Shown here: piece after piece, positions 1 through 39,404 of the stretch
How positions within the stretch are numbered: position 1 is the first letter of the stretch
Layout of the letters: every line of letters begins with the position of its first letter
Source of the DNA: a virus
DNA: 39,404 nucleotides
Virus record (IMG/VR): IMGVR_UViG_3300046002_007120
Location: 1 to 39,404 of that record
Strand: one strand, 5' to 3'
Translations under genes and position numbers: made by a program
Notes under the pieces: generated by a model
What the model saw: the letters and a program-made list of their open reading frames with translations, nothing else
Told to the model about the DNA's origin: nothing
Database searches by the model: none

Positions 1-64
1 GAGAGAAAACCTAGGGATTTTCGGGCTATGGTAAGCCGTAAAGTACGGGCAATTGCCCCGCAAA

Positions 65-105
65 TTTTGGGCAAAAAATAGGGTAATTTTTGGGCAAAAA
101 ATAGG
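65..105. repeat. 18-bp direct repeat, two copies 23 bp apart
   Basis: Bases 65-82 and 88-105 are identical (TTTTGGGCAAAAAATAGG). The two copies start 23 bp apart, about two helical turns, so a bound protein would meet both on the same face of the DNA. Confidence 0.8.
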
Positions 106-128
106 CCGGTAATATAATGCCGATTGGT

Positions 129-148
129 AATTAGCTACATTGCTAATT
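129..148. repeat. Inverted repeat AATTAGC-N6-GCTAATT
   Basis: Perfect 7-bp arms (129-135 and 142-148) around a 6-base loop. Related AATTAG/CTAATT arms recur at 206-225, so this may be one of a set of protein-binding sites. Confidence 0.7.
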
Positions 149-205
149 GTATTGTTCGAATTGGGTCGGGGAATAGTAGCAATTTAGCAGGCCAACTAGA
201 TAGAT

Positions 206-225
206 AATTAGGCAAACGTCTAATT
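206..225. repeat. Inverted repeat AATTAG-N8-CTAATT
   Basis: Perfect 6-bp arms at 206-211 and 220-225. They share the core word with the dyad at 129-148. Confidence 0.65.
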
Positions 226-247
226 GTGCCGTGCGGTCTGTAGTCAA

Positions 248-263
248 TTAGATAATTATCTAA
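248..263. repeat. Perfect 16-bp palindrome
   Basis: TTAGATAATTATCTAA is fully self-complementary, with no loop. It fits a dimeric repressor operator better than an RNA hairpin. Its left part repeats bases 201-210. Confidence 0.75.
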
Positions 264-425
264 CTACCTAACCGTGCCGACGCCGACCCTACAAAAAGCC
301 AAAAATCCTACAGAAAAAGTTTGAAATCCGACCCCCCCTAGGTCGATTAGGATCGTTTTGGTTTGGCCATCGCTGGCGTAAAATATGGTGGATACCCAAC
401 ACCCCTATTTTTCTAACAAAATTTT

Positions 426-433
426 TACCTTTG
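426..433 (+). promoter_or_regulatory. Bacteroidota-type -7 promoter element
   Basis: TACCTTTG matches the TAnnTTTG -7 consensus and is followed by CAAAAAA, as is common in this phylum. It ends 11 bases before the ATG at 445. A clear -33 TTG was not identified. It decides the choice of start for the first gene, because the in-frame ATG at 385 lies upstream of the expected transcription start. Confidence 0.65.
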
Positions 434-444
434 CAAAAAAAACA

Positions 445-573
445 ATGGCAAAGTCTAACACATCAGGTGGTACTAGGAAGATTTCTTTTGGAAAGAAGAG
501 TACTGGTAAGCCTAAAAAGAGCTACGGTCCTAAAGACCAAAAGCCTAAAAAGTATCGTGGTCAGGGTAGATAG
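445..573 (+). CDS. Small basic protein of unknown function
   Basis: A 42-residue protein, very rich in Lys, Gly and Ser (starts MAKSNTSGG, ends KKYRGQGR), with no hydrophobic segment. An in-frame ATG at 385 would add 20 residues, but the TAnnTTTG promoter at 426-433 lies between the two, so 445 is chosen. The composition suggests a nucleic-acid-binding or packaged protein, which is inference only. Similar tiny basic proteins recur at 4.3-7.0 kb in this phage. It ends in TAG. Confidence 0.6.
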   Translation: MAKSNTSGGTRKISFGKKSTGKPKKSYGPKDQKPKKYRGQGR

Positions 574-608
574 TATTTCTATTTACCCCTTGTTTTATGT
601 AGTATTAT

Positions 609-636
609 TGTACGTTTCGACAAAGCGTACACTTTT
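609..636 (+). terminator. Possible terminator hairpin after the first small gene
   Basis: The arms TGTACG (609-614) and CGTACA (626-631) can extend inward by TTT/AAA around a CGAC loop with one bulged base. Only a four-T run (633-636) follows, so this is a weak intrinsic terminator or possibly an operator dyad. Confidence 0.35.
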
Positions 637-841
637 GTGTAGACTTTGTGTACAAAAAATGCTTGCTTTGTATTTTTATACAACCTTATAACTAATTGAT
701 ATATAGTTAGTTAACTGTATATTTATTTCTTTAATGTACAAAATGTAGAAAATATAAAGGAAAAATAGAAAAAATTCTTTCACCCCCAATAGTATTTTAT
801 ATATAGTAGTAATTGGGCAAAAAAGTTTGCAAGTTTACATG

Positions 842-872
842 TTGTACATTTTAATTGTTTTTAGTATATTTG
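842..872 (+). promoter_or_regulatory. Bacteroidota-type promoter (-33 TTG and -7 TATATTTG)
   Basis: TTG at 842-844 is followed after 20 bases by TATATTTG (865-872), matching TTG-N20-TAnnTTTG. The next start codon is at 895, after an A-rich leader. Confidence 0.65.
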
Positions 873-894
873 TACAAACAATAAAAAATATAAC

Positions 895-1170
895 ATGAAA
901 CTTTACAAAAAGAAACCTGATAAAATAATTCGGGTAAACATCATCCGTGCTGGTAGTGTCACTAAGCATATAGCATTTCACGAATGCGAGTTAGTTGAAT
1001 GCTTCAATGAGTTAATGGCATTTGTGCATACTCATATTGATGGGGACAAGAAGACTATGTTGCAATGTCGTGAATGGATTAACTCTAAGAATGGGGCATC
1101 GATGAGCTTTAGCTTTATGGGTGGCAACTTGGATTCGATTGAGGACTTAATTAATAAACATTTTAATTGA
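895..1170 (+). CDS. Hypothetical protein, 91 aa
   Basis: I do not recognise this protein. It is soluble, has a basic N-terminus (MKLYKKKPDKIIRVNIIR) and holds His and Cys residues (AFHECELVEC, about residues 27-36). It has its own TAnnTTTG promoter and lies just upstream of the phage groEL, whose promoter starts at its stop codon. It could be a DNA-binding or chaperonin-linked protein, but nothing in the sequence decides this. It ends in TGA. Confidence 0.7.
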   Translation: MKLYKKKPDKIIRVNIIRAGSVTKHIAFHECELVECFNELMAFVHTHIDGDKKTMLQCREWINSKNGASMSFSFMGGNLDSIEDLINKHFN

Positions 1171-1197
1171 TTGGCATAGTAATTGTATATAGATTTG
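1167..1197 (+). promoter_or_regulatory. Promoter of the phage groEL gene
   Basis: TTG (1167-1169), then 20 bases, then TAGATTTG (1190-1197). This is the same spacing as the promoter at 842-872. The groEL start lies 20 bases downstream. Confidence 0.65.
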
Positions 1198-1216
1198 TAA
1201 CAAATTAAAATAGAAT

Positions 1217-2767
1217 ATGATAGTTAAAAATGTAGAGTCTGGTAAGATAGCCAGAGAAAAATTAATCAAAGGGGTTGACACAATAGCTAACGCTGTTGGA
1301 TCGACACTTGGTGCAAGGGGGCGCACTGTGTTGATGGAATCAGAACAACACATTGGTGGTATCACAGTTACAAAAGACGGAGTCAGTGTAAGTAAAGGAA
1401 TTAACCTTATGGATCCCACTGAGAACCTAGCGGTGATGATCATGCGTGAGGCATCTGAGAAGACTGCCAACTCGGCAGGCGATGGGACGACGACGAGCAT
1501 GGTGCTGGCACAGGCCATCATCCATGAGGCGATGGATCAGATAGAGCCGAGCGATAACTTAACGCAGGTGCTAAGAGATATTCAGGATGCTAGTACGGAA
1601 GTATTAGCAAAGCTTGACGAGATGTCAGTGGAGATTACAGACGAGAAGCTTGAGTCAGTTGCTACAATATCTGCTAACGGGGATGAGGACACGGGGCGTA
1701 TCATAGCGGATGCGTACAGTAAGGTGGGGCTGAGTGGCGTGGTGACAGTAGAGCCGTCAAAGGATGCGCTGACATACTCAGAAATTATTAGTGGGATGAA
1801 GATAGACAGGGGCTTCACAAGTAAGTACTTTGTCACTGACCACAAGAAGCAAGAGTGCGTGCTAGAGGACCCATACATTTTGGTGACCGACCAGCCAATT
1901 AGTCATATCAATGACATATACCCAATACTTGAGTTTATTCTTGAGGGGAACAGATCGCTATTAATTGTGGGAGAGATTGAGGAGAATGCGCTGAACACAT
2001 TAAATGCCAACAAGATTAAGGCTAAGTTAAAAGTGTGCTCTATCATCCCACCACAGTTTGGCTACAAGAAGCATCAGTTGATGCAGGACATAGCGATGGC
2101 GACGGGTGCTAAGTACTTTAGCGAGCAGACAGGCGACAACCTAGCACTTGTCTCAATTGACGACCTAGGGCGTGCAAAGAAGGTGATCAGTGGCAGGTTC
2201 AATACGCTGCTACGGGATCCGGGTCAACCAGGTGATGTGGAGGCGAGAGTAGAGGAGCTGCAAGAGCAGTTAAAGGTGGAGGAGAGTGCGATCGAGAAAG
2301 ACTTTTTAAAAGAGCGCATCGCTAACCTTGGTGGTGGCGTGGCTGTCATTTATGTGGGGGCTCAGTCAGACATTGAGCAGAAGGAGAAGAAGGACCGGGT
2401 GGACGATGCGGTGTGTGCTGTGAGAGCTGCACTAGAAGAGGGCATACTGCCAGGTGGTGGCGTGGCACTAAAAGATGTGGCCAGAGAGATGAACACAAAG
2501 AATAAGGGGGACATTATTTTACTTCATGCTATGCTTGCTCCAATGAAAAAGATATTATCTAACGCTGGTGTTGACCCAAATGATGTTATGTTGGATTTGG
2601 TGAAAAATGGCGTTGGCATGAACGTGGTGACCATGGCTAAAGCTAACATGATGGAGGCAGGTATAATCGACCCGACAAAGGTGACCAAGGAGGCGGTGCG
2701 AAACGCGGTGTCAGTAGCTACAACTTTACTTTCTACCGATACAGTTATAACTAATATTAGGGCATAA
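1217..2767 (+). CDS. groEL: GroEL-like group I chaperonin (Cpn60)
   Basis: A 516-residue Cpn60 homologue that would fold proteins by ATP-driven encapsulation with a GroES lid. Hallmarks are visible in order: KDGVSVSKGI (about residue 53), the nucleotide-binding GDGTTTSMVL (about 88-97), an apical domain with FTSKYFVTD (about 200), GGGVAVIYVGA (about 373), the equatorial RVDDAV...GILPGGGVAL (about 395-417) and GIIDPTKVTKEAVRNAVS near the C-terminus. It is shorter than the usual 540-550 residues and lacks the Gly-Gly-Met tail. A matching GroES gene lies about 300 bases downstream. The middle of the gene is visibly more GC-rich than its neighbours, which suggests acquisition from elsewhere. Phage GroELs are known from some large myoviruses. 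Its likely clients here are the capsid and fibre proteins (inference). Confidence 0.95.
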   Translation: MIVKNVESGKIAREKLIKGVDTIANAVGSTLGARGRTVLMESEQHIGGITVTKDGVSVSKGINLMDPTENLAVMIMREASEKTANSAGDGTTTSMVLAQAIIHEAMDQIEPSDNLTQVLRDIQDASTEVLAKLDEMSVEITDEKLESVATISANGDEDTGRIIADAYSKVGLSGVVTVEPSKDALTYSEIISGMKIDRGFTSKYFVTDHKKQECVLEDPYILVTDQPISHINDIYPILEFILEGNRSLLIVGEIEENALNTLNANKIKAKLKVCSIIPPQFGYKKHQLMQDIAMATGAKYFSEQTGDNLALVSIDDLGRAKKVISGRFNTLLRDPGQPGDVEARVEELQEQLKVEESAIEKDFLKERIANLGGGVAVIYVGAQSDIEQKEKKDRVDDAVCAVRAALEEGILPGGGVALKDVAREMNTKNKGDIILLHAMLAPMKKILSNAGVDPNDVMLDLVKNGVGMNVVTMAKANMMEAGIIDPTKVTKEAVRNAVSVATTLLSTDTVITNIRA

Positions 2768-2773
2768 TAAGTG

Positions 2774-2781
2774 TATCTTTG
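2774..2781 (+). promoter_or_regulatory. -7 promoter element before the 65-aa gene and groES
   Basis: TATCTTTG followed by CAAAAAAAA is a canonical Bacteroidota -7 box. It starts a few bases after the groEL stop and may drive the small gene at 2825 together with groES. No clear -33 TTG was seen. Confidence 0.6.
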
Positions 2782-2824
2782 CAAAAAAAAATAACACGGG
2801 GACAGGTGACTGAACAGTATTAAT

Positions 2825-3022
2825 ATGGGTAACTTTGTAAAATTAACAACAAGAAACGAAGAAGGTGCTTACGTAAGAACTTGGGTAGATCAAGCTTCAA
2901 TCAAACAATTGTCTCAGAATGGTATAACACAAGCTGGAGAGAATGAGGGTACATGTGTATTTGTAGACGGAACAGTTATTGAGTTAAAAGCATTTAACGA
3001 AACTCTTGATACGTTAAAGTAA
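2825..3022 (+). CDS. Hypothetical protein between groEL and groES, 65 aa
   Basis: A 65-residue soluble protein (starts MGNFVKLTTRNEEGAYVRTW), without recognised motifs. It lies between the two chaperonin genes and is probably co-transcribed with groES from the promoter at 2774-2781. The alternating hydrophobic pattern (VFVDGTVIELKAF) suggests a small beta-rich domain. Whether it acts with the chaperonin is unknown. Confidence 0.65.
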   Translation: MGNFVKLTTRNEEGAYVRTWVDQASIKQLSQNGITQAGENEGTCVFVDGTVIELKAFNETLDTLK

Positions 3023-3064
3023 TTACAAGCACAATCTTTATTATTATCTAATTTAAATAAAATA

Positions 3065-3322
3065 ATGCGAGTAATTGGACCAAACATATTAATCGTACCT
3101 CAAGAAGAGGAGACGAAGACAAAAGGAGGGCTATTGATGTCAGCATCTGACACAAAGGAGCTAAGATATAAGAAGGCGACGGTGGTGTCTGTCGGCACAA
3201 CGGTGGAGGGTGTGATTCCTGGTAACTTTATTTATTTTGATAAGGCTGCAGGTCACACAATCCGGGTCAACGAGGACCTATATACCGTCATAACAATTCG
3301 GGACGTTGTCGTCGTGCTTTAA
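3065..3322 (+). CDS. groES: GroES-like co-chaperonin (Cpn10)
   Basis: An 85-residue Cpn10 homologue, slightly shorter than cellular GroES (about 95-97). It starts MRVIGPNILIVPQEEE, like the usual 'plhDRvlv...eee' opening. A mobile-loop region KTKGGLLMSASD (about residues 19-30) carries the hydrophobic residues that would dock on GroEL. KKATVVSVGT and IPGNFIYFDKAAG follow as the beta-barrel core. It would cap the phage GroEL encoded upstream. Its last 35 bases overlap the leftward gene that ends at 3288, so the two transcripts run into each other. Confidence 0.9.
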   Translation: MRVIGPNILIVPQEEETKTKGGLLMSASDTKELRYKKATVVSVGTTVEGVIPGNFIYFDKAAGHTIRVNEDLYTVITIRDVVVVL

Positions 3323-3779
3323 AATCCTCATTTGCCCGCTTGGCTACTCTATTGAACTGACGTTCGGAGTACCGAGTGGGCATTTTAATTTCAGTGATAG
3401 GCTTCTCGCCTAAAAGTCGTGCGTAAACATCACGCATAATGGCTCTGCCCTTGGCAGATAGCTCATACATGGGTACCGTATGGTACGATCCCTTCCTAAA
3501 TACGGAGATAAGGCCCATATCAATCATATCTTTACGCTTCTTTGGGGCAAAACCTAGTATCTGGTTGTACTTCTCTATTGACTTGACGTTAAATATACCC
3601 TCCGAGTGCAAAAAACAGAGCATTTGGAAGTAAGGAGCCGACAGTCCGTAGTGCCTAAGGACATATTTCTGCACAAGCCCTATGTATTTTAGGAAATCAT
3701 GCTCAATTTCCATGCGTGTAACGGGTGGATACTTCTTAGGTCGGTAGACCTTAGGCATCATATAGGTGCGAATGGCCAT
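3288..3779 (-). CDS. Winged-helix-like protein, possible transcription regulator
   Basis: A 163-residue basic protein. The pattern YGLSAPYFQMLCFLHSEG, then a predicted recognition helix, then KKRKDMIDMGLISVF and YELSAKGRAIMRDVYARL resembles a MarR-type winged-helix domain (about residues 40-130), with a basic C-terminal tail. The start at 3779 is chosen because it overlaps the upstream stop (TAATG), giving translational coupling; a longer reading to 3833 would run through the neighbour. It is co-transcribed leftward with the membrane protein gene. It overlaps the 3' end of groES on the other strand. The regulator role is inferred from the fold pattern only. Confidence 0.6.
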   Translation of the reverse strand: MAIRTYMMPKVYRPKKYPPVTRMEIEHDFLKYIGLVQKYVLRHYGLSAPYFQMLCFLHSEGIFNVKSIEKYNQILGFAPKKRKDMIDMGLISVFRKGSYHTVPMYELSAKGRAIMRDVYARLLGEKPITEIKMPTRYSERQFNRVAKRANEDFKARRQRPELL

Positions 3780-4246
3780 TATCGTACGATTAAACCGGTG
3801 ATGATGGCTAAAAAAGCTACAATTTCTACCCAAAAGATGCCATTTTTGGTCTTATTTAAGGCGCAAATGGCAGAGAATATAACAATAATAACTGATGGCT
3901 GCCATAATCCTGACTCAAAGTATAGCCCCATGGATGCACATCCTATGCCTAAAAGGGCACCAAGGTAGTGAACGATGTGGGTATTGGCCCCTGTCCATTT
4001 AAACTCAGAGGCTGCACCAACAAATGCGAGCCCTGCTCCTGAGAAAAAGTATAGTGGTGTGGACTCGTCAGATTGGAAGACCATGGTGGTGGCTAGTGCC
4101 CAGCAGAAGATAGTAAAGAAATATCCTTGCCTAACTGTGTTAAGTTTGTAGTGGGAGTCGGAGATAGATGGGAGCACGCCAAACCGGTAAGTAATAAATC
4201 CTACGTAGCTGACGAATATTAAAAACTGTGCAAGTGTTAGAATCAT
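3779..4246 (-). CDS. Multi-pass membrane protein, unknown function
   Basis: A 155-residue very hydrophobic protein with about five predicted membrane segments (around residues 4-22, 44-60, 67-79, 90-107 and 117-153). There is no recognised catalytic motif. It is first in a two-gene leftward operon, with its own promoter (4267-4274), and is transcribed divergently from the small-gene cluster at 4308. It could act at the host inner membrane, for example in superinfection exclusion, but that is a guess from topology. Confidence 0.7.
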   Translation of the reverse strand: MILTLAQFLIFVSYVGFITYRFGVLPSISDSHYKLNTVRQGYFFTIFCWALATTMVFQSDESTPLYFFSGAGLAFVGAASEFKWTGANTHIVHYLGALLGIGCASMGLYFESGLWQPSVIIVIFSAICALNKTKNGIFWVEIVAFLAIITGLIVR

Positions 4247-4266
4247 AATTGTATATTTTATTTTAA

Positions 4267-4274
4267 CAAATTTA
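4267..4274 (-). promoter_or_regulatory. Leftward -7 promoter element
   Basis: On the minus strand this reads TAAATTTG, which matches TAnnTTTG. It lies 20 bases upstream of the ATG at 4246 and one base from a rightward -7 box at 4276-4283. Confidence 0.55.
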
Positions 4275-4275
4275 C

Positions 4276-4283
4276 TATCTTTG
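4276..4283 (+). promoter_or_regulatory. Rightward -7 promoter element for the small-gene operon
   Basis: TATCTTTG is a canonical Bacteroidota -7 box, 24 bases before the ATG at 4308. It probably drives the packed gene run from 4308 to about 6839, because junctions there overlap or abut. Confidence 0.65.
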
Positions 4284-4307
4284 TTTGAATTTTAAAATAA
4301 CAAAAAA

Positions 4308-4544
4308 ATGTTACAGCAATCTCAACTTAAAGGACCAAAGAAAAAATCATATCCACTTGTTGGTGAAGCCGAGATGGCGGATGAGTTAAATAAGATTGAG
4401 CGTTCTCGTCCAACAGGCTACAGAACAGCAGGTCAGGCACCAGTGTCTGCACCTAAAAAGAAGCCTGCTAAAGGCCGTGACATGCCACTTCCTTCTTCAG
4501 ATGGGATAATGGGTACATTCACTAATTTTTTCAAAAAGAAATAA
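4308..4544 (+). CDS. Small Lys/Pro-rich protein with RDMPLP tail motif
   Basis: A 78-residue basic protein and the first gene of the small-gene operon. It is low in hydrophobic residues and rich in Lys and Pro. Near the C-terminus it has KGRDMPLPSSDG (about residues 55-66), which closely resembles FGRDVPLPDSSS in the next gene and RDSSIPLAP in the third. The last base of its stop codon is the first base of the next start (TAATG), so translation is coupled. The function is unknown; it may be a minor virion component. Confidence 0.7.
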   Translation: MLQQSQLKGPKKKSYPLVGEAEMADELNKIERSRPTGYRTAGQAPVSAPKKKPAKGRDMPLPSSDGIMGTFTNFFKKK

Positions 4545-4915
4545 TGGCAATTAAGAAATCAGAAACTCCTGCTAAAACTGCAGGCAAGTTAGTTAAGGGT
4601 GCAGTTAAAGGCTGGATAAACAAAGGCATGGCAGATACATTAACCGAAGTAAAGGTTATGCCAAAGACTAATCGTCTTAAGACATTTGCACAAGACGTTA
4701 AGTCTGGATTAAAAGGCGTAAATGCTGCCGCAGGTGGTGGTTTATTAGGAAAGGTAGCAGCAGTTGCACAAGCTCCTAATATCGTTGGCGTTTCTGCTAT
4801 GGCTCAATCAGGCTATAAGAGTAGAAAAGCAAGTGGTGCTACTCCTGGTGGCAAGAAGCCATTATTTGGTCGTGATGTACCTCTTCCTGATTCATCATCT
4901 TTATTTAATAAATAA
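4544..4915 (+). CDS. Small basic protein with RDVPLP tail motif
   Basis: A 123-residue, Lys/Ala/Gly-rich protein. The N-terminal part is helix-prone (AKTAGKLVKGAVKGWINKG). A Gly-Ala stretch (about residues 61-72) could contact membrane or form a helix. It ends FGRDVPLPDSSSLFNK, sharing the RDxPLP motif with the preceding gene. No known family was recognised. It is translationally coupled to its upstream neighbour. Confidence 0.7.
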   Translation: MAIKKSETPAKTAGKLVKGAVKGWINKGMADTLTEVKVMPKTNRLKTFAQDVKSGLKGVNAAAGGGLLGKVAAVAQAPNIVGVSAMAQSGYKSRKASGATPGGKKPLFGRDVPLPDSSSLFNK

Positions 4916-4916
4916 T

Positions 4917-5288
4917 ATGGCAAAGCAAAAAATGGTTGCCCCTAAAACGGTTGCTAATAAGGACAATACGAATGTTGCTCGTAAACGAGTTAATGTATTA
5001 GTTGCTGATAAACCAAGTTATTCGTGGTTATATAATGTTCCAGGATTTGGAGGTAAACAAAGAAAAACAACCAAAGAAGATTCTACTAGATACGAACAAG
5101 GATTTAGGGAGCAAGTAACTAGAGATCAAATAGCTGGAAAATCAACAGTTCCATATACAGCATTTAGTAGTAGTCGTAATCAAGGAAGATGGGAAGCCGA
5201 AGATAGAAGAAAAAGTAATGACTTAAAGAAAGGATCTATGGTACGTGATTCGTCTATCCCATTAGCACCAACAGAATTTCCAGACTAA
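4917..5288 (+). CDS. Small basic protein with RDSSIPLAP tail
   Basis: A 123-residue polar protein. The start at 4917 lies one base after the upstream stop; an in-frame ATG at 4764 would overlap the upstream gene by about 150 bases and is rejected. The C-terminus (MVRDSSIPLAPTEFPD) looks like a diverged form of the RDxPLP tail of the two preceding proteins, so the three may form a paralogous or co-targeted set. The function is unknown. Confidence 0.7.
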   Translation: MAKQKMVAPKTVANKDNTNVARKRVNVLVADKPSYSWLYNVPGFGGKQRKTTKEDSTRYEQGFREQVTRDQIAGKSTVPYTAFSSSRNQGRWEAEDRRKSNDLKKGSMVRDSSIPLAPTEFPD

Positions 5289-5389
5289 TGAAAAAGATCA
5301 TTAAGAAAGCTGCAAAGTTTGAGTCTGAGAAATCTTTGGATGGAGCGATGAAGTTCTTAAAAGGGAATGTAAAGAAAATTAAAAAATAA
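5288..5389 (+). CDS. Tiny Lys-rich protein, 33 aa
   Basis: It starts at the TAATG junction with the upstream gene and encodes MKKIIKKAAKFESEKS... ending NVKKIKK. It is strongly basic and helix-prone. Its reality rests on the coupled start, the compact operon and many similar neighbours. The function is unknown. Confidence 0.5.
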   Translation: MKKIIKKAAKFESEKSLDGAMKFLKGNVKKIKK

Positions 5390-5393
5390 TAAA

Positions 5394-5528
5394 ATGGCTA
5401 AGAAAATACAAGAAAAATCGTCAATCAATAAACCAATGCCTACACAAACAATGGGCATTACGGATATTGTAAGAGCAGCTAAATTAATGAAAGTTGCTAA
5501 GAAAATGGCTATTAAAAAAATGTTCTAA
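5394..5528 (+). CDS. Tiny basic protein, 44 aa
   Basis: It starts MAKKIQEKSSINKPMPTQTM and ends in a basic amphipathic helix (RAAKLMKVAKKMAIKKMF). It lies 4 bases after the preceding stop and 1 base before the next start. The amphipathic C-terminus could bind nucleic acid or membrane. The function is unknown. Confidence 0.5.
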   Translation: MAKKIQEKSSINKPMPTQTMGITDIVRAAKLMKVAKKMAIKKMF

Positions 5529-5529
5529 C

Positions 5530-5721
5530 ATGGAAGGCTTAGGAGATTTGGTTGCTAAGGTAACCGAGGTTACCGGCATCAAGGCAGTAGTTGAGGCAGT
5601 TGCAGGTAAAGACTGTGGTTGCGCCCAACGTCAGCAAAAGTTGAACGACATGTTCCCTTTTGCAACATCAAAGGATCAGTATTACGCTGACAAAGTTAAC
5701 AACCAAGAGATTGGTCTATAA
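5530..5721 (+). CDS. Small protein with CGC-x2-RQxxLN motif
   Basis: A 63-residue protein with an amphipathic N-terminal helix (MEGLGDLVAKVTEVTGIKAV) followed by DCGCAQRQQKLNDMFPF (about residues 28-44). Similar CxC...R..LN..FP motifs occur in small proteins of other phages, to my recollection, but no function is known to me. The start at 5530 is one base after the preceding stop. It shares TAATG with the next gene. Confidence 0.65.
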   Translation: MEGLGDLVAKVTEVTGIKAVVEAVAGKDCGCAQRQQKLNDMFPFATSKDQYYADKVNNQEIGL

Positions 5722-6164
5722 TGAAAGTATTAGTTAAAAATATTAGGCATTTTGACATGGGTGACTATATATTAGTCATTGGCAATAATGCAACTGATAT
5801 ATTTAAGTTTTACAATGTGTCCCAGATGCATGGGCTTAATCTTTTAGATGCCCAAGCAGAAGAGGTTGACAAGACAAAAGGGAATGGTGTTTATATGTAT
5901 GGTCTTACAAATTATGACCCAGCAGATAAAAAGCTAACAGCCAAAGCCCCTTACAAGCCTTTTTTATTTTTAAATATGGGGACATTTAAAAAATACTCCC
6001 TTACCGAGCAAGCAACAGCTATTATGCATGAGACCATGCACATGAATATCTTGTTGAACAACTGGAACATAAAAGATAAGGAGGAAGAGGTGATAGGTAA
6101 AGCTGAAGAAGAAGCTAATAAAATAATTGCAAAATTAAAGGGACTTAATCTGTTAAAGAAGTAA
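5721..6164 (+). CDS. HExxH zinc-metallopeptidase-like protein
   Basis: A 147-residue protein with AIMHETMHMNI (HETMH at residues 103-107), the HExxH zinc motif in a helix followed by an acidic Glu-rich helix (about 118-136) that could give the third ligand. The upstream part is alpha/beta with FLFLNMGTF just before the active helix, as in minimal gluzincin folds. There is no signal peptide, so it acts in the cytoplasm or in the virion. Its place in a run of small virion-like proteins, stop and start overlapping on both sides, suggests a part in assembly or protein processing. The target is unknown; it could also be a non-catalytic relative. Confidence 0.65.
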   Translation: MKVLVKNIRHFDMGDYILVIGNNATDIFKFYNVSQMHGLNLLDAQAEEVDKTKGNGVYMYGLTNYDPADKKLTAKAPYKPFLFLNMGTFKKYSLTEQATAIMHETMHMNILLNNWNIKDKEEEVIGKAEEEANKIIAKLKGLNLLKK

Positions 6165-6433
6165 TGGCAACACCAGCTTGGACACGAAAAGAGGGCAAAG
6201 ACCCAAAAGGAGGGCTTAACGCTAAAGGCGTAGCCTCGTATAGACGTGCAAACCCTGGAAGTAAATTACAAACAGCGGTGACCACTCCTCCATCAAAGTT
6301 AAAAGCAGGCAGCAAAGATGCAAACAGACGTAAGTCTTTTTGTGCAAGGATGTCAGGCATGGAGGGACCAATGAAGAAGCCAAATGGCGAACCAACAAGA
6401 AAAGCACTAGCACTAAGAAAATGGAACTGTTAA
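6164..6433 (+). CDS. Conserved small phage protein (FCARMSG motif)
   Basis: An 89-residue basic protein. The opening (TPAWTRKEGKDPKGGLNAKG) and the RRKSFCARMSGMEGPM segment (about residues 55-70) match, from memory, a family of uncharacterised proteins widespread in marine tailed phages (I believe DUF6321). It ends in TRKALALRKWNC. The conserved Cys residues and basic character suggest nucleic-acid or metal binding. Its function is not established. The next gene overlaps its 3' end by 13 bases. Confidence 0.75.
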   Translation: MATPAWTRKEGKDPKGGLNAKGVASYRRANPGSKLQTAVTTPPSKLKAGSKDANRRKSFCARMSGMEGPMKKPNGEPTRKALALRKWNC

Positions 6434-6561
6434 AAAGAAAAGACGGATCAACATCTAAGCGTGGACTGTGGGATAATATCCGTGCCAATAAAGGAAGCGG
6501 AAAGAAGCCAACTAAGGAAATGCTAAAGCAAGAGAAGAAGATTCTTGCAAAGAAGAAATAA
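6421..6561 (+). CDS. Small Lys-rich phage protein (GLWDNI motif)
   Basis: A 46-residue protein starting MELLKRKDGSTSKRGLWDNI and ending in a Lys-rich tail. The start at 6421 overlaps the end of the upstream gene by 13 bases; an in-frame ATG at 6340 would overlap it far more and is rejected. The KRGLWDNI...GSGKKPT pattern recurs, from memory, next to the FCARM-type protein in other phages. The function is unknown. Confidence 0.6.
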   Translation: MELLKRKDGSTSKRGLWDNIRANKGSGKKPTKEMLKQEKKILAKKK

Positions 6562-6839
6562 TGAAAGGCAAAACAGCGCAGTATTATGCTACTCATCCTG
6601 AGGCTCGCAAGAAAAGACTTGAGTATCAAGCCGACTATAACAAGCGACCTGATCAGTTAAAAAAACGCATCGAGTTAAATAAGATTAACAGAGACCGTGG
6701 GCAGTATGCTGATAAAGATGGTAAAGATATGAGTCATCAAAAGAATGGCCGTGTCATTGAAGAGTCAGCTAGTAAAAATCGTGGTTCAAAGTCAAATTCT
6801 GCTGGTGATGTACGTGCCAGAGGAAAGAAAAAAAAGTAA
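6561..6839 (+). CDS. Small basic protein with degenerate HNH-like pattern
   Basis: A 92-residue, very basic protein. R-rich helices come first (HPEARKKRLEYQADYNKRP), then GKDMSHQKNGRVIEESASKNRGS (about residues 54-76). The D-x-x-H ... N-R spacing recalls the core of HNH nucleases, but the full metal site is not evident. Similar proteins occur in marine phages. It might be a nuclease remnant or a DNA-binding virion protein. It is coupled to the upstream gene by TAATG. Confidence 0.6.
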   Translation: MKGKTAQYYATHPEARKKRLEYQADYNKRPDQLKKRIELNKINRDRGQYADKDGKDMSHQKNGRVIEESASKNRGSKSNSAGDVRARGKKKK

Positions 6840-6847
6840 TATCTTTG
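6840..6847 (+). promoter_or_regulatory. -7 promoter element before the 44-aa gene
   Basis: TATCTTTG sits directly at the stop of the upstream gene (which ends at 6839) and 17 bases before the ATG at 6865. It probably drives the 6865-9577 block, which includes the lysis genes. Confidence 0.6.
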
Positions 6848-6864
6848 TAACATAAATAATAAAT

Positions 6865-6999
6865 ATGAAGAAGGTAACTAAAAAGACAGCGTTTGATATC
6901 AAAGAGGCAAGCAACCAAAAGCTTAAGCCTGCTGCTCGTAAGCACTATGCAGAAAATGCACAAGCTGCTATGAAAAACCAAATGAAGAAAAAGAAATAA
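6865..6999 (+). CDS. Tiny Lys-rich protein, 44 aa
   Basis: It encodes MKKVTKKTAFDIKEASNQKL... ending MKNQMKKKK. It is strongly basic and helix-prone, like the other tiny proteins here. The support is a well-placed promoter at 6840-6847 and tight spacing to the next gene (1 base). The function is unknown. Confidence 0.55.
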   Translation: MKKVTKKTAFDIKEASNQKLKPAARKHYAENAQAAMKNQMKKKK

Positions 7000-7000
7000 C

Positions 7001-7264
7001 ATGGGAGTTTTAAACTACACACAAGCAGGGCGTGCCGCTGCCGTCACCCCGTCTAACACGGTTAATATTCCTAGCGTATCAGGAGGAGAGAATACACAAG
7101 GATGTACTCTTTACACTGGATCAGGAGGGATTATTAAAGCAATGACAATCGGTGGCGACATTGTTACGTTTAACTCTGTTCCTGCTGGACAAATTTTACA
7201 GGTAAAAGTTTTGCGTGTTTACGCAGAAGTAACAACTGCAACAGGGATTGTCGCTCTTTGGTAA
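7001..7264 (+). CDS. Small beta-rich phage protein, possible virion decoration
   Basis: An 87-residue protein without Lys-rich tails. It begins MGVLNYTQAGRAAAVTPSNT and ends TTATGIVALW, with Gly/Val/Thr-rich strands between. From memory this pattern (YTQ.GRAAAVTPSDTV ... ILALW) recurs in many uncharacterised phage proteins near structural genes. A beta-sandwich spike or decoration role is plausible but unproven. The next gene begins immediately after its stop. Confidence 0.65.
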   Translation: MGVLNYTQAGRAAAVTPSNTVNIPSVSGGENTQGCTLYTGSGGIIKAMTIGGDIVTFNSVPAGQILQVKVLRVYAEVTTATGIVALW

Positions 7265-7429
7265 ATGAACGAATCAGATTTGAAACTGGGAATATTGAAT
7301 ACTATAGTATTGGCTATTTCTTTTAGCAATATAGAAACGTCTCTTCGTCTATTTTTACTTCTTGTATCAATCGGATACACATGCCTTAAAATTTATAAGT
7401 TATTAAAAAATAAGCGCAATGAGGTTTAA
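7265..7429 (+). CDS. Small membrane protein, 54 aa (holin or antiholin candidate)
   Basis: It starts directly after the preceding stop and overlaps the next gene by 11 bases. Residues about 8-22 and 28-46 are hydrophobic (LGILNTIVLAISF and LFLLLVSIGYTCL), followed by a basic tail (KIYKLLKNKRNEV). Small size, one or two membrane segments, a charged tail and a position at the head of a lysis block suggest a holin-class or antiholin protein. No family match can be claimed. Confidence 0.55.
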   Translation: MNESDLKLGILNTIVLAISFSNIETSLRLFLLLVSIGYTCLKIYKLLKNKRNEV

Positions 7430-7661
7430 GGATATTTTCAAAGATTCAAACGACCTTAATGAGCAATCAATTGCTGCTTTTATTTCTCTTACATTAGTTA
7501 TAATTATCACTATTTGTGATTTAATAACCGGATTGTTAGGGATGGAACTTATTATCAAAGAATTTATTTTTGTTTCGCTTTTGGCTTTTACTGCGGCAGC
7601 TTTAGGGATTGCTGGATATAAAACATTGAACAATAAAGAAGATGGCGAAACGAGAGAGTAA
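7419..7661 (+). CDS. Two-TM protein, holin candidate
   Basis: An 80-residue protein. A charged N-terminus (MRFKDIFKDSNDLNEQS) precedes two membrane segments (about residues 18-41 and 46-66) and a charged C-terminus (NNKEDGETRE). This is the size and topology of class II holins, which make lesions in the inner membrane so the endolysin can reach the cell wall. It overlaps both its neighbours (11 and 20 bases), and the endolysin gene lies about 1 kb downstream. The assignment rests on topology and context. Confidence 0.6.
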   Translation: MRFKDIFKDSNDLNEQSIAAFISLTLVIIITICDLITGLLGMELIIKEFIFVSLLAFTAAALGIAGYKTLNNKEDGETRE

Positions 7662-7959
7662 TTTAACACAAAAGGTTACAGATAAAGCAATTGATTCAAT
7701 CAAAATGCCTGTAACATTTAAGGAGTTTAGTAAAGAACCTGTTAAAGCAATGTTGTTCATTGTCACGTTAGCCATTGGTTATTTATACGTTGACATGAAA
7801 ATGATGTATGCAAAAAACATTGATGGTCAATCGGCTAAATTAGACAAGGTTGAAATGAAAATTGATGCATTAACAAATCAATTACGCAAGTCTGATTCCT
7901 TATTATCTGCAAGCTCAACAAAATTAATGGTTTTATCTGAATTAGGTCATATTAAATGA
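7642..7959 (+). CDS. Membrane-anchored coiled-coil protein
   Basis: A 105-residue protein. A cytoplasmic basic N-terminus is followed by one membrane segment (about residues 36-51, AMLFIVTLAIGYLYV) and a C-terminal coiled coil (about 61-98, heptads such as KLDKVEMKIDALTNQL). This type II topology resembles inner-membrane spanin subunits (Rz-like), with the coiled coil in the periplasm. A second possible role is as a tail or lysis accessory. It overlaps both neighbours by a few bases. Confidence 0.6.
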   Translation: MAKRESNLTQKVTDKAIDSIKMPVTFKEFSKEPVKAMLFIVTLAIGYLYVDMKMMYAKNIDGQSAKLDKVEMKIDALTNQLRKSDSLLSASSTKLMVLSELGHIK

Positions 7960-8327
7960 TTTATTGGGTTTACGCATTTATTATTTTGTCAATGGGTGGA
8001 TGCGTTTCTGCTGTAGCAGAAAAAGATACCGAAATAAAAGATAAAAAAGTATTGGTAAAAGTAGACGACTTTACTTCAATAATAGAACGTGCAAAAAAAA
8101 ACCAGGCAATGGCATTTAATGTTGGAGCAAAGGCTGACAATGCAATGGTTAACAAGGTTGAAGCAGTAGCACAAAAAATCAATACATTAGAATCAACGAT
8201 TGAGAAGTTAGAGGAAAAAAATGAAAAACTGCAAGAACAAGTTAAGTCTAATCCTAGTTTTGATATTCCTTTTTTCATGGAATCTATCATTGACAGCACA
8301 AACATATCCAAAGAAAAAAATAATTAA
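7956..8327 (+). CDS. Lipoprotein-like coiled-coil protein
   Basis: A 123-residue protein. A short hydrophobic leader (IYWVYAFIILSMGGC) ends in a lipobox-like MGGC, with Cys about residue 16, so it may be a lipoprotein. A Lys/Glu-rich domain and a coiled coil follow (about 70-102, IEKLEEKNEKLQEQV). With the preceding inner-membrane coiled-coil protein it could form a two-part spanin; this is inference from topology. Its last 107 bases are shared in another frame with the next gene, which encodes a clear signal peptide there. Confidence 0.6.
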   Translation: MIYWVYAFIILSMGGCVSAVAEKDTEIKDKKVLVKVDDFTSIIERAKKNQAMAFNVGAKADNAMVNKVEAVAQKINTLESTIEKLEEKNEKLQEQVKSNPSFDIPFFMESIIDSTNISKEKNN

Positions 8328-8649
8328 TGGTGATACGGTAATCGTAATGACCGAAAGTCAAGCAAATAATATCAATGCATTGTTTCGAAATTTAAAAAAA
8401 GATAACAAGAAACAATTAGCTATTTCGGATTCATTAAAATCAATTGTAAAAGTATTTGACCAAGATAAGATTATTTATGTGCAGTCATTAGACAAGGCAC
8501 AGAAGTCATATATGTTAAGTGAAGAGGAGAACAAAATATTGCTTCAAACACAACAATCATTAAAAATAGGTAGATTTGCGCAAGATATTAGTGTTCTTAC
8601 ACTTATGTTTACAGTTGTAGTATTATTAAAAATATCATTTATTAAATAA
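8221..8649 (+). CDS. Secreted coiled-coil protein with C-terminal TM
   Basis: A 142-residue protein with a clear Sec signal peptide (LSLILVLIFLFSWNLSLTAQ, likely cut near residue 27), a periplasmic middle region with coiled-coil stretches (about 47-108) and a C-terminal membrane segment (about 121-138, LTLMFTVVVLLKISF). That layout resembles unimolecular spanins, though no lipobox is present. The start at 8221 lies inside the preceding gene, and the signal peptide is encoded entirely within the overlap, so the overlap looks genuine. It lies two bases before the endolysin gene. Confidence 0.65.
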   Translation: MKNCKNKLSLILVLIFLFSWNLSLTAQTYPKKKIINGDTVIVMTESQANNINALFRNLKKDNKKQLAISDSLKSIVKVFDQDKIIYVQSLDKAQKSYMLSEEENKILLQTQQSLKIGRFAQDISVLTLMFTVVVLLKISFIK

Positions 8650-8651
8650 CA

Positions 8652-9119
8652 ATGAAGCTATCAGAACATTTAGATTTATCCGAGGTTACTCGATCAGACT
8701 CAGCTAAAAGAAATGGCATAAGTAATATGCCAACACCTGAGCACACAGACAACTTAGTATTATTGGCTAATAAAGTATTTGAGCCAATACGTAATCACTT
8801 TAAAGTACCTATTCTTATCTCAAGTGGGTATCGTTCAAAAGAATTAAATTCTAAAATTGGAGGATCATTAACAAGCCAACATTGCTCAGGTGAAGCATTG
8901 GATATTGACATGGATGGTTCGTCTAGTGGCGTAACTAACAAAATGATATTTGATTACATTAAAGATAACTTAAACTTTGATCAATTAATTTTTGAGTTTG
9001 GCACTCAAACAAATCCTGATTGGGTCCATGTATCATATGAATCATCTGGAAAACAACGCAAGCAAGTATTAAGGGCAAGTAAATCAGGAGGAAAAACTTC
9101 ATATGCCCCATATAAATGA
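8652..9119 (+). CDS. M15 family peptidase, endolysin
   Basis: A 155-residue peptidase M15_3-type enzyme (L-Ala-D-Glu or D-Ala-D-Ala peptidase) that would cut peptidoglycan stem peptides. The core is visible: ISSGYRSKELN (about residues 57-67), SQHCSGEALDID (about 76-87, giving the His and Asp zinc ligands) and DWVHVSY (about 123-129, the second His ligand). There is no signal peptide, so export would depend on a holin. The length is typical of single-domain phage endolysins. It overlaps the spanin-like gene by 4 bases (ATGA). Confidence 0.9.
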   Translation: MKLSEHLDLSEVTRSDSAKRNGISNMPTPEHTDNLVLLANKVFEPIRNHFKVPILISSGYRSKELNSKIGGSLTSQHCSGEALDIDMDGSSSGVTNKMIFDYIKDNLNFDQLIFEFGTQTNPDWVHVSYESSGKQRKQVLRASKSGGKTSYAPYK

Positions 9120-9577
9120 AAAATTTAAAATACTTACTCGGCATTCTGTCGATTTCATTAATGTTTTCTTGCAAACCGTTACATTCTGTAACGACTACGA
9201 AAGAAATTGTACGTATAGATACCGTACGTGATTACAAAGTAATTACAAAATTCCAAGCTGTTCATGACACTTTGACCATAGATAATCCATGCGACTCTTC
9301 TGGCATCTTAGCGAACTTTTATACTAAGATTAAGGTACCACAAGGCAAGATAATAATTCGTTCCGTACAGGGCAAGATTCAAGCCACAGTGGATATTGAT
9401 TCTATTGAGTCTGTATACCAAGATAAGTATAAATCTAAATCAACAACTAGTACGCACAAGAGTGAAAAAGTTATACGTACAAATGAGATTCCTAAATGGG
9501 TAATTTGGTTTATGGCTATAAGTGGAGTTTTGTCATTTTTATATATTAGAGAGAAAGTTAGTATTTTTGTAAAATAA
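9116..9577 (+). CDS. Unimolecular-spanin-like lipoprotein
   Basis: A 153-residue protein. The N-terminus is a lipoprotein signal (LLGILSISLMFSC, Cys about residue 19). A Lys/Thr-rich periplasmic domain follows, and a membrane segment (about 127-143, WVIWFMAISGVLSFLYI) lies close to the C-terminus. An outer-membrane lipid anchor plus an inner-membrane segment in one chain is the layout of u-spanins such as T1 gp11, which fuse the two membranes at the end of lysis. Its place right after the endolysin supports this. The promoter of the fibre gene lies inside its last codons. Confidence 0.75.
   Translation: MKNLKYLLGILSISLMFSCKPLHSVTTTKEIVRIDTVRDYKVITKFQAVHDTLTIDNPCDSSGILANFYTKIKVPQGKIIIRSVQGKIQATVDIDSIESVYQDKYKSKSTTSTHKSEKVIRTNEIPKWVIWFMAISGVLSFLYIREKVSIFVK
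9562..9569 (+). promoter_or_regulatory. -7 promoter element for the fibre operon
   Basis: TATTTTTG matches TAnnTTTG. It lies inside the end of the spanin-like gene, 25 bases before the ATG at 9595, and probably starts the fibre transcript. No clear -33 element was seen. Confidence 0.5.
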
Positions 9578-9594
9578 CTACCAAAGAATAATAA

Positions 9595-12500
9595 ATGGCA
9601 AGGATAAGTACGTACCCTAATGATACAAACGTAACAGGTCTCGATAAGTGGATAGGCAGCGACGCCGATAATTCAAACATTACCAAGAACTTTACAGCCG
9701 ATGCAGTAGCATCTTATTACAATAGGGTATCAAAGATTGATACAGGGTATTTCTCATGGGAGTTTGTCCCTGATTTGGCTCCTGCTGTTCAGTCATCAAT
9801 GACATTTGAGAAAGTAGGTTGGACTAACAATACCATTAACTTAACAGGACTTGGTGGCGTGATTAGAGTATCTAATCTAACGCTTGCTAACACTGTACCG
9901 GGGACATTTATTGAGAACGAATGGGTTAATAAAATTTTATTAGTTCATATCCCACAAAGCCCTAGTTTATACGCATTCTACAGAGTAGATGCGGTAGTTC
10001 AAGATGGGTGGTTCTATTTATTGACATTAACATTTTTAGATGGGAACAATAGTGTCATTCAAAGAAATGACCCTGTTGCTTTTGGTATTTTCTCTGCTAT
10101 TGCAGGGACAAGTGGTACCTCAGGCACATCGGGAACAAGTGGTACAACAGGTACTAGCGGTACGTCGGGAACGAGTGGCACATCAGGCACTACGGGCACG
10201 AGTGGCACGTCAGGAACGAGTGGCACATCAGCAACTAGTGGAACAACAGGTACTTCAGGTACAAGTGGTAGCTCAGGTACATCTGCAACCTCAGGAACAT
10301 CGGGTACAAATGGTACAGGAGGAACATCGGGTACGTCAGGTACGTCTGCGACCTCAGGTACAACAGGTACGTCAGGAACATCCGCAACTTCAGGAACATC
10401 AGGCTCATCAGGTAATACCGGTGATAGATATGCGACCACATCAACAACGACATTTACCTTAGGTAATGCAGGTACGATAACTGTAGGATTGGGATTAGCT
10501 TATACAGCAGCTCAATCTATTATCGTTGTTTATGATGCGAGTAACTTTCAAGAATGCGAGGTTATTGCTTATAATCCAGCAACGGGTGCTTTACAATTTG
10601 CCGCACCAACAAGAACTGCTGGAGGTGGCACATATAGTTTATGGACAGTCAACCTTGACGGTGCTAGTGGTGGCGATGGTTCATCGGGTACAAGTGGTAC
10701 AAGTGGCTCATCAGCAACATCAGGCACGTCGGGTACAAGTGGTACAACAGGAACGAGCGGTAGCTCAGGCACGAGTGCGACTAGTGGTACTTCAGGTACA
10801 ACAGGAGTTGATGGAACGAGTGGAACGAGTGGTACATCAGGAACTACAGGTACTAGTGGTACGTCGGGCACGTCAGGAACGACAGGAACGTCAGGAACTT
10901 CAGCTACATCAGGCACATCGGGTACGACAGGTACCTCAGGTTCTAGCGGTACGAGTGGTACGACAGGAAGCAGTGGCACGAGTGGCACGAGTGGTGTTGA
11001 TGGAACAAGTGGAAGTAGTGGTGTAGATGGAACGAGTGGTACGAGTGGAACAAGTGGCACATCAGGTACAGCAGGTACATCAGGGCGTAATGGTATTGAC
11101 GGGTCATCAGGAGCAGCAATTGTTAACTGGTATGGTGCTTTTACAAGCACAGTTACACAAACAGTTTCAGGCGCAAATACAGCCACAGCTATTACATATA
11201 CTAATGTTGAGTTATCAAATGGTATTGTATTTAGTGGTTCCCAAATTACCGTTCAACATACAGGTATATATGAGATTGGTTATTCTCTTCAATTAGAAAA
11301 AACATCTGGTGGTTCAGCTGTTGATGTTGATATTTGGTTAAAGAAAAATGGTACTAATATTATTAGAACCGATTCTGTTATAGGGCTAGTTTCTAACTCA
11401 GCGAAACAATTACCATTTGTATCTATTATAGATAGTGCAAGTGCTAATGACTACTATGAGGTTTACTTCTCATCAACAAGTCCTAACGTACAAATAACTG
11501 CTATTTCAGCAACTGGTATCCACCCGGCAGCACCTTCTATCATCACCAACATTAAACAAATTGGTGTGTCGGTTGGATCAACCTCAGGAACCTCAGGAAC
11601 CTCAGGTGCACAAGGAACTAGCGGTGCTAGTGGTACATCAGGCACATCGGGTACGTCAGGTGCTCAGGGTACAAGTGGAGCGAGCGGTTCATCAGGTACC
11701 TCAGGTACAAGTGGACTAGCAGGCACATCAACTCGTGTTGAGCAGAACTTTACAGCTACAGCAGGTCAGACTACATTCACCATTACAGGTGGGTATACCA
11801 TTGGTCTTATTGACGTGTACATTAACGGTGCTCGCCTTTTGCCAACTGACTATACAGCGACTAACGGCACGACAGTAGTATTAGGCACACCTGCATTGCT
11901 AAACGATGCGGTGACCGTGCTAAACTATACTTCTAGCATTGCAGCACTACCTACATCTAGAGATGTGTTTGACTACACAGCAACAGCTGCTCAGACAACT
12001 TTCACAGTTAGCGGAGGCTACACAGTAGGCTTGCTAGATGTGTATGTCAACGGTTCTAAGCTTACGCCTGCTGAGGTGACAGCGACCAATGGCACAACCT
12101 TTGTGTTGACAGTTGCTTCGGTAGTTGGGGATCAAGTTCAAGCTATCCGATACAACTCATCAATTAATGGTGTGTCAGGAAGCGGTACGGCAAACTATGT
12201 ATCTAAGTTTACTGCGAGTGGTACGATTGGGAATAGTAGTATTCAAGATAGTGGTTCTGCTTTGTCATTTGGTGTCGCATCTACTTTTTTAGATATTGTA
12301 AACATAGGAACTGCTGGTACTGAAAGACTAAATATATTTGGAGCAGGTTCTCAATATATAAATATTAAAAATACTACAACAAATGCAGATATGTTTGTTG
12401 GTATGTCATCAGGACTTGCTGCTGCTTATATTGGTACTGGTAGTTCAAATCCTTTTGTATTTGTAACTGCTGGAACCGAACGTATGCGGATAAATGCTGA

Positions 12501-13254
12501 TGGCAACATTAGTATGACTGGAACTTTAAATGTTCAAGGAAATTTAATGGGGCAACTTACAGCTGATAATGCTCCATTATTTAAAGTTGTATCTGGGGCT
12601 TCTACAAGTACAAGAAGTGGTATTGCAATTAAAGATTCTTGGAATGGCAGTACTAATACTGGCAGTTTTATGTACTTTTTTGTTGGTACTGGCTCAGGAG
12701 AAAGAGAGGCATTGCGGATTACGAATGCAGGAGATGTTTTAATGGGTAAAAGTGCTGAAAATGCAGGTGTAGCTGGATTCCAATATCGTGGGGCAGCTCC
12801 TGGACTTGTTCAAATTACAAGGGATGGTGGCGAGTCTTTACAATTGTGGAGATACACATCAAACGGGAAAATGTTAGTATTTTATTATAATGGTGCGGAA
12901 GTGGGTTCAATTTCGTCAAATACAAATTCTTTACCATCTGACTTAAACTTCAAAAAAGATATAAGTAATATTTCAATAGGTTTAAATCTTGTTAATAAAT
13001 TAAGACCAGTTCATTATAGACACAAATTAGATGAAGATAATGAGGCTTTATCAAATGGTATTATTGCTCAAGAATTAGAGCAATCATTATTAGATTGTGG
13101 TATTGAAAAAAATACTCTTTTAATGTTGCAACATAAGCCAAATGAAAAGGAAAACGAATCTCAATATTGGGTAGATTATACTAAAATGATTCCTATTTTG
13201 ATTAAGTCCATCCAAGAACTTTCTGCCAAAATAACCATCTTAGAAAATAAATAG
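9595..13254 (+). CDS. Tail fibre with GTS collagen-like repeats and S74 chaperone
   Basis: A 1219-residue fibre, probably trimeric. In order: an N-terminal globular attachment domain (1-168), GTS/GTT/GSS repeats (about 169-275), a small beta domain (275-360), a second GTS block (361-505), a C1q/TNF-like jelly roll (about 506-660, YGAFTSTVTQTV and VDIWLKKNG), a third block with GAQ units (661-711), two tandem copies of a domain with QTTFT(I/V)...GGYT(I/V)GL(I/L)DVY(I/V)NG (712-862), a TAGTERMRI module near 960, and a C-terminal S74 intramolecular chaperone (about 1115-1219: SDLNFKKDI, IIAQELEQ, VDYTKMIPILI). S74 domains trimerise the shaft and then cleave themselves off. The usual SDxRLKKD is SDLNFKKD here. 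It is the likely receptor-binding protein. Confidence 0.9.
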   Translation: MARISTYPNDTNVTGLDKWIGSDADNSNITKNFTADAVASYYNRVSKIDTGYFSWEFVPDLAPAVQSSMTFEKVGWTNNTINLTGLGGVIRVSNLTLANTVPGTFIENEWVNKILLVHIPQSPSLYAFYRVDAVVQDGWFYLLTLTFLDGNNSVIQRNDPVAFGIFSAIAGTSGTSGTSGTSGTTGTSGTSGTSGTSGTTGTSGTSGTSGTSATSGTTGTSGTSGSSGTSATSGTSGTNGTGGTSGTSGTSATSGTTGTSGTSATSGTSGSSGNTGDRYATTSTTTFTLGNAGTITVGLGLAYTAAQSIIVVYDASNFQECEVIAYNPATGALQFAAPTRTAGGGTYSLWTVNLDGASGGDGSSGTSGTSGSSATSGTSGTSGTTGTSGSSGTSATSGTSGTTGVDGTSGTSGTSGTTGTSGTSGTSGTTGTSGTSATSGTSGTTGTSGSSGTSGTTGSSGTSGTSGVDGTSGSSGVDGTSGTSGTSGTSGTAGTSGRNGIDGSSGAAIVNWYGAFTSTVTQTVSGANTATAITYTNVELSNGIVFSGSQITVQHTGIYEIGYSLQLEKTSGGSAVDVDIWLKKNGTNIIRTDSVIGLVSNSAKQLPFVSIIDSASANDYYEVYFSSTSPNVQITAISATGIHPAAPSIITNIKQIGVSVGSTSGTSGTSGAQGTSGASGTSGTSGTSGAQGTSGASGSSGTSGTSGLAGTSTRVEQNFTATAGQTTFTITGGYTIGLIDVYINGARLLPTDYTATNGTTVVLGTPALLNDAVTVLNYTSSIAALPTSRDVFDYTATAAQTTFTVSGGYTVGLLDVYVNGSKLTPAEVTATNGTTFVLTVASVVGDQVQAIRYNSSINGVSGSGTANYVSKFTASGTIGNSSIQDSGSALSFGVASTFLDIVNIGTAGTERLNIFGAGSQYINIKNTTTNADMFVGMSSGLAAAYIGTGSSNPFVFVTAGTERMRINADGNISMTGTLNVQGNLMGQLTADNAPLFKVVSGASTSTRSGIAIKDSWNGSTNTGSFMYFFVGTGSGEREALRITNAGDVLMGKSAENAGVAGFQYRGAAPGLVQITRDGGESLQLWRYTSNGKMLVFYYNGAEVGSISSNTNSLPSDLNFKKDISNISIGLNLVNKLRPVHYRHKLDEDNEALSNGIIAQELEQSLLDCGIEKNTLLMLQHKPNEKENESQYWVDYTKMIPILIKSIQELSAKITILENK
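10090..10420. repeat. GTS-coding minisatellite, block 1
   Basis: About 36 near-tandem 9-base units encode GTSGTSGTT-type collagen-like triplets. Codons vary freely (AGT, TCA, TCG for Ser; ACA, ACG, ACC, ACT for Thr), so the protein repeat is kept while the DNA repeat has diverged. Confidence 0.85.
10678..11100. repeat. GTS-coding minisatellite, block 2
   Basis: The longest GTS block, about 45 nine-base units, interrupted by GVDGTSG units (around 10804, 10993 and 11023). A length change by a multiple of 9 would keep the frame and change the fibre length. Confidence 0.85.
11578..11728. repeat. GTS/GAQ-coding minisatellite, block 3
   Basis: A short block of 9-base units with GAQGTSGAS variants that links the jelly-roll domain to the tandem beta domains. 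Confidence 0.8.
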
Positions 13255-13256
13255 TT

Positions 13257-14273
13257 ATGACAAAAATATCGAATCAATATAGTTTAACCAATGTCCTCAC
13301 CGCTGATGTAGTTAATGGCAGGGTGGGGGTAAATAATGGCAGCCCAACCGTAGCTTTGGATGTGACAGGGGCGGGGAAGTTTTCGAATGTTGTAACGGCA
13401 ACAAGAGGAAGTTTTGCTCCATCATTTATTGCAATAGGTAGTAGTGCGGGAAATGGACAGATTCAAATAAGTAATAGTGCCAATTATGTAATCGGAGCAG
13501 GTACTGATTATGGTGGAATGAGTTTTACTGTAGGAGGAGGCGAAAGATTAAATATACTTAACAATGGAAGCGTAGGTATTGGAACGAGTTCTCCTCCACA
13601 TAATTTATCAGTAAAAGGAAGTAGTGCTACGGATATGATATCTTGGACAGACAATGTAAATAATACTGGTTATTTGGGTATTCGTGGAGGTGGCGTAGTT
13701 TGGATGAATGCTGATAATAATTTAGTATTTGCAACTGCGGCTACCGAACGTATGCGGATTACGAGTGGGGGGGATTTATATTTTGGAAGTTCTAGTATTA
13801 CTACCGCAACAACATCAATATATCTTGAAAAAGCAGGTGGAGATATAATTCAAGTTTTTCCATATAGTAGCGGTTCAAGTGTTTTACAATATTATTATAG
13901 ACAAAATGGTGCATTAGTTGGTTCAATTAGTTATAACGGAGCAACAGTTTTATTTAATGGTACTTCTGATTATAGACTTAAAGAAGATTTAAAAGATTAT
14001 AATGGATTAGAAATTATAAATAAATTAAAAACTTATAACTTTATTTGGAAAGATACTAATGTAAGAGATTATGGAGTAATGGCTCATGAACTACAACAGG
14101 TGTTGCCAAATTATGTAACAGGAGAAAAAGATGCTTTAAATAAAGATGGAAGTATTAGTCCACAAGCGGTTGACTATTCTAAAGTAGTTCCCGTTTTAAT
14201 CAAGTCCATCCAAGAACTCTCTGCCGACTTAACATCCGCTAAACAAGAAATAGAATTATTAAAAGCAAAGTAA
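13257..14273 (+). CDS. Tail fibre/spike protein with S74 chaperone, 338 aa
   Basis: The N-terminus (NQYSLTNVLTADVVNGRVGV) and GNGQIQISNS-type strands resemble beta-helix fibre tips. A TERMRITSGGD module lies near residues 162-172. The C-terminus is a S74 intramolecular chaperone (about 236-338): TSDYRLKEDL holds the conserved Ser-Asp of the self-cleavage site, then YGVMAHELQQVLP and VDYSKVVPVLIKSIQEL, ending in a coiled coil. It lies two bases after the long fibre gene. Islands of near-identical DNA are shared with its neighbours. It may be an alternative tip or a second fibre. Confidence 0.85.
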   Translation: MTKISNQYSLTNVLTADVVNGRVGVNNGSPTVALDVTGAGKFSNVVTATRGSFAPSFIAIGSSAGNGQIQISNSANYVIGAGTDYGGMSFTVGGGERLNILNNGSVGIGTSSPPHNLSVKGSSATDMISWTDNVNNTGYLGIRGGGVVWMNADNNLVFATAATERMRITSGGDLYFGSSSITTATTSIYLEKAGGDIIQVFPYSSGSSVLQYYYRQNGALVGSISYNGATVLFNGTSDYRLKEDLKDYNGLEIINKLKTYNFIWKDTNVRDYGVMAHELQQVLPNYVTGEKDALNKDGSISPQAVDYSKVVPVLIKSIQELSADLTSAKQEIELLKAK

Positions 14274-14783
14274 TATGTCAAAGAATACTCAATTAGGAAA
14301 TTTAGTTAATGGGATATTTGTCGATTCAACAGGACGAGTTGGGGTGGGGACGCAGAGTCCGAATCATCCATTAACCGTTAAAGCAGATTCATCAGCAAAT
14401 GGCATAAATATTATAGCAGAAACAGGCGGTTTTGCACAATTATCATTAAGTAATGCTGGAAATACATTAATTGGGAATGCTATTACTCAAGTACCAAATT
14501 CTACAAGTTTTGATATGTATTTTAGTACATATAATGGAACTTCTAGAACCACTAAAATGGTAATTAATGGAGCAGGCAACGTAGGTATTGGAACGACTTC
14601 GCCATCGGCACCATTACACGTTTTTTCAACTGCGGCAGTAACGGCTGTTTTTACAAGAGACTTGACTACTGATGTATCTTTAAGAATATTATCAGATAAT
14701 AGCGGAGCTATTTTAGACACGCAAGGTGTTCATAGTTTAAGATTTCAAACAAGCGATACCGAACGTATGCGGATTACGAGTGG
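13742..14783. repeat. Shared DNA islands between fibre genes
   Basis: Bases 13742-13768 and 14757-14783 are identical over 27 bp (TERMRITSG module). A 17-bp core of it recurs at 12475-12491 in the long fibre. Bases 13204-13227 match 14202-14225 with one mismatch over 24 bp (S74 end). The surrounding sequence is much less alike, so these are local homology islands. Confidence 0.8.
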
Positions 14784-15420
14784 TGGGAATATGTTAATGT
14801 CAAAAAATTCAGTTATTGGTATTAATACTGATGATGGTGCTGATGATGGGTATTTAGCTTTATCTGGTGCAAGTGCTGATGGTCCAACAAGAGGGGGATA
14901 TATATATTTATCAGGCAATGAAAGGGCATCAGACCCTGGTCACGTAACTATAGGTGCAGGTAATGTTATTGGAATTGGTTCAGTTATTACATTTAGAACT
15001 GCTGGAACTGAAAGAATGCGACTTATTGGTAATGGAAGACTTCTTATTGGAACAAGTACAGACCAAGGTTATTTGCTTTTTGTAAATGGAAATGCTGCTG
15101 GTACATCTGGTTTTGCAAACGTATCAGATGGAAGACTTAAGAAAGATATTGTACCTATTGAAAATGCATTAAATAAAGTAAATAAATTAAATGGAGTATC
15201 TTTTAATTGGGATAAAGATTCAAGAACTGACTTAACTTTAGATGATAATAATCATTTAGGATTAATTGCTCAAGATGTAGAAAAAATATTGCCACAGGTA
15301 GTATCAACAGGTGATGATGAACTTCAAACTAAAACTATTACCTATTCTGACATTGTGCCCGTATTGATTGAAGCAATAAAAGAATTATCTAAAGAAATAG
15401 AAATTTTAAAACAAAAATAA
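14275..15420 (+). CDS. Tail fibre/spike protein with S74 chaperone, 381 aa
   Basis: The third S74-bearing fibre in a row, one base after the second. Two TERMR modules are visible (about residues 162 and 245), between Gly/Ser-rich strands such as GNVGIGTTSPSAPLHV. The C-terminal S74 domain (about 284-381) has the classic SDGRLKKDI, GLIAQDVEKILPQV and YSDIVPVLIEAIKEL, then a coiled-coil end. It is the best match of the three to the family consensus, so it should trimerise and self-cleave. It probably contributes to host binding. Confidence 0.85.
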   Translation: MSKNTQLGNLVNGIFVDSTGRVGVGTQSPNHPLTVKADSSANGINIIAETGGFAQLSLSNAGNTLIGNAITQVPNSTSFDMYFSTYNGTSRTTKMVINGAGNVGIGTTSPSAPLHVFSTAAVTAVFTRDLTTDVSLRILSDNSGAILDTQGVHSLRFQTSDTERMRITSGGNMLMSKNSVIGINTDDGADDGYLALSGASADGPTRGGYIYLSGNERASDPGHVTIGAGNVIGIGSVITFRTAGTERMRLIGNGRLLIGTSTDQGYLLFVNGNAAGTSGFANVSDGRLKKDIVPIENALNKVNKLNGVSFNWDKDSRTDLTLDDNNHLGLIAQDVEKILPQVVSTGDDELQTKTITYSDIVPVLIEAIKELSKEIEILKQK

Positions 15421-15422
15421 AT

Positions 15423-15743
15423 ATGACAAATTTTGCATGGAGCGTATACCAGCTCGATACAGTACCTCAAGAAGGAAATTTAATGGACGTGGTTATTGTA
15501 GTTCACTACGGCCGTACAGCAGTAGACGGAGAATACTCAGCATACTCATACGGAACAATGGCTTGCCAAACTCCATCTGAGACAGACTTTACAGCCTACC
15601 CAGATTTAACATTCGACCAAGTATGTTCTTGGCTTGATGCAGGATTACCGGTAGCTGATATCGATGCAGGATTACAGCAGGATATTGATAATCAAATCAA
15701 TCCGCCGATTATTGTGCTCCCAATCCCTTGGTTAGTTGAATAA
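15423..15743 (+). CDS. Conserved small phage protein downstream of fibres
   Basis: A 106-residue acidic protein. It starts TNFAWSVYQLDTVPQEGNLMDVVIVVHY, followed by DFTAYPDLTFDQVCSWLDAGL. From memory it resembles a family common beside tail-fibre genes in marine phages (I believe DUF7936). A role as fibre assembly factor or minor fibre component is inferred from position. It is two bases from the third fibre gene, and its stop codon is part of the next promoter. Confidence 0.65.
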   Translation: MTNFAWSVYQLDTVPQEGNLMDVVIVVHYGRTAVDGEYSAYSYGTMACQTPSETDFTAYPDLTFDQVCSWLDAGLPVADIDAGLQQDIDNQINPPIIVLPIPWLVE

Positions 15744-15748
15744 TTTTG
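15741..15748 (+). promoter_or_regulatory. -7 promoter element for the GIY-YIG gene
   Basis: TAATTTTG matches TAnnTTTG and includes the stop codon of the upstream gene. It lies 13 bases before the ATG at 15762, giving the endonuclease its own promoter. Confidence 0.55.
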
Positions 15749-15761
15749 TTTATTTTTATGT

Positions 15762-16460
15762 ATGGCATACGTATATAGACATATCAGATTAGATAAACAT
15801 GAGCCTTTTTATATTGGGATAGCAACTCATTTAAAAAGGGCTTATGATAAAAAATCAAGAAAAAATAAAATATGGCAAGTTATAGTTGCTAAATCTGACT
15901 ATAGAATAGAAATATTGTTTGATGATTTAACAAGAGAAGAGGCTTTAGAAAAAGAAAAGGAACTGATTTTATTATATGGTAGAATAGATAAAAAGACAGG
16001 CACACTATGTAATTTAACTGATGGTGGTGAAGATTTTCCAGGGCATTGGAATATAGGAAGAAAAGCATCTGAAGAAACAAAAGCTAAACTAAGAGAAGCA
16101 GCAAAGCATAAACCACCTAGAAGTGAAGAAGGTAATAAAAGAATATCACTTGCTTTAACAGGTAGACCTAAATCAGAAGAACATAGAAGAAAGTTATCTG
16201 AACATTTTAAAGGTAAGTCTCAAGGTCCTTGGAAAGAGGAACAAAGAAAAAAGAATCTTGATTTTTGGATTAAAAAATATATCCCAATTGCTCAATATGA
16301 TTTAGAAGATAATCTTATAAAAATTTGGGATAATAGAATACTTGCTAGTATTGAATTGGGATTAAAAAAAGACATTATTAGGGAGTGTTTAAGAGGAAGA
16401 AAAAAGGAATATGGAGGTTATAAGTGGAAGAATTATACAACAACCGAAGCTCCTATTTAA
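15762..16460 (+). CDS. GIY-YIG homing endonuclease
   Basis: A 232-residue free-standing homing endonuclease. The GIY-YIG domain covers about residues 1-90 (YVYRHI, FYIGIATHLKRAY, then EALEKEKELILLYGR with the likely catalytic Glu). Two NUMOD3-type DNA-binding motifs follow (GRKASEETKAKLREA near 99 and GRPKSEEHRRKLSEH near 134). The C-terminal part (IAQYDLEDNLIKIWDN and GGYKWKN) looks like NUMOD1. It would cut a related phage genome lacking the gene and spread by repair. It has its own promoter and a terminator overlapping its stop codon, so it looks like a compact inserted unit. Confidence 0.9.
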   Translation: MAYVYRHIRLDKHEPFYIGIATHLKRAYDKKSRKNKIWQVIVAKSDYRIEILFDDLTREEALEKEKELILLYGRIDKKTGTLCNLTDGGEDFPGHWNIGRKASEETKAKLREAAKHKPPRSEEGNKRISLALTGRPKSEEHRRKLSEHFKGKSQGPWKEEQRKKNLDFWIKKYIPIAQYDLEDNLIKIWDNRILASIELGLKKDIIRECLRGRKKEYGGYKWKNYTTTEAPI

Positions 16461-16472
16461 TTAGGAGTTTTA
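16450..16472 (+). terminator. Intrinsic terminator overlapping the GIY-YIG stop codon
   Basis: CTCCTA (16450-16455) pairs with TAGGAG (16462-16467) around a 6-base loop that contains the TAA stop, followed by TTTTAATTGTTTTT. Confidence 0.65.
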
Positions 16473-16483
16473 ATTGTTTTTAG

Positions 16484-16491
16484 TAATTTTG
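16484..16491 (+). promoter_or_regulatory. -7 promoter element before the 131-aa gene
   Basis: TAATTTTG lies 27 bases before the ATG at 16519 and shortly after the preceding terminator. No clear -33 element was seen. Confidence 0.5.
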
Positions 16492-16518
16492 TAATGTAAA
16501 ATTTAATAAACTATACAC

Positions 16519-16914
16519 ATGAAAAAGTATCGTGATCTGTTAGGCTTGGTTCACTACCTTAACCAATCTATCGAACAAGGCAAAACTATTGGCCAAAAGA
16601 AGTTAACAAAAATTGGTGACCTACTTAAGCCGCACATTGACTCGTACAACGACAAGAGAGAATGGATATTGTTATCTAACGCAAGTGTAGATGAGAATAA
16701 GAATCTTATCGTTGATGAGAACAATGCTTATAAGTATACTGCTGAAGGAGCACACAAGCGTGATAAGGAACTAATGGAATTGTTCTTATCTGACTTCGAC
16801 TATACACCAATACAAATTAACTCACCATCTGAGCTTGACCAATATACATTCTTATATGGTTGGGTAAACGGAGTAGAGTTTACTATTGAGCCTGAGGAAG
16901 AGGTAGAAATCTAG
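16519..16914 (+). CDS. Hypothetical protein, 131 aa
   Basis: A soluble protein with a basic helical N-terminal half (YRDLLGLVHYLNQSIEQGK) and an acidic tail (EPEEEVEI). I recognise no motif. It has its own promoter and lies between the endonuclease terminator and the convergent giant glycosyltransferase, with which it overlaps by 4 bases. No evidence ties it to either. Confidence 0.7.
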   Translation: MKKYRDLLGLVHYLNQSIEQGKTIGQKKLTKIGDLLKPHIDSYNDKREWILLSNASVDENKNLIVDENNAYKYTAEGAHKRDKELMELFLSDFDYTPIQINSPSELDQYTFLYGWVNGVEFTIEPEEEVEI

Positions 16915-19772
16915 AAGTAATATTTAATAGCTGATATTACATCAACAGCAGTGATACTCCTTTGACATTCAAATTGTCGAGGAGTATTTTTATTTACGGG
17001 GCACCAATCAAAGTCTCCACGGTCGAATTTATGCTCAGGGTTGTTCCAACAGCCATGGCACACGCTCTTGTTAGTTATGCGTATGCAGTCAAACTCGTGG
17101 TCATCTTTGGTGAAGTTACTTATCATCACGACTTGTTTGTCTAATGCCCACGCAAGCCAGCTCAAGCCTGAGCTAAGTCCGAGAAAAAACTCGCTGTTAT
17201 ATATAACGCTCATTGTGTTCTCAATGCTCACGTTATCTATCTTCTCGCAATTGTCAAATGGGTTGTCTTCTTTAGACACATTAATCACCCTGTACCCACG
17301 TGCGTGCAAATAGTTAATTGTCTCTTGCCACCCTTCTCGTGTCCAAAACTTACAGCCTGCCGTTGAGTTAGTAGCAATCGTCACATACTTACCATAGGTA
17401 TTCTTGCGTTTCTTAAACTTTATTCGAGGCTTAAGTTCTTCAAACTCTAGTCCCAATATATTTGCTGCCGCTTGTTGGAGTGGTATCGTGTTAGGCATGA
17501 CCGGTTCTTTGTTCTCGTCGTAGAACCATCCAAGATTATACTGCCCTGATATACCGTTCACTTCGGTGCCTGGGCTTACAAACTCTAGCTCAGGGTAATT
17601 AAATAAATGGTTCCAGAATGTTGACACCACCACATGGCAGTCGTGCTTTTCTTTGAACGCTAACACGTATGGCATCCAAGCAAGAGTGTCGCCAAGTGAC
17701 GACGAGTCAAATGATATTAATACTTTCTTGTTTTTATATGACAGCGTGCTCTCGTACACGAGCTCATCATTCTCAAATACCTTAGTTGTCCATTCGGTAA
17801 AATATTTCCGATTAAGTTTTACCCACGAGTTAGACTTAATTGTATTCTCGTAATGGCACGTTCCATGCTCATCAAAGAACTGAACTTTAAAGTTAAACTC
17901 TACAGGCGACTTAAGTTCTAAGTATGGGCCATCAATAAAGTTTTGTATTAATGTCACATCTTGGTCCTCCTTCTTATTATTCAAGGTATGCTTATAGAAG
18001 CCTAAGTATTCAATGCCAAATATTTCTGTTGTCTCATATATTGGCTTCTCATAGTTTGCTTTAATTGTTCTAAGGTCCGTGTCAATGGGCTGTATATACT
18101 TATCGTATATACCACAGTATTGTGGCAAGTTATGAGCAATGATTGGCAAGCCATAACTAATCGCTTCTCTAAGCACAAGTGGGTTGCATTCCCACGTAGA
18201 GTTGAACATAAAGATGTTAGCACCAAACATAAAGTCTGACACATCCTCTCGCTCTCCATGAACAATTACATTCTTTGGCAAGTCTTTCATTAATGGCTCC
18301 CAATAGTCTTTGAAGTTCCCTGCTTGGTTGCCAACAAAGTGGAATGTAAAATCAGGATACTTTCTTGCTATCTCGATTCCTTCTGCTTGGTTCTTGCCTG
18401 GTGTCCATAGCCCAACATTTAACACGTCTTTACCCGTTGGTAGAATAGTTCTTTGTTTGTTGTCAATTGGATAATTAATAACTTGCTTGTACGATGGCAA
18501 ACTCTCAAATGTTTTGTAATGATATGGCGTACAGAATGCATATGAGTCAGGGTGGAACAAAGTCTCTTTGATAGGATCAAATGCAATGTCATGACAAGTC
18601 TCTACTATTCTGTAGTCTCGGTTATTACTATACAACTTAGCCATGATGCTGTGGTCAAACCGTTCAGCAGGCTCGTGTAGATGGATGATGTCAGGCTTAA
18701 AATCACTTATCGCTTTAAATAGCAACGTCTTATCCTCATACAGCGTGGTAAAGTTCTCGCCTACAATATCTTTTATCTTGTTGCGTTGCACCACATAGTC
18801 TAAACTGTAGCAAGTATACTCAACCACGTATGGTGTAATCTTGCCATCTAAAGCTTCGAGTGTCTTAAGCACAAATGCAGGCATGCCACCTGTCGATAGG
18901 TGTGGCACTAGATACATTACTTTAATCGGACTAATCATCTGAACCATCTTCTCATAGCTTTTCTCTCCATGGTAGAATAGTAGCCTTTCTTTGCTTGCCG
19001 GTATTCTAACCCAACTGCCCATCATGTAATCTTCACCGGTAAATATGTCCATGCTATTTACCCTGTCGACCATATCCTGCTTACCGTTCACGTAGATATA
19101 TGGCAGTCCATCATGGAAATTGTACTTCCATAATAATACGTTTAATATTGTCTCCTCATTGTAGGGAGCATAGAAGTCGTTCATGGCAAGCACCACTGGA
19201 TGCATACACATGTTATACCATTCTTTTAGGAATATGATGCAGTTTCTATTTGCAACAAAGTACCCCGTCTGTCTGTAGCGTTGTCTGACATATTGGTCTA
19301 CACCGAACAGCTCGCATGCAGGATGCTCAAGTGTTGTGCTCAGGTCATCTCTACTCTCAGCCCCTCCCCTGTCGCCAACATGCAAGTAGTCATAGATACC
19401 CTCCACAAAGTAGGGGATAGGGGATGACTCATCGAACATGTCGAAAATAGTTGATGCGTATTTAGTTGCTACTGAGTCGGAGTCTATGTAGGCTACGGTC
19501 TCTGCGTACTTTAATGCATCAGCCACAATGAGTGGGCGTTGGATAAGAAGTTTGTAGATGTCAAGACTTGACCTATCGATGTACTCAGTCTGATCCGGGT
19601 TAATGGCATCGCAATCCCACCTGATGGTAAAGGTTGCGTTCTTAATCTGCCTATCCGAGTTGAGCATGTATACTAGCGTTGGAATGCTAGTATAGTAGTT
19701 TAATGACTGTACGCATGCCTCTACTGTTTCTGCGTATGATTCAGTTGCGTATAATACGTATGCTTGCTTCAT
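16911..19772 (-). CDS. Three-domain glycosyltransferase with O-heptosyltransferase-like C-terminus
   Basis: A 953-residue fusion of three sugar-transfer units. Residues 1-265 look like a GT-A enzyme with a DxD metal site (YIDSDSV, about 94-100). Residues about 278-600 are a GT4-type GT-B unit (VPHLSTGGMPAFV at the start, then ECNPLVLREAIS near 525, the E-x7-E donor motif). Residues about 640-953 match the autotransporter strand-loop-strand O-heptosyltransferase class (GT9-like): a beta hairpin, LISFDSSSLGDTLAWMPYV near 680, then the Cys cluster CHGCWN...FDWCP...FECQ (about 903-940) that holds an iron in that family. Those enzymes add heptose to Ser of adhesins. Here the fibre GTS repeats or the Pro/Thr-rich muzzle tail are candidate acceptors (inference). 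It is the only large leftward gene and has its own near-leaderless promoter. Confidence 0.85.
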   Translation of the reverse strand: MKQAYVLYATESYAETVEACVQSLNYYTSIPTLVYMLNSDRQIKNATFTIRWDCDAINPDQTEYIDRSSLDIYKLLIQRPLIVADALKYAETVAYIDSDSVATKYASTIFDMFDESSPIPYFVEGIYDYLHVGDRGGAESRDDLSTTLEHPACELFGVDQYVRQRYRQTGYFVANRNCIIFLKEWYNMCMHPVVLAMNDFYAPYNEETILNVLLWKYNFHDGLPYIYVNGKQDMVDRVNSMDIFTGEDYMMGSWVRIPASKERLLFYHGEKSYEKMVQMISPIKVMYLVPHLSTGGMPAFVLKTLEALDGKITPYVVEYTCYSLDYVVQRNKIKDIVGENFTTLYEDKTLLFKAISDFKPDIIHLHEPAERFDHSIMAKLYSNNRDYRIVETCHDIAFDPIKETLFHPDSYAFCTPYHYKTFESLPSYKQVINYPIDNKQRTILPTGKDVLNVGLWTPGKNQAEGIEIARKYPDFTFHFVGNQAGNFKDYWEPLMKDLPKNVIVHGEREDVSDFMFGANIFMFNSTWECNPLVLREAISYGLPIIAHNLPQYCGIYDKYIQPIDTDLRTIKANYEKPIYETTEIFGIEYLGFYKHTLNNKKEDQDVTLIQNFIDGPYLELKSPVEFNFKVQFFDEHGTCHYENTIKSNSWVKLNRKYFTEWTTKVFENDELVYESTLSYKNKKVLISFDSSSLGDTLAWMPYVLAFKEKHDCHVVVSTFWNHLFNYPELEFVSPGTEVNGISGQYNLGWFYDENKEPVMPNTIPLQQAAANILGLEFEELKPRIKFKKRKNTYGKYVTIATNSTAGCKFWTREGWQETINYLHARGYRVINVSKEDNPFDNCEKIDNVSIENTMSVIYNSEFFLGLSSGLSWLAWALDKQVVMISNFTKDDHEFDCIRITNKSVCHGCWNNPEHKFDRGDFDWCPVNKNTPRQFECQRSITAVDVISAIKYYF

Positions 19773-19776
19773 AATC

Positions 19777-19784
19777 CAAATTTA
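19777..19784 (-). promoter_or_regulatory. Leftward -7 promoter element, near-leaderless
   Basis: On the minus strand this reads TAAATTTG, only 4 bases before the ATG at 19772. Transcription from it would start at or next to the start codon, so the giant glycosyltransferase mRNA may be leaderless. Confidence 0.5.
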
Positions 19785-19812
19785 ATTAATATTGTATCAA
19801 AACCCAATTTAA

Positions 19813-20181
19813 ATGAACATAGAAGTTAGCATCGGAGAGGCTGTAGACAAACTGTCGATACTTAGTATTAAGATGGAGAAGATTAAAGATGAGTCAAAGT
19901 TAGAGAATGTATCTAAGGAATACTATATGTTACTTGACTTGCTTGAAGAAGAAATGTTTACCAACCCTTTGTATTATAAACTTAAAGATGTAAATAAAAG
20001 ACTATGGGAGATTGAGGATGAGATTAGAGTTTGCGAGAAACATGGAGACTTTAACTTAAATTTTATTAGACTAGCACGTGCTGTGTACCATCGTAACGAC
20101 GAGCGTGCGGATATTAAAAGACAGATTAATTTAAAATATAACTCCAATCTAATCGAAGAAAAACACTACCAAGCATATTAG
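19813..20181 (+). CDS. DUF6165-like protein
   Basis: A 122-residue helical, charged protein. The opening IEVSIGEAVDKLSILSIKMEKI matches, from memory, the signature of DUF6165 proteins, often found near glycan or surface-polysaccharide genes. The rest is coiled-coil-like (ENVSKEYYMLLDLLEEE, IEDEIRVCEKHGDF). It lies next to the giant glycosyltransferase on the opposite strand, which fits that association. No reaction is known. Confidence 0.7.
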   Translation: MNIEVSIGEAVDKLSILSIKMEKIKDESKLENVSKEYYMLLDLLEEEMFTNPLYYKLKDVNKRLWEIEDEIRVCEKHGDFNLNFIRLARAVYHRNDERADIKRQINLKYNSNLIEEKHYQAY

Positions 20182-20226
20182 TAAAAGAAAATTGTTAATT
20201 TTACGGAATAGTTAAATAAAATAAAA

Positions 20227-20484
20227 ATGAAAAAATTAGAAGAACAAGAACTAGAGCGTTTAAACAACGCAACCAAATCACTTCGTGAGGCACGCAATAC
20301 AATTGCCGATATTGAAATCTCAGCACACCGTTTAGAGTCAAGAAAGAAAGCTGTTCTATTTAATGCAGAACAAGCTGCCGAAGAGTTAAATAACATCCAA
20401 GGTGAGCTTCAAGAAAAATACGGAAATGTTCTCATAGATGTTACCACTGGGGAAATTAAAGAAGATAACCATGATAATTCGTAA
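20227..20484 (+). CDS. Small coiled-coil protein upstream of terminase
   Basis: An 85-residue, almost fully helical protein with heptad-like runs (EEQELERLNNATKSL, QAAEELNNIQGELQEKYG) and a polar end (DVTTGEIKEDNHDNS). Short coiled-coil proteins in this position are common in Bacteroidota phages. It starts the rightward packaging block and overlaps the next gene by 14 bases. Its role is unknown. Confidence 0.65.
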   Translation: MKKLEEQELERLNNATKSLREARNTIADIEISAHRLESRKKAVLFNAEQAAEELNNIQGELQEKYGNVLIDVTTGEIKEDNHDNS

Positions 20485-20689
20485 ATTATCTGTTGGCGTT
20501 GACTATAAGTCATCGATGAATTATATTACCGGTCAGTCAGTACTGAACGGCAATTATGTTATTCACTTAATTAAGATAACGGATGCTGGCTCCTATCAGA
20601 TTTTCATTGAACAAAATAAAGAAGTTGTTCTATGGAAAGAGATAGGTAGCACAGTTCCAGTATCGGTAGAGTACAACATAGAATTCTAA
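20471..20689 (+). CDS. Conserved small protein of crAss-like phages (RKLSVG-DYK)
   Basis: A 72-residue protein. The start at 20471 gives MIIRKLSVGVDYKSSMNYITG, and it ends PVSVEYNIEF. From memory this pattern is conserved just upstream of the terminase in crAss-like phages, which supports both the start choice (over an in-frame ATG at 20438) and the lineage. The predicted fold is mostly beta. The function is unknown. Confidence 0.7.
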   Translation: MIIRKLSVGVDYKSSMNYITGQSVLNGNYVIHLIKITDAGSYQIFIEQNKEVVLWKEIGSTVPVSVEYNIEF

Positions 20690-20693
20690 TATA

Positions 20694-21278
20694 ATGAAGT
20701 CTCCTTTTTATTTTGTCATCAGCTCGAAAGATGGCAAACGCTACGACAATGAGCGTAACGGAATTATCATTTCTACTTCTAAAGAGGACCACCTAGCAAC
20801 AATGCGTGAGGCTGTTGTCATCTCTACTCCTATTGGCTATGAAGGTCCGATAGAAGAGGGCGACATGGTGCTTGTTCATCATAACACTTTCCGTATTTAC
20901 TACGACATGCGTGGTAGAGAGAAGTCATCGTGGAATTACTTTATGGATGACTTGTTTTTTATTGATGACCCATATGCCTACAAAAAGACAGGTGGCAGAT
21001 GGAAAGGAATCGGCAGGTATGTATTTGTTTCTCCGGTTGAGAACGACTACACTGGCATCACTACTGTAGATGCAGAAAAGCCCCTTGTGGGCACGATAAA
21101 GTTTGCAAACGAAGAAGTACTTAGCCTCGGTATAAACGAGGGCGACACGGTCATATTTGAGCCTGAATCAGAGTATCCTTTTTATGTGGATGGAGAGAAA
21201 GTTTATCGAATGTACACCAAGAATATAACAATCAAATTAAATGAACAAGATAACGGACTTAAAGAAACGCATAATTGA
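20694..21278 (+). CDS. GroES-fold-like conserved crAss-like protein
   Basis: A 194-residue beta-rich protein. Two segments look like co-chaperonin barrels: PIEEGDMVLVHHNTFRIYYD (about residues 44-63) and GTIKFANEEVLSLGINEGDTVIFEPESEY (about 133-160). Proteins of this type occur upstream of the terminase in related phages, to my recollection. A GroES-like fold is suggested by the EGDxV...(H/Y) pattern but not proven, and there is no obvious mobile loop. It might be an alternative lid for a chaperonin or a structural protein. The next gene overlaps it by 38 bases. Confidence 0.6.
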   Translation: MKSPFYFVISSKDGKRYDNERNGIIISTSKEDHLATMREAVVISTPIGYEGPIEEGDMVLVHHNTFRIYYDMRGREKSSWNYFMDDLFFIDDPYAYKKTGGRWKGIGRYVFVSPVENDYTGITTVDAEKPLVGTIKFANEEVLSLGINEGDTVIFEPESEYPFYVDGEKVYRMYTKNITIKLNEQDNGLKETHN

Positions 21279-21522
21279 TTCTGGGTATAAAGCCGTTGAA
21301 GAATTAATTAAGGTTGCAGAAGAAAGGATTGTCACGCATGCTGAGGATGACCTTAGTGCTGACAAGTTAAAGAATGCCGCTCAAGCAAAGAAGCTCGCCA
21401 TTATGGATGCGTTCGAGATTCTTAAGCGTGTCGAAGAGGAGAATAATATCATCGAAGGTGTAGTTAATAATCAAGTCAATACGAACAGAGGGTTTGCCGA
21501 GTCTAGAGCTAAGAACAAATGA
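21241..21522 (+). CDS. Small terminase subunit candidate
   Basis: A 93-residue helical protein (KITDLKKRIIDSGYKAVEEL, then a long helix AQAKKLAIMDAFEILKRVEEE). It lies directly before the large terminase and overlaps it by 4 bases (ATGA), which is where small terminase subunits usually lie. No helix-turn-helix is obvious, so the assignment is from position, size and helical content. It also overlaps the preceding gene by 38 bases in another frame. Confidence 0.45.
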   Translation: MNKITDLKKRIIDSGYKAVEELIKVAEERIVTHAEDDLSADKLKNAAQAKKLAIMDAFEILKRVEEENNIIEGVVNNQVNTNRGFAESRAKNK

Positions 21523-23732
21523 GTTTACACAAACTTCTTATTGATGTCATACCACAGAAAGTTCTTGACAAAAAGAACGCTAAGAATCAGTGGGAGTATG
21601 GATGGGATCCGGAGTATGATATGGTTGTCATATCTAAAGATGGGACCGTCGGAGATATATACGACATCCAAGGATTAAGAGTTGCTCTTCCGCATACCCC
21701 TAATAAAGTTAATTACAAAGCCAACAAATGGGAGCCTATTGAATTACCAAAAGAACTGTCTCGTATCAAGACAATCTTTGATTGGAACAGACGTGATAAC
21801 TCGTTTAAGAATCAATGGGTCGACTTTATCGAGAAAGAGTTTGATCGACGTGAGCTTGGATATTGGTTCATAAACAATGGCGTAAAGACTTACATCACAG
21901 GTCACCACTACATGTACCTACAGTGGACTAAGACTGACGTAGGCCATCCTGACTTTCGTGAGTCAAACAGGATATTCTTTTTATTTTGGGAAGCGTGTCG
22001 TGCTGATACACGATGCTTTGGGATGTGTTACTTAAAGAACCGTCGTTCGGGATTCTCGTTCATGGCCTCCTCGGTATCTGTTGATATTGCAACACTTGCA
22101 AAAGATGCACGTATTGGTATGGTGTCAAAGACCGGACCCGATGCTAAGAAAATGTTTACCGATAAGGTTGTTCCAATTGCGAACAACTATCCGTTCTTCT
22201 TTCAGCCCGTGCGTGATGGTATGACCACACCAAAGACTGAGCTTGCCTTCCGTGTACCTGCTTCTAAGATTACACGTAAGAATATGGATCAAGAGCAAGA
22301 TGAAGCGATGGACGGACTAGATACATCTATTGACTGGCGTAATACATCAGACAACTCATATGATGGAGAGAAGCTTCGATTCTTAATTGAGGACGAGGCT
22401 GCCAAGCTAGAGAAGCCAATGAACATAGAGAATGGGTGGCGTATTCGTAAGACTTGCCTCCGCTTAGGTGCAAGAATTATTGGTAAGTGTATGATGGGCT
22501 CAACATCCAACGCACTAGATAAAGGTGGAGAGAATTATAAAAGACTATATGAAGATTCAGATGTTAGGAAACGCAACAAGAACGGGCAGACTCTTTCGGG
22601 TCTGTATGCTTTATTTATACCGATGGAGTATAATTTTGAAGGATATATTGATGAGTACGGCCACGCTGTATTAGAGACTCCCGAGAAGCCAGTTCGTTCA
22701 GCTGAGGGAACTTGGATTACTCAAGGGGTTATCGAGTATTGGAACAATGAAGTTTCATCTTTAAAGTCAAACCCTGATGCACTTAATGAATTCTATAGAC
22801 AGTTCCCTAGAACAGAGTCTCACGCTTTCCGTGATGAGACTAAGTCATCTATTTATAACTTAACTAAATTATATCAGCAGATAGATTACAACGATGGCAT
22901 GATAGCTGATCGTGTACTAACGAAAGGGTTCTTTCATTGGAAAAATGGTGAGAAGGACACAGAGGTTATTTGGACACCCGACAAGGCAGGTCGGTTTATC
23001 GTGTCCTGGATTCCAGATATTGCAATGCGTAATAACTATATAACTAAAAATGGAATCAAATACCCTCTTAACGAACACGTTGGTGCGTTTGGATGTGACC
23101 CTTATGATATTTCGGGTGCTACATTTGGTGGTTCAAACGGTGCTCTTCATGGCCTTACTAAGTTTAATATGGCGAATGCTCCGTCAAATGCGTTCTTCCT
23201 AGAGTACGTTGCTCGTCCACAGACAGCAGAGATATTCTTTGAAGAGGTCCTAATGGCTTGCGTATTCTACGGCATGCCCATACTTGCAGAGAATAACAAA
23301 GCTCGTCTACTATATCACTTTAAGAATAGAGGCTATCGTGGATTCTCAATGAATAGACCTGATAAGCATAAAGCAAAACTGTCCTTTACAGAAATTGAGA
23401 TTGGCGGTATACCGTCTTCAAGTGAAGACATGAAGCAAGCACACGCAGCAGGTATCGGTACTTACATTGAGAAATATGTAGGGTATGATTTAGAAGGCAC
23501 TTACCGAAATCCAGATGAGGTAGGTAACATGCCATTCAATAGAACTCTTTTAGACTGGTCTAAATTTAACGTGAACGACAGAACAAAGTTTGACGCTTCG
23601 ATTAGTTCGGGTTTAGCGATTATGGCAAACCAAAAGCATATTTATATGCCGGAGAAAAAAGAGTCAAAAATAAGCATTAAATTTGCAAAATACGATAACA
23701 GCGGTTCAGCGAGTAGACTGAAAATAATATGA
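21519..23732 (+). CDS. terL: Large terminase subunit (TerL)
   Basis: A 737-residue packaging ATPase/nuclease of the crAss-like type. The ATPase part has a Walker A variant CYLKNRRSGFSFMASS (about residues 168-184), as in relatives with K-x-R-x-G-x-S, and a Walker B FLIEDEAAK (about 287). The C-terminal nuclease has an Asp-containing strand FGCDPYDISGA (about 523) and further acidic residues downstream. It would drive DNA into the head through the portal and cut it. The stop overlaps the portal start (ATGA). Length and motifs fit Crassvirales. Confidence 0.93.
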   Translation: MSLHKLLIDVIPQKVLDKKNAKNQWEYGWDPEYDMVVISKDGTVGDIYDIQGLRVALPHTPNKVNYKANKWEPIELPKELSRIKTIFDWNRRDNSFKNQWVDFIEKEFDRRELGYWFINNGVKTYITGHHYMYLQWTKTDVGHPDFRESNRIFFLFWEACRADTRCFGMCYLKNRRSGFSFMASSVSVDIATLAKDARIGMVSKTGPDAKKMFTDKVVPIANNYPFFFQPVRDGMTTPKTELAFRVPASKITRKNMDQEQDEAMDGLDTSIDWRNTSDNSYDGEKLRFLIEDEAAKLEKPMNIENGWRIRKTCLRLGARIIGKCMMGSTSNALDKGGENYKRLYEDSDVRKRNKNGQTLSGLYALFIPMEYNFEGYIDEYGHAVLETPEKPVRSAEGTWITQGVIEYWNNEVSSLKSNPDALNEFYRQFPRTESHAFRDETKSSIYNLTKLYQQIDYNDGMIADRVLTKGFFHWKNGEKDTEVIWTPDKAGRFIVSWIPDIAMRNNYITKNGIKYPLNEHVGAFGCDPYDISGATFGGSNGALHGLTKFNMANAPSNAFFLEYVARPQTAEIFFEEVLMACVFYGMPILAENNKARLLYHFKNRGYRGFSMNRPDKHKAKLSFTEIEIGGIPSSSEDMKQAHAAGIGTYIEKYVGYDLEGTYRNPDEVGNMPFNRTLLDWSKFNVNDRTKFDASISSGLAIMANQKHIYMPEKKESKISIKFAKYDNSGSASRLKII
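23678..23685 (+). promoter_or_regulatory. Possible -7 promoter element before the portal
   Basis: TAAATTTG followed by CAAAA, inside the end of terL, 43 bases before the portal start. It matches the consensus, but a chance match inside AT-rich coding DNA is possible. Confidence 0.3.
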
Positions 23733-26158
23733 ACGACCCTTTAATAATGATTAACCCCTCCAACTTTCCAACGCAGCTGGCAACAGATGCAGAGAAAGCG
23801 TCTAAGGAGTTCGGATTAAAAGTAGGCCAAAGTATCATGTGGGAATGGTTTGCAAAGACAGGAAATAACTGTCGTTACTATTCTCAATGGATTGACTTTC
23901 ACCGTATTAGATTATATGCTCGTGGAGAGCAACCAATAAATAAATACAAAGAGCAATTCCAAGTAGATGGGGATATGTCACATATCAACCTTGATTGGAC
24001 TCCCGTTCCTATTATCCCTAAGTTTGTTGATATCGTTGTTAACGGGATGAATGACCGTCTTTTTGAGGTTAAGGCACACGCGCAAGATGCAATGTCTATC
24101 GAGAAGAAAAGCAAGCACCAAGAAATGGTTGAGGCAAATATGCTATCAAAAGATATTTTGATGCAAATTAAAGAACAGTTTGGTGTAGATACATTTGATG
24201 TAAATCCAGATGAGCTACCAGCTAGCGAGGAAGAGTTGAGCTTATATATGCAACTTAAATATAAGCCTGCTATTGAGATTGCTGAAGAACAAGCAATTAA
24301 TACAATATTAGATTTAAATCATTACAATGATGTTAGAAAGAGAGTTGATTACGATATCACAACAATTGGTATCGGTATGGTCAAGCACTCATTTGTACCT
24401 GGAACTGGCGTAAGAGTAGAATATGTGGACCCTGCAAATATGGTATATAGTTACACGGAGTCACCAACTTTTGACGACTGTTTCTATTTTGGCGAAGTTA
24501 AGCAAGTACCTATTACTGAACTTATTAAGATTAAACCTAACATTACTAATGAAGAGCTTGCGGAAATTCAGCAGCTTGGTACAGCTTGGTATAATTACTA
24601 TGGTGTACTTCGCCCTTATCGTAGTGACTTGTTTAACAGAGATGTTGTTACTTTATTGTATTTCAATTATAAGACTGATAAAACGTATGTCTACAAAAAG
24701 AAATACACGGAAAACGGAGGATCAAGAGTAATTGAGAAAGACGAAAGTTTCCAAGTTCCTGAAGGAATGGAGGAGCGTTTTGAGCGTATTGAAAAGCGTA
24801 TTGATGTTTGGTATGAGGGCGTAATGGTGATGGGATCCCCTTATCTATTGAAGTGGGAGCTTGCTAAGAACATGGTTCGCCCTAAGTCTGCATCTCAGTA
24901 TGCATTGCCTCAGTATATTGCTGTTGCCCCACGTATGTACAAAGGAGTTATCGAGTCATTGACTCGTCGCATGATTCCTTTTGCTGACTTGATTCAATTA
25001 ACTCACTTAAAGTTGCAACAAGTATTACAACGAGTTGTGCCGGATGGTGTGTACATTGATGCCGATGGTATTAATGAAGTTGACTTGGGAACAGGGGCAG
25101 CATACAATCCAGAGGATGCATTAAGATTGTATTTCCAAACGGGTAGTGTTATTGGTCGAAGTTCTACTGTAGACGGTGAGTTTAATAATGGTAGAATACC
25201 AATCCAAGAACTTAATACAAATAGTGGACAAGGTAAGATTACTGCATTGATTAATGCATACAATCAATACTTGTCGATGATTAGAGATGTAACAGGTTTG
25301 AACGAAGCACGTGATGCTTCTTCTCCAAATCCTGATGCGTTAGTAGGCGTACAAAAGCTTGCTGCATTAAACTCTAACACAGCGACTCGTCATATCTTAG
25401 AAGGTGGATTATTTATTACACGTAGATTATCTGAGGCTTTATCGTGTCGTGTTGCTGATATTTTAGAATACTCTGATTTCAAAGAGCAATTTACTATGCA
25501 AATTGGAAAACATGCAGTTGGTATTTTAGATGAAATCAAAGATTTATACATGTATGACTTTGGTGTATTCATTGAGGTATCTCCAGATGAGGATCAGAAA
25601 GCACAACTTGAGGCTAACATTCAGATGGCTTTACAGCGTGATCAGATTAGCTTAGAAGATGCAATTGATATTCGTCAAATGAAGAATCTTAAACTTGCTA
25701 ACGAATTGCTTAAGTTTAAGCGTAAGCAGAAGCAGAAGCAAGATATGGAGCAGGAGCAACAAAAGATTCAAATGCAGACTCAAGGCAATATCCAATCATC
25801 TCAAGCATCTGCTCAAGCAGCATTACAAAAAGTTCAAGCAGAATCACAAGCTAAAGCTCAACTTGCTCAAGCACAAATGCAGTTTGATATTCAGCGCATG
25901 CAAGCGGAGGCTCAGATTAAAGAACAGTTGATGCAAAAAGAGTTTGAGTTCAACATGCAACTTAAGGGCATGGAGATTGAGCAGATTAAAAATCTTGATA
26001 TGGATAAGGAAAAGGCTAAGGATAATAGAACAAAACTGCAAGCCACACAGCAATCTAAATTAATTGAACAACGTCAAAAAGACTTACCTGCTATGAGTTT
26101 TGAGTCTGATGAAGATTCGCTTGACGGGTTCAGTCTAGAGGAGTTTAATCCAAGATAA
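23729..26158 (+). CDS. Portal protein
   Basis: An 809-residue portal of crAss-like type that would form the dodecameric DNA gate. Typical pieces: WIDFHRIRLYARGEQPINKYK near residue 53, DWTPVPIIPKFVDIVVNGM near 90 and an alpha/beta core. A long basic/Gln-rich C-terminal helix follows (about 655-790: FKRKQKQKQDMEQEQQK and AQAQMQFDIQRMQAEAQ), probably a barrel-like extension. It directly follows terL with overlapping ATGA. The strong coiled-coil tail is low in complexity. Confidence 0.92.
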   Translation: MNDPLIMINPSNFPTQLATDAEKASKEFGLKVGQSIMWEWFAKTGNNCRYYSQWIDFHRIRLYARGEQPINKYKEQFQVDGDMSHINLDWTPVPIIPKFVDIVVNGMNDRLFEVKAHAQDAMSIEKKSKHQEMVEANMLSKDILMQIKEQFGVDTFDVNPDELPASEEELSLYMQLKYKPAIEIAEEQAINTILDLNHYNDVRKRVDYDITTIGIGMVKHSFVPGTGVRVEYVDPANMVYSYTESPTFDDCFYFGEVKQVPITELIKIKPNITNEELAEIQQLGTAWYNYYGVLRPYRSDLFNRDVVTLLYFNYKTDKTYVYKKKYTENGGSRVIEKDESFQVPEGMEERFERIEKRIDVWYEGVMVMGSPYLLKWELAKNMVRPKSASQYALPQYIAVAPRMYKGVIESLTRRMIPFADLIQLTHLKLQQVLQRVVPDGVYIDADGINEVDLGTGAAYNPEDALRLYFQTGSVIGRSSTVDGEFNNGRIPIQELNTNSGQGKITALINAYNQYLSMIRDVTGLNEARDASSPNPDALVGVQKLAALNSNTATRHILEGGLFITRRLSEALSCRVADILEYSDFKEQFTMQIGKHAVGILDEIKDLYMYDFGVFIEVSPDEDQKAQLEANIQMALQRDQISLEDAIDIRQMKNLKLANELLKFKRKQKQKQDMEQEQQKIQMQTQGNIQSSQASAQAALQKVQAESQAKAQLAQAQMQFDIQRMQAEAQIKEQLMQKEFEFNMQLKGMEIEQIKNLDMDKEKAKDNRTKLQATQQSKLIEQRQKDLPAMSFESDEDSLDGFSLEEFNPR

Positions 26159-26168
26159 AAATATTTAC

Positions 26169-26176
26169 TACTTTTG
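26169..26176 (+). promoter_or_regulatory. -7 promoter element for the scaffold-capsid unit
   Basis: TACTTTTG lies 11 bases after the portal stop and 21 bases before the ATG at 26198. No promoter was seen directly before the capsid gene, so this one may drive both. Confidence 0.55.
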
Positions 26177-26197
26177 TGCAACTAAAATTTAATTTAA

Positions 26198-27331
26198 ATG
26201 GAAAATTTTCAAGTAAAACTGGTAGACTTTGAGGAAAAGTCTGTCCAAGAAGTAGAGCAAACTCTACTTAAAGTACACGAAGAAAAAACAGGTATTACTC
26301 AAATTGAGGAGCCTGAGACTTTAAAAATAGAAATCCCTTCTGAACCCGACACAGCAGAAGATTTCAAAGGAGAAGAGCAATCAACTCCTCAATCGCCATC
26401 ATTTGATGACGAGGACGTTCTTTCATATATTAGAAGCAAGTATAATAAAGAAGTCAATTCTATTGACGACTTATTTAAGCCTGTTGAGGCACCTCAGGAA
26501 TTATTACCTGAAGATGTATCAGCATTCTTAAAGTTTAAGAAAGAAACAGGTCGTGGGTTAGAAGACTTCTATCGTGTTAACCAAGATTTCTCAAATGAAA
26601 AGCCGGAGCGTTTATTAGCTACGTATTTAAAAGAATTGAATCCTGAGTTAGACGACGAAGACATCCAATATGAAATGTCCGATAGATTTGGATATGATGA
26701 GGAAATGGATGACGAGCGGGATGTTAAAAAGAAAAAACTTGCATTTAAAAAAGAGCTAACTAAGGCATCGAAGTATTTTGATGAACAGAAAGAGAAGTAT
26801 AGAACGCCACTCGAGTCGATTGGCACATCGTCTATCTCTCAAGAAGATCAGCAAGCTTTGGAGTCTTATAAGCAATATGTAAACCAGGCTACTGCACAAC
26901 AGCAGGAGCAGGTTAAGAAATCTGAATACTTTGTTCAGAAGACTAATGAATTGTTCAGCAATGAATTTGAAGGTTTCAAGTTCGGAATTGGTGACAAAGA
27001 TTTATCTTGGAAACCTAGTAATCCAGAAGACTTAAAAAATAAGCAGATGGACATATCTAAATTCTTCAATAATTTTATTGATGATAAAGGATATATTAAA
27101 GATGCTAAGTCGTATCATAAGACAATGGCGGTTGCAATGAACCCTGACTCTTTTGCGAAGTTCTTTTACGAACAAGGCAAATCTGATGCAATAGATGAAT
27201 CTGCAAAGCAGAGCAAAAATATTGACATGGGTAGCGTTCGTACAACAGGACAACCTATAGATAAAGGAGGATTTAAAGTAACATCATTAGATAGTGATCA
27301 CGGCAACAGGTTAAAAATTAGAAAACTTTAA
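26198..27331 (+). CDS. Scaffold-like protein upstream of capsid
   Basis: A 377-residue, strongly acidic and helical protein without large hydrophobic segments. The N-terminal half is Glu/Asp-rich (EEPETLKIEIPSEPDTAEDF), the middle has DDEDIQYEMSDRFGYDEEMDDE, and the C-terminus ends basic (GNRLKIRKL), as scaffolds often do to bind the capsid protein. It lies between the portal and the capsid protein, the usual scaffold slot of crAss-like phages. It would guide shell assembly and then leave. No protease domain is seen within it. Confidence 0.75.
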   Translation: MENFQVKLVDFEEKSVQEVEQTLLKVHEEKTGITQIEEPETLKIEIPSEPDTAEDFKGEEQSTPQSPSFDDEDVLSYIRSKYNKEVNSIDDLFKPVEAPQELLPEDVSAFLKFKKETGRGLEDFYRVNQDFSNEKPERLLATYLKELNPELDDEDIQYEMSDRFGYDEEMDDERDVKKKKLAFKKELTKASKYFDEQKEKYRTPLESIGTSSISQEDQQALESYKQYVNQATAQQQEQVKKSEYFVQKTNELFSNEFEGFKFGIGDKDLSWKPSNPEDLKNKQMDISKFFNNFIDDKGYIKDAKSYHKTMAVAMNPDSFAKFFYEQGKSDAIDESAKQSKNIDMGSVRTTGQPIDKGGFKVTSLDSDHGNRLKIRKL

Positions 27332-27351
27332 AAACAAAAACAAATTAAAAA

Positions 27352-28767
27352 ATGGCTGGATCAGTTCAAGGTACCCCAGGCTTTGCTTTACAACCGTCAG
27401 CGGTAAAAGCTACATTGCCTACAAACTACATTACTAACTTCGATTTCATGAATCAGTATCTTCCAGATACTTACGAAAAAGAATTCGAGCGTTATGGTAA
27501 TCGCTCTATTGCATCTTTCTTACGTTTAGTAGGAGCTGAGATGCCGTCTAACTCTGACTTAATTAAGTGGGCAGAGCAAGGACGTTTACATACAAAATAT
27601 GTTAACGTAACAACTACAGCAGTTGTAGGAGATGACACTGCTACATGGACTGTAAATGATGCTAACGTATCAGTTAACTTCCGTGTTAACCAAACTGTAT
27701 TCTTATCAGCTAACGCTGGTTCTGCTTCTGACAAAGCTGTTATTACTGCAGTTAACTCTGCTAATGATACTTTCACTGTAGCTTACTACGCAGCAGGTGG
27801 ACAAACTATCGCAGCTTCTGCAGTTTCTACTGCATTCGTTTACGGTTCTGAATTCACAAAAGGATCTACAGGTATGATTGGTTCTTTGGAATCTGAAGAT
27901 GTATTCTTCGAGAACAAGCCTATCATCATCAAGGACAAGTACACTGTATCAGGTTCTGACATGGCTCAAATTGGTTGGGTTGAAGTAACTTCTGAGAATG
28001 GTGCTACTGGATACTTATGGTACATAAAATCTGAGCACGAGACTCGTTTACGTTTCGAAGATTACTTAGAGATGTCAATGGTTGAAGGTGTTCCTGCTGA
28101 AACTGGTTCAGGTGCTTTAACTTACTTAACTGTTGCTGCTTCTCAAGTACAACCTGGTGCTGCTGGTACTGAAGGTTTATTTGATGCTGTAGCTTCTCGC
28201 GGTAACGTATGGGCAGGTGGTAACCCATCTACTTTGTCAGACTTCGATTCAATCATCCAACGTCTTGACAAGCAAGGATCTATCCAAGAGAACGTAATTT
28301 TCTTGAACCGTAACTTCTCATTCGATATCGATGATATGTTAGCGTCTCAAAACTCTTACGGTACTAACGGTACTTCTTATGGTTTGTTTGACAACGATGA
28401 GAACATGGCTTTGAACTTAGGTTTCAAAGGCTTCAAGCGTGGTTATGACTTCTACAAGACTGACTGGAAATACTTGAACGATGCAACTCTTCGTGGTGGA
28501 ATCGTAGGTGGAGCTATCAACGGTATCTTGGTACCTGCAGGTTCTACTACAGTTTACGATCAAATCTTAGGTAAAAACGCTAAACGTCCGTTCTTACACG
28601 TTCGTTACCGTGCTTCTGAGACTGAAGATCGTCGTTACAAGACTTGGATCACAGGTTCTGCTGGTGGTGCTCAAACTAGCGACCTAGATGCAATGGAGGT
28701 TAACTTCTTATCTGAGCGTGCTTTATGTACACTTGGTGCGAATAACTTCTTCTTGTTCGAAGCATAG
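27352..28767 (+). CDS. Major capsid protein
   Basis: A 471-residue HK97-fold-type major capsid protein of crAss-like phages. The N-terminal part (MNQYLPDTYEKEFERYGNRS and LRLVGAEMPSNSDLIKWAEQ) leads to a Thr/Ala/Val-rich stretch (about residues 80-173) that looks like an inserted surface beta domain. The core follows (GTSYGLFDNDENMALNLG, WKYLNDATLRGGIVGGAI). Codon choice shifts to TTC, AAC, GAC and CGT compared with its neighbours, as expected for a very highly expressed gene. The leader is A-rich without Shine-Dalgarno. It is followed by a strong terminator. Confidence 0.92.
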   Translation: MAGSVQGTPGFALQPSAVKATLPTNYITNFDFMNQYLPDTYEKEFERYGNRSIASFLRLVGAEMPSNSDLIKWAEQGRLHTKYVNVTTTAVVGDDTATWTVNDANVSVNFRVNQTVFLSANAGSASDKAVITAVNSANDTFTVAYYAAGGQTIAASAVSTAFVYGSEFTKGSTGMIGSLESEDVFFENKPIIIKDKYTVSGSDMAQIGWVEVTSENGATGYLWYIKSEHETRLRFEDYLEMSMVEGVPAETGSGALTYLTVAASQVQPGAAGTEGLFDAVASRGNVWAGGNPSTLSDFDSIIQRLDKQGSIQENVIFLNRNFSFDIDDMLASQNSYGTNGTSYGLFDNDENMALNLGFKGFKRGYDFYKTDWKYLNDATLRGGIVGGAINGILVPAGSTTVYDQILGKNAKRPFLHVRYRASETEDRRYKTWITGSAGGAQTSDLDAMEVNFLSERALCTLGANNFFLFEA

Positions 28768-28776
28768 TAAAATATT

Positions 28777-28809
28777 GGGGAGGAGCAATCCTCCCCTTAT
28801 TTATTTTTT
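28777..28809 (+). terminator. Strong terminator after the capsid gene
   Basis: An 8-bp perfect stem GGGGAGGA/TCCTCCCC (28777-28784 and 28789-28796) with a GCAA (GNRA) tetraloop, then TTATTTATTTTTT. It probably insulates the capsid transcript from the next gene or lowers read-through. Confidence 0.85.
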
Positions 28810-28829
28810 AAAACTTAAATTATAATCAA

Positions 28830-29573
28830 ATGTCAAAAATAACTATCGAGGACAAGATGTATGTCCTTAAAAGAAAAACATTCCCTATGTCCTTAATGTT
28901 GGCTTCGAGAAATACTTCTCGTAAACCACTATTATATTTCGATGAACAAACAGGACAGAATCGTCCTTTGCGTTACGCAACAAATCAGAAGTCCCCATTC
29001 CAAGATGAGCAAGATGGCAACGCTATCTTAGAGCCAATTATCTTTGAAGATGGGTTACTTACTGTACCAAGAAATAATCAAGTATTACAAAAGTTCTTAG
29101 CACTTCACCCAGAAAATGGCGTATTGTACGAAGAAGTAGATACTAAGAAAGATGCATCTGAGCAAATCGATTGGATTTACGTTCAAATGGATGCATTGAA
29201 TGCAGCTCGTAACTTAGACTTAGCTACTAAAGAAGCTATTGGTCGTATTCTACTTGGTGCTCGTGTAGATAAATTATCTAGCGAAGAATTAAATAGAGAC
29301 ATTCTATTATACGCTCGTAACAATGCAAAAGAATTCTTAGACATCCTAGATGATCCTGAATTGCGTTTACGTAATATTGCTGCTAAAGCTTTACAAGAAG
29401 GATTGTTTTTAATTAAAAATAATAACAGAGACATATACTTTAACTTTACAGAGAATAAGAAAAAATTAATGGGTATCCCATTTGGTGAGGATCCGGTTAA
29501 ATTACTTATGTCATATCTACAAAGTGATGATGGACTCGAGTTGTATAAAATGATCGAGAAAAAATTGAAGTAA
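28830..29573 (+). CDS. Conserved head-associated protein of crAss-like phages
   Basis: A 247-residue soluble protein. QKSPFQDEQDGNAILEPIIFEDG (about residues 50-72) and QVLQKFLALHPENGVLYEEVD (about 80-100) are, from memory, conserved in the gene after the capsid gene in crAss-like phages. The C-terminal half is helical (SSEELNRDILLYARNNA, ELYKMIEKKLK). It could be an inner head or neck protein; the exact role is not known to me. It lies between two strong terminators, so its expression relies on read-through or an unrecognised promoter. Confidence 0.75.
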   Translation: MSKITIEDKMYVLKRKTFPMSLMLASRNTSRKPLLYFDEQTGQNRPLRYATNQKSPFQDEQDGNAILEPIIFEDGLLTVPRNNQVLQKFLALHPENGVLYEEVDTKKDASEQIDWIYVQMDALNAARNLDLATKEAIGRILLGARVDKLSSEELNRDILLYARNNAKEFLDILDDPELRLRNIAAKALQEGLFLIKNNNRDIYFNFTENKKKLMGIPFGEDPVKLLMSYLQSDDGLELYKMIEKKLK

Positions 29574-29580
29574 TATTAAG

Positions 29581-29605
29581 GGAGGACAAAAGTCCTCCTT
29601 TTTTT
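29581..29605 (+). terminator. Terminator before the ring-protein operon
   Basis: A perfect 7-bp stem GGAGGAC/GTCCTCC (29581-29587 and 29592-29598) with an AAAA loop and seven Ts (29599-29605). Confidence 0.85.
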
Positions 29606-29606
29606 A

Positions 29607-29614
29607 TATCTTTG
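29607..29614 (+). promoter_or_regulatory. -7 promoter element, near-leaderless ring-protein gene
   Basis: TATCTTTG follows the terminator directly and ends 5 bases before the ATG at 29620, so the mRNA may be leaderless or nearly so. Confidence 0.65.
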
Positions 29615-29619
29615 TCATC

Positions 29620-30312
29620 ATGATAAATTCTGTTCGCAACACCGTGATGTCCATTCTTAACAAGGATAATAATGGATATGTAACTCCTGAAGAATTCAAC
29701 TCGTTTGCAAAGCAAGCGCAGTTAGAAATCTTTACGCAATACTTTTTTGATTTTAAAAACTCAAAAGTATCAGACTATAAGGGTGAGTATACATCAGGAT
29801 ACTCCGATATAACAAAGCAAATAGATCAAACTATCGATTATTTTTCAGAGAATGTTGCATTAGTATACGATACTCCTTCTCAAAAATTTAGAATGCCAGC
29901 CGGATGGTTTTTATTAAATGCTTTATATTACAATCAAAAACAAGTTGAGCATGCTGATCAATTAAAGGTGTATAATTTGTTGCGATCAAATCTAACTGCA
30001 CCTAATGAATTGTATCCTGCATATGTTATGCAAGGTAACGAGATGACAGTATATCCATTGACAATTACTAGTGGAGTTGAAACATATTATGTACGGTATC
30101 CATACGATCCCAAGTGGACGTATACGTTAGTTAACGGTAGTCCGTTATTTAATCAGTCGGCTAATGACTATCAAGATTTTGAATTAACATTATCAGACTT
30201 CCCAAAGTTAGTTGTTAAAATATGCGAATACGCTGGTACAAGTATTCGTGAACAAGAGGTTGTGGCTAATGCCAAACAAGAAGAAATGTACATGGATCAA
30301 AGAGCACAATAA
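29620..30312 (+). CDS. Tail ring/connector protein 1
   Basis: A 230-residue protein. It opens MINSVRNTVMSILNKDNNGYVTPEEFNSFAKQA, a pattern of crAss-like tail-connector proteins with a calcium-hand-like DNNGYVTPEEF that need not bind metal. The core has beta strands (PAGWFLLNALYYN and MTVYPLTITSG) and a helical C-terminus rich in Glu and Gln. It lies after the capsid block and overlaps the next ring gene by one base. It would sit below the portal in the tail barrel. Confidence 0.75.
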   Translation: MINSVRNTVMSILNKDNNGYVTPEEFNSFAKQAQLEIFTQYFFDFKNSKVSDYKGEYTSGYSDITKQIDQTIDYFSENVALVYDTPSQKFRMPAGWFLLNALYYNQKQVEHADQLKVYNLLRSNLTAPNELYPAYVMQGNEMTVYPLTITSGVETYYVRYPYDPKWTYTLVNGSPLFNQSANDYQDFELTLSDFPKLVVKICEYAGTSIREQEVVANAKQEEMYMDQRAQ

Positions 30313-31208
30313 TGACTCAAGAAGAATATTACACCAATAATGGGACAAACCCACAAGATTCAAATTGGGGCACCTATCAAAATGTAACATTAAAGGATGT
30401 TGTTAACAACTTCCAATTAATGTACATGGATGACGGTGACCTTTTGAATAACATCAATAGGTATAAGATTCTGTTTCACGCAAAGCGTGCAGTACAGGAG
30501 CTTCAGTATGATGGGAACCGTGTTATTAATAACTTGCAACTTGAAGTTGGCGATAATTTAAAATTTGTATTGCCACCTGACTATGTTAACTGGGTACGTA
30601 TCTCATTATTTTGTGGAGGTGTACTTTACCCTATGACTGAGAACTTGCAGGCTAACTCATCTACTGAATTCTTGCAAGACCAATATTACAACATTCTTTT
30701 TGATGAAGATGGAGAAGCCTTAATTGGAACATCTAAGTTAGACGAATCTCGTCTTATTGGATTGAATCAATGCTACTGTGAATACAATGATCAATGGGGA
30801 TGGTATTTAGATGGTCTATGGTATTTTAATTATCCAGGTGGTCAATACTACGGATTAAACACTGAAGCTGCAAATACTAATCCAACATTTACTATTGATA
30901 AAACTGCAGGTGTAATTAACTTCAGTACAGGCGTTCATCGTCAGTCAGTTGTATTGGAATACATATCTGATGGCTTATATGGCTTAACAGATGAAGAAAT
31001 TCCTGTGCCAAAATTAGCAGAAGAATTTATTTATTCGTACATTAAATGGGCGATTTTAAATACAAAGGCGAATCAGCCTGAGTACATAATTAATAGAGCA
31101 CGTAAAGAAAAAACCTCCAACTGGAGAAATGCTAAAATAAGATTAAGTAATTTACATCCTGGTCGCTTGTTAATGAACATGAGAGGCCAATCTAAGTGGA
31201 TAAAATAA
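30312..31208 (+). CDS. Tail ring/connector protein 2 (gp4-like)
   Basis: A 298-residue protein. The segments LKDVVNNFQLMYMDDGDLLNNINRYKILFHAKRAVQEL (read here in parts: DVVNNFQLMY near residue 30, KILFHAKRAVQEL near 52) and LKFVLPPDYVNWVRISLF (about 85-102) are hallmarks of the crAss-like tail-ring family that relates to P22 gp4-type adaptors. The C-terminus is helical and basic. It starts at TAATG with its upstream partner, and the muzzle gene starts right after its stop, so the three form one operon. Confidence 0.8.
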   Translation: MTQEEYYTNNGTNPQDSNWGTYQNVTLKDVVNNFQLMYMDDGDLLNNINRYKILFHAKRAVQELQYDGNRVINNLQLEVGDNLKFVLPPDYVNWVRISLFCGGVLYPMTENLQANSSTEFLQDQYYNILFDEDGEALIGTSKLDESRLIGLNQCYCEYNDQWGWYLDGLWYFNYPGGQYYGLNTEAANTNPTFTIDKTAGVINFSTGVHRQSVVLEYISDGLYGLTDEEIPVPKLAEEFIYSYIKWAILNTKANQPEYIINRARKEKTSNWRNAKIRLSNLHPGRLLMNMRGQSKWIK

Positions 31209-34200
31209 ATGGCTGAGTTACAAAGGAACTTCCTGCAAGGTATAATGAACAAGGATTTAGATCCTCATTTTTTACCCGATGGACAATATCGTGATGCTTT
31301 AAATATTATTGTTAATGATTCTGATGGGTATTTTAATACTGCAGATGGAGAGAACAATGGTTCTGTTCAGAATTATTTAGGCAATATAATTATAAACTCA
31401 AACTTGGGATTAACTAATGCTATCTGTATTGGTTCTATTTCTGTAGCCGCTGAAAATAAAATATATTGGTTTGTTACATCTGATTTTGCTGATGCAATTT
31501 ATGAATACAATGAAGATATTAATACAACTCAAATTGTATTAAAAGCTACAAAAACACCTACAACTTCATCTATCCTTAATTTTAGTAAATTATTTTATAT
31601 AACAGGTATAAATTTTATTAATGGTCTAATATTTTGGACTGATAATTACAATCCACCTAGAAGGATAAATATCGAAAGATCAAAGAATTACCTAGTAGAT
31701 GGATTTGATGAAAATGATATCAATGTAATTGTTGCCCCTCCTTTAAATTCGCCAACAATAGCATTATCTAATACAGGTGATTCCAATAATTTAGAAAATA
31801 AATTTTTATATTTTTCATATAGATATAAATATATTGATGATGAATATAGTGCACTAGCTCCATTTTCAGCTGTTGCATTTCTTCCTAAACAATTTTCATA
31901 TGACTATGGCGTAGGTGAAAATATATCTATGGTTAATATATATGATACTGTAACAATTACTTATTTAAGAGGAGGAGATAATGTAAAAGAAGTACAACTA
32001 ATATTTAGAGATACATCTAGTGTAAATACATATGTTATTGATAATATAGAAACTAGGAATTTATCTAGCGTTCAAGCACAAACATATCAATTTAAAAATA
32101 ACAAAGTATTTACATTATTAGACCCAAATCAAGTAAATAGACTTTTTGATAATGTACCATTGCGTGCTAAAGCGCAAGAGTTGATTGGTAATAGATTAAT
32201 ATATGGTAATTATACTCAGTTTTTTAATTTAGTTGATTGTCAAAATAATCCTATATCTCCGGTATTTAGTTTATCATTAACAACACAATCTATAACAAAT
32301 AGTAATCCTAAGCCTACATTTAAAAGTAATAGAGATTACGAGATTGGAATTGTTTATTTAGATGATTATGGTCGTAGTACAACAGTAATAGTTCCCAAAG
32401 GAAACAATTTACCTGCCACTAGTAATACTATTTTTATACCTGCTAGTAATTCTAATGTAGCTAATAATATACGTGTTACTATTGACAAAAGTTACAAACC
32501 TCCTTGTTTTGCTACATCTTATCGTTTTGTAATTAAACAAAATAAACAAGATTATTATAATGTATTTCCATTAACTTATTTTACAGATGGAGACTTTAAA
32601 TGGTTTTTAATAAATCAATCAGATGTTGATAAAATATCTGCTGGGTCGTATTTATATTTAAAAAATAGCACAAACCCTTCTCCTGCTACACAGTATAAAA
32701 TTTTAGACATAGAAACTAAATCAGCTAATTTTTTAAACAATGGGAACACGCAACCTTCTGGTATTTATTTTAAAGTAAAAGTTTTAAGTACTTCTCTTCC
32801 TCCATCATTTATTTATTCTGGATATGGAGGTAGAAATAACCTTGGGGGAACCGCAGTTACAAATCAATTTCAGGTAGCAGAAAAAGCCATATTTTATGGT
32901 AGTGGTTTAAATGACATGACTACAGGTGATGCTAATAGATATTTTATTACTGTCCCTGTTGGTAAGCCAAATGTTGATGCTAGATTTTACGTAGAAATAG
33001 ATTCAGTAGGAACTAGAGATACATATAAATACTATATAATTTTTGGTAACAATCAAAAGATATTAGTATCAACTAATAGTATACCTATTACTGCAAATTT
33101 AGATGAAACATTAAGTTATTCTGGAACTGCAATTGCTAGAAATACTGACTATGGAACTTATGCGTGTTCGATGTCATGTAAAATAAACTTTGCATCACAA
33201 ACTGGACATAAAAAAGGAGACTTTTGGGTTATTAACTGTAGGGCTAGTTACACTAGTGGGCTAGGCCCTATGAATATATTTGGTGGAGTATCGGCAATAA
33301 ATACTGTAAATTCAGCAGCTGCTGCTGTATATGTAACTACAAGAGAATGGGCATTAGGTAATTCTGTCGTAGGAAGTAGACCTATTTATCCTGGTGCAGT
33401 TTTAGACTTTAATGTTAAATATGGTACTACCGGGACCGAAATAAAAAAACAATTTATTTCATCTTCTTACTATGTAAATATTGAAGAGTGGTTCATCCAA
33501 GATGGAGCTTATGCAAATTTTAGCTTTATGGATGGAGGTAATTCAAGTGTAAGTTTTAGACGGGTTCTTGTTTTGCCAACTAGTAATCTTGGCCAAACTG
33601 CTAGTCAAGGGGGGTCTATTGGAGCGGTTACTTTAAATGAGCCGGTAGCAATGTTATTGCAAACTCTTGATTATAATGTTCCTAATAGTTTCCTTGCAAA
33701 ACTAAGTATAGTTCAACAAGAAACTTCTATTCTTTTTGAAACTGTTCCTGTAGATTCAAATCAAGATATTTACTATGAGTTGATTGGAACATATCCAATT
33801 ATAAACGGCAACCATTATGGTAATCAAACAAATCAAATAATTGGGGCACAACCAGCTATAACTGATTTAAATACTTTTAATGCAAACGGAAACTTTAATG
33901 CTTTTGCGTGGGGTAACAATGTAGAAAGTTATAGAATTAGAGATGATTTTAATTCATCTACAATGGAATTTAGCCCACGAGCTAATTCAACTTCAGAAGG
34001 ATATGCTGAACAAATATTAGTTCAAGCATTAACTTATAGTGGTGTATACCAACAAACAACCTCAATTAATAGATTAAATGAATTTAATTTATCAATAGGT
34101 AATTTTAAATATTTAGATATATTTTTTGGATCTATTCAGAAATTATATTCTCGTGATACAGATTTAATTGTATTACAAGAAAATAAAGTATCTAAAGTTT

Positions 34201-37200
34201 TATATGGTAAAAATTTACTTAGTGATTCTGTAGGTGGAGGTACGATTGCTTCTGTTCCTGAAGTTCTAGGTACTCAAATTGCATATGTTGGAGAATATGG
34301 TATTAGTGAAAACCCTGAAAGTTTTGCCATATGGGGAGATGATATGTTTTTTACAGATGCTAGAAGAGGGGCTATTTTAAGACTAGGGAATAACGGTTTG
34401 TTTGAAATATCTTCACAGGGTATGAAAAACTGGTTTAAATCAAATCTAGACCCAAGAACTGGTAAAATTGGAATTTTTGATCCATATTTTGAGCATTACG
34501 TATTAGCTAATAATACTAAAGATATTACAGGTTGTACAATTGAATTATCTAGTACATCATTTTCTTTTAGTGCTAATCCAAGTGCGCAATATTTGACTAT
34601 TACTGCAAATCAAGAATGGGCAATTGAAAATGCTGCACAATGGATTACATTATCTTCTTCCGTTGGTATTGGAAATGCAGTGATAACAATATCATTAAAT
34701 GATACTACTTATAATAGAGATGCACAATTAATATTAACAAGTTGTGGAATTCAATATATAATAAATATTGCACAGTCTAATGTTATAGTTCCAACTACTA
34801 CATTAGTACCAACAACTACTATAACTCCTACATTAGCTCCTACATTAGCTCCTACATTAGCTCCTACATTAGCTCCTCCTACAACTTTGCCAAATTTCAA
34901 TTATTATTATGCAACTAAATTGGAATGTGCTGATTGTACTGTTTCTTTAGGTGAAAATTTAATTGTTAAACTTGCAAATGTTACAGGGATAATAGGAAAA
35001 TATTATGTTTCATTTAGTGGAGATTATATTTATTTATTAACAGCTATTGCGCCATTTAATGCATTTGCTAATCAATTGCAAACTTTTGCATATAATACTT
35101 GTGCTAATGCTTGTACGGGCACAACTACTACTTTACCTCCAAGCAATTGTTATAATTATAATGCATTTAATAATAATGATGAGCCATTTACTTTATCTTG
35201 GACAGCTTGTGATGGAACACCTAGAACACAAAATGTACCGGCTTTATCATTAAGTACAACTTTCTGTGCTGAGAATGACAGTGTATTTGGATTTGAATTT
35301 ACAATATATAGACTAGAGCCTTGTACTGTTCCTACTACTACAATTACGCCAACTGCAGCAAGAACGACAACAACAATGAGGCCAATCTATGCATGCGAGA
35401 ATTATAGAAATAATTCTGGTCGTCAACTAATTGTTAGTTATGTTGATTGTAGTGGGTCTGTTAGAAGACAGGAAATAATTAATAATGGACAATTTATTTG
35501 TGCACAATATGAAACTTTGTCAGGATTTGATTCTCAATATTTAACATTAGTTGGTGAATGTTTTCCAAATCCAACTCAAGGACCTACTACCTCAACAACA
35601 GCTGGGCCACCTACTACTTCAACTATTGCACCGCCAACTACTACATATTCACCAGGTTTATGTCAGTATTGGCTTATTGAGCCTCCTTATACAGGTTCTG
35701 CATTATGGAGATATAAACTTTGTGGATCAAATACGATTACAAATAAAAATTTATTATATACAGACCCCGTTTTCTTTGTATGTATTGATACTGCATATGG
35801 AATGAATTTTGTATCTGGTAATTTTGGAACTAGAGCTGATTTACTTGGCAATTGCCCTCCAGCTACATGTTATACATATAGAGCAACCAATAATAATGGA
35901 GAGCCATTTACTTTGTCATGGACAGATTGCGACTATACAGAAAGAAGTGTAACAGTAGGGGCATTAATATCTACTACAGTTTGTGCTATAGAAGATTCTG
36001 TAGTTGGATATAATTTTACAATTACTAGACTAGAGCCATGTGTTTCACCTACTACAACTTCGGCTCCTACTACAACTACTACTTTGTCTCCAACAACTAG
36101 TACTACTTTGTCTCCAACTACTAGTACTACTTTGTCTCCGACTACTAGTACTACTTTGTCTCCGACTACTAGTACCACTTTAGCTCCGACAACTAGTACG
36201 ACTTTAGCTCCGACTTTAGCACCGACAATAGCACCAATTAACTGTTATAACTATAATGCATATAATACTAATAATGAGACAACTACTTTAACTTGGACAG
36301 AATGTAATGGTAATCCAAGAAGTGAAAACGTACCGGCTTTATCATTCAGTACAACTTTCTGTGCACAAGAAGGAAGTGTATTTGGATACGACTTTGAAGT
36401 TTATTTAATTAATTCTTGCGGGGTTGCTCCAACTACTACAATAGCTCCTACTAGCACAACGACTACTTTGTCACCGACAACTAGTACTACTTTGTCTCCG
36501 ACAACTAGTACTACTTTAGCTCCGACAACTAGTACTACTTTAGCTCCGACAACTAGTACTACTTTAGCTCCTACTTTGGCTCCTACAGTGCCTCCTACAT
36601 TGGCACCTACAGTACCACCAACAGTAGCACCAACAGTACCGCCAACAGCGGCTCCTACTACAACAATTGAACCATTTGATTACTATTATGCTGATAAGTA
36701 TGAATGTATTAACTGTGGTACTCCAGTAGATACAAATGTTATAGTTAAGTTTGCTCCTGGCACGACAGTAACTATAAATAAAAACTATATAAGCTTTAGT
36801 GGTGATTTCAATTACAGAATTCTTGCAGTAGCACCTTATAATGCTTTTGCTAATTTAATGCAAACAGTTGCTTATGACGATTGTAATGCAATATGTAATC
36901 CTGCTACTACTACTACTTTAGCACCGACTACCACATTAGCACCAAGCGTTTGTTATAATTACAATGCATTTAATAACAATGAAGAAACATTTACTTTATC
37001 GTGGACAGATTGTGATGGTACTGAAAGAACACAAAATGTAGCTGCATTGTCATATAGTACTACTTTCTGTGCTCAAAATGGAACAGTTACAGGATTTAAC
37101 TTCACTATTTATCAAATTGAACCTTGTAGTGTACCTCCAACATTAGCACCTACAGTTGCTCCAACGGTAGCACCTACAGTGCCTCCTACATTGGCAACGA

Positions 37201-37805
37201 CTACGACTATTGCTCCTACAGTTGCTCCTACGGTGGCACCTACAGTACCGCCTACATTAGCAACGACTACGACTTTAGCTCCCACTTTAGCCCCTACAAT
37301 AGCTCCTACAGTGCCCCCTACGGTAACACCTACTGCAGCACCGACGGTACCACCAACGGCAGCACCTACAGTAGGTCCAACGGCAGCACCCACTACTACA
37401 TGTATTCCTTATGGAACATTATTATCAACATTCTGTACTGGAGTTGATTTGTATGGAGTATATGCTGATGGAAATTGTGGAACATTCAGTGAACTTATTC
37501 AATCCGACTCACCAAGTTGTGGATATGTGGCTCCTACAGCAGCACCAACGGTACCTCCTACGGCAGCACCTACGGCAGCACCTACGGCAGCACCAACATC
37601 TCCTCCTGTAACTTGTAATTTCTACACTTTCATTGATGATGTAGGAAACGGAGGATACGTATATTATGTACCATGTGGGAGTACAAATGAAACAACTGTC
37701 TACATAGATCCATTTACATCACCACAATATTGCGTAGCTAATGGATATTATCCATATTCATACGACGGATTAATAATAAATGGACCACTTGGCCCTTGTA
37801 GTTAA
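31209..37805 (+). CDS. Muzzle-type tail protein fused to BACON and Cys-module adhesin array
   Basis: A 2198-residue protein. Residues 1-1100 carry the crAss-like muzzle/stabilisation signature (RNFLQGIMNKDLDPHFL then DGQYRDALNI, and WTDNYNPPRRINIERS) and would close the short tail. Residues about 1108-1190 look like a BACON domain (ITANQEWAIENAAQWITLSS, QYIINIAQS), a glycan-binding fold typical of Bacteroidota and their phages. Then come Pro/Thr linkers (TTSTTLSP, PTLAP, PTVPP) between small Cys modules: two C-x2-C...C-x3-C units (nt 34891-35115, 36675-36897) and seven units with four spaced Cys (nt about 35148-35326, 35394-35561, 35658-35855, 35868-36041, 36243-36419, 36951-37127, 37612-37802), plus one short four-Cys unit (about 37400-37530). 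The tail is a likely host- or mucus-binding adhesin. Thr density makes it a glycosylation candidate. Confidence 0.85.
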   Translation: MAELQRNFLQGIMNKDLDPHFLPDGQYRDALNIIVNDSDGYFNTADGENNGSVQNYLGNIIINSNLGLTNAICIGSISVAAENKIYWFVTSDFADAIYEYNEDINTTQIVLKATKTPTTSSILNFSKLFYITGINFINGLIFWTDNYNPPRRINIERSKNYLVDGFDENDINVIVAPPLNSPTIALSNTGDSNNLENKFLYFSYRYKYIDDEYSALAPFSAVAFLPKQFSYDYGVGENISMVNIYDTVTITYLRGGDNVKEVQLIFRDTSSVNTYVIDNIETRNLSSVQAQTYQFKNNKVFTLLDPNQVNRLFDNVPLRAKAQELIGNRLIYGNYTQFFNLVDCQNNPISPVFSLSLTTQSITNSNPKPTFKSNRDYEIGIVYLDDYGRSTTVIVPKGNNLPATSNTIFIPASNSNVANNIRVTIDKSYKPPCFATSYRFVIKQNKQDYYNVFPLTYFTDGDFKWFLINQSDVDKISAGSYLYLKNSTNPSPATQYKILDIETKSANFLNNGNTQPSGIYFKVKVLSTSLPPSFIYSGYGGRNNLGGTAVTNQFQVAEKAIFYGSGLNDMTTGDANRYFITVPVGKPNVDARFYVEIDSVGTRDTYKYYIIFGNNQKILVSTNSIPITANLDETLSYSGTAIARNTDYGTYACSMSCKINFASQTGHKKGDFWVINCRASYTSGLGPMNIFGGVSAINTVNSAAAAVYVTTREWALGNSVVGSRPIYPGAVLDFNVKYGTTGTEIKKQFISSSYYVNIEEWFIQDGAYANFSFMDGGNSSVSFRRVLVLPTSNLGQTASQGGSIGAVTLNEPVAMLLQTLDYNVPNSFLAKLSIVQQETSILFETVPVDSNQDIYYELIGTYPIINGNHYGNQTNQIIGAQPAITDLNTFNANGNFNAFAWGNNVESYRIRDDFNSSTMEFSPRANSTSEGYAEQILVQALTYSGVYQQTTSINRLNEFNLSIGNFKYLDIFFGSIQKLYSRDTDLIVLQENKVSKVLYGKNLLSDSVGGGTIASVPEVLGTQIAYVGEYGISENPESFAIWGDDMFFTDARRGAILRLGNNGLFEISSQGMKNWFKSNLDPRTGKIGIFDPYFEHYVLANNTKDITGCTIELSSTSFSFSANPSAQYLTITANQEWAIENAAQWITLSSSVGIGNAVITISLNDTTYNRDAQLILTSCGIQYIINIAQSNVIVPTTTLVPTTTITPTLAPTLAPTLAPTLAPPTTLPNFNYYYATKLECADCTVSLGENLIVKLANVTGIIGKYYVSFSGDYIYLLTAIAPFNAFANQLQTFAYNTCANACTGTTTTLPPSNCYNYNAFNNNDEPFTLSWTACDGTPRTQNVPALSLSTTFCAENDSVFGFEFTIYRLEPCTVPTTTITPTAARTTTTMRPIYACENYRNNSGRQLIVSYVDCSGSVRRQEIINNGQFICAQYETLSGFDSQYLTLVGECFPNPTQGPTTSTTAGPPTTSTIAPPTTTYSPGLCQYWLIEPPYTGSALWRYKLCGSNTITNKNLLYTDPVFFVCIDTAYGMNFVSGNFGTRADLLGNCPPATCYTYRATNNNGEPFTLSWTDCDYTERSVTVGALISTTVCAIEDSVVGYNFTITRLEPCVSPTTTSAPTTTTTLSPTTSTTLSPTTSTTLSPTTSTTLSPTTSTTLAPTTSTTLAPTLAPTIAPINCYNYNAYNTNNETTTLTWTECNGNPRSENVPALSFSTTFCAQEGSVFGYDFEVYLINSCGVAPTTTIAPTSTTTTLSPTTSTTLSPTTSTTLAPTTSTTLAPTTSTTLAPTLAPTVPPTLAPTVPPTVAPTVPPTAAPTTTIEPFDYYYADKYECINCGTPVDTNVIVKFAPGTTVTINKNYISFSGDFNYRILAVAPYNAFANLMQTVAYDDCNAICNPATTTTLAPTTTLAPSVCYNYNAFNNNEETFTLSWTDCDGTERTQNVAALSYSTTFCAQNGTVTGFNFTIYQIEPCSVPPTLAPTVAPTVAPTVPPTLATTTTIAPTVAPTVAPTVPPTLATTTTLAPTLAPTIAPTVPPTVTPTAAPTVPPTAAPTVGPTAAPTTTCIPYGTLLSTFCTGVDLYGVYADGNCGTFSELIQSDSPSCGYVAPTAAPTVPPTAAPTAAPTAAPTSPPVTCNFYTFIDDVGNGGYVYYVPCGSTNETTVYIDPFTSPQYCVANGYYPYSYDGLIINGPLGPCS
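34826..34876. repeat. 12-bp tandem repeat encoding PTLA
   Basis: Four near-perfect tandem copies of CCTACATTAGCT. Changes in copy number would keep the frame. Confidence 0.8.
36083..36212. repeat. 24-bp tandem repeats encoding PTTSTTLS/A, array 1
   Basis: About five to six near-identical 24-bp units containing ACTAGTAC(T/C)AC(T/G)... in the muzzle gene. The units are far more alike at DNA level than the GTS repeats of the fibre, suggesting recent expansion. Confidence 0.85.
36469..36566. repeat. 24-bp tandem repeats encoding PTTSTTLS/A, array 2
   Basis: Four units of the same 24-bp repeat as at 36083-36212, separated from it by one four-Cys module. The two arrays could recombine and delete or add the module between them. 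Confidence 0.85.
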
Positions 37806-37827
37806 AATAAAATAAAATAAAATAAAA
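37803..37827. repeat. (TAAAA)5 tract before a glycosyltransferase start
   Basis: Five perfect TAAAA units fill the whole gap between the muzzle stop (first TAA) and the next ATG. The last A is the first base of the start codon. Confidence 0.85.
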
Positions 37828-38735
37828 TGAAATTACGATTCTTATGTGCTCAACCTGCTAATACTTATTACATATGGCAGGTTGAGCTTGTGATTACTAA
37901 TTTTATGTCTATGGGTATTAATCCCAATATGATGGACATAGTGTGCAGTATTGAGAATAATATTATTCCACCCGAATGGACTAGGTTAGCTGAAAAATAT
38001 CCTGCAAGATTTTTTTTCTATAACGACACTAGAATAAGTAGAAATTATATTAGTTCTATTAGACCTAATATTATTAAGCAACACTTTATTGCGCATCCAT
38101 ATTTAAAACATGATGCAATATTTTATCATGATTGTGATATTGTTTTTACACGTCCGATTAATTGGGATAAATTTTTACAAGATGACAAATGGTATGGTAG
38201 CGATTGTAGGTGGTATATTGGTCACGATTATATCGTAAGCAAAGGCATGGAAGAGTTATCTCTTATGTGTAACATTGTAAACATAGATAAAAGCTATATT
38301 GTTAAGAATGAATTGAATTCTATTGGTGCTCAATATTTAATGAAAGGTATTGATGAATATTACTGGGCAAAAGTAGAACGTGATTCTGAAGTCTTATTTA
38401 ATGATGTATCATTTTTAGTAAATAAAAAGAAAGCTGAAAATCCTGATATAAATCCATTGCAAATTTGGTGTGCCGATATGTGGGCTGTCCTTTGGAACGG
38501 ATGGCAACGTGGATACGAAACTGTCTGCCACCCTGAACTAGAGTTTAGTTGGGCTACAAGTATAGAATCTGATTGGGATAAACATGCAATCATGCATAAT
38601 GCAGGAGTGCTTAATACTGACACAAAGTATTTTTATAAATCTGCCTATATGAATTCTTTACCTCCAAAAGATTTAATAGTTGAAAAAGGGTCTTGCAGTT
38701 ACAGATATTACGAATTACTAAAGCAAATTCTATAA
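37827..38735 (+). CDS. GT-A glycosyltransferase with DxD motif
   Basis: A 302-residue probable GT-A enzyme. IFYHDCDIVFTRP (about residues 98-110) holds the DxD metal/nucleotide-sugar site. Near residues 215-228, WCADMWAVLWNGWQ is where such enzymes place acceptor contacts, and a late His (HAIMHNAG) could be a metal ligand. The general pattern recalls hydroxyproline/serine O-glycosyltransferase-like proteins, a weak impression. It follows the Thr-rich muzzle gene with only a (TAAAA)5 leader, suggesting co-expression and that the muzzle tail or host glycans may be its acceptor. It could instead modify DNA or host surface. Confidence 0.75.
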   Translation: MKLRFLCAQPANTYYIWQVELVITNFMSMGINPNMMDIVCSIENNIIPPEWTRLAEKYPARFFFYNDTRISRNYISSIRPNIIKQHFIAHPYLKHDAIFYHDCDIVFTRPINWDKFLQDDKWYGSDCRWYIGHDYIVSKGMEELSLMCNIVNIDKSYIVKNELNSIGAQYLMKGIDEYYWAKVERDSEVLFNDVSFLVNKKKAENPDINPLQIWCADMWAVLWNGWQRGYETVCHPELEFSWATSIESDWDKHAIMHNAGVLNTDTKYFYKSAYMNSLPPKDLIVEKGSCSYRYYELLKQIL

Positions 38736-38736
38736 T

Positions 38737-39404
38737 ATGTTTTCAATAATAATACCAACAATGTGGTATGCAAACGTATATCTAGAAAAATTGCTACACA
38801 AACTAAACGAATCTGATTTAGTTGGAGAAATAATAATAATTGACAACAATTGGCTTTCAGAGGAAAAAGCAAATACAAATCATAGTAAAGTAATAACATT
38901 ATCAATGCCTGAAAATATATATGTTAATCAAGCATGGAATATTGGTGTGTCATTAGCAAAATATGATAACGTATGTTTATCTAACGATGACTTATATTGG
39001 GATGTAGATGGTTTACCATTTGTTTTGGAAAACCTGAATGATAAGGTTATTGGAATGTCAACAGCAAATTATAATAAAGAATTACCCAAAGGAGATTTTG
39101 AAATAAAAAAAATTAATGAAAGGGTATGGGGATGGGGATGCTGTATGTTTTTAAAAAAACATGATTGGGTTGATATTCCTAGTGATTTAAAAATAGCTTG
39201 TGGTGACGATTGGATTATTAAACATAATGATGTTTATTATATAGAAGGTTTAAATATTGAATTTGATAATGTATCAAGAACATCAATTAGAAATGAATTT
39301 ACTCTTATACAAAAAAATGATATAGACGTGTTTGAATCAAAATATAAATACGAAATAACACCTTCTGAAAAAAATGTTTTTTTTTATTGGGACGGAGATA
39401 TCCT
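38737..39404 (+). CDS. GT2-like glycosyltransferase, cut by window end
   Basis: The first 222 residues of a gene running off the right edge; no stop is reached. The opening FSIIIPTMWYANVYLEKLL, EIIIIDNN (about residues 31-38) and VCLSNDDLYW (about 78-87, with the Asp-Asp that stands for the DxD) follow the GT2 nucleotide-sugar pattern. It begins two bases after the previous glycosyltransferase, so the two are probably one transcript. Later regions (WGWGCCMFLKKHDW, CGDDWIIKHN) fit the acceptor side and the ED-like motif. The true length is unknown. Confidence 0.8.
   Translation, partial: MFSIIIPTMWYANVYLEKLLHKLNESDLVGEIIIIDNNWLSEEKANTNHSKVITLSMPENIYVNQAWNIGVSLAKYDNVCLSNDDLYWDVDGLPFVLENLNDKVIGMSTANYNKELPKGDFEIKKINERVWGWGCCMFLKKHDWVDIPSDLKIACGDDWIIKHNDVYYIEGLNIEFDNVSRTSIRNEFTLIQKNDIDVFESKYKYEITPSEKNVFFYWDGDI

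Follow-up and report, generated by a model that had tools for sequence, protein, structure and literature searches.

Why does a tail protein of a crAss-like phage carry long runs of threonine and proline between small cysteine-rich modules, and what is the role of the genes directly behind it? We examined this in a window of 39,404 nucleotides, i.e. the whole stretch of viral DNA that was analysed; its features are collected in Table 1. Our reading, to which we assign a probability of about 0.7, is that the muzzle, its array and the next two genes constitute one unit, by which the phage O-glycosylates the Thr linkers and obtains a mucin-like adhesin at the tail tip.

Table 1. Coordinates of the muzzle, its C-terminal array and the adjoining transferase genes in the window.
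Feature	Position	Strand	Basis
Muzzle core (residues 1-1100), without crAss_MUZ_C	31209..34508	+	phrog_14478 E 1.3e-183; gp97 match; 46 relatives
BACON domain (residues 1105-1191)	34521..34781	+	PF13004 E 4.1e-6; 3zmr match
Thr/Pro linker 1	34782..34895	+	composition; DNA tandem repeats
A module 1 (C-x2-C ... C-x3-C)	34896..35123	+	Cys spacing
B module 1 (four Cys)	35142..35330	+	alignment A3; AlphaFold2 model
Thr linker	35331..35384	+	
B module 2	35385..35567	+	
Thr/Pro linker	35568..35654	+	
B module 3 (residues 1483-1551)	35655..35861	+	Cys spacing only, missed by HMM
B module 4	35862..36047	+	
Long Thr/Pro linker (PTTSTTLS repeats)	36048..36236	+	
B module 5	36237..36425	+	
Long Thr/Pro linker	36426..36674	+	
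A module 2	36675..36905	+	
B module 6	36945..37133	+	
Long Thr/Pro linker (APTVAPTVPPT repeats)	37134..37394	+	
Short four-Cys module (residues 2063-2108)	37395..37532	+	
Pro/Thr/Ala linker	37533..37607	+	
B module 7, terminal	37608..37802	+	equivalents close other arrays
phrog_4417 protein, putative GT-A (GT8-like) glycosyltransferase	37827..38735	+	phrog_4417 E 2.1e-59; fold; conserved residues
Family-2 glycosyltransferase, runs off contig end	38737..39402	+	PF00535 E 7.8e-7

A tail muzzle with a modular C-terminal array

The reading frame at 31209-37805 (plus strand) encodes 2198 amino acids and is free of internal stops. That its first half is a crAss-like tail muzzle, as proposed in the initial annotation, was borne out by core sequence homology. 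A profile search matched phrog_14478 (E 1.3e-183), most strongly over residues 364-1116, gp97 of Cellulophaga phage phi38:1 matched over its full length with 33% identity, and 46 relatives were present in IMG/VR. The Pfam domain crAss_MUZ_C, which gp97 bears, is absent from the 2198-residue chain; in the relatives it is a separate downstream gene, likewise in those without arrays. A PDB sequence search with the muzzle core gave no match, and no close isolate of the phage was found. The muzzles gp44 of phicrAss001 and gp97 of phi38:1 have a homologous core and are located at the tail tip. Compared with them, the window's muzzle has gained BACON, the modules and the Thr linkers, MUZ_C has split off as its own gene and, in this lineage, a transferase cassette probably lies between the muzzle core and the MUZ_C gene.

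Assemblers can be misled by low-complexity repeats, and this frame is without a MUZ_C domain; both would fit a C-terminal array joined by assembly to the muzzle from another gene. This was rejected because L083, an independent contig in another record, is identical to the window's frame over 2108 of 2108 residues, across the junction and through the array. The same BACON-array plan is common to L084, L086, L105, L113 and L116, and MUZ_C is a gene of its own even in relatives devoid of an array. An assembly join is extremely improbable.

The second half had been described as a BACON domain, two modules with C-x2-C and C-x3-C pairs (A), seven with four Cys (B), a shorter one and linkers, and this composition holds. 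BACON scored 27.1 bits against a Pfam cut-off of 25, its profile matches 3zmr, a GH5 chain, and BACON_2 was found in 12 of 15 relatives. All seven B modules were delineated by Cys spacing, and a profile HMM recognised six of them (all but B3). B modules recur in 26 loci, including unrelated phage proteins, and equivalents of the terminal one end the arrays of the five relatives named above. The array is conserved in relatives, in which module number and order vary; with this conservation and the recurrence in 26 loci it exceeds chance. B module 1 was modelled by AlphaFold2 as an all-beta mini-domain (pLDDT 96.3). Foldseek returned no match at E 0.001, the best VIA Z was 5.0 and endospore-appendage (Ena) subunits were weak (Z 3.5-4.3); no named fold was assigned. 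Joint loss of the first and third Cys in L035 and L071 (alignment A3) suggests a disulphide pairing of C1-C3 and C2-C4.

These data support a modular, swappable array on the tail muzzle since order and number vary and unrelated phage proteins share modules; of the adhesin originally proposed, the wording adhesin-like can be retained. Cys-rich modules on a protein assembled in the cytoplasm had appeared odd. They are not especially so, because the tail of phicrAss001 is also stabilised by disulphides (PMC10172136). Tandem repeats of crAss-BACON are tail-associated, and binding to the surface of the host has been suggested for them (de Jonge et al., 2019, PMC6949934); the window, in contrast, has a single BACON leading other modules on Thr linkers. 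The linkers are composed of 38% T, 21% P, 14% A and 7% S and are encoded by DNA tandem repeats of 12/24 nucleotides. They, not the Cys modules alone, are the tell-tale feature, which had previously been overlooked.

A putative glycosyltransferase behind the muzzle

The next two genes after the muzzle, also overlooked before, encode predicted glycosyltransferases. The first belongs to phrog_4417, the function of which is not annotated in PHROGs. Its product (P0002) was modelled as a GT-A fold with a pLDDT of 95.6, and the structural neighbours of the model, glycogenin (Z 14.4), LgtC (Z 13.9) and GlyE (Z 13.1), are retaining GT8-like enzymes. D102-x-D104 and a late histidine, H257, were invariant in 15 phrog_4417 proteins of phages ranging from Bacteroidota to Bacillota. 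At E 1 the protein was assigned to no Pfam family, glycosyltransferases included; a single relative among 30 matched Gly_transf_sug, at 0.014, and searching PDB sequences with the profile of the enzyme gave no match. Judged by fold and conserved residues, it is a putative GT8-like GT-A glycosyltransferase, a function previously unannotated. The second gene, a family-2 transferase, is a possible glycan extender. Downstream in relatives we observed further GT2, GT25 and sugar-binding DXD transferases as well as methyltransferases.

The enzyme gene follows threonine tracts

The linkage of phrog_4417 to threonine was counted over 35 clusters of divergent sequences (<70% identity) from phages of Bacteroidota and Bacillota; any 12-residue stretch with 7 or more Thr was taken as a Thr tract. 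The gene directly upstream of phrog_4417 encoded a tract in 30 of the 35 clusters, and some gene of the locus did so in all 35. Downstream genes had a tract in 1 of 121 cases, and the background in other genes was 75 of 1664 (4.5%). The upstream enrichment corresponds to a binomial probability of about 1e-35, with counts inflated by kinship among the sequences, and it is present in both phylum-level clades of the enzyme. The carriers of the tract are mutually unrelated. They comprise major tail proteins (phrog_88, phrog_14018), a tail tube protein (phrog_6686), major head proteins (phrog_840, 247 and 10; at least three major-capsid families), the capsid of Lactococcus phage CHPC836, small proteins rich in Thr from the Lactobacillus phages PLE3 and LpeD, muzzles and fibres. 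Besides CHPC836, PLE3 and LpeD, the cultured carriers include Chryseobacterium phage MA9V-3. In the clade L002-L022 the tract is kilobases away from the enzyme. L012, L007 and L020 had no tract by the short pattern, all three records being fragments, and the copies of L139 and L140 adjoin lanthipeptide genes instead. Because relatives of phrog_4417 nearly always lie directly behind a virion protein with a Thr stretch, phages probably glycosylate their own particles via a poly-threonine tag.

Next, muzzles with and without Thr linkers were compared. Six Thr-linker muzzles besides that of the window have a phrog_4417 gene 1-13 bases downstream (partial in L084, at the contig end). From 25 BACON-D-D muzzles without Thr linkers the gene was absent in the whole record. 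With sequences clustered at 90%, linkers and enzyme were associated with a Fisher p of 3e-4; at 80% the value was 0.008. Muzzles with the enzyme and muzzles without it both contain the D module; this excluded the modules as the enzyme's partner and indicated that the enzyme follows the linkers. In L102 the muzzle has no Thr linker; there the enzyme follows the next gene, the product of which has a Pro/Thr linker, PTTAPPTTAPPTTT.

The converse linkage, from tract to enzyme, is weak. TTTTTAPTTTTT was encoded in 77 viral stretches, and the enzyme was nearby in only 10 of them. Where a local copy was missing, the whole record held one elsewhere in 3 of 46 cases. As most such proteins are without phrog_4417, the tract alone does not predict the enzyme. 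Some of these stretches without the enzyme adjoin other glycosyltransferases. Among 62 near neighbours Pfam recognised GT2 in four, a GT2-like in one and GT29 in one, and the 25 families listed for 62 distant genes contained no glycosyltransferase; this excess is suggestive only.

The many phages with Thr tracts and without phrog_4417 would agree with linkers that are passive, unmodified spacers and a transferase that modifies host surface glycans in superinfection exclusion, the site behind structural genes being a common place of insertion. Phages commonly carry transferases that change the surface glycans of their hosts. Yet the gene trails the Thr-tract gene in two phyla, whichever structural gene bears the tract, the gene order is polar, and close relatives with the same modules and no Thr linkers are devoid of it. 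We regard passive spacers as improbable.

A transferase that adds a second or later sugar to linkers primed by a host or another phage enzyme, or one that glycosylates the Cys modules, is likewise unlikely. Other transferases are often adjacent and GlyE, a GT8 enzyme for the O-glycosylation of PsrP, the serine-rich adhesin of pneumococci, takes as its substrate PsrP that is glycosylated already (PMC12656782). Against this, most copies in Bacillota prophages are located behind Thr-tailed major capsid or tail proteins lacking Cys modules, unlike the window's copy behind the adhesin-like array, and modules without Thr linkers go along with absence of the enzyme. Priming by the host is further disfavoured as general O-glycosylation in Bacteroidota is periplasmic whereas virion proteins are cytoplasmic.

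Proposed O-glycosylation of virion proteins

From the array, the fold and catalytic-type residues of the enzyme, its position after Thr-tract genes and its absence when the muzzle is without Thr linkers, we infer a reaction, threonine as the acceptor, a sugar, an order of events and an adhesive role. The phrog_4417 protein would be a cytoplasmic O-glycosyltransferase which recognises Thr runs, with S, P and A as spacers, on virion proteins. The Thr/Pro linkers of the muzzle would be decorated in the host cytoplasm prior to assembly; elongation of the sugar is probably the task of the family-2 transferase. The product may be a stiff, mucin-like, protease-resistant stalk which spaces BACON and the small disulphide modules away from the tail tip, where they would act as a swappable adhesin. 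That this is one case of a virion O-glycosylation spanning two phyla, with a portable poly-threonine tag and a dedicated phrog_4417 transferase directly behind, appears reasonably probable. Such a tag may be added at the end of almost any virion protein or placed within it, whether major capsid, major tail, fibre or muzzle; in crAss-like phages it would have grown into mucin-like linkers and yielded a glycosylated tail-tip adhesin.

In the literature searched we did not find poly-threonine glycosylation of phages, the phrog_4417 enzyme family or its pairing with poly-Thr described. 'Prophage pi2 protein 34' of Gram-positive phages is of the same protein family (27-41% identity) and also located beside virion genes. 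As far as summarised in PMC12363180, virions of mycobacteriophages Che8, Corndog and Myrna are glycosylated (Freeman et al., 2023), phage-encoded glycosyltransferases modifying capsid and tail-tube proteins; this is alike in kind to the system proposed here. Che8 gp108-110 were not homologous to our enzyme profile (A2; best E 0.16), the major capsid and tail proteins of Che8 have no Thr tract (at most 4 in 12), and the transferases of this phage are encoded far from its structural genes, unlike phrog_4417. The system of PsrP and GlyE in Streptococcus pneumoniae is similar in that low-complexity repeats of hydroxyl amino acids on an adhesin are accompanied by cytosolic transferases encoded alongside, a GT8 enzyme among them; in the window, too, transferase genes lie directly behind such repeats, which are of threonine rather than serine. 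PsrP is a secreted wall protein whereas the window's protein is a virion component, and no sequence homology between the two systems was detected.

Virion glycosylation is directly known in few mycobacteriophages, in which it alters immune recognition. If our reading is correct, an uncharacterised phage family, phrog_4417, would acquire a function, and a simple rule, a Thr tract with an adjacent phrog_4417, would predict glycosylated virions from genomes. Virion glycosylation would become a far more general phenomenon with a second system, unrelated to the first, in phages that infect lactic acid bacteria, bacilli and Bacteroidota, and this would have a bearing on how stable phages are, how they adhere to mucus or to hosts and how they are masked from immunity. 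A further gain would be a glycosylation tag, genetically encoded as a Thr tract and functional in the bacterial cytoplasm.

Anatomy of the muzzle array

The muzzle ORF contains no internal stop. Its first half matched phrog_14478 (E 1.3e-183), and gp97 of phage phi38:1, which has the Pfam domain crAss_MUZ_C, was 33% identical to the muzzle with the whole query covered. By sequence similarity this half is a crAss-like muzzle core. A BACON domain follows (residues 1105-1191; PF13004, 4.1e-6; PDB 3zmr also matched), then two A modules (C-x2-C ... C-x3-C), seven four-Cys B modules, one short four-Cys module, and Thr/Pro linkers. An HMM found six of the seven B modules; B3 was assigned from its Cys spacing alone. 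Profile matches, HMM and Cys spacing thus bore out the anatomy proposed in the initial annotation. The linkers are encoded by 12- and 24-nt DNA tandem repeats, therefore their length can vary via slippage. The initial annotation had considered an assembly join; this was ruled out because an independent record, L083, matched the ORF at every residue covered (2108/2108).

Features in the window and in comparison loci
Feature	Location	Strand	Size
Muzzle array ORF	window 31209-37805	+	2198 aa
phrog_4417 enzyme	window 37827-38735	+	302 aa
Six TAAAA repeats separating muzzle stop from transferase start	window 37803-37833		
Large ORF outside the finding	window 9595-13254	+	1219 aa
Large ORF outside the finding	window 16911-19772	-	953 aa
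Longer transferase relative, Mucilaginibacter	L139:4995-6692		
Longer transferase relative, Pedobacter	L140:4959-6515		
PAPESSQPD-repeat gene before enzyme relative, deltaproteobacterial MAG	L137:3-2846		

In checks that the initial annotation proposed, the B modules could be aligned and occurred beyond the window. We found 34 unique copies in 26 loci, in otherwise dissimilar proteins, and the four Cys are kept. The AlphaFold2 model is a confident all-beta mini-domain (pLDDT 96.3); comparison with PDB structures yielded no convincing relative (best Z 5.0). The first and third Cys are jointly missing from the modules of two loci, L035 and L071, which suggests from these two sequences that the disulphides pair C1-C3 and C2-C4. 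A precedent for disulphides in a crAss-like tail is phicrAss001 (PMC10172136).

In phi38:1 and the Flavobacterium elemo phages crAss_MUZ_C is the C-terminal end of the muzzle. In the window's clade it is on its own gene downstream (L089, L086, L105, L113, L116, L254), immediately after the muzzle core in array-less relatives and beyond intervening transferase genes in array-bearing ones. The window stops short of the expected position. Accessory genes separate the muzzle halves in this clade; in ctfjg026 (L254) one is a putative glycosidase.

The adjacent enzyme has a predicted GT-A fold

The phrog_4417 gene, of a family with no annotated function, starts 21 bases past the muzzle stop. The intervening TAAAA repeats are perhaps an A-rich translation signal of the Bacteroidota type. 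No Pfam family covered the protein in a search with the enzyme and its relatives. Its AlphaFold2 model (30-sequence alignment, pLDDT 95.6) was most similar to glycogenin (Z 14.4), LgtC (13.9) and Skp1 galactosyltransferase (13.8), followed by WbbM (13.4) and GlyE (13.1); the modelled fold is GT-A. D102, D104 and H257 are invariant across phages of Bacteroidota and Bacillota; such residues bind metal in GT8 enzymes. The next gene, a family-2 transferase, extends past the contig end. In many loci, L028, L042 and L058 among them, a family of about 294 residues (start M-R-I-I-S-A-K-Y-G-G) recurs directly behind the transferase; a domain scan gave no clear Pfam match, and it may be another glycan enzyme.

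The enzyme is linked to threonine tracts

Among 46 muzzle relatives, those that have Thr linkers and readable DNA downstream carry the enzyme directly behind the muzzle: L084 (first 45 residues only, where the contig ends), L086, L105, L113, L115 and L116. So does the window. Another 25 have BACON and, after it, two D modules (a module type seen in muzzle relatives), no Thr linkers and a different next gene; the enzyme is absent throughout their records of up to 104 kb (Fisher p 3e-4 with muzzles clustered at 90%, 0.008 at 80%). Because D modules are present in both classes, the comparison indicates that the enzyme tracks linkers, not modules. In L102 the muzzle has no Thr linker and the enzyme sits behind the following gene, whose 1416-aa product contains a Pro/Thr linker.

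IMG/VR contained 294 enzyme relatives. Among the best 80 of these, most have immediately upstream a gene whose product is rich in Thr, often also in Cys, and does not otherwise resemble the muzzle. Bacterial genomes, searched separately, contained 39 enzyme loci, 36 with an adjacent or nearby Thr tract. In Bacilli the tract is a short C-terminal tail, e.g. AYPTTTTTTTTSA, on the major tail protein, whose gene directly precedes the enzyme; such a tail is often present too on the major capsid protein, whose gene lies 2-3 kb upstream. Cultured phages concur: tracts are on the phiFL1A major tail protein, the CHPC836 capsid protein and small Thr-rich proteins in PLE3 and LpeD. The carriers span unrelated tail (phrog_88, phrog_14018, phrog_6686) and head families (phrog_840, phrog_247, phrog_10).

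Linkage was counted over 35 enzyme clusters (<70% identity), omitting L135, L137, L139, L140 and a few others with an unreadable or distant upstream gene. A tract (7 or more Thr within 12 residues) was in the immediately upstream gene in 30/35 clusters and somewhere in the locus in 35/35, compared with 1/121 downstream neighbours and 75/1664 other genes. This background is conservative since it includes the Thr-tailed capsid genes. The linkage is present in both clades of the enzyme tree, Bacillota and Bacteroidota (100/100). The tract does not require proline: in L113 and in many tails from Bacilli it consists almost entirely of Thr.

The relatives in L139 and L140 lie beside LanB/LanC-type lanthipeptide genes. 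This setting, an exception to the Thr linkage, is likewise peptide-modifying, possibly a glycosylated lanthipeptide pathway. In the third exception, L137, the PAPESSQPD repeats are a Ser/Pro counterpart of a mucin-like stretch. Many other viral proteins (L174-L250) bear TTTTTAPTTTTT without phrog_4417; GT2 or GT29 enzymes adjoin some, so the tag may also be served by enzymes outside phrog_4417.

A probable virion O-glycosylation unit

Mycobacteriophages encode transferases that glycosylate their capsid and tail-tube proteins (Freeman et al. 2023, cited in PMC12363180). The glycosylation enzymes of mycobacteriophage Che8 have no detectable kinship to the phrog_4417 enzyme, and Thr tracts are absent from the Che8 capsid and tail proteins. 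The closest working analogy to the proposed linker glycosylation is the pneumococcal adhesin PsrP, which receives its sugars from several enzymes, among them GlyE of family GT8 (PMC12656782). The literature searched, with most subscription journals and preprints outside its scope, contained no description of the phrog_4417/poly-Thr pairing.

On inspection neither muzzle nor enzyme starts with an obvious signal peptide, which argues for modification in the host cytoplasm before assembly. There, the phrog_4417 enzyme would O-glycosylate linker threonines and the family-2 enzyme would lengthen the glycan. A mucin-like stalk would be displayed, spacing BACON and the disulphide modules at the tail tip. 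Sugar, acceptor and the adhesive role of the array are what we infer. Comparative genomics across two phyla indicates that muzzle array and enzyme probably form a unit for virion O-glycosylation, in which poly-Thr is the portable substrate.
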